The position numbers were made by a program, and so were the translations under genes. Positions 1 to 58,906 of a DNA stretch of 58,906 nucleotides are shown one piece after another (within the stretch, counting starts at the first letter, position 1; each line of letters opens with the position of its first letter). Source of the stretch: Butyricicoccus sp. Marseille-Q5471 (GTDB lineage: Bacteria; Bacillota; Clostridia; Oscillospirales; Butyricicoccaceae); NCBI RefSeq assembly GCF_951230135.1, contig NZ_CATNVC010000012.1:1-58906 (forward strand), read 5' to 3'. The notes under the pieces were generated by a model. The model ran no database searches, was not told the DNA's origin, and saw only the letters and a list, made by a program, of their open reading frames with translations.

Positions 1-42
1 GCTGGCTTCATTTTACCAACTCCTCGGAGGTTGTGCAGTCTT

Positions 43-114
43 GGCGAAAAACTGTGCACTTTATGTGTCGAAAAACTGTGCAGTTCTATTGGCTGAAAAG
101 TGTGTACTTTATCT
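43..114. repeat. Three tandem 24-bp direct repeats, probable IS21-type transposon terminus
   Basis: Three imperfect repeats begin at 43, 67 and 91 with an exact 24-base period. The first two share CGAAAAACTGTGCA, and the third is a diverged GGCTGAAAAGTGTGTAC. A Shine-Dalgarno-like AAGGAGG follows at about 125. Multiple short direct repeats at the ends, ahead of the first transposase gene, are typical of IS21-family elements. The downstream reading frame is cut off at about 178 by the IS3 element, so only a terminus would remain. The repeats are seen directly; the family assignment is inferred. Confidence 0.5.
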
Positions 115-188
115 TACCATTTACAAGGAGGATGTTTGAGTGATAAATTTAGGAAAGTGTGGAATGTCAACACTATTTCGTACAGTTT

Positions 189-734
189 TTATAAGGTCTG
201 TAGTCGGTACTCCACAGGCGATCTATAATCCAAGGCGCCATGCATGCGCAGGTGGTTAAACCAATGCACATAGTCTGCCAATTCTACTCTTAATTGCTCC
301 AGGCTGTCGAAATTGCGACCTCTGACGAACTCCGTTTTGAACATCTTGAAACTTGCTTCGGCCACTGCATTGTCGTACAGACAGCCCTTCATGCCCAGCG
401 AACGCTTGATGTGAAACACGCCCAGCATTTCGTTAATGATCTGATTTTTAAACTCGCTGCCGCGATCGGTGTGGAACATTTGGATTTTGCTTAAATTGCC
501 CTCGACCGTCGCAAATGCGTCTGCGCGAGATTTGGAGTCCTTGTTTCTCAAGCTCTTTCTTGATTTTGCGACTGCCATAGACATCTCGATTGGCATGAAA
601 AGCAGTGTAAATCTTTGTTTCGAGTGCTGTTTCATCGGGTTGGACGAGACCTCATAATAGTAGCTGCTTCTGCTGATTTTGAGGCACTTACACATTGCTG
701 ATATAGAGTATTTGTGCGCGTTTTGCCGTATCAC
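189..734 (-). pseudogene. IS3-family orfB (DDE integrase), internally deleted and frameshifted
   Basis: The C-terminal half of an rve-type integrase is recognisable: FHTDRGSEF with the second catalytic Asp, YDNAVAEASFK with the catalytic Glu, and the ending HGALDYRSPVEY. The reading frame is only 181 residues, against about 280 in the family. At about 640 a one-base shift leaves the true frame (which would read ETKIYTAFHANRDVYGSRKI). At about 515-525 that frame is joined to AFATVEGNLSKI with roughly 60-70 residues missing, including the first catalytic Asp. The protein cannot be an active transposase. Confidence 0.85.
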
Positions 735-736
735 AA

Positions 737-1036
737 TTACTTTCGTCCCAATATCAGCGCCGCTGGCTTTAAAATGTCGTTCTCTATCAGCAGTTGCTGA
801 TGCTGCTTGCGCAGACGCAGCAGCTCTTGCTGCTCGGGCGTTCGGTTGTCTGCTTCCTTGGTCGAATCGGTTGCGTTGATGCGCTCAATCCATCGGTTCA
901 GTGCGGATGAGGTCAGGTCATACTCTCGGGCAATTTCTACGCGCGGTTTTCCGCTATTGTATAGCTGCACCATTTGTCGTTTGAACTCTTGTGTGAATTC
1001 TCGTCTTTCTCGCTTTTTGTCATGTCCATTCTCCAT
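737..1036 (-). CDS. IS3-family transposase orfA (helix-turn-helix)
   Basis: This 99-residue protein is basic and has the usual OrfA pattern: FTQEFKRQMVQLY, then the helix-turn-helix EIAREYDLTSSALNRWI, then a leucine-rich coiled coil ending LIENDILKPAALILGRK. In IS3 elements OrfA binds the terminal repeats and is fused to OrfB by programmed frameshifting. Its stop lies just before the orfB start. OrfA looks full length although its partner is broken, so it could at most act on related copies elsewhere in the genome. Confidence 0.9.
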   Translation of the reverse strand: MENGHDKKRERREFTQEFKRQMVQLYNSGKPRVEIAREYDLTSSALNRWIERINATDSTKEADNRTPEQQELLRLRKQHQQLLIENDILKPAALILGRK

Positions 1037-1129
1037 TTCAGTTCTGTCCTTTCATTTTACATGACCTTAGCAAAACTGTTCAACTAAATGTAGCCATTCC
1101 GTGCATCAAACCCCTGCGAAACAATGAAA

Positions 1130-2188
1130 TTATGAGGCACATTCGGAATCCTTCATCGACTCCTTGTCCTGACACATGCGGCGGTCTGCAATATCCAGCA
1201 GGGCATGAATCGAGCAGTCGGGGTAAGCGTCGGAGCAGGCGTGTCCGAAGGCAAAGCTGACTTGCAGACGCTGGTTTGATGAGTCGCCGCATTCGGTGTG
1301 ATTTGCGGCTTGAAGCTTTTCGGTGAACACGGAAATCCGCTCCGTTGTTGCATTGGGCATAATTGCAATAAACTCGTCCCCGCCGAGTCTGCCGATGAAC
1401 GTATCGACAGGGGCACTGTGACGCAAAAGATCGGCGAACTTTGTGATGAGCAAATCACCGGCGGTATGCCCCAGGCTGTCGTTTACTTCCTTCAAATTAT
1501 TAAGGTCAAACATGAAGCAGCATACGGTATGATGCCGCATGCACAGTCCTTCGTGATGCAGCTGCTCCTCGCAATAACGCTTGTTGGGCAGACCGGTATT
1601 GGGGTCGACATAAGCAATCTGCTTGAGCCGGAATCGAGAAATCATTTGGAAAACAAGAATGATAAGATTGGTGGAAGTGCATCCGACAATCATCAGCTCA
1701 ATCAGGTTCAGGCGCTCCGCAACACCGTCCGAATACTGTTCGGCGGCGCTGACGGTGTGATCCGCCGTAACAAAATAGGCTTCACTGAGCTGATAAAGCC
1801 GGCCTGTTGAGGCAGGGTTTGAGCGTGCGGCATAAATGCTGCTTTTGAGCGTAATCCACTCTAATTCCAACTTGTTTAGTGCGTCCTGATAGACTTCATC
1901 CTGGAGTTTGATAAGGTTGAGGGATCGATCGCCCGTCTGTAGTCCGTTAATAATCTGATCGAGCTTGTCGATTTCTGCATCTTGGGCATTTCCGCGCAGT
2001 TCGTTTTTAATCAGTTGCTGTGTTGCACCCCGAACGATGCCTGCATAATTCACCACGCGTGCCGTGCCCTGTATGGCGTTAACGTTATGAATCATCAGAC
2101 CCATAAAGACAATAGAAAGCAAAGTGAATAGGATCATGATGAGGATGGTATAAGAGTATTTGTTTTGATTCCGGTGTAATTCTTTCAC
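1130..2188 (-). CDS. Membrane-anchored GGDEF diguanylate cyclase
   Basis: Probable c-di-GMP synthase. A short cytoplasmic N-terminus is followed by a membrane helix (about residues 13-37), an extracellular helical region of about 120 residues resembling the PilJ/type IV four-helix sensor fold, and a second helix near 170-185. The C-terminal GGDEF domain carries an intact GRLGGDEF near residue 265. No RxxD inhibitory site lies just upstream, so product inhibition is not expected. An earlier GTG exists at 2212, but the GTG at 2188 has the better ribosome site (GGAAGG, 9 bases upstream), giving 352 residues. It follows the hybrid kinase on the same strand and may share its transcript. Confidence 0.85.
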   Translation of the reverse strand: MKELHRNQNKYSYTILIMILFTLLSIVFMGLMIHNVNAIQGTARVVNYAGIVRGATQQLIKNELRGNAQDAEIDKLDQIINGLQTGDRSLNLIKLQDEVYQDALNKLELEWITLKSSIYAARSNPASTGRLYQLSEAYFVTADHTVSAAEQYSDGVAERLNLIELMIVGCTSTNLIILVFQMISRFRLKQIAYVDPNTGLPNKRYCEEQLHHEGLCMRHHTVCCFMFDLNNLKEVNDSLGHTAGDLLITKFADLLRHSAPVDTFIGRLGGDEFIAIMPNATTERISVFTEKLQAANHTECGDSSNQRLQVSFAFGHACSDAYPDCSIHALLDIADRRMCQDKESMKDSECAS

Positions 2189-2272
2189 GATGAATTTCCT
2201 TCCGTGCTCCACCGGCAGAGAGATGTTGCCAAAACCATTCCGGTATGTGGCATCCGACTGGCAGGGGGAGCG

Positions 2273-5101
2273 TTATTTGGGTTGAATATGCTGTGTCAAT
2301 GTTTCGTACAGCTTTTGCGGTTCGATGGGCTTTGATAGGTGCGCGTTCATACCTGCGGCCAGTGAAGCCGACACATCCTCTGCATAGGCGTTGGCTGTCA
2401 TGGCGATGATGGGGACGGTTTTGGCATCGGGACGGTCCAGCTGACGAATGAGTGCCGTTGCGGCCAAACCATCCAGCCTTGGCATTTGGATGTCCATCAG
2501 GATAGCCTGATAGGCAAACGGCGCGGATGCCGCAAAAAGTTCGACACCCTGCTGGCCGTCCTCCGCCATGGTGACGGAGCAATCCTTCTTTTGCAGCAGG
2601 CGGCTGATGATTTCTCTGTTCATTTGATGATCTTCACAAACCAGAATGTGAACGCCCCGCAAAACCGCTTTTGGTGCGGGCAGACCTGCCTCGGCAGACG
2701 GAACGGGCAATGCGGCTCGCTCAAATTCGCCGGACAGCGTGAAGGTCGTGCCGCTCTCCGGCTCGCTTTTCACTGTGATGGTGCAGTTCATCAAATCAGC
2801 CATTTGCTTCACAATGGCGAGTCCCAGACCCGTACCGGGTGTTGCGGCATCTTGCGAACGGTTCTCTTGTGCAAACGGCTCAAACAGGTGCGTTTGGAAC
2901 TCGGCGCTCATACCAATGCCATCATCACGGATGGTCGTCGTCAGTGCGATTTTATGAGCATCTAAGGGTGTCGTTTGAATATCCACAGCAATATGACCAC
3001 CTGCGGGGGTGAATTTCACGGCATTGGCAAGCAGGTTAAAGAAGATTTGATTCACACGCAGCCGATCCAGCATCACCGCAAAGGAGCAATCGGTGTCATA
3101 GCTGCAAGTGAAGTTTAAATTCTTCTGCTCGCACAGCGGCTGCACAACGGATGCTAAATAGGACTGAAATTCCACCAGAGAATATGGTTCATAATGCAGT
3201 TCAATCTTGCCGCTTTCCACCTTGGACAAGTCCAGCACATCATTGACAAGACCGAGTAAAAAGCTGCTCGTCTGTTCAATTTTATCCAGGCAGTGCATAG
3301 TTTCCGGCGGATTATCGTTTTCGCGAGCGAATTGCGTCATATGGATGATGATATTCATCGGCGTGCGGATATCGTGGCTGATTTGGGCTAAAAAGTTTCC
3401 GGTTGCATGGTTGGCCTTTTTGAGCAAACGATTTTTTTGAACCAGCAGCAGCGTTAGAAGCAGCAGCAGAATGATGACGCCCAGAATGGTGATGACCTGC
3501 GGCCAATGCGCTGCCATAAATTCCTGCAGCGTCTGGGGATGCGATTCAGCGGTCAACGCGGTCAGCAGATATTCGCTCAGCGCGGACTGATCGAGGTCGC
3601 GCATACATTTGTTGATAATCGTGATGGCGCGCGCATCTGTGCTAGGTTCATAAACAAGAGAAAACGTGCCGTCCCAATCCAGCGCTTGATAAAGCGCGAC
3701 TTGCGGGCTTGCGGAAGCGGCAAGATAATAAGCTGCTGTCTCGGAAAGCAAAACCGTAAAGTCCGCCATGCCGCAGTTCACAGCATCCAGGCAGGCCGCC
3801 GGGGTGTTTGGATAAATGATTTGAGAATTTGGGAACAGTTCCGATACGACTCCATTTTCCGGCATCAGCTTTGAGGGCACTGCGATGGTGGCATCATCGG
3901 GAGAACGGTCGGTGGCTATATTTTTGTAAATTTCAAAATGATCCGTGTAAAAAGCGGAGCTGCGGGTGCCCGCGTGCAAAGCGGATGCTGCGTTCGTTTC
4001 CAGCGTGGACGGAGCAATCTGATATTCTCCTTTGCCGGCGGCGGCCTCCAGTTCCCGAAAAGAATCATATAGCTTGATATCAAACTGCAGTGCACCGTCG
4101 GTTTGGGCCTCAATCTGGCGCAGCGTCTCGACAAGAATTCCCTTGGGTTCACCTTGATGTTCATAGCAAAACGGCGCGCCGGTCTTGAGCCCTGCAACAA
4201 TAAAATGGGGCGCGGATTGCAGAAATTCGGTCTCATTCTGCGTGAAGGTCAAGATTCGCTCGTTACTTGCTGCAAAGTATTGCTGATACAACCGGCTTTC
4301 AAGGGTGGGATCGGCCACTTTGAGTTCTTCAATCGCTGCATCCAGACGTGTCAAATGGGCTGTGCTCTTATCCGGCGCAACAATGTAAATGGGATCCATG
4401 CCGAAGACCGCGACCGCGGCCAGATCGTGCGCCAGAGCAAAGGCATCCGAGGTTAAAATAATATCGCCTTTGCCAGCGGCGAGCTCCTCGACGCGCTTTT
4501 GGCCATTGGTATGGATGAAATTGATATGTTTGCTGTCCGCCGTTGCGTCATCCACATATCCCAGACCGTTGGAATAGCAGTAGTTTTTGAATCGATTTTC
4601 GAGTTCGTGATCCGTGCTGCTGACTAACGCATTTGTGCCGAGCAGCGTCTGCAAATCATCATTGACAAGGGTGGGATGGTCTTTTTCTGCGGCAACGATA
4701 TATTTTTTTGCACCGATTGTATGGATCGGATAGTTGAAATATTCCTCGTCATACTCCGGAAGATATACGACGCCTGCAATCAGATCATAGTCCATGGCCT
4801 CCATGTGCGCAAGCAGCGCTTCATTGCTTTCGGCAATAATATATTCATAGCGCCAATGCGTGTATTTTGAAATTTGAGCAAGATAGTCCACATAATAGCC
4901 GGATACCGTTCCATCCTCGCTGACAGAAACATATCCCGCGCTATTCGGGATGGGAATGAGCACACGCAGGGTGTCAACCGACACGCGGGCGCGTCTGTCC
5001 AAGGGAACCGATTCTCTGGCACGGACGGGGGCGGTCATGCCCGTAAGTAGGATTGCCAGCAGGACGAAAGACAACACTGGTTTCCATCCGTGTCGCTTCA
5101 T
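2273..5101 (-). CDS. BvgS-like hybrid sensor histidine kinase/response regulator
   Basis: This 942-residue membrane sensor has a signal peptide (about 1-28), two tandem SBP_bac_3 (Venus-flytrap) domains (about 45-270 and 285-520), and a membrane helix near 537-558. Next come HisKA with the H-box SHDIRTPMN (His near 575), an HATPase with NLLANAVKFTPAGG, DDGIGMS and GTGLGLAIV, and a receiver with LMDIQMPRLDG (Asp near 868) and SKPIEP. The architecture matches BvgS/EvgS and argues for sensing a small extracellular ligand such as an amino acid. It lacks an Hpt domain; the free Hpt protein at 11816 is a possible relay partner. ATG start with AAGGAGG upstream. Confidence 0.92.
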   Translation of the reverse strand: MKRHGWKPVLSFVLLAILLTGMTAPVRARESVPLDRRARVSVDTLRVLIPIPNSAGYVSVSEDGTVSGYYVDYLAQISKYTHWRYEYIIAESNEALLAHMEAMDYDLIAGVVYLPEYDEEYFNYPIHTIGAKKYIVAAEKDHPTLVNDDLQTLLGTNALVSSTDHELENRFKNYCYSNGLGYVDDATADSKHINFIHTNGQKRVEELAAGKGDIILTSDAFALAHDLAAVAVFGMDPIYIVAPDKSTAHLTRLDAAIEELKVADPTLESRLYQQYFAASNERILTFTQNETEFLQSAPHFIVAGLKTGAPFCYEHQGEPKGILVETLRQIEAQTDGALQFDIKLYDSFRELEAAAGKGEYQIAPSTLETNAASALHAGTRSSAFYTDHFEIYKNIATDRSPDDATIAVPSKLMPENGVVSELFPNSQIIYPNTPAACLDAVNCGMADFTVLLSETAAYYLAASASPQVALYQALDWDGTFSLVYEPSTDARAITIINKCMRDLDQSALSEYLLTALTAESHPQTLQEFMAAHWPQVITILGVIILLLLLTLLLVQKNRLLKKANHATGNFLAQISHDIRTPMNIIIHMTQFARENDNPPETMHCLDKIEQTSSFLLGLVNDVLDLSKVESGKIELHYEPYSLVEFQSYLASVVQPLCEQKNLNFTCSYDTDCSFAVMLDRLRVNQIFFNLLANAVKFTPAGGHIAVDIQTTPLDAHKIALTTTIRDDGIGMSAEFQTHLFEPFAQENRSQDAATPGTGLGLAIVKQMADLMNCTITVKSEPESGTTFTLSGEFERAALPVPSAEAGLPAPKAVLRGVHILVCEDHQMNREIISRLLQKKDCSVTMAEDGQQGVELFAASAPFAYQAILMDIQMPRLDGLAATALIRQLDRPDAKTVPIIAMTANAYAEDVSASLAAGMNAHLSKPIEPQKLYETLTQHIQPK

Positions 5102-5165
5102 AAAAGAGCCTCCTTGTTTCTGTAATGCAGTGCCGGGGACTGGGCGATGTGCGTTTTGCGCCCGG

Positions 5166-8107
5166 TTAGTGTGCGATCAGGCGGTTGAGCGTTTGGTAGA
5201 GTACTTTGGGCTCGATCGGCTTTGGAAGATGTGCATTCATGCCGGCTTGTTGCGTGGCACGTACGTTTTCGTCGATGGAAAGGTCGAGTCCCATTCCCTG
5301 CATCTGTGTGACGATTTCATCGAATTCCTGCGCAAATGGCTCAAACATGTGTGCTTGAAATGTTTGGCTCATACCGATTCCGTTGTCGCGTACCAGCATA
5401 GTACTGGCAATCCGCCCGTCCGCGTGTAAACGCGCGCGAACGGCAAGCTCAATTATTCCGCCCGCGGGGGTAAACTTGACCGAACTGGTCAGCAGGTTGA
5501 CCAGAATTTATTCCAGCCGAACCTGATCGGTCAAGATGGAATTCGTACAATCAGGAGTTTAAACGCACAGCTGAATCTGCTTCTGCGTGCACTGCGGTGC
5601 GACGAGCATGCAGACATGATTGAGGAGCGGGGTCAAGGCACAGGGCATCAGATACTGTCCGGCGGAATGGATATCCCTCACATATTGTCCGATGGCATGG
5701 GGGCGGATAATTCATCCTTTGCTAGTTCGCTCAATCCGATAATTACATTTATGGGAGTACGAAGTTGGGGATTGACATGTTACGGATATTTTGTTCAATA
5801 TCTTCGGGAATCAGATGTGTCCTGGCGTATCGCACCACATGGCTTTGGTAGTCTGCCGAGCGGAGGGGCGGGAGCGGTCTGCGCTTCCGTTTGCATTCAT
5901 GGTATAGGTGTTGGTGCGGCAGTCGAGCAGTGCAAGATAGCCATAGTCCATGCGCACGACGGCCGAAATCATTTGCTGCGCTGTTTTTTGCGGGGTAATA
6001 TCATAGCTGCAGATGAAACAAATGATATCCTCCGTGTCGGGGGAGTCAAACAGCTTGCACTGTGTTTGCACCCAGATAGAAGCGTGCGAAGCGATTTGCC
6101 TTGGATATTCTATGATTAACGTAAGATTGCCATCGTGATACTGATGAATCAGCGCTTCGCGGCTGAACGGATGCACAGCCAGCTGAAAGTCGGGAGCGGG
6201 CAGCACGCTGCTTTGAAGGCGGGCAAAGAAATCGTCGCAGGAAATGTCTTCTGCGCAGTATACCGCGCAGGGCAGTTTGGTAATGTTGGATTCAATCCGA
6301 TTCGCCGTCAGATTCAGGCGGCCTTTGGCAATCAGGTTTTCGACGTCCATGGCATTGATCTCGATGATTTGCCGGCGATACAGTTCCTCAATCTGCTTTT
6401 GTTTCGTAATATCAGTTGATGTCCCAATTGAGCGAATATTCCATCCGTTTTGATTGAAAATCGGAGTGATGGTGATGCGTTCCCGGCTATATGCTTCTTT
6501 TCCGAACATCTGAACCAACACATCACCCTGAATCGGTTTGCTGCCGCGGGGAACAGAGGAAAAAAGCTTGCGATAAACGGAAACGCTGTCCGGATGAACA
6601 TATTCGCTCGCAATCAGTGCTTCGGGCACGTTCTCTATCGTAGTTGCATACCACTGTGGAGAATGCGCGGTTTGAACCTGATAAAGCTTCTTCTCTCGCA
6701 CATCGAATTCTCAGGAGTGCATTTTGACGGTCTGCATGGCAAGCTCCAAAATCGCCTGATCCTTTTCCAGCGCCAACTGCGTCTTTCGCTGCAAATCGAT
6801 ATCAAAAAAGCTGCAATAGACGATGATTTGATCATCCGGCGCCCGGACTACCGTGCCGATTAACCGAAACCATACATACTGCCGTTGAGCATGCGGCAGG
6901 TGAAATCCACGGTGTCGGCACCCTCTCGGATTTGATTCACCGCCTGATAAATGTCGATTCGCTGGGAATGTGGTTGAGTGTTCCGACTAACTTCTCGTTT
7001 TGCTTTTGTAGAGCGGATTGATCGGAAAGCTCAAACAGATAAGTCGGCACACCGTTCCAGTCCGCCTGCTGCCTGCGTATCAACAGATGCTTGCCGCAGC
7101 TTGTGATGAGGACGATATCCTCCTGCTGACCGGGGACAACCGATTCGGCTTGCGCACGCAGAAGCTCTGCGTCTGCGTGGCAAAACACCGCATCGATGGA
7201 CAAGCCGAAAATACTGGTCTCCGTATCGATTTCAGCCAGAGTGCGAATGGCTTTGTTGGCATACAAAATTGTGTCGGCAGGAATGGAAACAACCAATTGC
7301 GCAATCAGGGATTGCTCCGTAATGAATTTCTGGTTTTGAGTTCCCAGAGAAGGGGCGGTAAAGATTGCATAGTAAACCGGGAATTATCTTCTTCACGGAT
7401 TTTGGCAGCAGACAGGCGAAGCTATGCAACGGACTGATCCGCATTGCTTTCACCGGTATAGTAGCAGAAATTCGCGTTAATGGGCTGACCGATGCGTGCT
7501 CTATTCAGGAATTCGCGCCGGAAGTGAGCAAGATAAGCGGGAGAAATCAGTTTTTCCAGATCCACTGATGAGTCAAAAACCTGCTGTATCTGCTGCGGCA
7601 GACGGCTGCCCAAATCCATGAGGCCCTTGTTAAAATACAGGCAGTGCAGATGCGGCGTACATTTGAAAATCCCGACACCGCCGGGCAGGGCATTTACCAG
7701 TTTCTTCAGCATGAAGGTTTTTTCGGTCTCCTCGTTGACGTCAAGGATGTCCCGATGGCCCGCGTGACCGTGTCTCTTTCGTCGTAGCAGCGTAGCCCTA
7801 ACAGGCGGCTCCAACGGTAAGCGCCGTCTGTCATTTGCAGACGCAGCACGCACTCGGATTTTAACTGAGGATTGTTTCGGGTGGCAAAAAAACCGCTACA
7901 GCACGGGAATATCCTCCGGGTGCACCGTATCGAGCGAGCGATGCTGCATGCGGCAGACTGAAATGCGGCAGATAAATCCATAAGACTCCCTTCGCCTGGC
8001 TGAATGATGCAGATAAGGCCGTGCCTAAGCAAAACTGCACGGATGATTTCGCAGCGCATGGGTACTTTCGGCATGGCAAAGCAAAGGTTTGCTGTTATCC
8101 GCTGCAC
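5166..8107 (-). pseudogene. Decayed multi-PAS hybrid sensor histidine kinase
   Basis: Fragments in shifting frames add up to one large lost sensor, read from about 8107 down to 5166. Several PAS-like blocks come first (QMTDGAYRWSRLLGLRCYD near 7800; ADTILYANKAIRTLAEI near 7250; ITPIFNQNGWNIRSIGTS near 6430). A HisKA remnant RTPINVIIGLSELAKDE follows near 5750, then an ATPase N-box TSSVKFTPAGG near 5470 and VRDNGIGMS near 5390. After GMGLD about 150 residues are missing (the G2 box and most of the receiver), leaving the receiver tail AGMNAHLPKPIEP. In-frame stops include 5508-5510. The tail resembles the end of the intact kinase at 2273-5101, so the two are probably paralogues. Two pieces remain open: 5811-6701 (296 residues) and 7422-7853 (143 residues). 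Confidence 0.82.
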
Positions 8108-8117
8108 ATTTCTGCCC

Positions 8118-11100
8118 CTACCGCGGCTGCCACAACTCCTGCAGTTCGGTCACATCGGTATAAAGGGCATAGATGAGAACACTGTCATCTGCCTGCGTGC
8201 GGGAGGTCGCCTGAATGCGAAGCCAGCGATATTTTTGCGCCGCGGGCAGCCACAGGCGAAAGACACAGCTGATGTCCCGCGCATGAAAGATCGCTTCGTC
8301 CATTTGCTGACGCAGCTTGAGCCAGTCGTCCGGATGAACGCGTCCGGAATTCGGCACATTTGCCTCCGCAAAGACAGTAGTTGCATCCAAATCAAGAATG
8401 TCGATAAATTGCTGACTGATGTGTACGGTTTCAAGCTTTGCACCGTCCCAACGGTACAGGCAGAGCGCGCCGGGCACCGTGTTGGTCACTTGCTCAAGCT
8501 GTTGTGTCATGCGAGCCTGTTGTGTATTGTCCTGCAGATATTGGATTCTGGCTTCGCGGTTGCCCCAGCGAATGAGCTTGCCCTTGATAATATAGCTCGA
8601 CTCCATGCCGGGGGTATGGTATTCGTGCTCGCAGTAATTACGCGTCAGCTTGCCGATATGGATACAGTGACTGCACGGCTGATTCAAATTCCAAATTGCC
8701 TGATAACAGGGCATGCCGAGGCATACCTCTTTTTCCTTGTGGGCAAATAAACAGGCGGCACGGTTGACATAGAGCAACTCATAGGTCTTCACATCACAGA
8801 TGTATACGGCATCACTGGACTCGTCCAGAATCCAGTCCATGTTTCGATACAGGATTGGTTCCGGCAGCTTAGAGCTTTTGCCGTAGATTTGATACTGGTT
8901 TTTGCCCAATCGTTTTGCGATGAGAAGGGCAATGTCTGCATGGTGGTACAGCTCTAAAAAGGAGGTGCCGTACTCCGGCGCAAGACAGATACCGATGGAG
9001 CAGCTCAGCGTCAGTTGCTCGGCTTGAAAGGAAAGCTTGGATAAAATTGCATGCATGCGAAAGGAAACCTGATCGGTGTTCAGCGGTTCCGGTACAAACG
9101 CCGCAAACTCATCACCGCCCATGCGACAAATTAAATCTTCGGAACGGAAGCAGTCCTTCAGAATTGACGCGACGCGGCGCAGCACGCTGTCCCCGCATTG
9201 ATGACCAAATTTGTCATTGACTGATTTAAAATCATCCACGTCCAGCATCAGGAACATGCCGTAGTGCTTTCCCGGCGGGCTGAAGTAATGCGTAAGCCGG
9301 CTCTCCATTTCGGAGCGATTATACAACTGGGTCAATGGGTCGAGCGTCGCGCGTTGTTCCAGTGTGTTGAGTCTATAAACCATCCGCTTTTCGCGGTCGA
9401 GCAGCTGAATGGCATTGTGTGCTGTCACATTCTGAACCCGATGCAGCGCAATATCCATATCGTAGGGAAGTGCAATATAGTCATTTGCGCCCAGGGTAAA
9501 CGCCGCTTTTTCGCCGCATGTGCCGGTCGCAATCAACGGAATATCACTGTAGAGTACGTTGGCGCGCAGCTTCTCCAACAGTTCCGTTTCTCCTCCACCT
9601 TCGCTTGGGATACGCAGCAGGATAATTGCAATTTCATCGAAGTTTTCCTGCAGGCAGCGGTAGGCAGTCTGTTCATCCATAAATTCGATGACGGTGTAGA
9701 GCGTATGGAAATATCCTGCAAGGATATGACGGTTTTCGGAATTGGAATCTACTATCAGCATCAGTTTTTCTTTGCCCTGCGTCCTCTCGGTCAGCGGCGC
9801 ATCATCGGGACCTGTTTGCAGCAGCTGCAGCGGAGCGGCCAATGAGGCGGTCACGAAAAGCGCGGTAAACTCCTTCGACGGCATGGGTTTTGCGTAATAG
9901 TAACCCTGCACATAGGTGCAATCCAAGTTGCGCAGCAGATTGATTTGCTCCTGCGTTTCTACGCCCTCCGCCACCACCAGGAGATTCATCCACTTGGCAA
10001 GACTGATAACAAAGCTCAGAATGTTGCGGCGGCTGTTTTTGTCGCTTTCCCGCTGAATCAAGGTCATATCCAGCTTGAGAATGTCAATCGGCAGTTCGGA
10101 CAACATGTTGAGGGAAGAATAGCCGCTTCCGAAGTCATCCATTTCAATCGAGAAACCCTGCCGCTTCAGTTGTTCCACAACCGCAATCAGCTGCTCTGGA
10201 TTTTCGGTATACGCTGTCTCTGTGATTTCCAGATGCAGGTGGTAAGGCTTGAGTCCGTGCTGCGTGACCATATGCGTTAAAAGCTCCGGAAGATTTGCCT
10301 GATAAATATCCCGCCGCGATACGTTGACGGAAATGGGTACATATTTGTTGAAGTCACGTATCCAGCCAGCAATCAGCGCGCAGGTCTGATTCCAAACATA
10401 CTGATCCAGTTCGGTGATAAATCCGTTTTGCTCAAAAAGTGGAATGAATTCACTTGGACTGATAAAGCCGAGCGTGGGGTGAATCCAGCGAACCAGTGCT
10501 TCCGCGCCTGCAATCAGTTCGCTTTCAAGGTCATATTTGGGTTGCAGATAGACTTCAAACTGCCCTTGCATCAGCGCGGCTTTCATATCATCTACAAGCT
10601 GTTGCTCCCGCAGCAGTTTTTGGCGAATCGTATCATCGTAATAAGAGCACAGGCTGTTATAATGGCCCTTCCCGCTCTCTGCAGCCAAGATGGCGCGGTC
10701 GCACATGAGTGATATGGGTGTTTCGGAGTCATCAACCGGATAAACGCCGAATTTGAGCGAGATTTTCTTATCGAGCGGATAGGCAGCCAATGCCTGTTCT
10801 GCATCTGAAACCAAGGCGTGCAGGCTACCGTCGTCAATCGTCTTTGGCACCAAGGCGACGAAGTGATCCGCATTGTGGCGTGCACAGATGCCTCCGCAGC
10901 TTTGTGTGTGCGCATCCAGGTATTGGCCGACAACCTGAAGCAGCTGATCGCCGGCCGCACTGCCAAAGCTGTCATTAATTAGCTTGAAGCGTTCGATATC
11001 TGTTGCAATGAGCAGATAAGAACGATCGGAATGCTGTCCCATCAGATCGGCTGCATGGCGGCAGAAGGCATTTTTGTTGTAGAGTCCGGTCAGTGAATCG

Positions 11101-11510
11101 CGTTCAATCCGGTCGATGCAGACATTAGACTCATACAGTTCAATCAGATTGTTTAGCCGTCTGAGCAGTACCGTGGCATTGTACGGTTTTGTAATGAAAT
11201 CACGCGCGCCCAGAAGAAGTGCACTGGCCTCACAGTCCTCTTTATCTGCCTGAGAAACGACGATGACCGGAATTGCGGCCAGTTCGGGTTCCTTTGCCAA
11301 CTCGCGCAGCACGCCGTAGCCATCCAAAACAGGCATGACCAAATCCAGCAGGATGGCGGAAATAGACCCGCCCTGTGTACGCAGGAGGTTGAGCGCCTCG
11401 GCGCCGTTTTCTGCCTCTACGATGCTGTAGCTTGCTGACAAAATCTTGCGCAATATTTTTCGATTGATTTCTTGGTCATCTATGATTAAAATCTTCTTTT
11501 TAATCATCAT
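8118..11510 (-). CDS. REC-GGDEF-EAL-REC-GGDEF-PAS-PAS cyclic-di-GMP signalling protein
   Basis: A soluble 1130-residue protein. Receiver 1 (about 6-124) has IDDQ, LLDLVMP (Asp57) and TKPYN. GGDEF 1 is degenerate (NADHF near 212). The EAL domain (about 310-555) keeps AEALVRW, ITETAY, MDDFGSGYSS and VAEGVET and should be an active phosphodiesterase. Receiver 2 (about 590-705) has lost its phospho-acceptor (ILLRIPS). GGDEF 2 (about 720-885) is intact (CRMGGDEF near 797). Two PAS domains end the protein; the second has the PAS_3 pattern GRVHPDDW. One chain could thus both make and break c-di-GMP. The start is the first of two ATGs, with GAGGTGA upstream. Confidence 0.9.
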   Translation of the reverse strand: MMIKKKILIIDDQEINRKILRKILSASYSIVEAENGAEALNLLRTQGGSISAILLDLVMPVLDGYGVLRELAKEPELAAIPVIVVSQADKEDCEASALLLGARDFITKPYNATVLLRRLNNLIELYESNVCIDRIERDSLTGLYNKNAFCRHAADLMGQHSDRSYLLIATDIERFKLINDSFGSAAGDQLLQVVGQYLDAHTQSCGGICARHNADHFVALVPKTIDDGSLHALVSDAEQALAAYPLDKKISLKFGVYPVDDSETPISLMCDRAILAAESGKGHYNSLCSYYDDTIRQKLLREQQLVDDMKAALMQGQFEVYLQPKYDLESELIAGAEALVRWIHPTLGFISPSEFIPLFEQNGFITELDQYVWNQTCALIAGWIRDFNKYVPISVNVSRRDIYQANLPELLTHMVTQHGLKPYHLHLEITETAYTENPEQLIAVVEQLKRQGFSIEMDDFGSGYSSLNMLSELPIDILKLDMTLIQRESDKNSRRNILSFVISLAKWMNLLVVAEGVETQEQINLLRNLDCTYVQGYYYAKPMPSKEFTALFVTASLAAPLQLLQTGPDDAPLTERTQGKEKLMLIVDSNSENRHILAGYFHTLYTVIEFMDEQTAYRCLQENFDEIAIILLRIPSEGGGETELLEKLRANVLYSDIPLIATGTCGEKAAFTLGANDYIALPYDMDIALHRVQNVTAHNAIQLLDREKRMVYRLNTLEQRATLDPLTQLYNRSEMESRLTHYFSPPGKHYGMFLMLDVDDFKSVNDKFGHQCGDSVLRRVASILKDCFRSEDLICRMGGDEFAAFVPEPLNTDQVSFRMHAILSKLSFQAEQLTLSCSIGICLAPEYGTSFLELYHHADIALLIAKRLGKNQYQIYGKSSKLPEPILYRNMDWILDESSDAVYICDVKTYELLYVNRAACLFAHKEKEVCLGMPCYQAIWNLNQPCSHCIHIGKLTRNYCEHEYHTPGMESSYIIKGKLIRWGNREARIQYLQDNTQQARMTQQLEQVTNTVPGALCLYRWDGAKLETVHISQQFIDILDLDATTVFAEANVPNSGRVHPDDWLKLRQQMDEAIFHARDISCVFRLWLPAAQKYRWLRIQATSRTQADDSVLIYALYTDVTELQELWQPR

Positions 11511-11586
11511 TACAGTTCACCTCGGATTGTTAAAGGCGCGGCCGACGAGATACGCCGTATGTTTTGCAAGACATATACATAGGAAT

Positions 11587-11615
11587 ATTTTACTGCAAAA
11601 TACGGGAATTTACAA
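11587..11615 (-). promoter_or_regulatory. Sigma-A promoter for the 1130-residue c-di-GMP protein
   Basis: On the minus strand, TTGTAA (-35, 11610-11615) and TAAAAT (-10, 11587-11592) are 17 bases apart. They lie about 77 bases upstream of the ATG at 11510. The rest of the 11511-11815 gap is AT-rich and holds no gene that I can see. A TATAAT at 11723-11728 may serve the divergent Hpt gene, but no well-spaced -35 accompanies it. Confidence 0.6.
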
Positions 11616-11815
11616 CAATTTATCGTTTTAGTTGACAAAACGCTTCTTTTCGGGATCAATAGCACGGAAAGCGACTTTGATGAAAACGAGAGGGTTGAAT
11701 CCCGCCTGATTTTCAAGTAAACTATAATAAATGACAAATGACTCAAAATGACAAAAAAGGCCTTGCCAAACTACAAGGCGGCCTATCGTAATGCACATAG
11801 GGGAGGCCTGCATCA

Positions 11816-12166
11816 ATGGAAAAGTTGAGTGAGGAGCTAAGAGAATACGGCGCGGATATAGAAGACGCTATGGCACGCTTCTTAAACGATGAAACACTCT
11901 ATGCAGAGTGCATCCGCTTGCTGTTGGAGGACAGTGCGTTTCCTAAGCTGGAAACAGCGATGGAGCGCAAGCTGTATGAAGAGGCGTTCAATCAGGCGCA
12001 TACGCTGAAGGGCGTTTTGGGAAACCTGGGACTCACCCCGTTGTATCAATCTGCTTGTAGTCTGGTGGACGCGCTGCGCGCGCAGGCGTACCCCCTGGCG
12101 CAGGAGCGATATCAGGCCTTTCAAGCGGAAAACAGCAGAATGCGCAGTGCGATTGCGGCTGAATGA
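11816..12166 (+). CDS. Free-standing Hpt (histidine phosphotransfer) domain protein
   Basis: A 116-residue, wholly helical protein with the Hpt signature AHTLKGVLGNLGL; the phospho-accepting His is near residue 62. Hpt proteins shuttle phosphate between the receiver of a hybrid kinase and that of an output regulator. Here it is a single gene, divergent from the signalling island and preceded by GGGGAGG, with its own terminator downstream. The neighbouring BvgS-like kinase ends in a receiver and lacks Hpt, and the 1130-residue protein starts with an intact receiver. A relay kinase to Hpt to c-di-GMP protein is an attractive inference but is not shown. Confidence 0.88.
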   Translation: MEKLSEELREYGADIEDAMARFLNDETLYAECIRLLLEDSAFPKLETAMERKLYEEAFNQAHTLKGVLGNLGLTPLYQSACSLVDALRAQAYPLAQERYQAFQAENSRMRSAIAAE

Positions 12167-12200
12167 GGCGAGAAATTGAGGTAGAATGAGACAAAGGCAA

Positions 12201-12230
12201 ACCCGGCATGCATTGCATGCCGGGTTTTTG
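12201..12230. terminator. Bidirectional terminator between the Hpt gene and lrgB
   Basis: A perfect inverted repeat (ACCCGGCATGCA and its complement) is followed by TTTTT on the plus strand and flanked by A residues on the other side. It sits between the convergent Hpt and lrgB genes. Confidence 0.85.
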
Positions 12231-12233
12231 ATA

Positions 12234-12926
12234 TTATGCGAAGAAAACTGCGCCAATCGAGACAAACACTGCGGTAAGCAGGCCGGCGATGCCAATCGCA
12301 AGGCCGCTCATCGCACCCTCTGTTTCGCCGAGCTCGATGGCGCGGGAGGTGCCGACTGCATGTGCAGCCGTGCCGATGGAAAGGCCCATTTGCACAGGGT
12401 TGCGCACACCGATACATTTGAGAAAGGTCGGGAGCACAATCGCACCGATGATGCCGGTGATAACGATTGCAATTGCGGTGACGGGAGCCAGCCCGCCGAG
12501 CATTTCGCTGAGCGCAACGCCGATGGGAGTCGTAACAGATTTGGGGACGAGCGAGCGGGTGGTCACGTCCGACAGGCCGAACAGCCTTGAAAAACCGAGC
12601 ACGCTTAGAATTGAGACCAGAGAACCAATCGAAGCGCCGGCCAAAATCGGAATCAGATTGTGCCGGAGCACGTCAAGCTTACGGTAAATCGGCACGGCCA
12701 GTGCGACGGTTGCGGGGGTCAGGAAAAAGGAAATCAGCGCACCTGCCTGATTGTAGGTATCGAGCGAGGTATGGGAAAAAACCATCACTGCGCCAACCAG
12801 AATCGCCGCAATCAGCAGGGGATTGAGTACGGGGGAATTCATCCTGCGCTGGATCCGCTGCCCGAGCACGTAAGCGCCGATGGAGAGCGCCATCCAGAAG
12901 GCAGCATTGGAGAAGAGGTCAGTCAT
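12234..12926 (-). CDS. lrgB: LrgB/CidB-family membrane protein
   Basis: A 230-residue integral membrane protein with about six to eight hydrophobic segments. It carries the conserved LrgB core: NPLLIA near the N-terminus, KSVTTPIGVALSE in the middle, and GTAAHAVGTSRAIELGETEGAMSGL near the C-terminus (quoted in part). LrgAB and CidAB homologues were first described as holin/antiholin-like modulators of murein hydrolases; some family members transport pyruvate or glycolate. It overlaps lrgA by eight bases, so the two are translated together. The actual substrate here cannot be told from sequence. Confidence 0.93.
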   Translation of the reverse strand: MTDLFSNAAFWMALSIGAYVLGQRIQRRMNSPVLNPLLIAAILVGAVMVFSHTSLDTYNQAGALISFFLTPATVALAVPIYRKLDVLRHNLIPILAGASIGSLVSILSVLGFSRLFGLSDVTTRSLVPKSVTTPIGVALSEMLGGLAPVTAIAIVITGIIGAIVLPTFLKCIGVRNPVQMGLSIGTAAHAVGTSRAIELGETEGAMSGLAIGIAGLLTAVFVSIGAVFFA

Positions 12927-13296
12927 GGTCGAACGCCTCCTCGCTTTGACGATGCTGGAACTTCAGCACAATATGAACGGTCAGTGCGGTCGCCGCAGCC
13001 GTGCAAAGCGTGGTCAGCACGCAAACGGCAAGAATGGCGAGCACCTCGCTCTTGATGTCTGCAAAGATGTCGAGCACACCAAGACAGGCGGGCAGGAACA
13101 GGAACGCCATGTTTTGCAGCAGAAAATCAGCCGTATCGGCTACATGGGTCGTTTTGATTACACCCGAGATTAGGCAGGCAAGAAGCAAAATCATGCCCAG
13201 AACATTGCCCGGCAGCCGCCGCTGCAGTAGAATGGAGAGCGCTTCGCCCGCGACACAGCATGCGAGCAGCACGCCCAGTTGCTTGAGGTATTTCAA
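12919..13296 (-). CDS. lrgA: LrgA/CidA-family holin-like membrane protein
   Basis: A 125-residue protein with four predicted membrane helices and the family's RRLPGNVLGMILLL and FLFLPACLGVLD motifs. It ends in a short charged tail. It is the small partner of LrgB; the two are thought to form a membrane complex that affects autolysis or overflow-metabolite transport. It lies in an operon after the DUF4364 regulator, whose stop overlaps its start by four bases. This suggests that the regulator controls or is co-expressed with the pair. Confidence 0.92.
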   Translation of the reverse strand: MKYLKQLGVLLACCVAGEALSILLQRRLPGNVLGMILLLACLISGVIKTTHVADTADFLLQNMAFLFLPACLGVLDIFADIKSEVLAILAVCVLTTLCTAAATALTVHIVLKFQHRQSEEAFDHD

Positions 13297-13844
13297 TTGG
13301 ATTCTTCCTTTTCAGCTTCGTAGTTTGCTGTCAGCGCGGAGAGCAGGATTTGATAAATCTTCTCTGCGTTGGCCTTAAAGGTGCGTTCAAGCATGGAAGC
13401 CTGCGAGCGGTTGACAACATTCATTTCGATTGCAAACACCTGATCCATATCCATGCGGACGAGAAGGTCGTTCTGAGCATGCTCAGCAACGCTTGTCCGA
13501 ATTGCAGCATCGCGGCGAATCTGCCGAACCACGCGGATGGCCGAACGCTGCGCGGCATCGCGCACAGGGTAGGGGATTTGCTTTTCAAACAAATGAACCG
13601 TTTCGCGGCCCTTTTCAGTAATGCGGTATACCGGCTCACCGTCCGCATTTTCTGTCTCAATGTGTCCGGTCGGAACCATCTCATAGAATGCTTCGCTCAG
13701 TTCAAAGTAGCCGAATCCGTCATCGCACCAGGTAGTCAAATCGACTATAGTAGAAAAGTCTACCGGAAAAGGCAGCTGATCCATCGCAAACAGCACAAGA
13801 AACTTAATGTCTTCCTTTGAGTGGATAAAGCCGTAGCGCACCAT
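13293..13844 (-). CDS. DUF4364-family putative winged-helix regulator
   Basis: A 183-residue soluble protein recognised as DUF4364, a family widespread in Clostridia and presumed to bind DNA. The N-terminal half (about 1-85) has a winged-helix look: HSKEDIKFLVLFAMDQLPFP followed by FGYFELSEAFYEMVPTGHIE and VYRITEKGRE. The C-terminal half is helical. An upstream in-frame start at 13898 is possible, but the ATG at 13844 directly follows AAGGGGG. It is the first gene before lrgA and lrgB, read from its own promoter. Its target is unknown; autoregulation or control of lrgAB is inferred from position only. Confidence 0.82.
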   Translation of the reverse strand: MVRYGFIHSKEDIKFLVLFAMDQLPFPVDFSTIVDLTTWCDDGFGYFELSEAFYEMVPTGHIETENADGEPVYRITEKGRETVHLFEKQIPYPVRDAAQRSAIRVVRQIRRDAAIRTSVAEHAQNDLLVRMDMDQVFAIEMNVVNRSQASMLERTFKANAEKIYQILLSALTANYEAEKEESN

Positions 13845-13878
13845 ATCTTCGCCCCCTTTTTTCAAGTTTATTTTACTC

Positions 13879-13907
13879 AGTATACCGCAAAGTTGCACAA
13901 ATTACAA
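13879..13907 (-). promoter_or_regulatory. Sigma-A promoter for DUF4364-lrgAB
   Basis: On the minus strand, TTGTAA (13902-13907) and TATACT (13879-13884) are 17 bases apart, about 35 bases before the ATG at 13844. A GAACACATGTAC element at 13911-13922 lies immediately upstream of the -35. Confidence 0.75.
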
Positions 13908-13953
13908 GTCGAACACATGTACGATTTTTGTCTTGGAAAAGGCGGATTGTCTA

Positions 13954-13982
13954 TTGAAGATTCCTAAAGTGCGCGGTATAAT
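13954..13982 (+). promoter_or_regulatory. Sigma-A promoter for the acetyltransferase-radC-uvrBA operon
   Basis: TTGAAG (13954-13959) and a perfect TATAAT (13977-13982) are separated by 17 bases, 36 bases upstream of the ATG at 14018. It diverges from the DUF4364 promoter. Confidence 0.8.
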
Positions 13983-14017
13983 AAGTTGTTGGATTTTATC
14001 GAAAAAGAGGAAAAGAA

Positions 14018-14617
14018 ATGCCTGAAATCATGCTGCGTGCAGCCACAGAGGCCGATGCGCCCGCCATGCTTGCACTGTATGCGCCTTACGTGACTGAAAC
14101 GACCGTTTCATCGGAATACGAAGCGCCGTCTCTGGAGGAATTCTCCGGACGCATCCGCACATTCGGAAAAACGCTGCCATGGTTCATCTGCCTGATTGAC
14201 GGCGAGGTTGCGGGCTATGGCTATGCTGCTCCTCACCGCACGCGCGCGGCCTATCAGTGGTCGGTCGAGACTTCAATCTACGTTGCGCAGGACTGGCACC
14301 GTCACGGGGTCGCAAGCGCACTGTATGCAGCGTTGTTTGAAGTGCTTGCAATGCAGGGATACTATAATATCTTTGTCGGTATCACATCTCCGAATGAGCG
14401 TTCGATGAAGTTTCACGGTGCGATGGGATTTCGCATTTCGGGTTCCTATCAGGATAGTATGTACAAATTCGGCCAATGGCGCGATGTGCTCTGGATGGCA
14501 AAGTCACTGCGTGCGCATGATGGCGAGCCGCAGCCGACCGTGCCGTTTCCGGAAATCAAGGACAGTCCGCTGGTAGAACGTGCGCTGCGGCAAGCCAAGC
14601 AGCGTATTCATTTATAA
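14018..14617 (+). CDS. GNAT N-acetyltransferase, phosphinothricin acetyltransferase-like
   Basis: A 199-residue acetyl-CoA-dependent transferase of the Pat/Bar subgroup. Recognisable features are the N-terminal LRAATEADAPAMLALYAPYV, the beta-bulge region WSVETSIYVAQDWHRHGVASAL that holds the acetyl-CoA pyrophosphate loop, and the C-terminal ITSPNERSMKFHGAMGF and WRDVLWM. Family members acetylate phosphinothricin, methionine sulfoximine or other small amines. The true substrate in this host is unknown. It is the first gene of a run ending in uvrA. A C-terminal tail of about 30 residues goes beyond the common family length. Confidence 0.82.
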   Translation: MPEIMLRAATEADAPAMLALYAPYVTETTVSSEYEAPSLEEFSGRIRTFGKTLPWFICLIDGEVAGYGYAAPHRTRAAYQWSVETSIYVAQDWHRHGVASALYAALFEVLAMQGYYNIFVGITSPNERSMKFHGAMGFRISGSYQDSMYKFGQWRDVLWMAKSLRAHDGEPQPTVPFPEIKDSPLVERALRQAKQRIHL

Positions 14618-14637
14618 TAAAAGGAGGGGCAGCAGCC

Positions 14638-15348
14638 GTGGCAGAACAGCCGATTCACGCCGATCACCGCAAACGAATGCTCAAAAAGTTTCAGGAGAAC
14701 GGTCTCGGTGCGTTCAGCGACCATGAGGTGCTCGAGATGCTGCTCTATTTTGCAATTCCGCGGATTGACACCAACGAGATTGCGCATGGACTGAAAAACC
14801 ATTTTGGCTCGCTGCATGCCGTGTTGGAAGCGTCGGCATCCGAATTGATGCAGGTCAAGGGTATCGGAGAGCGCAGCGCGGTACTCATCCAGTTTACCTT
14901 CGCGCTGTTCCGGCGCTATCAGCTGGATGCGGCGCGCGATCAGCAGCAGACCCTGCGGCTGACTAGTTATGACAGCATCGGCGAATACTTTATTCCGTGC
15001 TTTGCCGGGGCGACGACAGAACGGCTGATTGCGGCCTATCTTGATAACAAGGGTCGTGTGCTGCGATGCGAGACACTGGGGGAGGGAGCACCCGGTCAGG
15101 TGCGGTTGGACACCCGGCGCCTGCTTGCCAACGCGCTGACCTGCAGCGCCGCGGGAGTTGCACTGGCACACAATCATCCGCGCGGGGATACCGTGCCTTC
15201 TCGGGAGGATATTGCGCTGACCGACCGGGTGGACGCGATGCTTGCCAACATCGGTCTGCGGCTGATTGATCATGTGATTGTCGCGGAGGATAAATTCAGT
15301 TCTATCAACAAGCTGCGCAATCCGTTTGGCAGAAAGGGGATGCTTTAA
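14638..15348 (+). CDS. radC: RadC/YicR-family JAB-domain protein
   Basis: A 236-residue protein with an N-terminal helix-hairpin-helix-like part (SELMQVKGIGERSAVLI, about 75-92) and a C-terminal RadC JAB/MPN domain with the metal motif HNHPRGD (near 180) plus downstream Asp. It was named for a DNA-repair phenotype that was later withdrawn, so its biochemical role remains unclear; JAB domains are often metallopeptidases. GTG start with AAGGAGG upstream. It abuts uvrB, whose start follows the radC stop without a gap, so the two are probably translationally coupled. Confidence 0.9.
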   Translation: MAEQPIHADHRKRMLKKFQENGLGAFSDHEVLEMLLYFAIPRIDTNEIAHGLKNHFGSLHAVLEASASELMQVKGIGERSAVLIQFTFALFRRYQLDAARDQQQTLRLTSYDSIGEYFIPCFAGATTERLIAAYLDNKGRVLRCETLGEGAPGQVRLDTRRLLANALTCSAAGVALAHNHPRGDTVPSREDIALTDRVDAMLANIGLRLIDHVIVAEDKFSSINKLRNPFGRKGML

Positions 15349-17295
<1,947 letters not shown>

Positions 17296-17336
17296 GAGCC
17301 GCGGCTCTTGAGATAGAGTATGAAAGAAAGGAACTT

Positions 17337-20183
17337 ATGCACGAATTTATTCATGTCAAGGGTGCCAGAGAGCACAACTTGAAAAATATTGATATCAAGC
17401 TCCCGCGTGACAAGCTGGTCGTGCTGACCGGATTGTCCGGCTCGGGCAAATCGTCGCTCGCGTTTGATACGATTTACGCCGAAGGCCAGCGCCGTTATGT
17501 CGAGTCGCTGTCCTCCTATGCCCGGCAGTTTCTGGGGCAGATGGAAAAGCCGGATGTAGACTATATCGACGGACTTTCCCCCGCCATTTCCATCGACCAG
17601 AAAACGACCTCCAAGAACCCGCGTTCCACGGTCGGTACGGTCACGGAGATTTATGATTATCTGCGCCTTTTGTGGGCGCGCATCGGTACGCCGCACTGCC
17701 CGAAATGCGGCAAGAAAATTCATCAGCAGACCATTGACCAAATCATAGACCGACTGATGGAATTGCCGGAAAAAACGCGTATACAGATTCTTGCCCCTGT
17801 CATTCGAGGGAAAAAGGGTGAGCACGTTAAAGTGCTGGAGGACGCGCGTAAGGCGGGTTATGTTCGTGTGCGGGTTGACGGTGAAACCTATGAGCTGGCT
17901 GAGGAAATCAAGCTGCAAAAGACGCTCAAACACAACATCGAAATTGTGGTTGACCGCATTTCTGTCAAGGCCGACGTGCGCGGCCGTCTGACTGATTCGG
18001 TGGAAACGACATCCGCGCTTTCGGGCGGATTGGTCATTGCCGATGTGATTGGCGGCGAGCCGATGCTCTTTTCACAGAACTATGCGTGCGACGACTGCGG
18101 CATTTCGATTGAAGAGCTTACGCCACGCATGTTTTCGTTCAACAATCCCTACGGTGCGTGCCCGACCTGCACCGGACTGGGCATCCAGATGAAGGTCGAT
18201 CCCGACCGCGTGCTGCCCAACCGCAAGCTGTCAATCAAGGACGGCGCAATCCGGGCATCCGGCTGGTCGAGCGCCGAGCCGGGTACAATTGCTTATATGT
18301 ACTACACGGCACTTGGCAAGCGCCACAAGTTCACACTGGATACGCCGATCGAAAAAATGAGCGAAAAAGCGGTGCAGGAGCTGCTGTACGGTACGGGCAA
18401 GGAATCGCTTGAGCTGTCGGTCAGCCGCGTGTCCGGCGGCGTGATGAAGCAGCCGTTTGAAGGATTGATTCGCAATTTGGAGCGGCGCTACAAGGAAACG
18501 ACCAGCGACTATGTGCGTACTGAAATCGAGGACTGCATGAGCGAGGTTCCGTGTCCGGACTGCCACGGCCGCCGCCTCAAGCCGGAAGTGCTCGCGGTGA
18601 CCATCGGCGGACTGAATATCGCGGAGTTCGCGGAAAAATCGGTCGTCAAGGCGGTCGAGTTTATGCATACCTTGCAGTTGACTGAAATGCAGCATAAAAT
18701 TGGTGACCGCGTGATTAAGGAAATTCTGGATCGTCTTGGATTTTTGCAGTCGGTTGGTTTGGAATATCTGACGCTCAGCCGCTCCTCCGGCACGCTGTCG
18801 GGCGGCGAGAGTCAGCGCATCCGACTTGCAACGCAAATCGGCTCGTCTCTGATGGGCGTGCTGTATATTTTGGACGAGCCGTCCATCGGACTGCATCAGC
18901 GCGATAATGATAAGCTACTCGCAACGCTCAAGCGCCTGCGCGATTTGGGCAACACACTGATTGTTGTGGAGCACGATGAGGATACGATGTATGCAGCCGA
19001 CTACATTGTGGATATCGGTCCGGGTGCAGGGCGCAATGGCGGCGAGGTCGTGTTTGAAGGCACGATAGATCAGCTGCTGCGTGATGAGCGTTCGATTACC
19101 GGTGCGTATCTCAGCGGTCGAAAGGCCATTCCGGTGCCCGAAGTGCGCCGCAAGGGAAATGGAAAAGCGCTGACGGTCAAGGGCTGTGCGGTAAACAACC
19201 TCAAGCATACCGATTTTACCATTCCGCTTGGCACACTGACCTGCGTGACCGGTGTTTCGGGTTCGGGTAAATCCTCATTTGTCAACGAAATTCTCTATAA
19301 GAAACTGGCGGCTGAACTCAATGGTGCAAAGACGCGCGCGGGTGCGCATGTATCTATGGAGGGCGTCGACCAGCTTGACAAGGTCATCAATATCAACCAG
19401 TCTCCGATTGGCCGCACGCCGCGTTCCAACCCTGCAACGTATACCGGCGTGTTTAACGACATCCGCGATTTGTTTGCGCAGACAACGGACGCCAAGGCAC
19501 GCGGCTATGGGCCGGGACGTTTTTCCTTTAACGTCAAGGGTGGTCGCTGTGAGGCTTGTGCGGGCGACGGCCTGCTTAAAATCGAGATGCACTTTCTGCC
19601 AGATATTTACGTGCCCTGTGACATCTGCAAGGGACGACGCTACAACAAGGAAACATTAGAAGTGCGCTATAAGGGCAAAAATATTTACGAAGTGCTCGAT
19701 ATGACGGTCGATGAGGCCTGTGAGTTCTTCGCAAACGTCCCCAAAATCGCGCGCCGCATCGAAACCATGCGCGAGGTCGGGTTGGGTTATGTCAAGCTGG
19801 GGCAGTCGTCCACCACGCTGTCGGGCGGCGAAGCGCAGCGCGCTAAGCTCGCGACTGAGCTGTCCAAGCGCCCGACCGGTAAAACCATTTATATCCTCGA
19901 TGAGCCGACAACAGGCCTGCACGTGGCCGATGTGCACCGCTTGGTAAGCGTTTTGCAGCAGTTGGTCGACGCGGGCAACACCGTGGTCGTAATCGAGCAT
20001 AATTTGGACGTCATCAAGACGGCAGATCATATCCTCGACCTCGGGCCCGAGGGCGGCGACGGCGGCGGACGTCTGGTTATTTCCGGCACGCCGGAACAGG
20101 TAGCCGCATGCGAAGGTTCCTATACCGGACAGTATTTGAAGGGTGTGCTTGCAAAGAGGCCGCCTGTAAATTTGGTAGAATAA
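17337..20183 (+). CDS. uvrA: Excinuclease ABC subunit A
   Basis: The damage-sensing ABC-type ATPase of nucleotide-excision repair, 948 residues. Two nucleotide-binding domains are visible: Walker [10 protein letters not shown] with signature LSGGESQR, and GVSGSGKSS with LSGGEAQR. The zinc-binding Cys pairs CDDC/CPTC and CEAC/CDIC are present, along with the [10 protein letters not shown] start typical of UvrA. It acts as a dimer, loads UvrB and then leaves. It is co-directional with uvrB and probably in the same transcript. A GC-rich palindrome (AGAGCCGCGGCTCT) lies between the two genes. Confidence 0.98.
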
Positions 20184-20198
20184 TCAACATTTTTTGGT

Positions 20199-20235
20199 AG
20201 AAAGCGGGCGTTCCTGTGCGGGATGCCTGCTTTCT
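20199..20235 (+). terminator. Hairpin after uvrA, probable terminator
   Basis: AGAAAGCGGGC (20199-20209) pairs with GCCTGCTTTCT (20225-20235) with one G-U pair. The following CCAATTTG is a weak U-tract, so termination may be partial. Confidence 0.5.
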
Positions 20236-20254
20236 CCAATTTGCATAAAAGTTG

Positions 20255-20283
20255 TTGTGGATTTGGGCAAGTTTTGGTATAAT
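20255..20283 (+). promoter_or_regulatory. Sigma-A promoter (extended -10) for recJ
   Basis: TTGTGG (20255-20260), 17 bases, TATAAT (20278-20283), preceded by an extended -10 TG. The recJ ATG is 34 bases further on. Confidence 0.8.
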
Positions 20284-20316
20284 AGTTGTAATTGAAAATA
20301 AAATGAGGAAGCATAC

Positions 20317-22389
20317 ATGAAAACAAAACGATGGGTGATCGCCGCGCCTGACGAAGCGCACGTGCGATTGCTGGCTCAAGACTGCGGCTTTGCACCGCTG
20401 ACGGCAGCCGTGCTTGCCGCCCGCGGAATCGAAACGCGTGAGCAGGCCGAAGCATATTTAAGCTGCGATCCGGCTGGGCTGCATGACCCCATGCTGCTGG
20501 CCGATATGGATAAGGCGGTTGATGCGATTCGAAGCGCGATTGCGCGGAAAGAACGCATCGTCGTCTATGGCGATTACGATGTGGACGGTGTCACTGCGAC
20601 CTGCACCTTGGTACATTATCTGCGCTCGATCGGGGCGGACTGCGCATACTATATCCCAAACCGGCTGAGCGAAGGCTACGGACTGTCAAACGCCGCAATG
20701 CAGCAACTTTATAACGAAGGGACACGCCTGCTTGTTACAGTGGATTCCGGCATCACGGCGGACGACGAAATCGCAGCCGCCCATGCGCTTGGGATGACCG
20801 TGGTTGTGACCGACCACCACGAATGCCATGAAATTCTGCCTGCGGCTGACGCGGTGGTGGATTACAAGCGGCGGGACTGCCGGTATCCGTTCCGTCATCT
20901 CGCCGGGGTGGGCGTGGCATTTAAACTGATATGCGCCCTTTCTGGCGATGCGGCTGCAGTGCTCGACCACTATGCCGACTTGGTTGCACTTGGCACGGTG
21001 GCTGATGTCATGCCGATTATCGGTGAAAACCGCATCATTGTCGCGGAAGGACTGCGCCGCATGGCGGATACGAAAAACCTCGGTCTGGAAATGCTGCTGC
21101 GCGAAGCGGGGATGAAGGGGAAACGGCTCACCAGCTCTACTATCAGCTTTGTGCTCGCACCGCGCATCAACGCCGCAGGACGCATGGGACAGGCGGAGCT
21201 TGCCGCCGAGCTGTTTCTGACGAGCGACCCTGTCCGCGCACAGGAGCTTGCATCGCTTCTTTGCGAACAGAACAAACAGCGGCAAAATGAAGAAAACCAG
21301 ATTTTGGAGCAGGCACTTGTCCGACTGCGTACCGAGTACAACCCACTAGAGGATAAAATCATTGTCTTGGCGGGCGAGGGCTGGCATCATGGCGTCATCG
21401 GCATTGTTTGCTCGCGCCTGTGCGACCGATACGGCTGCCCGGTCGTGCTCATCGCGCTGGATGATGGAATCGGCAAGGGCTCGGGTCGTTCGGTAAAGGG
21501 CTTTAACCTGTTTGAGGCGCTTTCTTCCTGTGAGGATTTGCTCGACAAATATGGTGGACACGAGCTTGCCGCAGGATTAACGATTGATGAAACGAACGTA
21601 TCCGATTTGCGTGAGCGTCTGCGCACCTTTGCAGATGAGCATGTGACGATGTCTGATTTGGTGCCGCAGCTGCATATTGTCTGCCCGATTCAGCCGGAGT
21701 GGATAAACGAGCAGAATATCATGGGACTGTCAGTGCTCGAGCCGTTCGGTATGCAGAACAGCCAACCGATTTTTTGCATGAATGATATGGTGGTTGAAGA
21801 GATTACGCCGATTTCAAGCGACCGTCATGTTCGGCTGACATTATCGAAGGACGGTGCGCGGTTTCAGGCGATGTTGTTTGGAACCGGTATGGGCGGACTC
21901 GGTTTTGTGCAGGGCAATATGGTCGATATTGCGTTTTATCTGGAAATCAATGAATTTCGCGGCCGCCGCACGGTGCAGCTGACCCTCAAGGATGTGCGCC
22001 TGAGCGAGTGCGAAAATATGGCCGATCAGAAGCTGCTGAATTTATATAACACCTATATGGCGGATGGCCCGCTGACCGCAAGGGAAGCGCGTGTGCTGCT
22101 GCCTGAACGCGCCGATTTGGTCGCGGTCTGGCGGCATGTTATCTGCCGCGCGGAGGCGGGGCGGCTGTCTGTGCCCTCAAATGCGCTTTCCAGACGCATC
22201 GCGTGGGAGAGCCGACGTGATATTAACATCGGACGGCTATTTGTCTGTCTCGACGTATTTTCCGAGTCTAGCCTGATCAGCTACCATTTTAGAGAGGGCA
22301 TGCTCAATATTATTCTCAAGCCTTACGAGGGTAAGGCTGACATATCCAAATCGGTTGTGCTGGCTACGCTGCAGAGCATGGCGGGGTGA
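20317..22389 (+). CDS. recJ: Single-stranded-DNA-specific exonuclease RecJ
   Basis: A 690-residue 5'-3' exonuclease of the DHH family, used in recombination repair and mismatch repair. Motifs seen are YGDYDVDGVTAT (about 85), the DHH motif VVTDHHECHE (about 165), a DHHA1-type part with GKGSGRSVKGFN and KYGGHELAAGLTI, and an OB-fold region near 510-580. A C-terminal extension of about 100 residues follows, common in Firmicutes RecJ. ATG start. It leads the classic clostridial run recJ-relA-dtd-MBL-hemZ. No apt gene, often found between recJ and relA, is present here. Confidence 0.96.
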   Translation: MKTKRWVIAAPDEAHVRLLAQDCGFAPLTAAVLAARGIETREQAEAYLSCDPAGLHDPMLLADMDKAVDAIRSAIARKERIVVYGDYDVDGVTATCTLVHYLRSIGADCAYYIPNRLSEGYGLSNAAMQQLYNEGTRLLVTVDSGITADDEIAAAHALGMTVVVTDHHECHEILPAADAVVDYKRRDCRYPFRHLAGVGVAFKLICALSGDAAAVLDHYADLVALGTVADVMPIIGENRIIVAEGLRRMADTKNLGLEMLLREAGMKGKRLTSSTISFVLAPRINAAGRMGQAELAAELFLTSDPVRAQELASLLCEQNKQRQNEENQILEQALVRLRTEYNPLEDKIIVLAGEGWHHGVIGIVCSRLCDRYGCPVVLIALDDGIGKGSGRSVKGFNLFEALSSCEDLLDKYGGHELAAGLTIDETNVSDLRERLRTFADEHVTMSDLVPQLHIVCPIQPEWINEQNIMGLSVLEPFGMQNSQPIFCMNDMVVEEITPISSDRHVRLTLSKDGARFQAMLFGTGMGGLGFVQGNMVDIAFYLEINEFRGRRTVQLTLKDVRLSECENMADQKLLNLYNTYMADGPLTAREARVLLPERADLVAVWRHVICRAEAGRLSVPSNALSRRIAWESRRDINIGRLFVCLDVFSESSLISYHFREGMLNIILKPYEGKADISKSVVLATLQSMAG

Positions 22390-22410
22390 CTGAGAATGGG
22401 GGAGACAACT

Positions 22411-24585
<2,175 letters not shown>

Positions 24586-24597
24586 GGAGAGCAAAGC

Positions 24598-25053
24598 ATG
24601 AGAGCACTGATTCAGCGCGTATCCCGCGCATCGGTCACCATCGCGGGCGAAACGCGCGGTGAAATCGGGCGGGGATTTCTCGTCCTGCTCGGCGTGACCG
24701 AGGGGGACACGCTGGAGGATGCGCAGTATCTGGCGGATAAAACGGTCAAGCTGCGCGTCTTTACAGATGAAAATGATAAAATGAATAAGGCGCTTGCCGA
24801 TGTTGGCGGCGGGATTTTGGTCGTGTCGCAGTTTACGCTGTACGGTGATTGCCGCAAGGGAAATCGGCCGAGCTTTATCGCCGCCGCGCGTCCGGAGACT
24901 GCCATTCCGCTCTATGAAGCCTTTATCGCCCGCTGCCGGCAAAGCGGCCTTGCGGTTGAAACAGGAGAATTCGGCGCGGATATGCAGGTGGATCTGCTCA
25001 ATGACGGGCCGGTGACTTTGTGGATGGATTCGGCGGAAATGCGCCAAAAGTAA
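24598..25053 (+). CDS. dtd: D-aminoacyl-tRNA deacylase
   Basis: A 151-residue enzyme that removes D-amino acids (and Gly) wrongly attached to tRNA. It has the diagnostic SQFTLYGD motif near residue 80 and the cis Gly-Pro motif NDGPVT near the C-terminus, along with the N-terminal [13 protein letters not shown]. Length is typical. It follows relA by 12 bases and is separated from the MBL gene by ten, so it is part of the recJ-relA operon. Confidence 0.97.
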
Positions 25054-25063
25054 GGAGAATACT

Positions 25064-25696
25064 ATGAAAATTATGCAGCTTTGTGTTGGCATGGTCGGCA
25101 CCAATTGCTATATTGTTTACGACGAAGCGAGTCGTGAAGCCGCGGTCATCGACCCGGGCGACAACGCGGCATCTATTCTCAAGGCGATTCACGACGAAAA
25201 CCTTGCGGTCAAGTATGTGCTGCTGACCCACTGTCACTTTGACCATATTCTTGCCGCGCACGAGGTGCTGACGGCGACAGGGGCGCAGTATGTGGTGCCC
25301 GAGGGTGACGTTTGGCTGCTCGAGAAGAGCGCAATGGGAGAATTTCGTCCCTTTGCGAGCAGTTATGTGCGAGACGAGCCGGACATCCGCGCGGTCGAGG
25401 GCACCCAGGTGCAGTTCGGCGGTATGACGGCGGTTTATATGAATACCCCTGGCCATACCCCCGGCTCATCGGTCATCCGCATCGGTGACGCATTGTTCAC
25501 GGGTGACACGTTGTTCCGGCACGAGTGCGGCCGCTGCGATCTGGAGGGCGGTGACTTTCCGACCATGCTGCACTCGCTCAAGCGTCTGCACGATCTGGAG
25601 GGTGATTTTCAGGTGCTGCCCGGCCATGAAGGCTTGACCACACTGGAAGAGGAACGACAAATGAATCCTTATATGCGGCAGGCGACCGGACGATGA
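25064..25696 (+). CDS. Metallo-beta-lactamase-fold hydrolase, glyoxalase II-like
   Basis: A 210-residue protein with the binuclear metal motif THCHFDH (about residues 57-63), followed by NTPGHTPGS, FTGDTLF and LPGHEG, which supply the remaining metal ligands. It is close to the short YcbL/GloB-like hydrolases that cleave thioesters such as S-lactoylglutathione or related thiols; the substrate is not known. It lies between dtd and hemZ, an arrangement common in Clostridia. Its TGA stop overlaps the hemZ ATG by four bases. Confidence 0.9.
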   Translation: MKIMQLCVGMVGTNCYIVYDEASREAAVIDPGDNAASILKAIHDENLAVKYVLLTHCHFDHILAAHEVLTATGAQYVVPEGDVWLLEKSAMGEFRPFASSYVRDEPDIRAVEGTQVQFGGMTAVYMNTPGHTPGSSVIRIGDALFTGDTLFRHECGRCDLEGGDFPTMLHSLKRLHDLEGDFQVLPGHEGLTTLEEERQMNPYMRQATGR

Positions 25697-27150
25697 ACTA
25701 TACACTGGAAGGACATGACCTCAAGCATGCGGTCGAGGAGATGCTGTTTCATCTGCTGCCGACTGCGACGCTTGAGCGGGACGGACAGACGGACGGTGAC
25801 TTTTGCCGCAGTATTCTGTCCGAGGAGAACGGCGTGGCAACGGCACGTGCGCTTGTTTGCATAGACGGCGTTTCGCGGGAGGCAGAGCGTACGGCGGCAG
25901 TCGAGGGACTGTCGCCGATCGACCGCAAGCGCGCAGTTACCGAAATCATCAAAATGACCGTATATGATGCGGTTGTACCGGCGCTGCCGCAGCCGCCCGT
26001 TTGGGGCAGCCTGACCGGTGTGCGTCCGGCAAAGCTCGTGCGGGGATTGATCGAACGCGGCATGAGCCGCGGCGAAGCGGCATCCCATCTGCGCGAGCGC
26101 TTTTTTGTTTCGCCGGAGCGCACCGCACTGACTATTCGCGCGGCAGCGACGGCAATGGAGCTGGATCGTGAAATCGGTGAAAGCGATGTCTCGCTTTATG
26201 TCGGCATTCCGTTTTGCCCGTCGCGGTGCTATTACTGTTCGTTCGTTTCGGCAACGACGGCGCAGTCCGGACACCTAATCGAGCCCTACCTCGACACCCT
26301 GTGCCGCGAGATTGAAGAGACGGCCTCGCTGCTGCGCGAAACGGGTAAGCGGGTGCAGAGTATTTATATCGGCGGCGGCACACCGACTACGCTCGATGAA
26401 GTGCAACTTGCACGTTTGCTGGATGTTTTGCAGACTGGTTTCAAGTTTTCCAATCTGCGCGAATATACTGTGGAAGCCGGACGGCCGGATACCATCACGG
26501 CAGAAAAGCTTCGGGTGATGAAAGCCGCGGGTGTAAACCGCGTCAGCATCAATCCGCAGTCGATGGATGATGCGGTGCTTGCAAAGATTGGCCGCCGGCA
26601 CGGTGCGCAGGATGTGCTGCGCGCGTTTGCGCAGGCGCGGCAGGCGGGCTTTGACGAAATCAATATGGATGTCATTGCCGGACTGACCGGTGACACACCG
26701 CACAGCTTCGGCACAACGATTGACACGCTGATCGGTCTTGACCCGGAGAATATCACGGTGCATACGCTCGCGATCAAACGCGGCGCCGACTTGACTGACA
26801 AAGCAGCCGCGGCGGCGGAGCGGCAAAAGGTGTCCGGCATGCTTGATTATGCAGGTCACGCGCTTCAGACTGCCGGATATGGGCCATACTATCTATATCG
26901 GCAGAAGTTTACCGCAGGCGGGTTTGAAAATGTCGGTTGGTGCAAGCCGGGGACGGAGTGCTTCTACAACGTGGTCATGATGGAGGAACTGGGCACAATT
27001 TTGTCACTCGGTGCGGGCGGCGTGTCCAAACGCGTTGATCGGGATACCGGATGGATTGCCCGCGTGAATAATCCCAAGTATCCGCTCGAGTATATCGGTG
27101 CGGCCGACCGGCTGACGGCGGGCAAACGCAAGCTTCTGCTGCCCGAATGA
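25693..27150 (+). CDS. hemZ: Radical SAM coproporphyrinogen dehydrogenase HemZ
   Basis: A 485-residue radical SAM protein of the HemZ group. The iron-sulfur motif CPSRCYYC is near residue 177, after an N-terminal domain of about 160 residues specific to HemZ. GGGTPT (SAM-binding) and the downstream HemN-like core (MDDAVLAKIGRRH, FDEINMDVIAGL) are present. HemZ is annotated as oxygen-independent coproporphyrinogen III oxidase-like, though the role of many clostridial copies is unproven, and no other haem genes are in the window. It overlaps the MBL gene by ATGA. Confidence 0.93.
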   Translation: MNYTLEGHDLKHAVEEMLFHLLPTATLERDGQTDGDFCRSILSEENGVATARALVCIDGVSREAERTAAVEGLSPIDRKRAVTEIIKMTVYDAVVPALPQPPVWGSLTGVRPAKLVRGLIERGMSRGEAASHLRERFFVSPERTALTIRAAATAMELDREIGESDVSLYVGIPFCPSRCYYCSFVSATTAQSGHLIEPYLDTLCREIEETASLLRETGKRVQSIYIGGGTPTTLDEVQLARLLDVLQTGFKFSNLREYTVEAGRPDTITAEKLRVMKAAGVNRVSINPQSMDDAVLAKIGRRHGAQDVLRAFAQARQAGFDEINMDVIAGLTGDTPHSFGTTIDTLIGLDPENITVHTLAIKRGADLTDKAAAAAERQKVSGMLDYAGHALQTAGYGPYYLYRQKFTAGGFENVGWCKPGTECFYNVVMMEELGTILSLGAGGVSKRVDRDTGWIARVNNPKYPLEYIGAADRLTAGKRKLLLPE

Positions 27151-27166
27151 GAAAGGAGGCCAGCTT

Positions 27167-28090
27167 ATGGCTGAATTCACATTAAAGTATATCAATCACC
27201 ATGCGCTCCGCGACCCGGCGGCTTTCATCGGGGAGAGTGAGCAGCATTATCGCAATCAAGTGGCTGCGGTTGCGGATGAGGTTGCTGAAAACAGCGTTCA
27301 GAAGCCCATCGTGCTGCTGAACGGTCCTTCGTCCAGCGGTAAAACAACCACGAACGACCGCTTATGCAAAGCGCTCGAACAGCGGGGCATTCATGCGGAG
27401 ACCATCTCGATGGACGACTATTACCGCACGGTCGGCACGTATGAGATTCCGGCGGACGGAGAAAACGGCGTGCCGGATTTGGAATCGCCCGAATGCATGA
27501 ATCTCCCGCTGCTGAGCGAGCATTTATCACAGCTCGTCGCAGGGGAGGAAATTAAGGTACCGCGGTTTGACTTTGAAACGCGTACCTTTATTCCCAACAC
27601 GCGTGCGCTGCGCCTTGATCCGGATGAAGTTGTGCTGATTGAAGGCATTCATGCGTTCAACCCGGTGATCATGGGCGATTTGGCGCACGCGGCCACCGGT
27701 GTTTTTTTATCCGTGGCGAGCAGCGTCATCCCGCAGGAGGGGGCACGGCTCGAGCCGTATATGCTCCGGTTCCTGCGCCGTGCGATGCGTGACAGCCTGT
27801 TCCGCAACTCTCCGGTAGAGGACACACTGCGCCAGTGGAAATCAGTGCGCCGCGGCGAAAGTCTGTATATTTCGCCCTATTACGGACGTGCAAACCTGAC
27901 AGTTGACACCTTTTTGCCGTACGAAATATGTGTTTTAGCTGAAAAATTAAGAAATTCACTAAAAAGCAAGGAAATGGAACTGGAAAATGCGGATTTGGGG
28001 CCGGTTTACTCGATTCTTCCTGATATTGAACCGATAGAGTATAAGAATATCATTCCTGCAGATTCGGTTTTACACGAATTTATCGGTTGA
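27167..28090 (+). CDS. Uridine kinase/phosphoribulokinase-family nucleoside kinase
   Basis: A 307-residue P-loop kinase with Walker A NGPSSSGKTT near residue 50, SMDDYYR (substrate and Mg contact) and VVLIEGIHAFNP. This matches the clostridial nucleoside kinase family that often follows a TGS-like domain. This copy has only a short N-terminal lead and no TGS domain. It probably phosphorylates uridine/cytidine or a related nucleoside. It starts 16 bases after hemZ with AAAGGAGG upstream. Confidence 0.88.
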   Translation: MAEFTLKYINHHALRDPAAFIGESEQHYRNQVAAVADEVAENSVQKPIVLLNGPSSSGKTTTNDRLCKALEQRGIHAETISMDDYYRTVGTYEIPADGENGVPDLESPECMNLPLLSEHLSQLVAGEEIKVPRFDFETRTFIPNTRALRLDPDEVVLIEGIHAFNPVIMGDLAHAATGVFLSVASSVIPQEGARLEPYMLRFLRRAMRDSLFRNSPVEDTLRQWKSVRRGESLYISPYYGRANLTVDTFLPYEICVLAEKLRNSLKSKEMELENADLGPVYSILPDIEPIEYKNIIPADSVLHEFIG

Positions 28091-28115
28091 AACCCCTTGT
28101 AAAATGCGATATTTC

Positions 28116-28144
28116 TTGCTTTTTGGAAGGTGCTGGTTTATAAT
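28116..28144 (+). promoter_or_regulatory. Sigma-A promoter for the zinc-ribbon gene
   Basis: TTGCTT (28116-28121), 17 bases, TATAAT (28139-28144), 45 bases upstream of the ATG at 28190. Confidence 0.75.
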
Positions 28145-28189
28145 AATGCCGATATGGCGGAGAACCGCCTGCTGAAAGGAGCGGGAACG

Positions 28190-28582
28190 ATGGACGCAAA
28201 GGTACAGACGTTTTTGAATAAGATGAAGGTCGTTGCCAACAGGACCAGTCAGGCGGCCGGACGCGCAGCGGATGTTGCGGGCAAAAAAGCGACCGAAATT
28301 GCGCAGGCGACTAAAATCAATCTGCAGATTTTTGATCTGAACACAGAATGCGAAATTCTTTATAAAGAAATCGGAAAAATGGTGTACGATGTGCACCAGG
28401 GCTTTGAAGTGCCGAGTGAAGATATGGATGCTCGGATGGAAACGCTGGACGAAAAGCAGGCCAAAATCGCCGCCCTGCGTGACGAATTGGCGGGAATGAA
28501 GTCGATTGTTATCTGCTCTGCCTGCGGTAAACAGTGCAGCAAGGAGGATTCCTTCTGCCCGGGATGCGGCAGTGCGCTTTGA
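28190..28582 (+). CDS. Zinc-ribbon protein with helical N-terminus
   Basis: A 130-residue protein of unknown function. The first 100 residues are helical and charged, with a probable coiled coil (EDMDARMETLDEKQAKIAAL). The end is a four-Cys zinc ribbon, CSACGKQ then CPGCGSAL. A longer frame begins at 28130, but the ATG at 28190 is preceded by AAAGGAG. It has its own promoter and sits just before spoVB. Similar small zinc-ribbon proteins are common in Clostridia and are not characterised. Confidence 0.75.
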   Translation: MDAKVQTFLNKMKVVANRTSQAAGRAADVAGKKATEIAQATKINLQIFDLNTECEILYKEIGKMVYDVHQGFEVPSEDMDARMETLDEKQAKIAALRDELAGMKSIVICSACGKQCSKEDSFCPGCGSAL

Positions 28583-28648
28583 GTGTGAATATTTCCGCGC
28601 GCCCGACCATACGGTGAGACAAAACAATAAACGAAGGGCGGGCATATT

Positions 28649-30268
28649 TTGCAGCGAAAAAAACAGAATTTTATAGAAGGTGCGTTTATCCTGCTGCTGG
28701 CCAACCTGCTGGTCAAGGTAATTGGCGCCCTGTTTCAGGTGCCGCTCAAAAACCTGATCGGTGCAGATTTTCCGGCCTTTGGTCTGTTCAGTATTGCATA
28801 CCGCATTTATATCGCAATGCTGGTCATTTCTACGGTGGGACTGCCGGCTTCGCTCTCTAAAATGGTGGCGGAGGCTACCGCACTTGGCAGAGAACATGAG
28901 GTACGCCGCATTGTTCGCGTTGCAGCCGCTATTTTTGTGCCGCTTGGTGCAGTCAGCTCTCTAGTTCTCTTTTTCGGTGCGGGGCCAATCTCGGAAATGA
29001 TGCACAACGCCGACGTGCGCCTGTCGCTGATGGCGATTGCACCGTCGGTACTGATGGTTTCCATTCTCTCGGTTTATCGCGGCTATTATCAGGGACGATC
29101 CAACATGGTGCCCACCGCAGTGTCGCAGGTAATCGAAGCGATCGGCAAGCTGTTTGTCGGCCTCGGCTGCGCATATTTCGCAATGGGGCATGGCATGAGC
29201 GCACCTGTCGTTGCGGCAATGACCGTGCTTGGCGTTACCATGGGTGAGGTTGTTGCAGCACTTTATATGATTGTGCAGGGAATGCTGAACACCCGCCGCG
29301 CGCACAAGGTGGTCGCCCTGAGCGACGCGGTGCGGCCTACGGGCGCACTGTGTAAGACCCTGCTGTCACTGACGATTCCGATTACGATCAGCTCAGCGGT
29401 CATGAGTGTCACCGACCTGATCGATGCAACGGTCATCGTATTCCGCTTGCAGGATGCGTTCGGCATGACGCAGGACGCGGCCAACACGGTTTACGGTGTT
29501 TATACCGGCATGGCGGTGAATTTCTTTAACTTGCCGCAAACGCTGATTACCGCGTTGTCCGTCAGCGTGCTGCCGACGATTGCGGCAGCGAATATCAGCC
29601 AGAATTTTACCAAGGTATCCCGTACAATGGCAACAACATTCCGCATGACCATGCTGATTACGCTGCCGGCGGGCGCGGGGTTCCTGATTCTGAGTCAGCC
29701 GATTCTGCGACTGCTGTATTCGTCGGATACCGTGCTCGGCGGACAGCTGTTGGCGATTCTGGGCGTGGCAGTGCCGTTTGTAGCAATTGTGGCGATTACC
29801 AATGCCATGCTGCAGGCGCTCGGCCGAGCGGATTTGCCGCTGATTTCCATGTTTCTCGGTGCGCTTGTTAAGTTGTTTGCCGACTATTACCTGCTCGGTC
29901 ACCCGAGCATTCAAATCGCAGGTGCGCCCATCAGCACCGTGCTGTGCTACGCGCTGATTGCGGCGATTAATCTGTTCCACATCGGCAGGCTGACACATGC
30001 GCTGCCGCCGTTGGGCAAAACTCTGGTGCGTCCGCTCGCGGCGACGATTGGCATGAGCGCGGCGACACTCATCACGTTCCGCGTGTTGACCAATCTGCTT
30101 GGCGCCGCACCCGCTTCTGCTGCGGATAAACTGATTACCGTGTTCAGTATTGCGGTTGCAGGTGTGGTCTATGTCCTGCTGCTGCTGGGGCTGCGTGCGG
30201 TCGATCGGGAGGATGTCACACTGCTTCCGCAGGGTGAAAAAATTGCAAATCTGCTTCGGTTGAAGTAA
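28649..30268 (+). CDS. spoVB: SpoVB/YabM-like lipid II flippase-superfamily membrane protein
   Basis: A 539-residue polytopic protein (about 14 helices) of the MOP/MATE-like polysaccharide exporter superfamily. It has the typical start FIEGAFILLLANLLVKVIGA, PLKNLIG and GLPASLSKMVAE. SpoVB acts in spore cortex peptidoglycan assembly; the paralogues YabM and YtgP flip polysaccharide precursors or lipid II. Being followed by mazG, rqcP, yabP, yabQ and divIC, it occupies the position of Bacillus yabM, so the exact orthologue (SpoVB or YabM) is unsettled. The start is a TTG, with GAAGGGCGGG upstream. Confidence 0.88.
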   Translation: MQRKKQNFIEGAFILLLANLLVKVIGALFQVPLKNLIGADFPAFGLFSIAYRIYIAMLVISTVGLPASLSKMVAEATALGREHEVRRIVRVAAAIFVPLGAVSSLVLFFGAGPISEMMHNADVRLSLMAIAPSVLMVSILSVYRGYYQGRSNMVPTAVSQVIEAIGKLFVGLGCAYFAMGHGMSAPVVAAMTVLGVTMGEVVAALYMIVQGMLNTRRAHKVVALSDAVRPTGALCKTLLSLTIPITISSAVMSVTDLIDATVIVFRLQDAFGMTQDAANTVYGVYTGMAVNFFNLPQTLITALSVSVLPTIAAANISQNFTKVSRTMATTFRMTMLITLPAGAGFLILSQPILRLLYSSDTVLGGQLLAILGVAVPFVAIVAITNAMLQALGRADLPLISMFLGALVKLFADYYLLGHPSIQIAGAPISTVLCYALIAAINLFHIGRLTHALPPLGKTLVRPLAATIGMSAATLITFRVLTNLLGAAPASAADKLITVFSIAVAGVVYVLLLLGLRAVDREDVTLLPQGEKIANLLRLK

Positions 30269-30285
30269 AATAGGAAGTCTGATTC

Positions 30286-31074
30286 ATGGTAGAATTTAAA
30301 CAAAAAGAACAATATAACTTTGACGATTTGCTCCGCATTATGGAGTTGCTGCGCGCTCCGGGCGGCTGCCCGTGGGATCGTGAGCAGAATCATCACAGCA
30401 TCCGCCGAAATTTCATTGAAGAGACATATGAGGTCTGCGAGGCCATTGACGATGAGGATACGGAGCATCTCAAAGAAGAACTGGGTGACGTGCTGCTGCA
30501 GGTCGTGTTCCATACTGAGATTGAGCGGGAACAGGGCAGCTTTGATATTGACGACGTGTGCGACGGAATCTGCAAAAAGCTGATTTTCCGGCATCCGCAT
30601 ATTTTTTCCGATACGCAGGCGGACACTGCAGCCGAGGTGCTGCGTAATTGGGAGCAGCTCAAGCAGGTAGAGAAGAACCAGCAGACGGCAACCGACACGC
30701 TGCAAAGCGTGGCGCGCAGCCTACCTGGTCTCATCCGTGCGGAAAAGCTGCAGAAAAAGGCAGCTAAGGTCGGCTTCGACTGGGATGAAGTTTCCGGTGC
30801 GATGGAAAAGGTGGATGAAGAACTGGATGAACTGCGCCGTGCGATGCATGGCGACGGCGACCCGGAAGAGGAATTCGGCGATTTGCTGTTCGCGGCGGTC
30901 AATGTGTCGCGTTTCTTAAAAATTGACCCTGAACATGCGATGGAAAAGGCCTGCAACAAGTTTACCGCGCGCTTTGCCGCGATGGAACAGCGGGCGGAAC
31001 AAGAGGGCAAGGCGCTGTCCGATCTGTCTTTGACAGAGCTGGATGAGCTTTGGAATACAATAAAAAAGGTATAA
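30286..31074 (+). CDS. mazG: Nucleoside triphosphate pyrophosphohydrolase MazG
   Basis: A 262-residue two-domain MazG that hydrolyses non-canonical NTPs to NMP and PPi. The first domain has APGGCPWDREQ, RRNFIEETYEVCEAID and EELGDVLLQVVFH with the Mg-binding EExxE/ExxD pattern. The second repeats it more weakly (EKVDEELDELRRA, EEEFGDLLFAAVNVSRFL). It lies 18 bases after spoVB and 14 before hup. In Bacillus the counterpart is yabN, which carries an extra methylase domain; this one lacks that domain. Confidence 0.95.
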   Translation: MVEFKQKEQYNFDDLLRIMELLRAPGGCPWDREQNHHSIRRNFIEETYEVCEAIDDEDTEHLKEELGDVLLQVVFHTEIEREQGSFDIDDVCDGICKKLIFRHPHIFSDTQADTAAEVLRNWEQLKQVEKNQQTATDTLQSVARSLPGLIRAEKLQKKAAKVGFDWDEVSGAMEKVDEELDELRRAMHGDGDPEEEFGDLLFAAVNVSRFLKIDPEHAMEKACNKFTARFAAMEQRAEQEGKALSDLSLTELDELWNTIKKV

Positions 31075-31088
31075 ACGGAGGTTTCAAC

Positions 31089-31367
31089 ATGAAGAAAAGC
31101 GAATTTGTGACACTGGTAGCAGAAAAAACCGGCCTGTCTAAGAAAGATACCGAGAAGACAATTGATGCAGTTTTCACCGCTATGGGCGATGTGATGGCTG
31201 AGGGAGATAAGCTGCAGATGAGTGGCTTTGGCACGTTTGAGACAAAGACGCGCGCTGCTCGCACCGGCCACAATCCGCGTACGGGTGATGCGATTGAAAT
31301 CGCTGCAGCGAACATTCCTGTATTCAAGCCCAGCAAGACGCTGAAGGATAAAGTGGACGCTAAGTGA
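31089..31367 (+). CDS. hup: Histone-like DNA-binding protein HU
   Basis: A 92-residue nucleoid protein that bends DNA as a dimer. It shows MKKSEFVTLVAEKTGLSKKD, the GFGTFE strand, the DNA-clamping arm ARTGHNPRTGDAIEI and the FKPSK end. The start at 31089 is preceded by ACGGAGG. Upstream in-frame codons overlap mazG and are unlikely to be used. Its GTGA stop overlaps the start of rqcP, so the two are coupled. A hup gene at this position is not part of the Bacillus yab series, although HU often lies near mazG in Clostridia. Confidence 0.97.
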   Translation: MKKSEFVTLVAEKTGLSKKDTEKTIDAVFTAMGDVMAEGDKLQMSGFGTFETKTRAARTGHNPRTGDAIEIAAANIPVFKPSKTLKDKVDAK

Positions 31368-31606
31368 GACTGGATAAATATCTCAAGGTTTCCCGGCTGA
31401 TTAAGCGCCGCACCGTCGCCAATGACGCGTGTGACGCGGCACGTATCACGGTCAACGATAAGCCTGCAAAGGCCTCTTATCAAGTCAAGACCGGCGATAT
31501 CATCGAGATCGCGTTCGGACAGCGAAGCGTGAAGGTGGAGGTGCTCGAAATAGCTGAGCACGCCCTCAAGGCCGATGCGGCCGGTATGTACCGAGAAGTG
31601 CAGTAA
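31364..31606 (+). CDS. rqcP: S4-domain RNA-binding protein RqcP (YabO)
   Basis: An 80-residue S4 protein: RLDKYLKVSRLIKRRTVANDACDAARITVNDKPAKAS (quoted in fragments) is the typical RqcP/HslR block. RqcP works with RqcH to add alanine tails to nascent chains on obstructed 50S subunits in ribosome-associated quality control. It uses a GTG start that overlaps the hup stop. RqcH itself is not in this window. The gene is followed by a strong terminator. Confidence 0.93.
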   Translation: MRLDKYLKVSRLIKRRTVANDACDAARITVNDKPAKASYQVKTGDIIEIAFGQRSVKVEVLEIAEHALKADAAGMYREVQ

Positions 31607-31610
31607 TAAA

Positions 31611-31654
31611 ACATCCCGCTCATTCGTATGCTGAATGGAGCGGGATGTTTTTTT
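31611..31654 (+). terminator. Intrinsic terminator after rqcP
   Basis: ACATCCCGCTCATTC (31611-31625) pairs with GAATGGAGCGGGATGT (31633-31648), one base bulged, followed by seven T residues. It separates mazG-hup-rqcP from the sporulation genes yabP and yabQ, which suits separate regulation of those genes. Confidence 0.9.
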
Positions 31655-31679
31655 ATTTGCAAACGGGAGGTCGTAATAC

Positions 31680-31964
31680 ATGGCAGGCGAAGAAATGAAG
31701 CGCGATATGCCGCACAGCATAATTATTGAAGGCAGAGAAAAGATGACAGTATCCGGCGTGGTTGATGTCCAGAGCTTTGATGAAGAGCAGATTATGCTTG
31801 AAACCGTGCGCGGTATGCTGGTCGTGCGCGGACAGGGACTGCACGTGGAGCGGCTGCAGCTGGAAGCGGGTGAGCTGATTGTGCTGGGCGAGGTGGGCTG
31901 TCTGGAGTACGATGACAGCGTTCAGCCGCGAGGCGGCATGTTCGCACGGCTGTTCGGAAGGTGA
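31680..31964 (+). CDS. yabP: Sporulation protein YabP
   Basis: A 94-residue protein with the YabP/YqfC-family pattern: PHSIIIEGREKMTVSGVVDVQSFDEEQI (quoted in part) and LHVERLQLEAGELIVLGEV. YabP is needed for efficient sporulation in Bacillus, acting in the mother cell with YabQ at the forespore membrane. It starts 26 bases after the terminator, so its own promoter must lie in or close to 31607-31679. I could not assign a clear sigma-E site there. yabQ follows after four bases. Confidence 0.93.
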   Translation: MAGEEMKRDMPHSIIIEGREKMTVSGVVDVQSFDEEQIMLETVRGMLVVRGQGLHVERLQLEAGELIVLGEVGCLEYDDSVQPRGGMFARLFGR

Positions 31965-31968
31965 GGCC

Positions 31969-32424
31969 ATGTTTCTGTCTCAGCAGGCACAGCTGTTGGC
32001 GGTGTTGCAAAGTGTACTGCTTGGCGTGGGAATCAGCGTGTTTTATGATGTGATGGGTGCATGGCGGCATTATACCAAGGCGGGACCATGGGTCACCGCG
32101 CTGTGCGATGCCCTGTTCTGGGTGGTGCTGCTTGCCGCATTGTTTGAGTTCAGTCTGGCAGTCGCACCCGGCCAGAGCCGCTATTATGTGCTGGCAGGTG
32201 TGGTTTTCGGGGGCATCGTATACTTCGGACTGGTCAGCGAACTGGTGCAGGGGCTGCTGCGCACATTGTTCTCATTGATCTCCTGGCTGATCGGATTGGT
32301 GCGGCGGGCGGCAACGATGGTTCGGGATTTCCTCCATGTGCATGTGCCATACAAAAAAATATCCGATTTTGTGAAAAAGTTTGCAAAAAAGCCTTCCATT
32401 TTTCGCAGAAAGGGTATAAAATAA
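31969..32424 (+). CDS. yabQ: Sporulation membrane protein YabQ
   Basis: A 151-residue membrane protein with about four helices and a basic tail (KKFAKKPSIFRRKG). The YabQ family pattern is clear: QAQLLAVLQSVLLGVGISVFYDVMGAWRH (in part), LCDALFWVVLLA and YFGLVSELVQG. It localises to the forespore outer membrane in Bacillus and is needed for cortex formation. A longer frame begins at 31879 inside yabP, but the ATG at 31969 with AAGGTGAGG upstream is the normal start. Confidence 0.93.
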   Translation: MFLSQQAQLLAVLQSVLLGVGISVFYDVMGAWRHYTKAGPWVTALCDALFWVVLLAALFEFSLAVAPGQSRYYVLAGVVFGGIVYFGLVSELVQGLLRTLFSLISWLIGLVRRAATMVRDFLHVHVPYKKISDFVKKFAKKPSIFRRKGIK

Positions 32425-32469
32425 AAGTCGTATCAGTTGAAACGTGCAGCAGAATCCGAGGTGAGCAAA

Positions 32470-32751
32470 ATGTCTCAAAAGCAGGTGCCTATGGTACTTA
32501 AAATTGTGATGTTGGCATTTTTGCTTTATGCCGTCGTCACAATTGTCAATCTTCAGTCGCAGATTGCGGATAAAAAGGAGCAGCTCGGCCAGCTCAGTAT
32601 GCAGGTTGAAGAGTACTCCGCGGCAAACGAAGCGCTGAAGGAAGACCTGAAAAGCGGCATCACCGATGAGGATATCAGCGAAATCGCGCGTACAGAACTG
32701 GGCTATACGGAACCCGGCGAACGTGTCTTTGTCGATACGTCGAGCAGATAA
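32470..32751 (+). CDS. divIC: Septum formation initiator, DivIC/FtsB family
   Basis: A 93-residue bitopic protein: a short N-terminus, one membrane helix (about residues 8-27), then a coiled coil (QSQIADKKEQLGQLSMQVEEY, in part) and a short globular tail with ARTELGYTEPGE. It bridges FtsL and DivIB/FtsQ in the divisome. The start at 32470 follows GAGGTGAG; in-frame codons upstream lack a ribosome site. Its place between yabQ and the S1 gene is the same as in Bacillus. Confidence 0.93.
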   Translation: MSQKQVPMVLKIVMLAFLLYAVVTIVNLQSQIADKKEQLGQLSMQVEEYSAANEALKEDLKSGITDEDISEIARTELGYTEPGERVFVDTSSR

Positions 32752-32786
32752 CCGGGCAAACCATTAACGGAGGCAAAAATATTTAT

Positions 32787-33236
32787 ATGGATTTGGCAGT
32801 GGGATCGATCGTGGACGGCAAGGTGACCGGCATCACCAAATTTGGCGCATTCGTTGCACTTCCCGAGGGCAAGTCGGGTATGGTGCATATTTCTGAAGTG
32901 GCGTCGTCGTTCGTCAATGACATCAAGGACTTTTTGCAGGAAGGCCAGGAGGTTAAGGTCAAAATCATTGGCATTGACCAGGTGGGCCGCATCAATCTGT
33001 CTATCAAAAAGGCACAGGCGCCGCAGGCCCCGCAAGGCGGTGGCAATTTCGCACCCCGTCAGCCGCGTTTTTCCCGTCCGGCGGCTCCGCGCGGACGTGC
33101 TCCTCAGCCCCCGAAGGACCCCTCAACCATGAGCTTTGAGGATAAGCTCAAGGCGTTTATGTCGGACAGTGAGACCCGTCAGGCTGATGTTCGCCACAGC
33201 ACTGACCGAAAAAATGGTTCGCGCCGTCGAAAATAA
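32787..33236 (+). CDS. yabR: S1-domain RNA-binding protein (YabR-like)
   Basis: A 149-residue protein with one S1 domain (about 1-75: VGSIVDGKVTGITKFGAFVAL, in part, then GMVHISE and INLSIKKAQ) and a low-complexity Pro/Gly/Arg-rich tail (PRQPRFSRPAAPRGRAPQ). The closing segment is FEDKLKAFMSDSETRQAD. Such general stress-protein-13-like S1 proteins bind RNA or ribosomes. The tail suggests nucleic-acid contact. It is the last gene of the yabM-to-yabR series and is followed by a terminator. Confidence 0.9.
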   Translation: MDLAVGSIVDGKVTGITKFGAFVALPEGKSGMVHISEVASSFVNDIKDFLQEGQEVKVKIIGIDQVGRINLSIKKAQAPQAPQGGGNFAPRQPRFSRPAAPRGRAPQPPKDPSTMSFEDKLKAFMSDSETRQADVRHSTDRKNGSRRRK

Positions 33237-33243
33237 GCAAAAC

Positions 33244-33274
33244 AAAACCGAGGGTTGCCCTCGGTTTTCCTTTT
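33244..33274 (+). terminator. Intrinsic terminator after yabR
   Basis: AAAACCGAGGG (33244-33254) and CCCTCGGTTTT (33258-33268) form a tight hairpin, then CCTTTT. Confidence 0.9.
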
Positions 33275-33282
33275 ATCGCCGC

Positions 33283-33384
33283 AAAAAAAGAGGGCGTCTG
33301 ACCGCATACGGAAACGGTCAAACGCCAAAAAATAGGATTGTGGGGATAAAGATATGAACGGTGCATGGCAGCATCACTGCTACC
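33283..33384 (-). ncRNA. Candidate small RNA, about 100 nt, minus strand
   Basis: A strong minus-strand promoter (33391-33419) fires into a stretch with no gene on that strand. The predicted transcript starts near 33384. It forms a first hairpin CATGG-x-AGCA/TGCT-x-CCATG (about 33364-33387) and has a pyrimidine-rich linker. It ends at a terminator hairpin (33293-33326, GGCGT-TGACCG/CGGTCA-ACGCC) followed by seven U residues (33283-33289). It also holds a 22-codon hydrophobic frame, MVAVMLPCTVHIFIPTILF (first 19 residues), which would be nearly leaderless. I recognise no known RNA family, and expression is untested. Confidence 0.6.
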
Positions 33385-33390
33385 ATGGTT

Positions 33391-33419
33391 AATATACCAT
33401 ATATTACAAATAATGTCAA
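33391..33419 (-). promoter_or_regulatory. Consensus sigma-A promoter of the small RNA
   Basis: On the minus strand, TTGACA (33414-33419) and TATATT (33391-33396) are exactly 17 bases apart. It points away from the amidohydrolase gene at 33440. Confidence 0.75.
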
Positions 33420-33439
33420 CTGCTTTCAAGAGGAATTTT

Positions 33440-34621
33440 ATGGAAAACATCTTAGTCAAAAATGTCACTGTGTTGACGATGGACAAGGCAAACCGTCGCT
33501 TTGAAGGCTGGTGCATCCTGCGCGGCGGAAGAATTGGCGCCTTGGGAGAGGGACAGCCGCCGGAGGATGCCGACTGCGATCAGATAATTGACGGCGCAGG
33601 CGGATGGTTGCTGCCCGGCCTGATTGACGTGCACTCGCACATTGGCCTGTATGAGGACTCGCTCGGCTTTGAAGGGGCGGACGGCAACGAGGATACCGAC
33701 CCCATTACACCCCACCTGCGCGCGCTAGACGGCGTCAATCCCATGGATCGTGCATTCCGTGAAGCGGTTGAAGCCGGTGTAACCACAGTGGCGGTCAGCC
33801 CAGGCAGCGCGAATCCGATTGGCGGGCAGATTGTTGCCATGAAGACGTGTGGCCGCCGTATTGATGATATGATACTCAAGGAGCCGCTGGCAATCAAATT
33901 TGCGTTTGGCGAGAACCCAAAGTCCGTGTATCACGACAAGGATGAGACGCCTGTTACCCGTATGGCAACGGCGGCACTGATTCGGGAGCATCTCTTCAAG
34001 GCGCATGAGTACATGGCGCGCAAAGATATCGCGCACGACGATCCGGACGAGGATGATCCGGATTTTGACCTGAAACTGGAGTCGCTGCTGCCGTTGATGC
34101 GCGGCGAGATTGCGGCGCATTTTCACGCGCACCGTGCGGACGATATCTTTACCGCACTGCGCATTGCAAAGGAGTTTCAGATTAAACCGGTCATCGTGCA
34201 CGGTACAGAGGGACATTTGGTTGCTGATTTGTTGGCAGGGGAAGAGGTGCCGGTCATCAGCGGCCCGAGCATGACAGATCGCTCCAAACCGGAGCTGAGC
34301 AACCTGACCGACCGAGCGCCTGCGCTGCTGCGTGCTGCAGGGGTTGAAACGGCAATCACGGTTGACCATCCGGAAATACCGATCCGGCTGCTGATGCATG
34401 CGGCGATGCTGGCGGCGAAGTCTGGTATGAGTGAGAATGACGCACTGCGGGCCATCACAATCGTACCAGCAGAAATTGCCGGTCTCAACAAACGCGTCGG
34501 CAGCCTGGAGGTCGGAAAAGATGCAGATTGCGTGCTGTTTGACGGGCATCCGTTCGACTATAAAAGTAATGTGCAGGCTGTCTTTATAAACGGCAGACAG
34601 GAATATAGGAGGGCATTATGA
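33440..34621 (+). CDS. Amidohydrolase, imidazolonepropionase-like
   Basis: A 393-residue metal-dependent hydrolase of the amidohydrolase superfamily. The N-terminal HxH metal site reads LPGLIDVHSHIG (near residue 60). Further ligands are in AHFHAHRADD and PVIVHGTEGH, and the catalytic Asp is in ETAITVDHPEIP. The C-terminal beta-sandwich ends LEVGKDADCVLFDGHP. The substrate is unknown. An upstream frame start at 33365 is unlikely; the ATG at 33440 has AAGAGGAA upstream. It overlaps the fumarase alpha gene by ATGA, so the two are co-translated. Confidence 0.87.
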   Translation: MENILVKNVTVLTMDKANRRFEGWCILRGGRIGALGEGQPPEDADCDQIIDGAGGWLLPGLIDVHSHIGLYEDSLGFEGADGNEDTDPITPHLRALDGVNPMDRAFREAVEAGVTTVAVSPGSANPIGGQIVAMKTCGRRIDDMILKEPLAIKFAFGENPKSVYHDKDETPVTRMATAALIREHLFKAHEYMARKDIAHDDPDEDDPDFDLKLESLLPLMRGEIAAHFHAHRADDIFTALRIAKEFQIKPVIVHGTEGHLVADLLAGEEVPVISGPSMTDRSKPELSNLTDRAPALLRAAGVETAITVDHPEIPIRLLMHAAMLAAKSGMSENDALRAITIVPAEIAGLNKRVGSLEVGKDADCVLFDGHPFDYKSNVQAVFINGRQEYRRAL

Positions 34622-35460
34622 GAACGATTGAACTGAAGGAAGTTACCGCGTTGGTGCGTCAGCTGTGCATGGACGCGAACTACTATCTGCCCGCTGATTT
34701 GCGGCAAGCCTTTGTCGATGGCGAGAAAACAGAGCAGTCTCCGCTTGGTCGGGAGATTTTTGGGGAGATGATTGCAAACTGTGATCTGGCGCGGCAAAAT
34801 GATATGCCGGTTTGTCAGGATACCGGTATGGCGATTGTGTTCGCGGAGATTGGTCAGGATGTCCACCTGGTCGGCGGCGCGTTTGAAGATGCGGTCAACG
34901 AGGGCGTACGGCAGGGCTATGTGGATGGCTTCCTGCGTCTGTCGGTCGTAGGCGATCCGCTGCGCCGCGAAAACACCAACGACAACACGCCGGCAATCAT
35001 TTACACAACGATTGTGCCGGGCGATCGGGTCAAAATTACGGTCGCGCCCAAGGGCTTCGGCAGTGAGAATATGAGCGCGATGAAGATGTTCACACCGGCA
35101 GCTTCCAAGGAAAACATTATTAACTTTATCGCGGATGCCTGCATCGGCGCGGGATCGAATCCCTGCCCGCCGATTGTCATCGGCGTCGGCTTGGGCGGCA
35201 CATCGGACAAGGCGGCGTATCTTGCCAAGCGTGCGCTGCTGCGCCCGGTCGGTGTTCAGAATGCTGACCCGCTGTACGCCGAAATGGAGCAGGCCATTCT
35301 GGATAAAGTGAACGCATCCGGCGTCGGCCCGCAGGGACTCGGCGGCACGGTGACGGCGCTGTCCTGTGCGGTGGAGCCGTTTGGTACGCACATTGCCGGC
35401 CTGCCTTGTGTGGTCAACATCTCCTGCCATGTTACGCGGCATGCGGAAGGCTCGATTTAA
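34618..35460 (+). CDS. Class I fumarate hydratase, alpha subunit
   Basis: A 280-residue oxygen-sensitive [4Fe-4S] hydro-lyase subunit. The family's cysteine positions are present: MPVCQDTGMA (near 65), SNPCPPIVIGVGLGG (near 180) and VNISCHVTRHAEG (C-terminus). It belongs to the FumA/TtdA N-terminal family and catalyses fumarate-malate or tartrate dehydration together with a beta subunit. The beta subunit, usually next door in Clostridia, is not present here: hpf follows after 135 bases. Whether it pairs with a distant beta subunit cannot be seen. Confidence 0.9.
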   Translation: MRTIELKEVTALVRQLCMDANYYLPADLRQAFVDGEKTEQSPLGREIFGEMIANCDLARQNDMPVCQDTGMAIVFAEIGQDVHLVGGAFEDAVNEGVRQGYVDGFLRLSVVGDPLRRENTNDNTPAIIYTTIVPGDRVKITVAPKGFGSENMSAMKMFTPAASKENIINFIADACIGAGSNPCPPIVIGVGLGGTSDKAAYLAKRALLRPVGVQNADPLYAEMEQAILDKVNASGVGPQGLGGTVTALSCAVEPFGTHIAGLPCVVNISCHVTRHAEGSI

Positions 35461-35510
35461 CAGTCTTTTGGGGAAGTTGTTGCAAGTTTGTAAATTCAGA
35501 GAAAATATAT

Positions 35511-35540
35511 TGGACAATTTAGCCTAAGATGTGGTATACT
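35511..35540 (+). promoter_or_regulatory. Promoter for hpf
   Basis: TGGACA (35511-35516), 18 bases, TATACT (35535-35540) with an extended -10 TG, 55 bases upstream of the hpf ATG. Confidence 0.65.
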
Positions 35541-35595
35541 TATTATAGCAAATTTCCATAGTAACAAGAGCTTCGGCTCGATAGGAGATGATGTT

Positions 35596-36123
35596 ATGAA
35601 GTTCACCATCGTCGAGAGAAAAATTAAAATTGATGATGATCTGCGCGATTACGCACTGAGAAAGGTTGAAAAGCTGGATCGCTATTTCCAACAGGATTCC
35701 GATACTACGCTGACCTTTAGTGAGCTGCGCGGCAAGCAGACGGTTGAGATTACTGTGCGGCAAACCGGATTGGTTGTGCGCGCGGAGGAAACGACCAGCG
35801 ATATGTTTGCTTCTGTTGACGGCGCAATCAATAGCATCGAGCGTCAAATCCGCAAGCACAAGACACGTTTGGGCAAGCGCCTTCGTGAGGGTGCGTTCGA
35901 TAAGCTTGCAGAACAGCAGGCGGCGATTGCTGAAGAGGATTTTGATATTGTTCGCCGCAAGCGCTTTGAGGTCAAACCGATGAGCGTGGATGAGGCGATT
36001 CTGCAAATGAATTTGCTCGATCATCAGTTCTATTTCTTCCGCAACGCGGATAACGACAACATTCATGCGGTCGTTTATAAACGCGCGGCAGGCGGCTATG
36101 GCCTGATCGAAGGCGAAGAATAA
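35596..36123 (+). CDS. hpf: Long-form ribosome hibernation promoting factor
   Basis: A 175-residue protein. The N-terminal S30AE domain (about 1-100: MKFTIVERKIKIDDDLRDYALRKVEKLD, in part) binds the 30S subunit. The C-terminal domain (about 115-175: VKPMSVDEAILQMNLLDHQFYFFRN, in part) dimerises and joins two 70S particles into inactive 100S ribosomes. Length is typical of Firmicutes long HPF. It is monocistronic, with its own promoter and a GC-rich hairpin downstream. Stringent-response or stationary-phase control is known for the family. Confidence 0.96.
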   Translation: MKFTIVERKIKIDDDLRDYALRKVEKLDRYFQQDSDTTLTFSELRGKQTVEITVRQTGLVVRAEETTSDMFASVDGAINSIERQIRKHKTRLGKRLREGAFDKLAEQQAAIAEEDFDIVRRKRFEVKPMSVDEAILQMNLLDHQFYFFRNADNDNIHAVVYKRAAGGYGLIEGEE

Positions 36124-36138
36124 GAATTTGTATAAAAC

Positions 36139-36176
36139 GGACAGGCCGGCAGCGCAAGTGCGTTGCCGGCCTGTCC
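36139..36176 (+). terminator. Strong GC-rich hairpin after hpf
   Basis: Bases 36139-36155 (GGACAGGCCGGCA core) pair with 36160-36176 around an AAGT loop, one mismatch. There is no U-tract on the plus strand (CTTGC follows), whereas the minus strand has GTTTTATA. It may therefore be an imperfect terminator or an RNA-stabilising stem. Confidence 0.55.
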
Positions 36177-36195
36177 CTTGCATTAGGGAGGAACT

Positions 36196-37065
36196 ATGGG
36201 ATTATGTGATATTACGGATATTCGAGCCATTTTAGGACGGCACGGATTCCACTTTTCCAAATCGCTCGGTCAGAATTTTCTGACGGACGCATCGGTGCCT
36301 GCGGGCATTGCAGACGCCTGCGGCGTGCGCGAGGTGCGAAATGTGGTCGAAGTCGGCCCGGGCATGGGCTGCCTGACAGCGGAGCTGTGCCAACGTGCGG
36401 ACAAGGTTGTCGCGGTTGAGATTGACCGCGCGTTGCTGCCGGTTCTGGATGAGACCCTTGCCGATTATGACAATGTTGAGGTCGTGCAGGGCGACGTGCT
36501 CGAAACTGATTTAAAGGCACTGGTGGAGCAGAAGTTTGCGGGCGGTCGCGCGGTAGCCTGCGCCAATCTGCCGTATTATATCACCACACCTGCAATCACG
36601 GCGTTGATGGAAAGCGGTGCGTTTGAAAAAATTACGGTCATGGTACAGCGCGAGGTTGCACGGCGCATCTGCGCAAAACCCGGCACGTCTGATTACAGTG
36701 CGTTCACCATCTTTGTGCAGTATCATGCAAAGACCGAAATTCTGTTTGATGTTCCGGCAGACTGTTTTGTGCCCAAACCGAAGGTCGATTCGGCAGTGCT
36801 GCAGCTGACACCACTTGCAGAACCTGCGGTGGAAACGCAGGATGAAAAGCTGTTTTTCGCACTGGTGCGCGCAGCATTCAATATGCGCCGCAAGACGCTC
36901 GTCAATGCGCTCGGACCGGTGCTGGGTGATAGCATGAGCAAGGAAGAAATTACGAAGCTGGTTGAATCCATCGGGCTGGATGCACGGATTCGGGGAGAAC
37001 GATTGTCGCTTGCGGATTTTGCGCGACTTGCCGATGCGGCGGTCGCGCTGCGAAAGGGTGTGTAG
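36196..37065 (+). CDS. rsmA: 16S rRNA dimethyladenosine transferase KsgA/RsmA
   Basis: A 289-residue SAM-dependent enzyme that dimethylates two adjacent adenines in helix 45 of 16S rRNA. Motifs seen are KSLGQNFL near the start, VVEVGPGMGCLT (SAM binding), NLPYY (catalytic, near 118) and PKPKVDSAV. Length is normal. ATG start with AGGGAGG upstream. It is followed after three bases by the TfoX-like gene. Confidence 0.97.
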   Translation: MGLCDITDIRAILGRHGFHFSKSLGQNFLTDASVPAGIADACGVREVRNVVEVGPGMGCLTAELCQRADKVVAVEIDRALLPVLDETLADYDNVEVVQGDVLETDLKALVEQKFAGGRAVACANLPYYITTPAITALMESGAFEKITVMVQREVARRICAKPGTSDYSAFTIFVQYHAKTEILFDVPADCFVPKPKVDSAVLQLTPLAEPAVETQDEKLFFALVRAAFNMRRKTLVNALGPVLGDSMSKEEITKLVESIGLDARIRGERLSLADFARLADAAVALRKGV

Positions 37066-37068
37066 CCG

Positions 37069-37395
37069 GTGGCATCCTCACTGGAATTTGTACAGTTTGT
37101 ATGCGAGCAATTGTCCGACGCGGGCGAAATCGCTTTTAAGCGGATGTTTGGTGAGTTTGGGCTATATTGCGATCAGAAGTTTTTCGCCACGGTGGAGGAT
37201 GATCGGCTGTGTGTCAAAATCACCGATGCAGGGTGGGCGCTGATGCCCAATGCAACAGTCATTGAACCGCATGCGGGTGCACGATATTTTTATATTGAGG
37301 ATTTAGAGGATCGTGACTTCCTGCGGGAGCTGACACTGTGTACCTGCGCCGCGCTGCCTGCCCCTAAACCGCGCAAACCCAAAAAGGGCGTCTGA
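37069..37395 (+). CDS. TfoX N-terminal-domain protein
   Basis: A 108-residue protein resembling the N-terminal domain of TfoX/Sxy: FVQFVCEQLSDAGEIAFKRMFGEFGLYCD (in part), FFATVEDDRLCVK and YFYIEDLEDRDFLREL. In gamma-proteobacteria TfoX induces competence; stand-alone N-terminal-domain proteins in Clostridia have no known role. It starts with a GTG three bases after rsmA and ends with a Pro/Lys-rich tail (PKPRKPKKGV). The stop codon lies inside a hairpin shared with the convergent gene at 37403. Confidence 0.8.
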   Translation: MASSLEFVQFVCEQLSDAGEIAFKRMFGEFGLYCDQKFFATVEDDRLCVKITDAGWALMPNATVIEPHAGARYFYIEDLEDRDFLRELTLCTCAALPAPKPRKPKKGV

Positions 37396-37412
37396 GCACG
37401 GCTCAGACGCCC
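37386..37412 (-). terminator. Terminator for the minus-strand small-protein cluster
   Basis: GGGCGTCTGAG (37386-37396) and CTCAGACGCCC (37402-37412) form a perfect 11-bp stem. On the minus strand it is followed by TTTTTGGG. The stem contains the stop codons of both convergent genes, so termination sequence and coding sequence coincide. Confidence 0.75.
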
Positions 37413-37729
37413 AGCACGAGCAGCACCCCAATCGTGATGAGCAGTTCCCAGTCGGGATCGTCGCCGTCGGAGAGAATGAACCAGACGATGACGAGCACGA
37501 GTACGGTATCCATATCCAGCTTGAGGTTGGATAAACGTCCGCCGAGCGCCTGCGACAGGTTGGAGAATACAGATGCGCTCTGCGGCGGCGTGTGTGGATT
37601 GTGATGCGGCGGCTCGGCAGCGCTAGGTCCGGCGGTCTGCGCTGCACCGGGCGGATCGGTATGTAGAGACTGCGTGTCATACAGGGGCTGCGCGTCGGCC
37701 GAGGTTTCGGTCAAATAGCGGTTATACAA
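37403..37729 (-). CDS. Hypothetical protein, C-terminal membrane hairpin
   Basis: A 108-residue protein that I do not recognise from a named family. The first 50 residues are Pro/Ala/His-rich and probably disordered. Residues 52-68 (VFSNLSQALGGRLSNLKLD) look helical. The end has two short hydrophobic segments, DTVLVLVIVWFIL and LLITIGVLLVLGV, separated by an acidic turn SDGDDPDWE. Similar acidic-turn hydrophobic pairs recur in Oscillospiraceae small proteins. It is the third gene of a three-gene cluster (38425 down to 37403). Confidence 0.65.
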   Translation of the reverse strand: MYNRYLTETSADAQPLYDTQSLHTDPPGAAQTAGPSAAEPPHHNPHTPPQSASVFSNLSQALGGRLSNLKLDMDTVLVLVIVWFILSDGDDPDWELLITIGVLLVLGV

Positions 37730-37747
37730 AGCAGTTCGTCCCCCTTG

Positions 37748-38140
37748 TTAAAGTGATTTGGTGCCGTCATCTTCGACAGCATCATTTTTGTTTCCGAATT
37801 GTCCGAGCGCAGAGCGTGCCATGCGCGCCATGCTGACCAGACGCATCGCGTGGTCAAACTGCGTCGCAACCTGATCGGTTACGAAGGGTTTGACGGCGTT
37901 GAGCAACGCGCGTTTTTCTGTACCGACTGCGGTTTGGCCGCTCTGCACGATGTTGCCGATGACAGGCAGCGCACGCTGCATCAGCTCGGAAGACGGGTCA
38001 TAGTCTCGCGAAGATGATTGGGGTGGGGGAGACGACGGCGCGCCGCCGCCTGCCCCGCCCAATACCTCGGAGGCCATTTTCATCGCGTTCTGCAGTGCGT
38101 CCGGATCGCTGAGCAGCGAGGACAGCAGATCGTTATCCAT
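37748..38140 (-). CDS. Hypothetical protein of the small-protein cluster
   Basis: A 130-residue soluble protein. A conserved-looking N-terminal helix (MDNDLLSSLLSDPDALQNAM) is followed by a Gly/Pro/Ser linker (about 28-48). The C-terminal helical part has the pattern RALLNAVKPFVTDQVATQFD (in part) then AMRLVSMARMARSAL. I recall uncharacterised Oscillospiraceae proteins with the same layout: a short helix, a linker, and a block of the form LLxALKPFL...DxAxxL. No enzyme motif, signal peptide or membrane helix is seen. It is second in the cluster, after the 90-residue gene. Confidence 0.68.
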   Translation of the reverse strand: MDNDLLSSLLSDPDALQNAMKMASEVLGGAGGGAPSSPPPQSSSRDYDPSSELMQRALPVIGNIVQSGQTAVGTEKRALLNAVKPFVTDQVATQFDHAMRLVSMARMARSALGQFGNKNDAVEDDGTKSL

Positions 38141-38152
38141 GGCAAAGCCTCC

Positions 38153-38425
38153 TTATTTCGGAAATAGCATGTTTTTGAGCTGATTTACCAGAGTCGCGCC
38201 CTCTTTGCTCTGCATCAGCTTCTGTGCGAGGCGGGCAGCTTCACCCATATCGCCTCGCTGAGCGGCCTGTGCCGCGCGTTCCAAATCCGCGGCATTCTGC
38301 TGCGAAATGGCCTGTGCAGCCTTTTTTCCATCAGGCGTGTTGAGTGCGGCCTTCAGTTTGTTGACCGTCTGATCCCCTCCGCTTTTGGAGGCAAGCTCGT
38401 TCATCAGTTGATTCAAATCCGGCAT
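38153..38425 (-). CDS. Hypothetical helical protein, first gene of the small-protein cluster
   Basis: A 90-residue, Ala/Gln/Lys-rich, entirely helical protein without Cys. It begins MPDLNQLMNELASKSGGDQT, passes through DGKKAAQAISQQNAADLERA and ends LVNQLKNMLFPK. No named family is recognised. GGGAGGG lies just before the ATG at 38425. It is the promoter-proximal gene; gaps of 12 and 18 bases to the next two genes indicate one transcript. A sigma-E-like site lies upstream (38457-38486), which would place the cluster in the sporulating mother cell, but this is inference. Confidence 0.68.
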   Translation of the reverse strand: MPDLNQLMNELASKSGGDQTVNKLKAALNTPDGKKAAQAISQQNAADLERAAQAAQRGDMGEAARLAQKLMQSKEGATLVNQLKNMLFPK

Positions 38426-38456
38426 ATGTCAATCCCTCCCAAAGTTCGTTTGGTGC

Positions 38457-38486
38457 ATTATATGCCGATGTTGTATAAAAATGTGA
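38457..38486 (-). promoter_or_regulatory. Possible sigma-E (sporulation) promoter of the small-protein cluster
   Basis: On the minus strand, TCACATT (38480-38486) is one base from the sigma-E -35 KMATATT, and CATATAAT (38457-38464) is one base from CATACAMT, with 15 bases between. A TATAAT is also contained in the -10, but no sigma-A -35 is well placed. It diverges from the phosphodiesterase promoter. Confidence 0.4.
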
Positions 38487-38495
38487 AACCATGGG

Positions 38496-38524
38496 TTTAC
38501 AATGTGTGGTTCACGGTGTAGAAT
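38496..38524 (+). promoter_or_regulatory. Sigma-A promoter for the YfcE-like gene and coaX
   Basis: TTTACA (38496-38501), 17 bases, TAGAAT (38519-38524), 32 bases before the TTG start at 38556. Confidence 0.6.
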
Positions 38525-38555
38525 ACCACTATATCCGTCCTTGGAGGGAATCAAT

Positions 38556-39062
38556 TTGAAAATATTGGTCTTTGCCGACTCGCATGGGCGCAGTGCAGGA
38601 ATGTTTTACGCAATCGAAAACGAAAAGCCTGATGCGGTCATCCATCTGGGGGATTATACCGGTGATGCGGATGAGCTTGAGCGTGCGTATTGTGCGATTC
38701 CGGTCTACCGCGTGCGCGGCAACAACGACTATGACCCGGATATTCCGCTGCATGCGGTGATTACGCCGGCGAATGTACCGATTTATATCACACACGGGCA
38801 CAAGGAACGTGTTTCCATGTTGGCTTGGGGCATTCTGCCGCAAAAAGCGGCGGAGGAGGGCTGTGTGCTCGCGCTCTATGGGCATACGCATCGCACACTG
38901 CTTGAAAAGGCGGGCGGCGTGTGGGTGATGAATCCGGGCAGCATCAGCCTGCCGCGTGGCGGCCCGGCAAGCTATGGCCGGCTAACGCTGGAAGGCGGTC
39001 GGATTGACCGACTTGAAATCCTCGACGAGGACGGACATTTGCTGCACGAGCAGCGGTTTTAA
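38556..39062 (+). CDS. YfcE/MJ0936-family metallophosphoesterase
   Basis: A 168-residue calcineurin-like phosphodiesterase. The two-metal site residues appear in order: FADSHG (residues 6-11), HLGDYTGD, VRGNNDYD, THGHKE and YGHTHR, ending in VMNPGSISLPRGG. Such enzymes hydrolyse small phosphodiesters in vitro; the physiological substrate is unknown. The TTG at 38556 with TGGAGGG upstream is preferred over an ATG at 38502, which would lie inside the promoter. coaX follows 29 bases downstream. Confidence 0.9.
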   Translation: MKILVFADSHGRSAGMFYAIENEKPDAVIHLGDYTGDADELERAYCAIPVYRVRGNNDYDPDIPLHAVITPANVPIYITHGHKERVSMLAWGILPQKAAEEGCVLALYGHTHRTLLEKAGGVWVMNPGSISLPRGGPASYGRLTLEGGRIDRLEILDEDGHLLHEQRF

Positions 39063-39091
39063 CAATAGGATATATAAGGGGAACAGAAAAC

Positions 39092-39919
39092 ATGCTTCTG
39101 GCAATTGACGTGGGTAATACCAACATGGTGTTCGGTCTGTACGACGGACCCGAGCTGTGCGGCACCTTCCGCATTTCAACCAATGCGGAGCGCACTTCGG
39201 ATGAACTCGGTATGCAGATTGTGCAGTATTATCATTTTCTCGGCATTGATCCGGCGCGCACGTGCGCGGTCATTATTGCATCGGTCGTGCCGACCGTCAT
39301 GTATACGCTGATTAACGCGATTCGCAAGTACCTGTGTGTGCAGCCGCTGATTGCAGGGCGAGATGTCGATATCGGTATCGAAAACTGTTATACCAACCCG
39401 GGCGAGGTTGGCATGGATCGTCTGGTCAACACGGTTTCGGCGATTGAACGGTATGGAAAACCGCTGATTATTGTGGATATCGGCACGGCGACTACCTTTG
39501 ACGTGGTGGATGAAAACGGCGCTTATCAGGGCGGTGCAATCTTCCCGGGCATCAAGGTTGCGATGGAGGCACTGTTTCTAAAGGCGTCCAAGCTACCGCG
39601 CGTTGATCTTGAAATGCCGGAGCACGCGATTGGCAAGACCACGGTGGAAAGCATGCAGTCCGGTGCGGTACGCGGCTACGTCGGTGCGCTGACCGGTATT
39701 ATTACCGATATCAAGCAGGAATTGGGTGGCAACCCGTGCGTCATTGCCACAGGCGGCATGGGGCGAATGATGGCACGCTACTGCGACCTGATCGATGACG
39801 TTGATCCCGACCTGACCCTCGAAGGGCTGCGTGCAATCTATGTTGCCAATCGCGAGCTGTTTGAAAAGCAGCACCTGAGCTGTGAGGAGCGCATCATCGA
39901 TGCGACAGAAGAAGGCTGA
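39092..39919 (+). CDS. coaX: Type III pantothenate kinase
   Basis: A 275-residue kinase for the first step of coenzyme A synthesis (pantothenate to 4'-phosphopantothenate). All family motifs are intact: AIDVGNTN with the phosphate-loop Asp6, GMDRLVN with the catalytic Asp, VDIGTATTFDVV and GGAIFPGI. It needs a monovalent cation and is insensitive to CoA feedback, as known for the family. It follows the phosphodiesterase and is closed by a strong terminator. A second, altered copy lies at 44526. Confidence 0.96.
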   Translation: MLLAIDVGNTNMVFGLYDGPELCGTFRISTNAERTSDELGMQIVQYYHFLGIDPARTCAVIIASVVPTVMYTLINAIRKYLCVQPLIAGRDVDIGIENCYTNPGEVGMDRLVNTVSAIERYGKPLIIVDIGTATTFDVVDENGAYQGGAIFPGIKVAMEALFLKASKLPRVDLEMPEHAIGKTTVESMQSGAVRGYVGALTGIITDIKQELGGNPCVIATGGMGRMMARYCDLIDDVDPDLTLEGLRAIYVANRELFEKQHLSCEERIIDATEEG

Positions 39920-39928
39920 ACAGACATA

Positions 39929-39966
39929 AAAACGCCGGAAGGGAGAAACCCTTCCGGCGTTTATTT
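39929..39966. terminator. Bidirectional terminator between coaX and nth
   Basis: AAACGCCGGAAGGG and CCCTTCCGGCGTTT flank an AGAAA loop, with ATTTTT after it on the plus strand and a run ending in TTTTT on the minus strand. It lies between the convergent stops of coaX and nth. Confidence 0.92.
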
Positions 39967-40605
39967 TTACTTGCTCATGGGATAGGACGGACACACCGTT
40001 GCGAGCGGACAATTCTGACACTTGGGATTGCGTGCGGTACAGCACTCGCGCCCGTGCAGCACCAAGCGATGGCAGAAGTCCGAGGATTCTTTGGGATCGA
40101 GCAGCTTGCGCAGCGCCATTTCAACCTTGAGCGGATCTTTTTCGTTTTTAACAAAGCCAAGACGATTGGAAAGCCGGATACAGTGCGTATCGGTGACGAC
40201 GGCAGGTTGTCCGTAAATATCACCCAGCACAAGGTTCGCTGTTTTGCGGCCGATGCCGGGGAGCTTTAACAAATCATCGATCTTGTCAGGCACTCTGCCG
40301 CCAAAGTCGGCCAGCAGCATCGCGGCGCAGGCTTTCAGGTCGCGCGCTTTGGTGTGATACAGGCCGCAGGTCTTGATGCCATCCTCAATGGCCTCAATCG
40401 GCGCCTCCGCATAGCTTTCCAAGGTCGGAAAAGTCTTGAACAAATCCTCTGTCACCAGATTGACCCGGACATCGGTGCACTGGGCAGAGAGGCGGGTGGC
40501 AAACAGCAGCTCGTAGTCGGTTGTATAATGCAGCGCACAGACGGCGTCCGGATAAGCTTCCTTGAGCAGCTCGGTCACGGTCGCTGCGCGTTCCTTCTTG
40601 GTCAT
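39967..40605 (-). CDS. nth: Endonuclease III
   Basis: A 212-residue base-excision-repair glycosylase/AP lyase for oxidised pyrimidines. It has the helix-hairpin-helix LPGIGRKTANLVLG with the catalytic Lys, the catalytic Asp in VVTDTHCIRLSNRLG, and a C-terminal [4Fe-4S] cluster motif with Cys spaced 6-2-5 (CTARNPKCQNCPLATVC). A longer frame reaches 40719, but the ATG at 40605 has CTGGAGATG upstream and lies just after the promoter. Confidence 0.96.
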   Translation of the reverse strand: MTKKERAATVTELLKEAYPDAVCALHYTTDYELLFATRLSAQCTDVRVNLVTEDLFKTFPTLESYAEAPIEAIEDGIKTCGLYHTKARDLKACAAMLLADFGGRVPDKIDDLLKLPGIGRKTANLVLGDIYGQPAVVTDTHCIRLSNRLGFVKNEKDPLKVEMALRKLLDPKESSDFCHRLVLHGRECCTARNPKCQNCPLATVCPSYPMSK

Positions 40606-40639
40606 TTTATCATCTCCAGTATGAGTACACTTTATCACT

Positions 40640-40667
40640 ATCATAGCACAGCGGGCAAAAAAATCAA
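40640..40667 (-). promoter_or_regulatory. Promoter for nth
   Basis: On the minus strand, TTGATT (40662-40667), 16 bases, TATGAT (40640-40645), 34 bases before the nth start. Confidence 0.65.
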
Positions 40668-40723
40668 GAGAGGCTGTCAGTTTTAACAGAAAAAAGCGTG
40701 AAAGCAAAGTTAAATCCATAGCT

Positions 40724-40754
40724 TTGACAGTAGGAAAATACGCTTCAATATGCT
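40724..40754 (+). promoter_or_regulatory. Promoter for glyA
   Basis: A perfect TTGACA (40724-40729) is followed by AT-rich DNA. TATGCT (40749-40754) is 19 bases on, and AATATG at 40747 is an alternative -10 with 17. The glyA start is 50 bases downstream. The 40606-40803 gap holds only this and the divergent nth promoter. Confidence 0.55.
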
Positions 40755-40803
40755 TTAATTAATATAGAGAACTACACATTTACGTGTTGATGGAGGTTGC
40801 AAA

Positions 40804-42045
40804 ATGGTTCGCGAAGCAATGGAATTTGTAAAGGCATATGATCCCGAACTTGGCAAGATGATGCAGGCGGAGTACGACCGTCAGTCCCGCAACATCGAGC
40901 TGATTGCGTCGGAAAACATCGTCAGCGAAGCGGTGATGGCTGCGATGGGTTCGGTTCTGACCAACAAGTACGCAGAAGGTTACCCGGGTAAGCGCTACTA
41001 CGGCGGCTGCGAGTGTGTTGACGAAGTCGAGACGCTTGCCATCAAACGCGTTTGTGAGATTTTTGGTGCCAAGTATGCCAATGTACAGCCTCACTCCGGC
41101 GCACAGGCCAATATGGCGGTTTATCAGGCGCTGTGTCAGCCCGGTGATACCGTGCTCGGCATGAGCCTGGACAACGGCGGCCATTTGACCCACGGCTCAC
41201 CGGTCAATCAGTCCGGCCTGCTGTACAATATCGTCCCCTACGGCGTGGACGACAACGGCTATATTGATTATGAACAGCTGCGTGCGCTGGCGCAGAAGGA
41301 AAAGCCCAAGATGATTATTGCGGGGGCTTCTGCCTATCCGCGTGCAATTGATTTTTCCAAGTTTGCCGAAATCGCGCACGAAGTGGGCGCGTATCTGTTT
41401 GTTGATATGGCGCATATTGCAGGTCTGGTTGCGGCCGGTCTGCACATGAACCCGATGCCGTATGCGGACGTAGTCACCACCACCACGCACAAGACGCTGC
41501 GCGGACCCCGCGGTGGTGTTATCTTGTCCAACAACGAAGAGCTGGGCAAAAAGTTTAATAAGGCAATTTTCCCCGGCACGCAGGGCGGCCCGTTGATGCA
41601 CGTTATCGCGGCGAAGGCTGTCTGCTTCGGTGAAGCACTCAAGCCGGAGTTCAAGGCGTATCAGCAGCGCGTCATCACCAATGCACGGGTACTGGCAGGC
41701 GAACTGATGAAGCAGGGCTTTGATCTGGTTTCGGGCGGCACGGACAACCACCTGATGCTGGTTGACCTGCGCAAAACCGGCGTGACCGGTAAGGAAATGC
41801 AGCATCGTCTGGATGAGGTGTATATCACTGCCAACAAGAATGCAATTCCGAACGATCCGGAGAGCCCGTTTGTCACCTCCGGCCAGCGTATCGGCACCCC
41901 GGCGGTCACCGCGCGCGGCTTTGGCGAGCCTGAAATGCTTCGCATTGCTGAGTTCATTTGGCAGACTGCGACCGATTTCGACAACAAGGCTGACGAGATT
42001 CGTCATAATGTAACCGAAATCTGTTCAAATTTCCCGCTTTATTAA
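40804..42045 (+). CDS. glyA: Serine hydroxymethyltransferase
   Basis: A 413-residue PLP enzyme that interconverts serine and glycine and feeds 5,10-methylene-tetrahydrofolate to one-carbon metabolism. It has [14 protein letters not shown], the [12 protein letters not shown] block, [10 protein letters not shown], and the PLP lysine in [15 protein letters not shown] (Lys near 225). Length and motif set are standard. TGGAGG lies before the ATG. It is monocistronic, with its own promoter and terminator. Confidence 0.98.
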
Positions 42046-42054
42046 TGACAAAAT

Positions 42055-42094
42055 TTTACCGCTCTTTTTGACGAAAAAGAGCGGTAATTTTTTA
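42055..42094 (+). terminator. Intrinsic terminator after glyA
   Basis: TACCGCTCTTTTT (42057-42069) pairs with AAAAAGAGCGGTA (42074-42086), followed by a T-run. Confidence 0.92.
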
Positions 42095-42116
42095 TAGTAA
42101 TAATATGGAAAGGTTA

Positions 42117-42145
42117 TTGGAAGTCTTCACAAAATATGCTATAAT
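42117..42145 (+). promoter_or_regulatory. Sigma-A promoter (extended -10) for pgi
   Basis: TTGGAA (42117-42122), 17 bases, TATAAT (42140-42145) preceded by TGC; the pgi ATG is 47 bases on. Confidence 0.82.
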
Positions 42146-42192
42146 ATTTATAACGCCACTGGCGAAAATGTTGAAAAAGGGCGGAGATTACA

Positions 42193-43524
42193 ATGGCAGT
42201 CAATCTGAAAATGACAGGTTTGTCCGGGTTTGTTCATGAGGACGAGCTGGTAAATATGAAGCCTATGCTCCAGACCGCGCAGCAGATGCTGTATGATGGC
42301 TCGGGCGCCGGCAACGACTTCCTCGGGTGGGTAGAGCTTCCCAATCGGTATGATCGGAGCGAATTTGATCGCATTAAGCAGGCCGCGAAAAAGATTCAGT
42401 CCACGTGCGATGTGCTGGTGGTAATCGGCATCGGTGGCTCATATCTCGGCGCGCGTGCGGCGATTGAGTTTGTCAACGGCCAGATGTATAACGGCGTACG
42501 CCCTGCGGGTATCCCGGAGGTGTATTTCGTCGGCAACAACATCTCCTCGTCTTATCTCAATGATGTCATTCAAATTATCGGTGAGCGGGACTTCGGCGTC
42601 AACGTGATTTCCAAATCCGGTACGACGACCGAACCCGCAATCGCATTTCGCATTTTCAAAAAACTGCTCGAGCAGAAATATGGTAAGGCCGGCGCAAAGG
42701 AGCGTATTTTCGCCACGACCGACAAGGAGCGCGGCGCGCTCAAAAAGCTCGCGGATGATGAGGGGTATGAGACCTTCGTCGTGCCGGATGACGTAGGCGG
42801 CCGTTTTTCCGTGCTGACCGCGGTCGGACTGCTGCCGATGGCGGCGGCCGGTGTGGATGTTGATGCCGCAATGCAGGGCGCAGCCGATGCGTACAAGGCA
42901 TTTGCGGACGGCATCGACCATGACTGTGCACGGTATGCGGCTTTGCGCAATATCCTCGGTCGGGGGGGCAAGGAACTAGAGATTCTTGTTAACTATGATC
43001 CGTCCCTGGTGATGCTGGGCGAGTGGTTCAAGCAGCTGTTTGATGAGTCGGAGGGTAAGGATCATAAGGGCATTTTTGCAATGTCCGCAAACTTTTCGAC
43101 CGATTTGCACTCGATTGGTCAGTTCATTCAGGACGGTACCCGCAACCTGTTTGAGACGGTGGTCTGGGTCAAGGAGCCGCGTTCCGAGAGTATCATCGAG
43201 GAGACGGAAGTGGATATGGACGGTCTGAATTACCTAGCGGGAAAAAGTGTTCAGTTTGTCAATTCCAAAGCGTATCAGGGCACCCTGATGGCGCATATGG
43301 ACGGTGGTACGCCGAATATTATCTTGGAAATCGACAGGGCGGATGCATGGCACTTTGGCTACCTGGTCTATTTCTTTGAAAAGGCCTGCGGCATTTCGGG
43401 CTATCTGCTGGGGGTAAACCCCTTTAATCAGCCGGGGGTCGAGGCGTACAAGAAGAATATGTTTGCGTTGCTCGGAAAACCCGGTTATGAGGAGCGCCGC
43501 AAAGAATTGGAAGCAAGACTATAA
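42193..43524 (+). CDS. pgi: Glucose-6-phosphate isomerase
   Basis: A 443-residue short-form isomerase of the Firmicutes type, converting glucose-6-phosphate and fructose-6-phosphate. Motifs are [15 protein letters not shown] (near 80), [16 protein letters not shown] (phosphate binding), [17 protein letters not shown] and [14 protein letters not shown] with the catalytic Lys region. GGGCGGAG lies before the ATG. It is monocistronic, with a clear promoter and terminator. Confidence 0.98.
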
Positions 43525-43535
43525 AAAGCTGCTGC

Positions 43536-43566
43536 AAGGGCGGGGGTATACCCCCGCCCTTTTTTT
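43536..43566 (+). terminator. Intrinsic terminator after pgi
   Basis: AAGGGCGGGGGT (43536-43547) pairs with ACCCCCGCCCTT (43550-43561), followed by T residues to 43566. Confidence 0.93.
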
Positions 43567-43604
43567 GAAAAAAGAAAAATGAAACAGTGCATGAAGGAGT
43601 TTCT

Positions 43605-44057
43605 ATGAAGAGAATTTATCTTGCGGGATTTGAGGTGTTTGCCCCCGATGCGGTGCAGCGCGGCGCAAAAATGAAAATGATGTGTGCGGAGCGCGGTTTC
43701 GTCGGCCTATATCCGTTTGACAATGAGGCGGATACTGCGGCGGATATTTTTACCGGAAATTGCAAATTAATTGATCAGGCCGATATTGTGATTGCAAATC
43801 TCAATCCGTTTCGCGGCGATGAGCCGGACAGCGGCACGTGTTTTGAGGTTGGGTATGCCTTCGCAAAGGGTAAAACCGTTTACGGATATGTATCGGACGG
43901 GAGAACCATGCAGGAAAGGCTTGGAACAATAGACAAGAATGGCTTTGCAATTGAAAATTTTGGGCACCCAATCAATCTGATGCTCGCCTGCGCCGCGACT
44001 ATCGTCGAGGGAGACTTTGCCGCAGCGCTTTCCAGATGTGCGGCCGAACAGGCATAA
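43605..44057 (+). CDS. Nucleoside 2-deoxyribosyltransferase
   Basis: A 150-residue enzyme of the NDT family, which swaps the base on deoxyribonucleosides (or hydrolyses deoxynucleoside monophosphates in the Rcl-like branch). It begins KRIYLAGFEVF, has VIANLNPFRGDEPDSGT and the catalytic Glu in TCFEVGYAFAKGK. AAGGAG precedes the ATG at 43605; an earlier ATG at 43587 is less well placed. It probably serves purine or pyrimidine salvage. No clear promoter follows the pgi terminator. Confidence 0.88.
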   Translation: MKRIYLAGFEVFAPDAVQRGAKMKMMCAERGFVGLYPFDNEADTAADIFTGNCKLIDQADIVIANLNPFRGDEPDSGTCFEVGYAFAKGKTVYGYVSDGRTMQERLGTIDKNGFAIENFGHPINLMLACAATIVEGDFAAALSRCAAEQA

Positions 44058-44095
44058 ATCAAAAGGAAATAGACAAAATAAGTTTCGGTGATTGA

Positions 44096-44464
44096 ATGAA
44101 AAAACAAACAGCGGGACTTTTTGCATTGGGAGCGGCCGGATACGCCGCAATTGAAATTTTATGGCGAGGCTATACCCACTGGACGATGGCGCTGACCGGT
44201 GGCACAGTTTTGGTTGCACTGGATCGGCTGCGCCGACAGGTGCGCGAGGAAAAACCAGTGGCGCGCTGTGCCGCAGGGGCGATACTCATAACGACAGCTG
44301 AATTTGTGGTCGGGTGTACAGTAAATCGTCATTACGAGTTGGCTGTCTGGGACTACTCGGATGAGCGCTTTAATGTCAAAGGACAAATCTGTGCCAAGTA
44401 TGCGCTGCTATGGCTTTTGCTATGCGCACCCGTCATGCTGCCGAAACAGCAAAATAACTCTTGA
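44096..44464 (+). CDS. Small CmpB-type (PF06541-like) membrane protein
   Basis: A 122-residue protein with about four hydrophobic segments. The motifs GYTHWTMALTGG (N-terminus) and VWDYSDERFNVKGQICAKYALLW (in part, C-terminus) resemble the family annotated as putative ABC-transporter type IV/CmpB permease, here in its short form. No ATPase partner is adjacent, so the transporter label is doubtful. It lies between the deoxyribosyltransferase and the CoaX-like gene, with a weak ribosome site. Confidence 0.7.
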   Translation: MKKQTAGLFALGAAGYAAIEILWRGYTHWTMALTGGTVLVALDRLRRQVREEKPVARCAAGAILITTAEFVVGCTVNRHYELAVWDYSDERFNVKGQICAKYALLWLLLCAPVMLPKQQNNS

Positions 44465-44525
44465 AAACAGGGCTCATATCCCGTATAATGTCCTTGGCAA
44501 TATGCCGGAAAAGAGGGTTCAAACC

Positions 44526-45302
44526 ATGCTGATTGCAGTGAATGCAGGGAATAGCCACGTTGCTTTGGGCGGTTATGAGGAAGACGAGCAGGTATTCGCC
44601 GCTTCCATCGCGACCGATCCCAAGCAGACGGGAGATTTCTACGCAGTTGCGCTGCAGCAGATTTTTGCACTGCATGGTGTAAACACCAATCAGATTCATG
44701 GCGCAATCATCAGCTCGGTCGTACCGACGATGACACCGGTGCTTGAGGGGGCGCTGAAGCTGCTGGGCGTGCAGCATGTTCTTGCTGTGTCGAGCGGACT
44801 CAAAACCGGACTCAACATTCGGTCCGAACAGCCGCGGCAAATCGGTTCGGATCGCGTAGCATGCGCAGTGGCGGCACGTGCAAAGGGCAAGCTGCCCTGC
44901 GTGGTCGTCAGCTTCGGTACGGCGACCACCTTCACGGTGCTGGATCAATCCGGCGCACTGATCGGTTCAGCGATTACAGCGGGCGTACGGCTGTCTCTGG
45001 CAGCTCTGCATGAGCAGGCGGCACAGCTGCCCGAGGTCGCAATCGATGCGGTTGACAACGGCGTTCTGGCGCGCAACACGGTGGATGCGATTGGGGTCGG
45101 CGTTGTAGTTGGCGCGGCTGTCATGGTGGACGGGATGATTGAGCGGTTTGCCGAAGCGCTGGGAGAACGGCCGAATGTCGTTGTCACCGGCGGGGCAGCT
45201 CCGCTTGTTACGCCACATCTGCGCACGCCGCACGCGTATGACGAGAGTCTGGTGCTTGACGGCCTGCATCTGATCTGGAAGAAGAACCGCGCTGAACGGT
45301 AA
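44526..45302 (+). CDS. CoaX-like protein lacking key catalytic aspartates
   Basis: A 258-residue homologue of type III pantothenate kinase. The fold motifs are all present but altered. The first reads AVNAGNS rather than AIDVGNT, replacing phosphate-loop Asp6 with Asn. The third reads VSFGTATTFTVL rather than VDIGTATTFDVV, losing two more Asp residues. GSDRVA keeps the general-base Asp. GGAI-x-PG is changed to GSAITAG. Intact coaX lies at 39092, so this copy probably has another role, for example a non-catalytic pantothenate sensor. The start at 44526 has AGAGGG upstream. The PanT-like gene follows 60 bases later. Confidence 0.82.
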   Translation: MLIAVNAGNSHVALGGYEEDEQVFAASIATDPKQTGDFYAVALQQIFALHGVNTNQIHGAIISSVVPTMTPVLEGALKLLGVQHVLAVSSGLKTGLNIRSEQPRQIGSDRVACAVAARAKGKLPCVVVSFGTATTFTVLDQSGALIGSAITAGVRLSLAALHEQAAQLPEVAIDAVDNGVLARNTVDAIGVGVVVGAAVMVDGMIERFAEALGERPNVVVTGGAAPLVTPHLRTPHAYDESLVLDGLHLIWKKNRAER

Positions 45303-45362
45303 ATTGCCAAAAAACAGCCCTGTACCCGACGAAAGGGCGGGACGGGAGCAGGAGGAATTTAC

Positions 45363-46013
45363 ATGCAAACATCCAAAAAGAAAGACATCCGTTATCTGAC
45401 GCAGCTGGCGCTGCTCATCGGTATCGTCATCGTGCTGGCAAATACGCCGCTAGGCATGATACAACTGCCGATTATCAAAGCAACTACCATTCATATTCCG
45501 GTCATTCTGGGCGCGATTTTATTAGGCCCTGCAGCTGGTGCGATTCTGGGCGCGACCTTCGGCATTTGCAGCTTGGTATCGAATACCATTGCGCCGACGC
45601 TGCTGTCCTTTGCTTTCTCGCCCTTCATGTCGACAACCGGCTTGTCCGGCGCGGTAAAGGCACTTTGGATTTCTGTGGGTTGCCGCGTGCTGATTGGCGT
45701 GGCCGCGGGATGGCTGTGGATTGCGCTGAAAAAGCTGAAGTGGAACGATTTGGCGGCGCTGCCGTTGGTCGGCTTTGTGGGATCAATGGTCAATACCGTA
45801 TGCGTAATGGGCAGCATCTACGTCCTGTTCGCCCAACAGTATGCGCAGGCGAAAGACGTTGCGCTGACCGCGGTATTCGGCCTTGTCATGGGCACGGTTA
45901 CAGCGTCCGGCATTCCGGAGGCAATCGCAGCGGCGGTGCTCGTTGCAGTGATTGGCAAGGCGCTGCTGGCAGTGCTGCGCAAGAACGGCCGAATGGTGAT
46001 AGAAACGGTCTAA
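45363..46013 (+). CDS. ECF transporter S-component, PanT-like
   Basis: A 216-residue, six-helix membrane protein of the ECF substrate-binding family (COG4684 type): LTQLALLIGIVIVLANTPLG, KATTIHIPVILGAILLGP and AGAILGATFGICSLVSNT. S-components dock onto a shared EcfAA'T module encoded elsewhere. The COG4684 branch has been assigned to pantothenate in other Firmicutes. The adjacent CoaX-like gene supports that assignment here, but it is an inference. AGGAGGAA lies before the ATG. Confidence 0.83.
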   Translation: MQTSKKKDIRYLTQLALLIGIVIVLANTPLGMIQLPIIKATTIHIPVILGAILLGPAAGAILGATFGICSLVSNTIAPTLLSFAFSPFMSTTGLSGAVKALWISVGCRVLIGVAAGWLWIALKKLKWNDLAALPLVGFVGSMVNTVCVMGSIYVLFAQQYAQAKDVALTAVFGLVMGTVTASGIPEAIAAAVLVAVIGKALLAVLRKNGRMVIETV

Positions 46014-46023
46014 CATAAAAAGC

Positions 46024-46057
46024 AAAAAAGAGACTGCGGCAGCGCAGTCTCTTTTTT
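46024..46057. terminator. Bidirectional terminator after the PanT-like gene
   Basis: AAAAAAGAGACTGCG and CGCAGTCTCTTTTTT form a perfect stem around GCAG, with T- and A-runs on both sides. Confidence 0.92.
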
Positions 46058-46092
46058 ATCACTACAAATCAATGTAAAAGCAGGTAACATAT

Positions 46093-46138
46093 AAAAAAAC
46101 GGTGAAATTCTTCGCATGTCTGCGAAGAAAAGCACCGT
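46093..46138 (-). terminator. Two-part hairpin upstream of spoIVB, terminator-like on the minus strand
   Basis: ACGGTG/CACCGT encloses CTTCGCA/TGCGAAG. On the minus strand it is followed by seven U residues (46093-46099); on the plus strand only by TTTTCGG. It lies in the 46014-46269 gap, which otherwise holds no gene that I can support. It may be an RNA element of the spoIVB leader or the end of a minus-strand transcript. Confidence 0.5.
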
Positions 46139-46269
46139 TTTCGGTCGGATGGGTAAAATTCACGGGTGAAAGGACTGCGAACTCCGCCAGAAAAACCAAG
46201 GGAATAGCAAAGGTTCACAGGCGTGTGCCGCCGCAAATGAGACAAAGTAAGTGCGGAGGTGATAACGGC

Positions 46270-47283
46270 GTGAAACAACGAATGCAAAAGCGTATCGCAA
46301 TTTCTCTGTTTCTGGTTCTTAGCATGCTCTTCACAGCACAGGCCACCGACATCACATCACTCATTCCGATCGGTCATACGGTCGGTATCAAAATGACATC
46401 CGAAGGCGTCCTCGTCGTGCGGCTCAATGAGGTCACGACGTCAAACGGTTCGGCATGTCCCGCTCGTGACGCAGGCGTAGAAGAAGGCGACATGATCGTT
46501 AAAGTAAACGGTCAGGAGGTCGACTCCAATGATTCCCTGCAAAAGCAAATCGCGCTTTCAGCCGGCAACCCTGTGACACTGTCTGTTGTGCGAAACGGCA
46601 GTGAGCAAACCATTACGGCCACCCCTTGCGCCGACGAGAACGGCGTATTTCGCATTGGCGTGCTGGCGCGAGACAGTATGGCCGGTATTGGCACGCTGAC
46701 CTATGTAGACCCGGAGACGGGCGCGTATGGCTCATTGGGTCATGGTATCTGCGAAAGTGAGACAGGCGTCCTGCTGCCGTTGAAGGAAGGCGGACTGCTG
46801 TATTCCACAGTGGGCTCCGTTCAGAAGGGTAAGGTCGGCGAACCCGGTGCGCTGCAGGGTGAATTTGATGTCGAGCGCTCCGTTGGTACGGTAACGGAAA
46901 ACACGCAAAGCGGTATTTTCGGTACGTTGTCCGATTCCTCAATGTATGCATCACTGGAGTCAGTCCCTGTTGCATCAAGTGATGAAATTAAGCTGGGCAG
47001 CGCAGAAATTATGGCAAATATTGAAGGTGACAGCGTTAAAAAATACGCAGTGGAAGTCGTCAAGCTATATCCGGAGGATGATGAGTACGGCCGCGGCATG
47101 ATGCTCCGCGTAACCGATGAAACTCTGATTGCAAAAACCGGTGGTATTGTACAGGGTATGAGTGGTAGTCCTGTGCTGCAAAATGGCAAAATCATCGGTG
47201 CGGTTACGCACGTTTTAGTCAACGATCCGACCTGCGGTTATGCAATTGATATCCAGAAAATGCTCGACGAAATGGAAAATTAA
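46270..47283 (+). CDS. spoIVB: SpoIVB sporulation signalling serine protease
   Basis: A 337-residue S55 peptidase secreted by the forespore; it cleaves SpoIVFA and so triggers pro-sigma-K processing in the mother cell. It has an N-terminal membrane/signal segment (AISLFLVLSMLFTAQA), a PDZ domain (about 35-110, with ARDAGVEEGDMIVKVNGQEV, in part), the catalytic His in YGSLGHGICE and the catalytic Ser in GMSGSPVLQNGK. The GTG at 46270, six bases after GGAGGTGAT, is preferred over the longer frame from 46102. spo0A follows, as in Bacillus, but recN is not upstream. Confidence 0.95.
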   Translation: MKQRMQKRIAISLFLVLSMLFTAQATDITSLIPIGHTVGIKMTSEGVLVVRLNEVTTSNGSACPARDAGVEEGDMIVKVNGQEVDSNDSLQKQIALSAGNPVTLSVVRNGSEQTITATPCADENGVFRIGVLARDSMAGIGTLTYVDPETGAYGSLGHGICESETGVLLPLKEGGLLYSTVGSVQKGKVGEPGALQGEFDVERSVGTVTENTQSGIFGTLSDSSMYASLESVPVASSDEIKLGSAEIMANIEGDSVKKYAVEVVKLYPEDDEYGRGMMLRVTDETLIAKTGGIVQGMSGSPVLQNGKIIGAVTHVLVNDPTCGYAIDIQKMLDEMEN

Positions 47284-47291
47284 GTATAAAC

Positions 47292-47308
47292 TGTCGAAGA
47301 ATGTCGAA
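47292..47308 (+). promoter_or_regulatory. Two tandem 0A boxes upstream of spo0A
   Basis: Perfect TGTCGAA boxes at 47292-47298 and 47302-47308 start ten bases apart, one helical turn. A reverse-oriented near match (TTCCGACA, 47335-47342) abuts the -35 of the spo0A promoter. This is the known Spo0A-P target sequence, so autoregulation of spo0A is likely. Confidence 0.8.
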
Positions 47309-47348
47309 TCCTACCGTCCGAAACTTCAACTCTTTTCCGACAAAGTAC

Positions 47349-47377
47349 TTGCATTTACTGTAAGTATATGGTAAATT
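47349..47377 (+). promoter_or_regulatory. Sigma-A promoter for spo0A
   Basis: TTGCAT (47349-47354), 17 bases, TAAATT (47372-47377), 58 bases upstream of the ATG. AAGGAGCAAA follows at 47379 and is too far from the ATG to be its ribosome site. Confidence 0.65.
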
Positions 47378-47434
47378 TAAGGAGCAAATAAATAGAGAGC
47401 AAAAATTACGTCGGTTAAGAGAGGTTTTGACATC

Positions 47435-48193
47435 ATGGAACAGAAAGTAAAGATTTTGCTCGCAGACAGCGACAGCGAATTCTGTGCGAGCGTGGCAGAA
47501 GCAATTTCTGAGACTGAGGATTTGGAACTGGTTGGAATTGCAGAAGACGGAGCAAAGGCATTGACTGCTGTCAATGAACTGAAACCAGATCTTTTGCTCA
47601 TTGATTTGGTGCTGCCGATGATTGACGGGCTGATGGTGGTCAGCAAGTTACAGCAGCAGAAGGCAAGTGTCCCGACTTTTGTTCTTTCGGCTTTCGCAAG
47701 TCCTCAAGCCGGTGCAGAATGCACAGCGTTGGGCGTGGCTGCGTTCCTGCGCAAGCCAATTGAGCTTTCCTCCCTGTGTGATCGCATTCGGATGTGGAAT
47801 CAGGGCAAGAAGCAGGCAGAGTCCAAGGGAGAATCTCTGGCGTTGGAAGTTCGGGTAACCGACGTGATTCATCAGGTTGGCGTTCCGGCGCACATCAAGG
47901 GATATCAGTACCTGCGTGAAGCGATTATGATGGCTGTGGAAGATATGGAGGCCGTCGGCGCGATTACGAAGATTCTATATCCATCTATCGCAAAGAAGTT
48001 TAAAACAACCTCATCTCGAGTGGAACGCGCCATTCGCCATGCAATTGAAGTGGCATGGGACCGCGGCGATCTGGAAACTCTGCAATCGTATTTTGGGTAT
48101 ACGGTTTCAGGTGTCAAGGGTAAGCCGACAAACAGCGAATTTATCTCGATGATTGCCGACCGCCTGCGTCTCCAGATGCGCTTCGGCTCCTGA
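47435..48193 (+). CDS. spo0A: Sporulation master regulator Spo0A
   Basis: A 252-residue response regulator. The receiver domain (about 5-122) has the acidic pair in LLADSD, the phospho-acceptor Asp57 in LLIDLVLP and Lys in FLRKPIE. The C-terminal Spo0A DNA-binding domain (about 140-252) has [12 protein letters not shown], the recognition helix region [19 protein letters not shown] and [18 protein letters not shown]. It commits the cell to sporulation when phosphorylated. GAGAGG precedes the ATG. It has its own promoter with 0A boxes and its own terminator. No kinase dedicated to it can be named, although the hybrid kinases in this window are candidates. Confidence 0.98.
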
Positions 48194-48218
48194 GTTTTTA
48201 CAGCATATGCAGTCGATT

Positions 48219-48247
48219 GGACGGGGCTCACGCCCCGTCCTTATTTT
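48219..48247 (+). terminator. Intrinsic terminator after spo0A
   Basis: GGACGGGGC (48219-48227) pairs with GCCCCGTCC (48232-48240), then TTATTTT. Confidence 0.9.
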
Positions 48248-48250
48248 GTC

Positions 48251-48279
48251 TGGAAATTACCTCGGTAATAGGATATAAT
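48251..48279 (+). promoter_or_regulatory. Likely promoter for polA
   Basis: A perfect TATAAT (48274-48279) has TGGAAA (48251-48256) 17 bases upstream as a weak -35; a second overlapping TATAAT starts at 48279. Confidence 0.45.
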
Positions 48280-48319
48280 ATAATTTATGAAAATTATGTA
48301 GAATTATGAGGATGCTTCG

Positions 48320-50953
48320 ATGAAGATTATGGTGATTGACGGCAACAGCATATTGAACCGTGCGTTTTATGGGGTGCGGCAGCTGTCTAACCACGAAGGC
48401 CTGCCGACCAATGCGATTTACGGCTTTCTGGCGACGTTTTTCAAGCTGCAGGACGATGAAAAGCCTGACCGCACGATTGTATGCTTTGATGTGCGGGAAA
48501 AGACCTTTCGCCATCTGAAGTTTGACACGTATAAAGCGACACGCAAGGGAATGCCCGATGAACTGGCCGCGCAGCTGCCGGTTGTAAAGGAAGTGCTCGA
48601 TGCGATGGGCATTGTGCGCTGCGAACAGGCAGGCTACGAGGCGGATGACCTGATTGGCACCATCAGCCGTAAAGCGGACGAAAACGGGGATGCTTGTGTC
48701 GTCGTTACCGGTGATCGGGACAGCCTGCAGCTGATTGGCGGCGGCACGACCGTGCGGCTCGTTTCCAGCAAAATGGGGCAGACGATATATGATGTGTTTG
48801 ACACCGAAAAATTCCGTGAGAAATATGGCTTTGATCCGCTGCGGCTCATCGATCTTAAGGCTCTGATGGGGGATTCGTCCGACAATATTCCGGGCGTTCC
48901 GGGTATTGGCGAAAAGACCGCAATGACCCTGCTGCATGAGTTCGGCACGCTGGACGGCGTATATGAAAACCTTGAGGATGAGAAGATTAAAAAGGGCGCG
49001 CGGGAAAAGCTGCGTGCGGGGGAGCAATCGGCGCGGGACAGCTACTGGCTTGCAACCATTGACCGCAGTGTGCCGATGGAGCTTGATGTTGCCAATCTGC
49101 CGGATGAATTTATTGATGAAGAATCGCTGTATCAGCTGCTGACACGTTTGGAGTTTAAGAATTTCATCAAAAAGCTGGGTCTGTCGGCAGAAGCCGCCGC
49201 ACCCGTGCTGCCGGAAGTACGCGCAGAGGAAATCACGACTGCTGCTGCGGCCTTTGCGCTGCTCGATCAATTGACGAATGAAGAGCGATGCTTTGGCATC
49301 GTCGCGGAAACGCTGGGAGCGGTTTGCCTGCTCAGCGGGGAAACCGCGGCGGTACTGGTGGAGGACAGCTTTGCGACAGAGGATTGGGAGACAATTCTTA
49401 CGCGGTTGTTTGACGGCTCGATTTCTTTGGTATTGCACGATGCGAAACCGATTATGGTCGCTCTGATTGAGTACGGGATTGAAAAGCGCATGGTGGAATT
49501 TGACACTTGCCTTGCCGCTTATCTGCTCGATCCCACACAGTCGGGTTACGATTTGCACCGCGTGGCACTTGCCTATCTCAACACCGAACTGCCTGCGCTG
49601 AATTTGGCAAGTGATGATGCGTTTTCACCGCTTGGCGGACGCGACAAGACGGTCGCAGCATTGGCTGCACATGCGAATGCAGTGCGCGGTATCTATGAAG
49701 AATCTGCGGCAAAACTGGAAGAACTCGACATGCATCAGCTGTATTTTGAAATTGAACTGCCGCTGATGCACGTGCTGGCGGAAATGGAAGCGCGTGGCTG
49801 TGCTGTTGCACCAAATCAGCTGCGTGCTTTCGGAGAGCAGCTCGACACGCGCATTACCGAATTGGTCGCGCTGATTTATGAGGATGCGGGCGGGGAGTTC
49901 AACATCAACTCTCCCAAGCAGCTCGGAGAACTGCTTTTTGAAAAGCTTGGTCTGCCGGCGCAGAAGAAAACAAAAACAGGATATTCCACCAATGTTGACG
50001 TACTCGAAAAACTGACGGATGCACACCCGATTATTCCGCGCATTCTGGAGTACCGCACGTTGACAAAACTTAAGAGCACCTATGTGGACGGACTTTTGAA
50101 GGTCATTAGTCCGCGGGATGGACGCATTCACTCTCATTTTCAGCAGACAGTGACTGCGACCGGACGGTTATCCTCGACCGACCCGAACCTGCAGAATATC
50201 CCGGTGCGTACCGAACTCGGCCGAGAACTGCGCCGGATGTTTGTAGCCTGTGACGAGGAGCATATCCTGGTCGATGCGGACTATTCGCAGATTGAACTGC
50301 GCGTACTGGCTCACATCTCTCGGGATGCGGCAATGATTGAAGCATTCCGACAGGGGCAGGATATTCATGCGGCAACCGCAGCAAAGGTTTATCATGTGCC
50401 GATTGAGGATGTAACGGCGCAGATGCGTTCTTCGTGCAAGGCGGTCAATTTTGGCATCGTCTATGGCATTTCCGATTTTTCCCTGGCACAAGACATCGGT
50501 GTGACGCGCAAGCAGGCAGGGGAGTTTATCCGCTCCTATCTTGCAACCTATCCGGGGGTTGCTAATTATATGGATACCATCAAGGCGAGCGCCAAGGAAA
50601 AGGGCTATGTGGAAACGCTGTTCGGCCGTCGTCGTGCATTGCCGGAACTGCAGAGCAAAAACTTCAATATTCGCTCGTTTGGTGAACGCGTGGCGATGAA
50701 CACGCCAATTCAAGGTACGGCTGCGGACATCATAAAAATCGCTATGGTGCGTGTGCATGACCGTTTGGAACGCGAAAACCTGCAAAGTCGCATGATTTTG
50801 CAGGTGCATGACGAACTGATTCTGGAAGCCCCCATTAGTGAGCAGGAATATGCAATGCAACTGCTGCGGGAAGAGATGGAAGCCGCATTCCAAATGGACG
50901 CGCCGCTGCTTGCCGAAGCTAAGGCCGGACACAGCTGGTATGACGCGAAATAA
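48320..50953 (+). CDS. polA: DNA polymerase I
   Basis: An 877-residue repair polymerase. The N-terminal 5' nuclease domain has DGNSILNRAFYG, EADDLIGT and GDSSDNIPGVPGIGEKTA. The central 3'-5' exonuclease-like domain (about 300-460) lacks the DxE and other metal-binding acids, so proofreading should be absent, as in most Firmicutes PolA. The polymerase domain has TGRLSSTDPNLQNIPVR, DADYSQIELRVLAHIS, KAVNFGIVYG and QVHDELILEAP. It leads a run continuing with ywlE-like, rimI and others. Confidence 0.97.
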   Translation: MKIMVIDGNSILNRAFYGVRQLSNHEGLPTNAIYGFLATFFKLQDDEKPDRTIVCFDVREKTFRHLKFDTYKATRKGMPDELAAQLPVVKEVLDAMGIVRCEQAGYEADDLIGTISRKADENGDACVVVTGDRDSLQLIGGGTTVRLVSSKMGQTIYDVFDTEKFREKYGFDPLRLIDLKALMGDSSDNIPGVPGIGEKTAMTLLHEFGTLDGVYENLEDEKIKKGAREKLRAGEQSARDSYWLATIDRSVPMELDVANLPDEFIDEESLYQLLTRLEFKNFIKKLGLSAEAAAPVLPEVRAEEITTAAAAFALLDQLTNEERCFGIVAETLGAVCLLSGETAAVLVEDSFATEDWETILTRLFDGSISLVLHDAKPIMVALIEYGIEKRMVEFDTCLAAYLLDPTQSGYDLHRVALAYLNTELPALNLASDDAFSPLGGRDKTVAALAAHANAVRGIYEESAAKLEELDMHQLYFEIELPLMHVLAEMEARGCAVAPNQLRAFGEQLDTRITELVALIYEDAGGEFNINSPKQLGELLFEKLGLPAQKKTKTGYSTNVDVLEKLTDAHPIIPRILEYRTLTKLKSTYVDGLLKVISPRDGRIHSHFQQTVTATGRLSSTDPNLQNIPVRTELGRELRRMFVACDEEHILVDADYSQIELRVLAHISRDAAMIEAFRQGQDIHAATAAKVYHVPIEDVTAQMRSSCKAVNFGIVYGISDFSLAQDIGVTRKQAGEFIRSYLATYPGVANYMDTIKASAKEKGYVETLFGRRRALPELQSKNFNIRSFGERVAMNTPIQGTAADIIKIAMVRVHDRLERENLQSRMILQVHDELILEAPISEQEYAMQLLREEMEAAFQMDAPLLAEAKAGHSWYDAK

Positions 50954-50964
50954 GGTGAAAAGCA

Positions 50965-51396
50965 ATGGATGAAATTTTATTTTTATGTACGGGAAATACC
51001 TGCCGCAGCCCGATGGCTGAGGGACTATTCCGCGCACACGGCGGGGAGGAAAAGACAGGCCTGCAAGCGGCCTCAGCCGGACTGTTTACGCAGGATGGCT
51101 TGCCCGCTTCTCCGAACGCGCTCGTTGCGGCGGCTGAGCTGGGAGCAGACTTGTCCGCACACCGGTCGAGCATGCTCACAGCTGAGCATGCTCGTGCCGC
51201 GCACTATCTGGTCTGCATGACCGGTGCACACTACGACCGTGTGTGCGAGCTCTTTCCGGACTGTGAAAGCAAGCTGTTTACCCTGCTGCCGTCAGATATT
51301 CCCGATCCCTTCGGCGGAGATCTGGAAACCTATCGCCGCGCCGCGTTGCAGATTGATCAAGGGGTGCAGTCAGTGATTGAAAGGCTGAGCAAATGA
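50965..51396 (+). CDS. Low-molecular-weight phosphatase, YwlE (protein-arginine) type
   Basis: A 143-residue phosphatase with the P-loop CTGNTCRS (residues 8-15) and the acid loop IPDPFGGD near 113. The Thr after Asn in CTGNTCRS is the residue known to give YwlE its preference for phosphoarginine over phosphotyrosine. Substrate would be proteins marked by the McsB kinase, which is not in the window. It follows polA by 11 bases and overlaps rimI by four, so all three are likely co-transcribed. Confidence 0.88.
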   Translation: MDEILFLCTGNTCRSPMAEGLFRAHGGEEKTGLQAASAGLFTQDGLPASPNALVAAAELGADLSAHRSSMLTAEHARAAHYLVCMTGAHYDRVCELFPDCESKLFTLLPSDIPDPFGGDLETYRRAALQIDQGVQSVIERLSK

Positions 51397-51827
51397 CCAT
51401 TGTGGACATGGCAGAGCGGCATCTCGCGGCGCTCGCTGAAATTGAAAAGGCCTGTTTTCATGCACCGTGGAGCGAAAATGCACTGCGTGAGGAACTGGGA
51501 AAGGGCCTTTTCCTTGTTGCCGAGCGGGACGCAACAGCGGTCGGCTATGTAGGCTGCCAGACGGTGCTTGATGAAGGCTATATTACCAATGTTGCTGTGA
51601 CGCCTGAAGCGCGGCGGCAGGGCGTAGGTCGTGCGCTGCTGCATGAACTGGCCGAGCGGGTAAAAGCGGAAAAACTCGCATTTGTGACGCTTGAAGTGCG
51701 GCGCTCCAACGCAGCGGCGATTGCGCTTTATGAAAGTATGAACTATGAACCGGTCGGCACAAGAAAGAACTTTTACGAAAATCCGACGGAAGACGCGGTG
51801 TTAATGACATGGAAGTTAAATTTGTAA
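51393..51827 (+). CDS. rimI: Ribosomal protein S18-alanine N-acetyltransferase-like RimI
   Basis: A 144-residue GNAT enzyme with the RimI pattern: EIEKACFHAPWSE near the start, ITNVAVTPEARRQGVGRALL for acetyl-CoA binding, and VRRSNAAAIALYESMNYEPVGTRKNFY with the C-terminal Asn/Tyr region. RimI often sits beside tsaB and tsaD in bacteria. Here tsaD is three genes on, while tsaB and tsaE are missing from the window. It overlaps its upstream neighbour by ATGA. Confidence 0.9.
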   Translation: MTIVDMAERHLAALAEIEKACFHAPWSENALREELGKGLFLVAERDATAVGYVGCQTVLDEGYITNVAVTPEARRQGVGRALLHELAERVKAEKLAFVTLEVRRSNAAAIALYESMNYEPVGTRKNFYENPTEDAVLMTWKLNL

Positions 51828-52276
51828 ACGAGAATGACAAAACGCTGGTGCAGCTTTCCGGCGAACTGGATCAATTTTATTTTGACCGTTTCGGTAAGGA
51901 CTATCTCGAATACCAGCCGCATAATCAACTGACTGGACTCGCAGGTGCGGCGGTTGCATACGAAAACGGAGAACCCTGCGGGTGCTGCTGTTGGCGTGCA
52001 TTAGACGCGGTGACGGCGGAAATCAAGCGGGTTTTTGTACGACCCGAAGCGCGGCGAAACGGAGCGGCACGCAGTTTGCTTGAGGCCATTGAAGCACACG
52101 CCGCCGCAAGCGGTTGCCATCGCGCGGTGCTGGAAACGGCAAAGGACACGCCGGACGCAGTTGCGTTTTATCATAGAATCGGATATACGGTACTGCCGGA
52201 GGGCTTTGGTCCGTATATGGGTGATGCAAACTGCATCTGCTTTGAAAAAACGATTTCTGACGGAACGATGCGATAG
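51809..52276 (+). CDS. GNAT-family N-acetyltransferase
   Basis: A 155-residue acetyltransferase of unknown substrate, distinct from rimI. The acetyl-CoA site reads VFVRPEARRNGAARSLLEAIE, in part, and the C-terminal motif is DTPDAVAFYHRIGYTVL. A Cys cluster GCCCW near residue 53 is unusual. Its ATG lies inside the 3' end of rimI (19-base overlap), so translation is coupled to rimI. Confidence 0.85.
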   Translation: MEVKFVNENDKTLVQLSGELDQFYFDRFGKDYLEYQPHNQLTGLAGAAVAYENGEPCGCCCWRALDAVTAEIKRVFVRPEARRNGAARSLLEAIEAHAAASGCHRAVLETAKDTPDAVAFYHRIGYTVLPEGFGPYMGDANCICFEKTISDGTMR

Positions 52277-52287
52277 GTGTAAAGAAA

Positions 52288-52491
52288 ATGACGGGTATAT
52301 GGATTATTGTCACCATCTTATCCTGCTTTGGGATATCGTTCTCACTGGCGGACATGATGCGTGCCGTGCATGACGGCAAAGACACTGATCCGGCTGCACG
52401 CAAGCTGGCGGTTTGCATCATTCTGCTGGCGGCATGTTTGCTTGGGGCGGTTCTGATGCTAGTGTTTGCAAGTGGACCGGATATGGATTGA
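52288..52491 (+). CDS. Small two-helix membrane protein
   Basis: A 67-residue protein with two hydrophobic segments, IWIIVTILSCFGISFSLA and LAVCIILLAACLLGAVLMLV, joined by a charged loop (RAVHDGKDTDPAARK). I recognise no family. It sits between the second acetyltransferase and tsaD with gaps of 11 and nine bases, so it is in the same transcript. A weak GTGTAAAG is the only ribosome-site candidate. Confidence 0.65.
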   Translation: MTGIWIIVTILSCFGISFSLADMMRAVHDGKDTDPAARKLAVCIILLAACLLGAVLMLVFASGPDMD

Positions 52492-52500
52492 GGTAAAACA

Positions 52501-53526
52501 ATGAGGATATTGAGCATTGAGTCCTCCTGCGACGAGACGGCGGCGGCTGTTATTGAGGACGGAAGAAAAATTTTATCGAGCGTGGTCGATACACAGATTG
52601 AGACACATGCGCTGTACGGCGGCGTCGTGCCGGAGATTGCGTCCCGTCGGCACATGGAGGCGGTTGTTCGCGTGACCGAGCGGGCGCTCGCGGATGCCGG
52701 AATGGAGAAACAGGAGGTTGACGCGGTTGCCGCGACCTGTGCACCCGGCCTGATTGGGGCATTGTTGGTTGGCGCGAATTTTGGCAAGGCACTGGCAATG
52801 TCGCTTGGCAAGCCGTTTGTGCCGGTACATCATATCCGTGGTCATATTGCGGCGGCCTATCTTGCCTGCCCCGATTTGAAGCCGCCGTTTTTGACGCTGA
52901 TTGCGTCGGGCGGACACAGCCAAATCGTCCTGGTGCGTGATTATACCGAGTTTGAAATTCTCGGCGGCACGCGCGATGATGCGGCAGGGGAGGCGTTTGA
53001 CAAGGTGGCGCGCGTGCTGGGTGTCGGCTATCCCGGCGGCCCGAAGATTGACAAGCTGGCGCAGACGGGCGACGCGGCCAAATACAAGCTGCCTGATTCA
53101 CATATCAAGGATGCGCCGCTTGATTTTTCCTTTTCGGGACTCAAAACAGCGGTCATCAATCTCGCGCACAACGCCGAGCAAAAGGGTGAAGCGATTGACA
53201 GAGAGGCTCTTGCGGCTTGTTTTTGTCATGCGGTCGTCAAAACGTTGGTGCCGCGGCTTGCGCTTGCGATAGAGCAAACCGGCGCGAAGCAGGTCGTCTG
53301 CGCGGGCGGCGTGGCGGCAAATTCGTTCCTTCGTGCGGCGCTGGAAGACCTTGCGGAGCGTGTGGGCGTAGCGCTCTATCTGCCGCCGCTTTCACTGTGC
53401 GGAGATAATGCCGCGATGATCGGCAGTCAGGCATATTTTGAATTTCTTGCAGGAAACACCGGCTCTGCCTTGCAAAATGCTTTTGCAACTGCTGAGATCG
53501 GCGAGAATATTTGTGAAAAGAGATAG
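52501..53526 (+). CDS. tsaD: tRNA N6-adenosine threonylcarbamoyltransferase TsaD
   Basis: A 341-residue Kae1/TsaD ATPase that transfers the threonylcarbamoyl group to A37 of ANN-decoding tRNAs, working with TsaB and TsaE. Visible motifs are SIESSCDETAAAVIEDG at the start, the metal ligands in VHHIRGHIAAAYL, ASGGHSQIVLV, GEAFDKVARVLG, GGVAANSFLR and GDNAAMIG. Length is standard. The gene ends the polA-to-tsaD run and is followed by a hairpin. Confidence 0.98.
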   Translation: MRILSIESSCDETAAAVIEDGRKILSSVVDTQIETHALYGGVVPEIASRRHMEAVVRVTERALADAGMEKQEVDAVAATCAPGLIGALLVGANFGKALAMSLGKPFVPVHHIRGHIAAAYLACPDLKPPFLTLIASGGHSQIVLVRDYTEFEILGGTRDDAAGEAFDKVARVLGVGYPGGPKIDKLAQTGDAAKYKLPDSHIKDAPLDFSFSGLKTAVINLAHNAEQKGEAIDREALAACFCHAVVKTLVPRLALAIEQTGAKQVVCAGGVAANSFLRAALEDLAERVGVALYLPPLSLCGDNAAMIGSQAYFEFLAGNTGSALQNAFATAEIGENICEKR

Positions 53527-53537
53527 GCAAAAAGGTC

Positions 53538-53566
53538 TTTCCAAACTTACGATTATGCGGTAAAAT
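53538..53566 (+). promoter_or_regulatory. Possible promoter for the acn leader
   Basis: TTTCCA (53538-53543), 17 bases, TAAAAT (53561-53566). A terminator-like hairpin begins two bases further on, so either the match is accidental or transcription from it is attenuated. Confidence 0.4.
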
Positions 53567-53567
53567 A

Positions 53568-53610
53568 GAAGTGGTTTCTTGTCTTAAAGAAGCCGCTTCT
53601 GTTTGTTTTT
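53568..53610 (+). terminator. Terminator after tsaD
   Basis: GAAGTGGTTTCTT pairs with AAGAAGCCGCTTC (two G-U pairs) and is followed by TGTTTGTTTTT. Confidence 0.75.
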
Positions 53611-53612
53611 AA

Positions 53613-53721
53613 GGGCACGGCGTAAAACATTGGGTTTTGTGCCGTGGAGAAGGCTGTGGAAGCCGCAACTTTTCCCGTTTGCAATGAGCGGGAACGGCGC
53701 GTTCATGCGCCGTAGGTTTTT
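53613..53721 (+). promoter_or_regulatory. Hairpin-rich leader of acn, possible attenuator
   Basis: Four stems follow one another: CACGG with AAAAC/GTTTTGTGCCGTG (53613-53647), GGCT/AGCC (53652-53663), TTCCCG/CGGGAA (53672-53693) and a perfect ACGGCGC/GCGCCGT (53694-53713) followed by AGG and five T residues. The last is terminator-like and ends two bases before the AAGGAG ribosome site of acn. No known riboswitch consensus is recognised. Confidence 0.5.
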
Positions 53722-53740
53722 GAAGGAGTGTTTGCAGCAC

Positions 53741-55663
53741 ATGGGTATGACAATTGCGCAAAAAATTCTGTCCGCACATCTGGTGGACGGTGAAATGGTC
53801 GTGGGTCAGGAAATTGGCCTCAAAATCGATCAGACGCTGACGCAGGATGCAACGGGCACCATGGCCTATCTTCAGTTTGAGGCTATGGGTGTCGATCAGG
53901 TTAAGACCGAGCGTTCGGTTGCCTACATCGACCACAATACCCTGCAGTCCGGCTTCGAAAACGCGGACGACCACAAATATATCGGTTCGGTCGCGAAGAA
54001 GCACGGCATTTATTATTCCAAGGCCGGCAACGGCATCTGCCATCAGGTACATCTGGAGCGCTTCGGTGCGCCGGGCAAAACACTGATCGGCTCGGATTCC
54101 CACACCCCGACGGGCGGCGGCATCGGTATGCTGGCGTTCGGTGCGGGCGGACTCGACGTTGCGGTCGCGATGGGCGGCGGCGCGTATTACATCCCGACCC
54201 CGAAGATGGTTCGCGTCAACCTTGTGGGCAAACTCAGCCCTTGGGTTGCGGCCAAGGACGTGATTCTCGACGTACTGCGTCAGATGACCGTTAAGGGCGG
54301 CGTAGGCAAGATTGTCGAATACGCGGGTGAGGGTGTTCGGACGCTTTCTGTACCCGAGCGTGCGACGATTACCAACATGGGCGCGGAACTGGGTGCAACC
54401 ACCTCGATTTTCCCGTCCGACGAAGTTACCAAGGCATTCCTTGAAGCACAGGGTCGCGGCGATGTTTGGGTAGAGCTGTCATCCGACGCAGACGCGCAGT
54501 ACGATGAGGAATACACGGTAGATTTGACGGCGCTTGCACCGCTGGCCGCGATGCCGCACATGCCTGATAACGTCAAGGCAGTCGATGAAATCGGTGAAAT
54601 CAAGGTGAATCAGTGCTGCATCGGTTCGTGCACCAACTCGTCCTATTACGATATGATGAAGGTTGCCGCGATTCTCAAGGGCAAGACTGTACATCCTGAC
54701 GTTTCGCTGACCATCTCTCCCGGCTCCAAGCAGGTGTTTGATATGCTCGCCAAGAACGGTGCATTGTCCGACATCATTGCTGCCGGCGCGCGCATTCTGG
54801 AATGCGCCTGCGGCCCCTGCATCGGCATGGGTCAGTCGCCGGAGTCCGGCGGCGTTAGCCTGCGTACCTTCAACCGCAACTTTGAAGGTCGCTCCGGCAC
54901 GCAGGATGCACAGATTTATCTGGTTTCGCCCGAAGTGGCTGCGGCTTCTGCGCTGACAGGCGTGCTGACCGATCCCCGCACCTTGGGCGATGCGCCGGAA
55001 ATTGTGATGCCTGAGCACTTCGACATCAACGACAACCTGATTGTCAAGCCTGCTGCCGACCCGTCCGCGGTTGACGTGGTGCGCGGCCCGAACATCAAGC
55101 CCTTCCCGCTGGGTCAGGCGCTTGAAGCGGCATACACCGGTAAGGTTGTACTCAAGACGGAGGACAATATCACCACCGACCACATTCTGCCGGCCGGCGC
55201 AAAGCTGCTGCCGTACCGTTCGAATGTGCCGTATTATTCGAATTACTGCTTCATCAACGTTGATCCTGCGTTCCCGGCGCGCTGCAAGGAGCAGAACGGC
55301 GGTGTCATCGTCGGCGGTGCAAACTACGGCCAGGGCTCTTCGCGTGAGCATGCGGCGCTTGTTCCGCTGTACCTCGGCGTGAAGGCGGTGCTGTGCAAGT
55401 CCTTCGCACGTATCCATAAGGCCAATCTGGTCAACTCCGGTATCATTCCGCTGACCTTTGCTGATCCTGCGGATTATGATGCAGTGAATCTGCTGGATGA
55501 GATTTCTCTTCCCAATGTGCTGGAGGAAATTAAGAACGGCTCGCAGGTCACCGTTAAGTGCGGCGGCAAGACGTTTATGGCGGACTGCGACGTTTCGACC
55601 CGTCAGCGCGGCGCGCTGATTGCGGGCGGTACGCTCAATTTCGCCAAGCAGCAGGCCAAGTAA
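53741..55663 (+). CDS. acn: Aconitate hydratase
   Basis: A 640-residue [4Fe-4S] enzyme interconverting citrate and isocitrate, of the clostridial type related to 3-isopropylmalate dehydratase. Cluster cysteines are in CCIGSCTNS and ACGPCIG; other motifs are IGSDSHTPTGGGIGMLAFG and the swivel-domain YGQGSSREHAALVP. The frame is open from 53603, but AAGGAG points to the ATG at 53741; a second ATG lies two codons on. It stands before icd and rex, so citrate is probably converted onwards to 2-oxoglutarate. Citrate synthase is not in the window. Confidence 0.95.
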   Translation: MGMTIAQKILSAHLVDGEMVVGQEIGLKIDQTLTQDATGTMAYLQFEAMGVDQVKTERSVAYIDHNTLQSGFENADDHKYIGSVAKKHGIYYSKAGNGICHQVHLERFGAPGKTLIGSDSHTPTGGGIGMLAFGAGGLDVAVAMGGGAYYIPTPKMVRVNLVGKLSPWVAAKDVILDVLRQMTVKGGVGKIVEYAGEGVRTLSVPERATITNMGAELGATTSIFPSDEVTKAFLEAQGRGDVWVELSSDADAQYDEEYTVDLTALAPLAAMPHMPDNVKAVDEIGEIKVNQCCIGSCTNSSYYDMMKVAAILKGKTVHPDVSLTISPGSKQVFDMLAKNGALSDIIAAGARILECACGPCIGMGQSPESGGVSLRTFNRNFEGRSGTQDAQIYLVSPEVAAASALTGVLTDPRTLGDAPEIVMPEHFDINDNLIVKPAADPSAVDVVRGPNIKPFPLGQALEAAYTGKVVLKTEDNITTDHILPAGAKLLPYRSNVPYYSNYCFINVDPAFPARCKEQNGGVIVGGANYGQGSSREHAALVPLYLGVKAVLCKSFARIHKANLVNSGIIPLTFADPADYDAVNLLDEISLPNVLEEIKNGSQVTVKCGGKTFMADCDVSTRQRGALIAGGTLNFAKQQAK

Positions 55664-55670
55664 ACAATAC

Positions 55671-55708
55671 GGTCAGAGAGGACAATTTGTGCCCTCTCTG
55701 ACTGTTTT
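55671..55708 (+). terminator. Intrinsic terminator after acn
   Basis: GGTCAGAGAGG (55671-55681) pairs with CCCTCTCTGAC (about 55692-55702), then TGTTTTCTT. The icd -35 begins immediately after. Confidence 0.85.
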
Positions 55709-55709
55709 C

Positions 55710-55738
55710 TTGACAGATGATGAAAAAGTTGTTAAAAT
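55710..55738 (+). promoter_or_regulatory. Sigma-A promoter for icd-rex
   Basis: A perfect TTGACA (55710-55715), 17 bases, TAAAAT (55733-55738), 25 bases before the icd ATG, so the untranslated leader is very short. Confidence 0.85.
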
Positions 55739-55746
55739 AATATCAA
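55729..55746. promoter_or_regulatory. Rex-box-like palindrome over the icd -10
   Basis: TTGTTAA, four bases, ATATCAA matches the clostridial Rex site (TTGTTAA, four bases, TTAACAA) at 12 of 14 positions and covers the -10 element. rex is the next gene after icd. Repression by Rex at low NADH/NAD+ would be expected if it is bound. Confidence 0.55.
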
Positions 55747-55762
55747 ATCAGGAGGGTGACAT

Positions 55763-56920
55763 ATGTCTATCGATCAGTCCATCATGGAAAAGTTCGAAAA
55801 AATCATTGAGAGCCAGCAGAAGCGCATCGCCGATATGAAGGCGCAGGGTGACTTTGTTGACTATCAGAAGCTGGATAAGATTATCATCGGCGTGTGCGGC
55901 GGCGACGGCATCGGTCCGATGATTACCGGCATGGCGCAGCACGCACTGGAAGTACTGCTGGCTGAAAAGGTCAAGGAGGGCAAGGTTGAGTTCCGCGTAA
56001 TCGATGGCCTGACCATCGAGCGCCGCGCCGAACTGGGCTGCGCGATTCCGCCCGATACGCTGGAAGAGCTCAAAAAGTGCCATGTAATCCTCAAGGGACC
56101 GACCACGACCCCACGCAAGGGCGATCCGTGGCCGAACGTGGAGTCTGCAAACGTTGCAATGCGCAAGGCACTTGATTTGTTTGCGAACGTTCGTCCTGTC
56201 AAGGTGCCGGAACTGGGCATCGACTGGACCTTCTACCGTGAGAACACCGAGGGCGGCTATGCTGTCGGTTCGCAGGGCGTGCAGGTGGCGGACGATCTGT
56301 TCATTGACTTCACGGTAGCGACCGCGCAGGGCTGTGAGCGTATTGCGCGTCTGGCATTCGATTATGCTGCCAAGACCGGCAAGAACCGCGTATCCTGCGT
56401 TACCAAGGCAAATATCATCAAGACAACTGACGGCAAGTTCCTCGATACCTGCCAGAAGGTTGCCGCGGAGTACCCGGATGTTGTATTTGACGACTGGTAC
56501 ATTGATATCATGACGGCAAAGCTGCTCGACGAGAAACGTCGCCGTGACTTTAAGGTCGTGGTATTGCCCAACCTTTACGGCGACATCATCACCGATGAGG
56601 CGGCCGAGATTCAGGGCGGCGTCGGCACCGCAGGTTCTGCCAATATCGGCAAGCGCTATGCAATGTTTGAAGCCATTCACGGTTCTGCGCCTCGTATGGT
56701 GCAGGAAGGCCGCGACAAGTTCGCAGATCCGTCTTCGGTACTGCGTGCTTCTGTCATGCTGCTCGAGCACATCGGCGAGATTGAGCTGGCAAGCAAACTG
56801 GATCGCGCGCTTGATATCTGCATGTTTGAAAAGAAGAAGTATGTGCTTACCGGCCGCGATACAGGCGCGACCGCGCAGGAGTTTACCGACTACGTGCTGG
56901 AGACCATTGCAGCGCTGTAA
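55763..56920 (+). CDS. icd: Isocitrate dehydrogenase (isocitrate/isopropylmalate dehydrogenase family)
   Basis: A 385-residue beta-decarboxylating dehydrogenase. A charged helical N-terminal extension of about 40 residues precedes the core GVCGGDGIGPMI. Other motifs are FYRENTEGGYAVG (substrate site), KANIIKTTDG with the catalytic Lys, and NLYGDIITDEAAEIQGGVG, in part. The family also covers isopropylmalate and homoisocitrate enzymes; lying between acn and rex makes isocitrate the most likely substrate, yielding 2-oxoglutarate for glutamate. Cofactor choice (NAD or NADP) is not certain. GGAGGGTGA precedes the ATG. Confidence 0.9.
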   Translation: MSIDQSIMEKFEKIIESQQKRIADMKAQGDFVDYQKLDKIIIGVCGGDGIGPMITGMAQHALEVLLAEKVKEGKVEFRVIDGLTIERRAELGCAIPPDTLEELKKCHVILKGPTTTPRKGDPWPNVESANVAMRKALDLFANVRPVKVPELGIDWTFYRENTEGGYAVGSQGVQVADDLFIDFTVATAQGCERIARLAFDYAAKTGKNRVSCVTKANIIKTTDGKFLDTCQKVAAEYPDVVFDDWYIDIMTAKLLDEKRRRDFKVVVLPNLYGDIITDEAAEIQGGVGTAGSANIGKRYAMFEAIHGSAPRMVQEGRDKFADPSSVLRASVMLLEHIGEIELASKLDRALDICMFEKKKYVLTGRDTGATAQEFTDYVLETIAAL

Positions 56921-56957
56921 GGAAACAAGCCTGAGAAGAGAGAAGAAGAGAGGGAAA

Positions 56958-57614
56958 ATGCCTGTGGAACGCAAGCAATTAGTATCAAAAGCGGTAATCC
57001 AGCGCATGCCCCGCTATTATCGGAATATTTGTGAACTGAGAGCCGAGGGCGTGCAGCGGATTTCGTCGCGCGCATTGGCTGAGCGCATGGGACTGACCGC
57101 CTCACAGATCCGTCAGGATTTTAACTGCTTTGGTGGATTTGGACAGCAGGGTTATGGCTATAACGTGGATAAACTGCAGGATGAACTGGGTTCTATCCTC
57201 GGTTTGCGCGCGGGTCACACGGCTGTTCTGGTCGGCGCGGGCAATTTAGGCCGCGCACTACTCAATAACTTTGATTTTTCGGCGAGTGGATTCCGGCTAC
57301 TCTGTGCGTTTGACGCAAATGCAGAGCTGGTTGGGCAGAAATTCGGCGGCCATGAGATTTGCAATACAGCCGATCTCTACGATTTTGTTCGACGGGAGAG
57401 ACCGGATGTAGCGATTTTAACGCTGTCGCGCCGTCATGCGCCCGATATTGCACGTGCATTGGTCGACTGCGGCATCAGAGGGTTGTGGAATTTTACCGGC
57501 GAGGATCTCCATCTGGAAGGACTGGGCATACCGGTGGAAAACGTGCACCTGTCCGACAGTATGATGATGCTGTGCCATATGGTGATCCAAGACGAAGAAT
57601 TGAGCGAAGATTAA
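56958..57614 (+). CDS. rex: Redox-sensing transcriptional repressor Rex
   Basis: A 218-residue dimeric repressor that releases DNA when NADH rises. The N-terminal winged helix (about 1-80) has RMPRYYRNICEL and RISSRALAERMGLTASQIRQDF, in part. The Rossmann domain has VLVGAGNLGRALL near 96, and the C-terminal domain-swapped helix ends the protein. An open frame extends back to 56544 inside icd, but AGAGAGGG precedes the ATG at 56958. It follows icd by 37 bases and is probably co-transcribed from the promoter carrying the Rex-like box. Confidence 0.97.
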   Translation: MPVERKQLVSKAVIQRMPRYYRNICELRAEGVQRISSRALAERMGLTASQIRQDFNCFGGFGQQGYGYNVDKLQDELGSILGLRAGHTAVLVGAGNLGRALLNNFDFSASGFRLLCAFDANAELVGQKFGGHEICNTADLYDFVRRERPDVAILTLSRRHAPDIARALVDCGIRGLWNFTGEDLHLEGLGIPVENVHLSDSMMMLCHMVIQDEELSED

Positions 57615-57616
57615 AT

Positions 57617-57657
57617 AAAAAAAGAAGCTGTTACACGGAGCAACAGCTTCTTTTTTT
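57617..57657. terminator. Bidirectional terminator between rex and metA
   Basis: AAAAAAAGAAGCTGTT and AACAGCTTCTTTTTTT flank an ACACGGAGC loop. It serves both convergent genes and reaches the metA stop codon. Confidence 0.93.
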
Positions 57658-58570
57658 ATATTTTGTCGATTTTATAGGGGGTAGTTTGATAGACGTAGTA
57701 GTTGAGCCAGTTCGTATAGAACAGATGGGCATGTGCTTTCCACGTGGTTTCAATCTCGTTTGCAGGGTCGTCATTGCGGAAGTAGTGGCGAGGAACATGA
57801 GGATCCAAACCCCTGGCCAAATCGCGCTCGTACTCGAGCTTGAGGGTGTCTGTATCATATTCAGAATGTCCGAGCACAAAAATCTGACGTCCGTATTTCG
57901 CTTCGACGATATAAACGCCGGCCTCATTGGATTCGGCCAGAAGACGCAGACGGCTGTCCTTGCGGATGTCCTCGGCGCGCACCTCGGTATGCCGTGAATG
58001 CGGCGCCCAAAAGATATCGTCAAAGCCACGCAGCAGAGGCTCCTTGGGGGTCAGCACATGATGACGGAAGATGCCGGACATTTTCTGCCCCAATGCATAT
58101 TTCGGCACGCCGTAATGATAATACAGTCCGGCCTGTGCGCCCCAGCAGATGTGCAGGGTCGAGTGTACGTGCTGCTTGGTCCATTCCATGATTTCACACA
58201 GCTCAGGCCAATAATCTACCTCTTCAAAAGGCATGTTTTCCACCGGAGCACCCGTGATGATAAAACCGTCATATTTCTGATCGCGGATGTCATCGAAGGT
58301 CTTGTAGAAGGTAAGCAGATGATCCTCTGGCGTATTCTTGGATTGATAGCTCTTGGTTTGGATTAAATCCACCTCGATCTGCAGCGGCGTATTGGAAAGA
58401 CAGCGTAAAATCTGCGTCTCGGTTACGATTTTGAGCGGCATCAAATTGAGTAAGCCGATGCGCAGCGGGCGAATATCCTGCGAAAGCGCACGGTGCTCGG
58501 TCATGACAAAGATATTTTCGCCCTCCAACACGGCGCGTGCGGGCAGGCTGTCGGCAATTTTGATAGGCAA
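57656..58570 (-). CDS. metAA: Homoserine O-acetyltransferase (MetA family, acetyl-CoA type)
   Basis: A 304-residue enzyme that acylates homoserine for methionine synthesis. Motifs are [13 protein letters not shown], the catalytic Cys in [15 protein letters not shown] and the His/Glu pair in LGHSEYD. The specificity position in TGAPVE is Glu, which in characterised homologues (such as the Bacillus enzyme) means acetyl-CoA, whereas Gly (TGAPLG) means succinyl-CoA. The start is a TTG six bases after AAGGAGGT. Its leader is short and has no S-box or T-box that I can see. Confidence 0.93.
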
Positions 58571-58608
58571 GCCGATACCTCCTTTATAAGTGAGTCATTT
58601 ATGATTGC

Positions 58609-58637
58609 ATTATATCAGAAAATCAGATGATTCACAA
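58609..58637 (-). promoter_or_regulatory. Sigma-A promoter for metA
   Basis: On the minus strand, TTGTGA (58632-58637), 17 bases, TATAAT (58609-58614), 39 bases before the TTG start. Confidence 0.8.
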
Positions 58638-58788
58638 GGAAAGTATCAGTGGAATATTCACCGAATTGTGTTACGCACCTGCATATTCTTTTCTCCCGCT
58701 TTTGTGGTCTACTTTGGGTGAACTGATTTGCTAACTTCGTATTAAAATGAACAAAATCAAAAAAGCGCGAAAAACCTCGAGAAAACCG

Positions 58789-58818
58789 TTGACAAGCATA
58801 GGTGGGGTGTGGTATTCT
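58789..58818 (+). promoter_or_regulatory. Strong promoter at the window end, possibly of an rRNA operon
   Basis: TTGACA (58789-58794), 18 bases, TATTCT (58813-58818), preceded by an A-rich UP-like stretch (about 58743-58786). The transcript would start near 58825 with no gene start visible before 58906. The last bases, AAAAAAGTTCTT, could lead into a second -35, as in the tandem promoters of clostridial rRNA operons. The promoter is seen; the rRNA link is inferred. Confidence 0.6.
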
Positions 58819-58906
58819 AACTAAGCTGTCTTTTGAGGCGGCGGCCAAGCGGAAAAGCGGATACGGCGAGAACAAAAAACTTCTCCGGAAGCTGAAAAAA
58901 GTTCTT

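Follow-up and report, generated by a model that had tools for sequence, protein, structure and literature searches.

The SpoIIIA operon (spoIIIAA-AH) is a multi-gene sporulation operon with small membrane proteins, and sporulation proteins of the YjcZ kind are short and strongly hydrophobic. Lists of sporulation genes usually begin from Bacillus subtilis, so that genes restricted to Clostridia easily escape notice. Here we analyze a cluster of three small genes (P1, P2 and P3) in a window of 58,906 nucleotides, which is the whole stretch of DNA under study. As a putative multi-gene sporulation operon with small membrane proteins the cluster resembles SpoIIIA, but P1-P3 are without a Pfam match. 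Like the YjcZ kind it would comprise short, strongly hydrophobic proteins with a link to sporulation. However, neither P1-P3 nor eight neighbouring proteins at a related locus (L190) match an NCBIfam or Pfam family over the cut-off, and P3 differs in that its two short hydrophobic segments are joined by an acidic turn.

According to the available text of Saujet et al. (2013, PMC3789822), the sigma-K and sigma-E mother-cell regulons of C. difficile likewise combine a CATA-type -10 with AC or ATA at -35, and likewise contain many small uncharacterised members. The P1, P2 and P3 families are not named among the members in that text, and the promoter assignment here, in contrast to those regulons, comes from sequence only. 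No description of the cluster was found in the literature searched (including PMC3789822, PMC7438776, PMC8340488 and PMC3533761; most subscription papers and all supplements were outside reach). Overall, the best explanation for the whole would be a late mother-cell operon for three small spore-envelope proteins, to which we assign somewhat less than an even chance.

Gene unit and protein anatomy

The three short genes lie close together on the (-) strand. P1 (38153..38425, 90 aa, ATG start) comes first and encodes a predicted soluble helical protein, P2 (37748..38140, 130 aa, ATG start) is used as the marker of the system, and P3 (37403..37729, 108 aa) starts with TTG. P1 and P2 were called as open reading frames; for P3 this was complemented by hydropathy and a structure model. 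The intergenic gaps measure 12 nt (P1-P2) and 18 nt (P2-P3), and a Shine-Dalgarno-like purine stretch precedes all three starts. The unit ends in an intrinsic terminator whose stem (37386..37412, (-) strand) spans the P3 stop codon: read along the gene strand from 37412 to 37386, a 12-bp stem is followed by TTTTT (fold -24.9 kcal/mol, z -4.8). Judged by conservation the genes are real, since all three are found at neighbouring coordinates in 23 of the 24 genomes of the window's genus (Agathobaculum-like). The exception, G020, is 80% complete and has no match to P1, P2 or P3. A Pfam scan places a convergent TfoX_N gene to the left of the cluster and a divergent Metallophos_2 gene to the right. 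The terminator palindrome (37386-37412) also overlaps the end of the TfoX_N gene.

Hydropathy shows no strong hydrophobic stretch in P1 or P2; the latter has a conserved LLxALKPF/Y block and a long C-terminal helix. Two hydrophobic stretches are found at the C-terminus of P3, both by hydropathy and in the model. The structure models are weak (mean pLDDT 64 for P3, 63 for P2). In that of P3, residues 1-49 are without modelled structure and helices cover residues 50-68, 73-88 and 94-107, the last two being hydrophobic with an acidic turn between them. P3 thus combines a conserved MYNRYL start with a Pro-rich linker and a C-terminal hairpin of two short hydrophobic helices. The Agathobaculum relatives compared likewise begin P3 with a non-ATG codon read as L, and in Butyricicoccus relatives the start reads MYN-YL. 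Because the hydrophobic helices measure just 14-16 residues, the model makes a shallow or re-entrant form of the hairpin as likely as a full transmembrane pair.

Scans of P1, P2 and P3 against Pfam, NCBIfam and PHROGs yielded no family over the curated cut-off (Pfam, NCBIfam) or at a clear E-value (PHROGs). The best weak matches were MLLE for P2 (E 0.23), a hercynine small protein (E 0.045) and phrog_28570 of unknown function (E 0.0075) for P1, and a DNA polymerase III model for P3 (E 0.14). PDB sequence searches gave no credible relative for any of the three proteins; matches of the P1 profile to designed helical proteins and TAL repeats (E 4e-4) were rejected as composition. The fold search with P2 returned nothing at E <= 0.001, and no fold match was obtained with the two weak models. 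The initial annotation had described tightly spaced genes with a shared terminator, a two-segment hydrophobic end of P3 and no named family for any of the proteins, and all of this agrees with our results.

Homology between P1 and P2 was considered as well, but is not supported by profile comparison (Prob 12.3 and 0.6). At two loci of one family (L153 and L190) one ORF of some 207 aa sits at the expected position of P1 and P2. A P1-P2 fusion is not claimed here, because the N-terminal half of this ORF fails to align to P1 (Prob 20 and 0.3).

Conservation and link to sporulation markers

Single-sequence searches of 60 relatives detected P2 in 44, P3 in 38 and P1 in 36. Gene order was counted in family and order loci selected by a match to P1, P2 or P3 (22 non-duplicate loci). 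With clean profiles P1 precedes P2 in 17 of them and P3 follows it in 19, against 18 and 21 for the same type of count with iterated profiles; both kinds of profile contain members of these 22 loci, and the iterated P1 profile includes some P2 sequences, the clean-profile recount being given alongside.

At the class level 60 loci were picked for P2, originating from 59 genomes of the class sample, some of them of the window's order. P3 adjoins P2 in 39 of the 60 when the order-level P3 profile is used (23/40 in genomes unused for profiles) and in 56 with a wider iterated profile (36/40 in such genomes). P1 is more divergent and was found in 11/60 loci with the clean and 20/60 with the iterated profile. 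From 56 loci tried, 46 ORFs preceding P2 were aligned (L191, clearly in the wrong frame, was kept in), and this alignment matched the P1 profile with Prob 87 and E 3.7e-6, compared with Prob 12.3 and 0.6 for P1 against P2. On the basis of these class-locus counts and the upstream-ORF match, P2-P3 is firmly shown by sequence comparison to be the core of the system, whereas for P1 membership is shown within the order and likely outside it.

Matches to the P2 profile are present in 160 of the 293 genomes of the class sample, in 186 of the 198 of the order sample and in 16 of the 199 of the phylum sample (the window's genome and G048 included). Six of the other 14 phylum matches are at E 1.5e-9 or below and the remainder at 1e-4 to 7e-4; among the six strong ones, P3 comes after P2 in L250, L251 and L253, and P3-like genes come before P2 in L249. 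These counts point to a system mainly of Clostridia rather than of Oscillospiraceae. The expected co-conservation is thus confirmed, both in the genus and with P1 and P3 beside P2 in most of the 22 family and order loci. The suggestion that the cluster is lineage-specific has to be dropped, since it extends through the class Clostridia and also occurs in a small number of genomes from other classes. In three phylum genomes of one genus (L255, L260 and L261) we observed an ORF of 360-375 aa with a weak P2 match, and in L255 the KPY/KP block of P2 seemingly occurs about three times.

SpoIVA was found in 220 of the 293 class genomes at E <= 0.001, 218 of these being over the family cut-off. P2 and SpoIVA occur together in 153 class genomes, P2 only in 7, SpoIVA only in 67 and neither in 66 (Fisher 4.5e-20, a test that ignores ancestry). 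SpoIIIAE, sought at the class level in the 7 genomes having P2 without SpoIVA, is present in all of them, so that no class genome with P2 is without a sporulation marker. Taken together, SpoIVA or SpoIIIAE occurs in 160/160 P2-positive class genomes and 186/186 P2-positive order genomes.

Within the order SpoIVA was found in 190 of 198 genomes (186 over the cut-off), and P2 is absent from 5 of the 8 SpoIVA-negative genomes against 7 of the 190 SpoIVA-positive ones (p 1.7e-5, ancestry ignored). The SpoIIIAE search covered those 8 genomes and the 7 SpoIVA-positive genomes without P2, and was positive in 11 of the 15. Four order genomes from three families (G348, G363, G372 and G483) are without SpoIVA, SpoIIIAE and P2, and G352, the other sampled member of the genus of G363 and G372, has SpoIVA and P2. 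G416 has kept SpoIIIAE, with SpoIVA and P2 absent. The link with sporulation that had been suggested for the cluster therefore stands, given a marker in every P2-positive genome of class and order. Wide occurrence in non-sporulating lineages, which the initial annotation had named as a finding that would count against it, was not seen, and none of the four order genomes negative for SpoIVA and SpoIIIAE has P2.

P2 is not present in all spore formers: it was detected in 153 of the 220 SpoIVA-positive class genomes and 183 of the 190 SpoIVA-positive order genomes. Judging from the marker genes, spores can form without P2, because it is undetected in 67 class and 7 order genomes with SpoIVA. Three genomes of one order genus (G428, G450 and G489) have kept SpoIVA and SpoIIIAE with P2 undetected, and by gene content this genus is a natural example in which sporulation genes occur in the absence of the system. 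The many spore formers without P2, and a distribution that partly follows phylogeny, would suit a vegetative envelope or housekeeping system with a sigma-A promoter that merely shares ancestry with spore formers. In three families, however, P2 and the sporulation markers have been lost together, and we regard this explanation as very improbable. Sporulation-specific expression of the operon in the mother cell appears highly probable to us.

Promoter upstream of P1

The sigma-E consensus is KMATATT-N14-CATACAMT. The upstream motif of the window, TCACATT-N15-CATATAAT at 38486-38457 on the (-) strand (-35 TCACATT at 38480-38486, -10 CATATAAT at 38457-38464), deviates from it by one mismatch per box, exactly as the initial annotation had it. 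Upstream regions of the genus contain CACATTTTT in 23/24 loci, L025 being the one that deviates; TCACATT is separated by 13 to 15 nt from the -10, which reads CATATACT or CATATAAT. An AC core at -35 and CATATAMT at -10 are present at the right distance in 24/24 genus loci. ATA at -35 is seen in 0/16 genus loci. Of the 34 other loci having the -10, 23 have AC only, 4 have ATA only, 1 has both and 6 have neither, which makes 24 with AC and 5 with ATA.

A relaxed -35/-10 pattern occurs upstream in 42/98 loci, against 1/98 on the reverse strand and 2/98 downstream, so the motif is more frequent than chance; among the 98 loci are 16 of the genus, which are not independent because the pattern was drawn from the genus after viewing it. 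The whole AC form is found in 16/16 genus, 13/22 order and 11/60 class loci (reverse strand 0, 1 and 2); of the class loci outside the order a minority has it. For the looser ATATT form the counts are 0, 1 and 18, which amount to background because the reverse strand gives 0, 1 and 16. Upstream of spoIIIAA, callable in 7/14 control loci (2 with a stricter gene call), the AC form occurs in none and the ATATT form in 3, unlike the promoter of P1-P3. The upstream regions of spoIVA were dropped as a sigma-E control, as spoIVA apparently lies close behind another gene. Genus alignment, enrichment and the AC form support a promoter of mother-cell type, sigma-K-like, at 38457..38486 on the (-) strand.

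The -10 consensus of sigma-K is CATANNNTA, with TA at positions 8-9. This TA is absent here: the sequence is CATATAATG in the window and CATATACTG in almost every genus locus. The window has 18 nt between AC and the -10, one more than in 13/16 genus loci. As far as the available text of PMC3789822 goes, the -10 of sigma-E and sigma-K is very similar and the difference lies in the -35, with ATA for the former and AC for the latter. The common -10, the missing TA and the limited mismatch to the sigma-E consensus would all agree with an early sigma-E system for engulfment or forespore-membrane remodelling, with P3 in the engulfing membrane and P1 and P2 as regulators. Against this stand the spoIIIAA controls and a -35 core that is AC, not ATA, throughout the genus, which make such an early system rather unlikely. 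Because of this AC core sigma-E is not the better assignment, and we lean towards sigma-K as the factor. Of the sigma-E-like promoter proposed initially, the conserved mother-cell type is retained and sigma-E as the factor is not.

A strict pattern (TCAY-N16-18-CATATAMT) gave 3, 6 and 2 matches in three genomes (reversed control 2, 0 and 0), with no recognised sporulation gene downstream of them. For these reasons the exact motif defines no regulon and was rejected for that use.

The promoter region also bears on the vegetative explanation, as CATATAAT includes TATAAT with TTCACA 19 nt upstream in the window. A sigma-70 scan of 37300-38600 (16-18 nt spacing), however, found no site on the gene strand; moreover, the CACATTTTT block is conserved in the genus while the preceding base varies, and most -10s read TATACT. 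Both points argue against the vegetative explanation. The one hit of the scan is a sigma-70-like TTTACA-17-TAGAAT on the (+) strand (38496-38524), which probably serves the divergent phosphoesterase, a Metallophos_2 phosphodiesterase gene at 38556..39062 on the (+) strand (Pfam E 2.3e-26). Together with the mother-cell-type promoter on the gene strand, this site apparently gives the intergenic region a divergent pair of promoters that differ in kind. The metallophosphoesterase is not a fixed partner, being the divergent neighbour in just 13/60 class loci; it is a frequent neighbour and probably not part of the system.

Possible role and additional hydrophobic proteins

For P1-P3 we infer the following location, timing of expression, protein contacts and role. 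The operon would be read in the mother cell, probably late, from a sigma-K-type promoter that is perhaps shared with sigma-E. P3 would insert its C-terminal helical hairpin in a membrane, the outer forespore membrane being the likeliest, and from there extend a flexible Pro-rich arm whose conserved tip contains Tyr. As soluble helical proteins, P1 and P2 may associate with P3 or with one another, and the resulting scaffold would tie the coat layers to the outer forespore membrane. Such a scaffold role is put forward tentatively, with less confidence than the late mother-cell operon as such.

One or more extra ORFs of 40-95 aa, each combining two hydrophobic stretches with a strong ribosome site, were found in 11/60 class loci, against 1/60 on the reverse strand, when searching the same strand within 1.7 kb upstream of the cluster. 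It is conceivable, though still doubtful, that Clostridia possess a spore-envelope system consisting of the P1-P2-P3 core and lineage-variable hydrophobic hairpin proteins, which would form a membrane-coupled layer under the coat. The small size of the proteins, the short hydrophobic hairpin and the variable linkers would also fit a spore-membrane regulatory module, in which P3 would be a membrane micro-protein in control of a protease, a channel or a sigma-factor step, and P1 and P2 would serve as adaptors; yet in some families the several additional hairpin genes next to the cluster look more structural, and we consider this module unlikely. If true, the spore-envelope system would be an undescribed one, missed by lists based on B. 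subtilis. With a core that tracks the markers across the class, and losses matching the loss of sporulation in one order, it would make the assembly of the spore envelope in gut anaerobes directly accessible to genetics. In addition, the gene core is a candidate marker for predicting sporulation from genomes.

The extra hydrophobic ORFs lie upstream of P2 in L190 (636-2276), L151, L152, L153, L156 and L161, and further in L165, L167, L182, L205 and L210. The encoded proteins measure 50-90 aa and have two strongly hydrophobic segments; some are Gly/Cys-rich, and some contain the same hydrophobic block twice.
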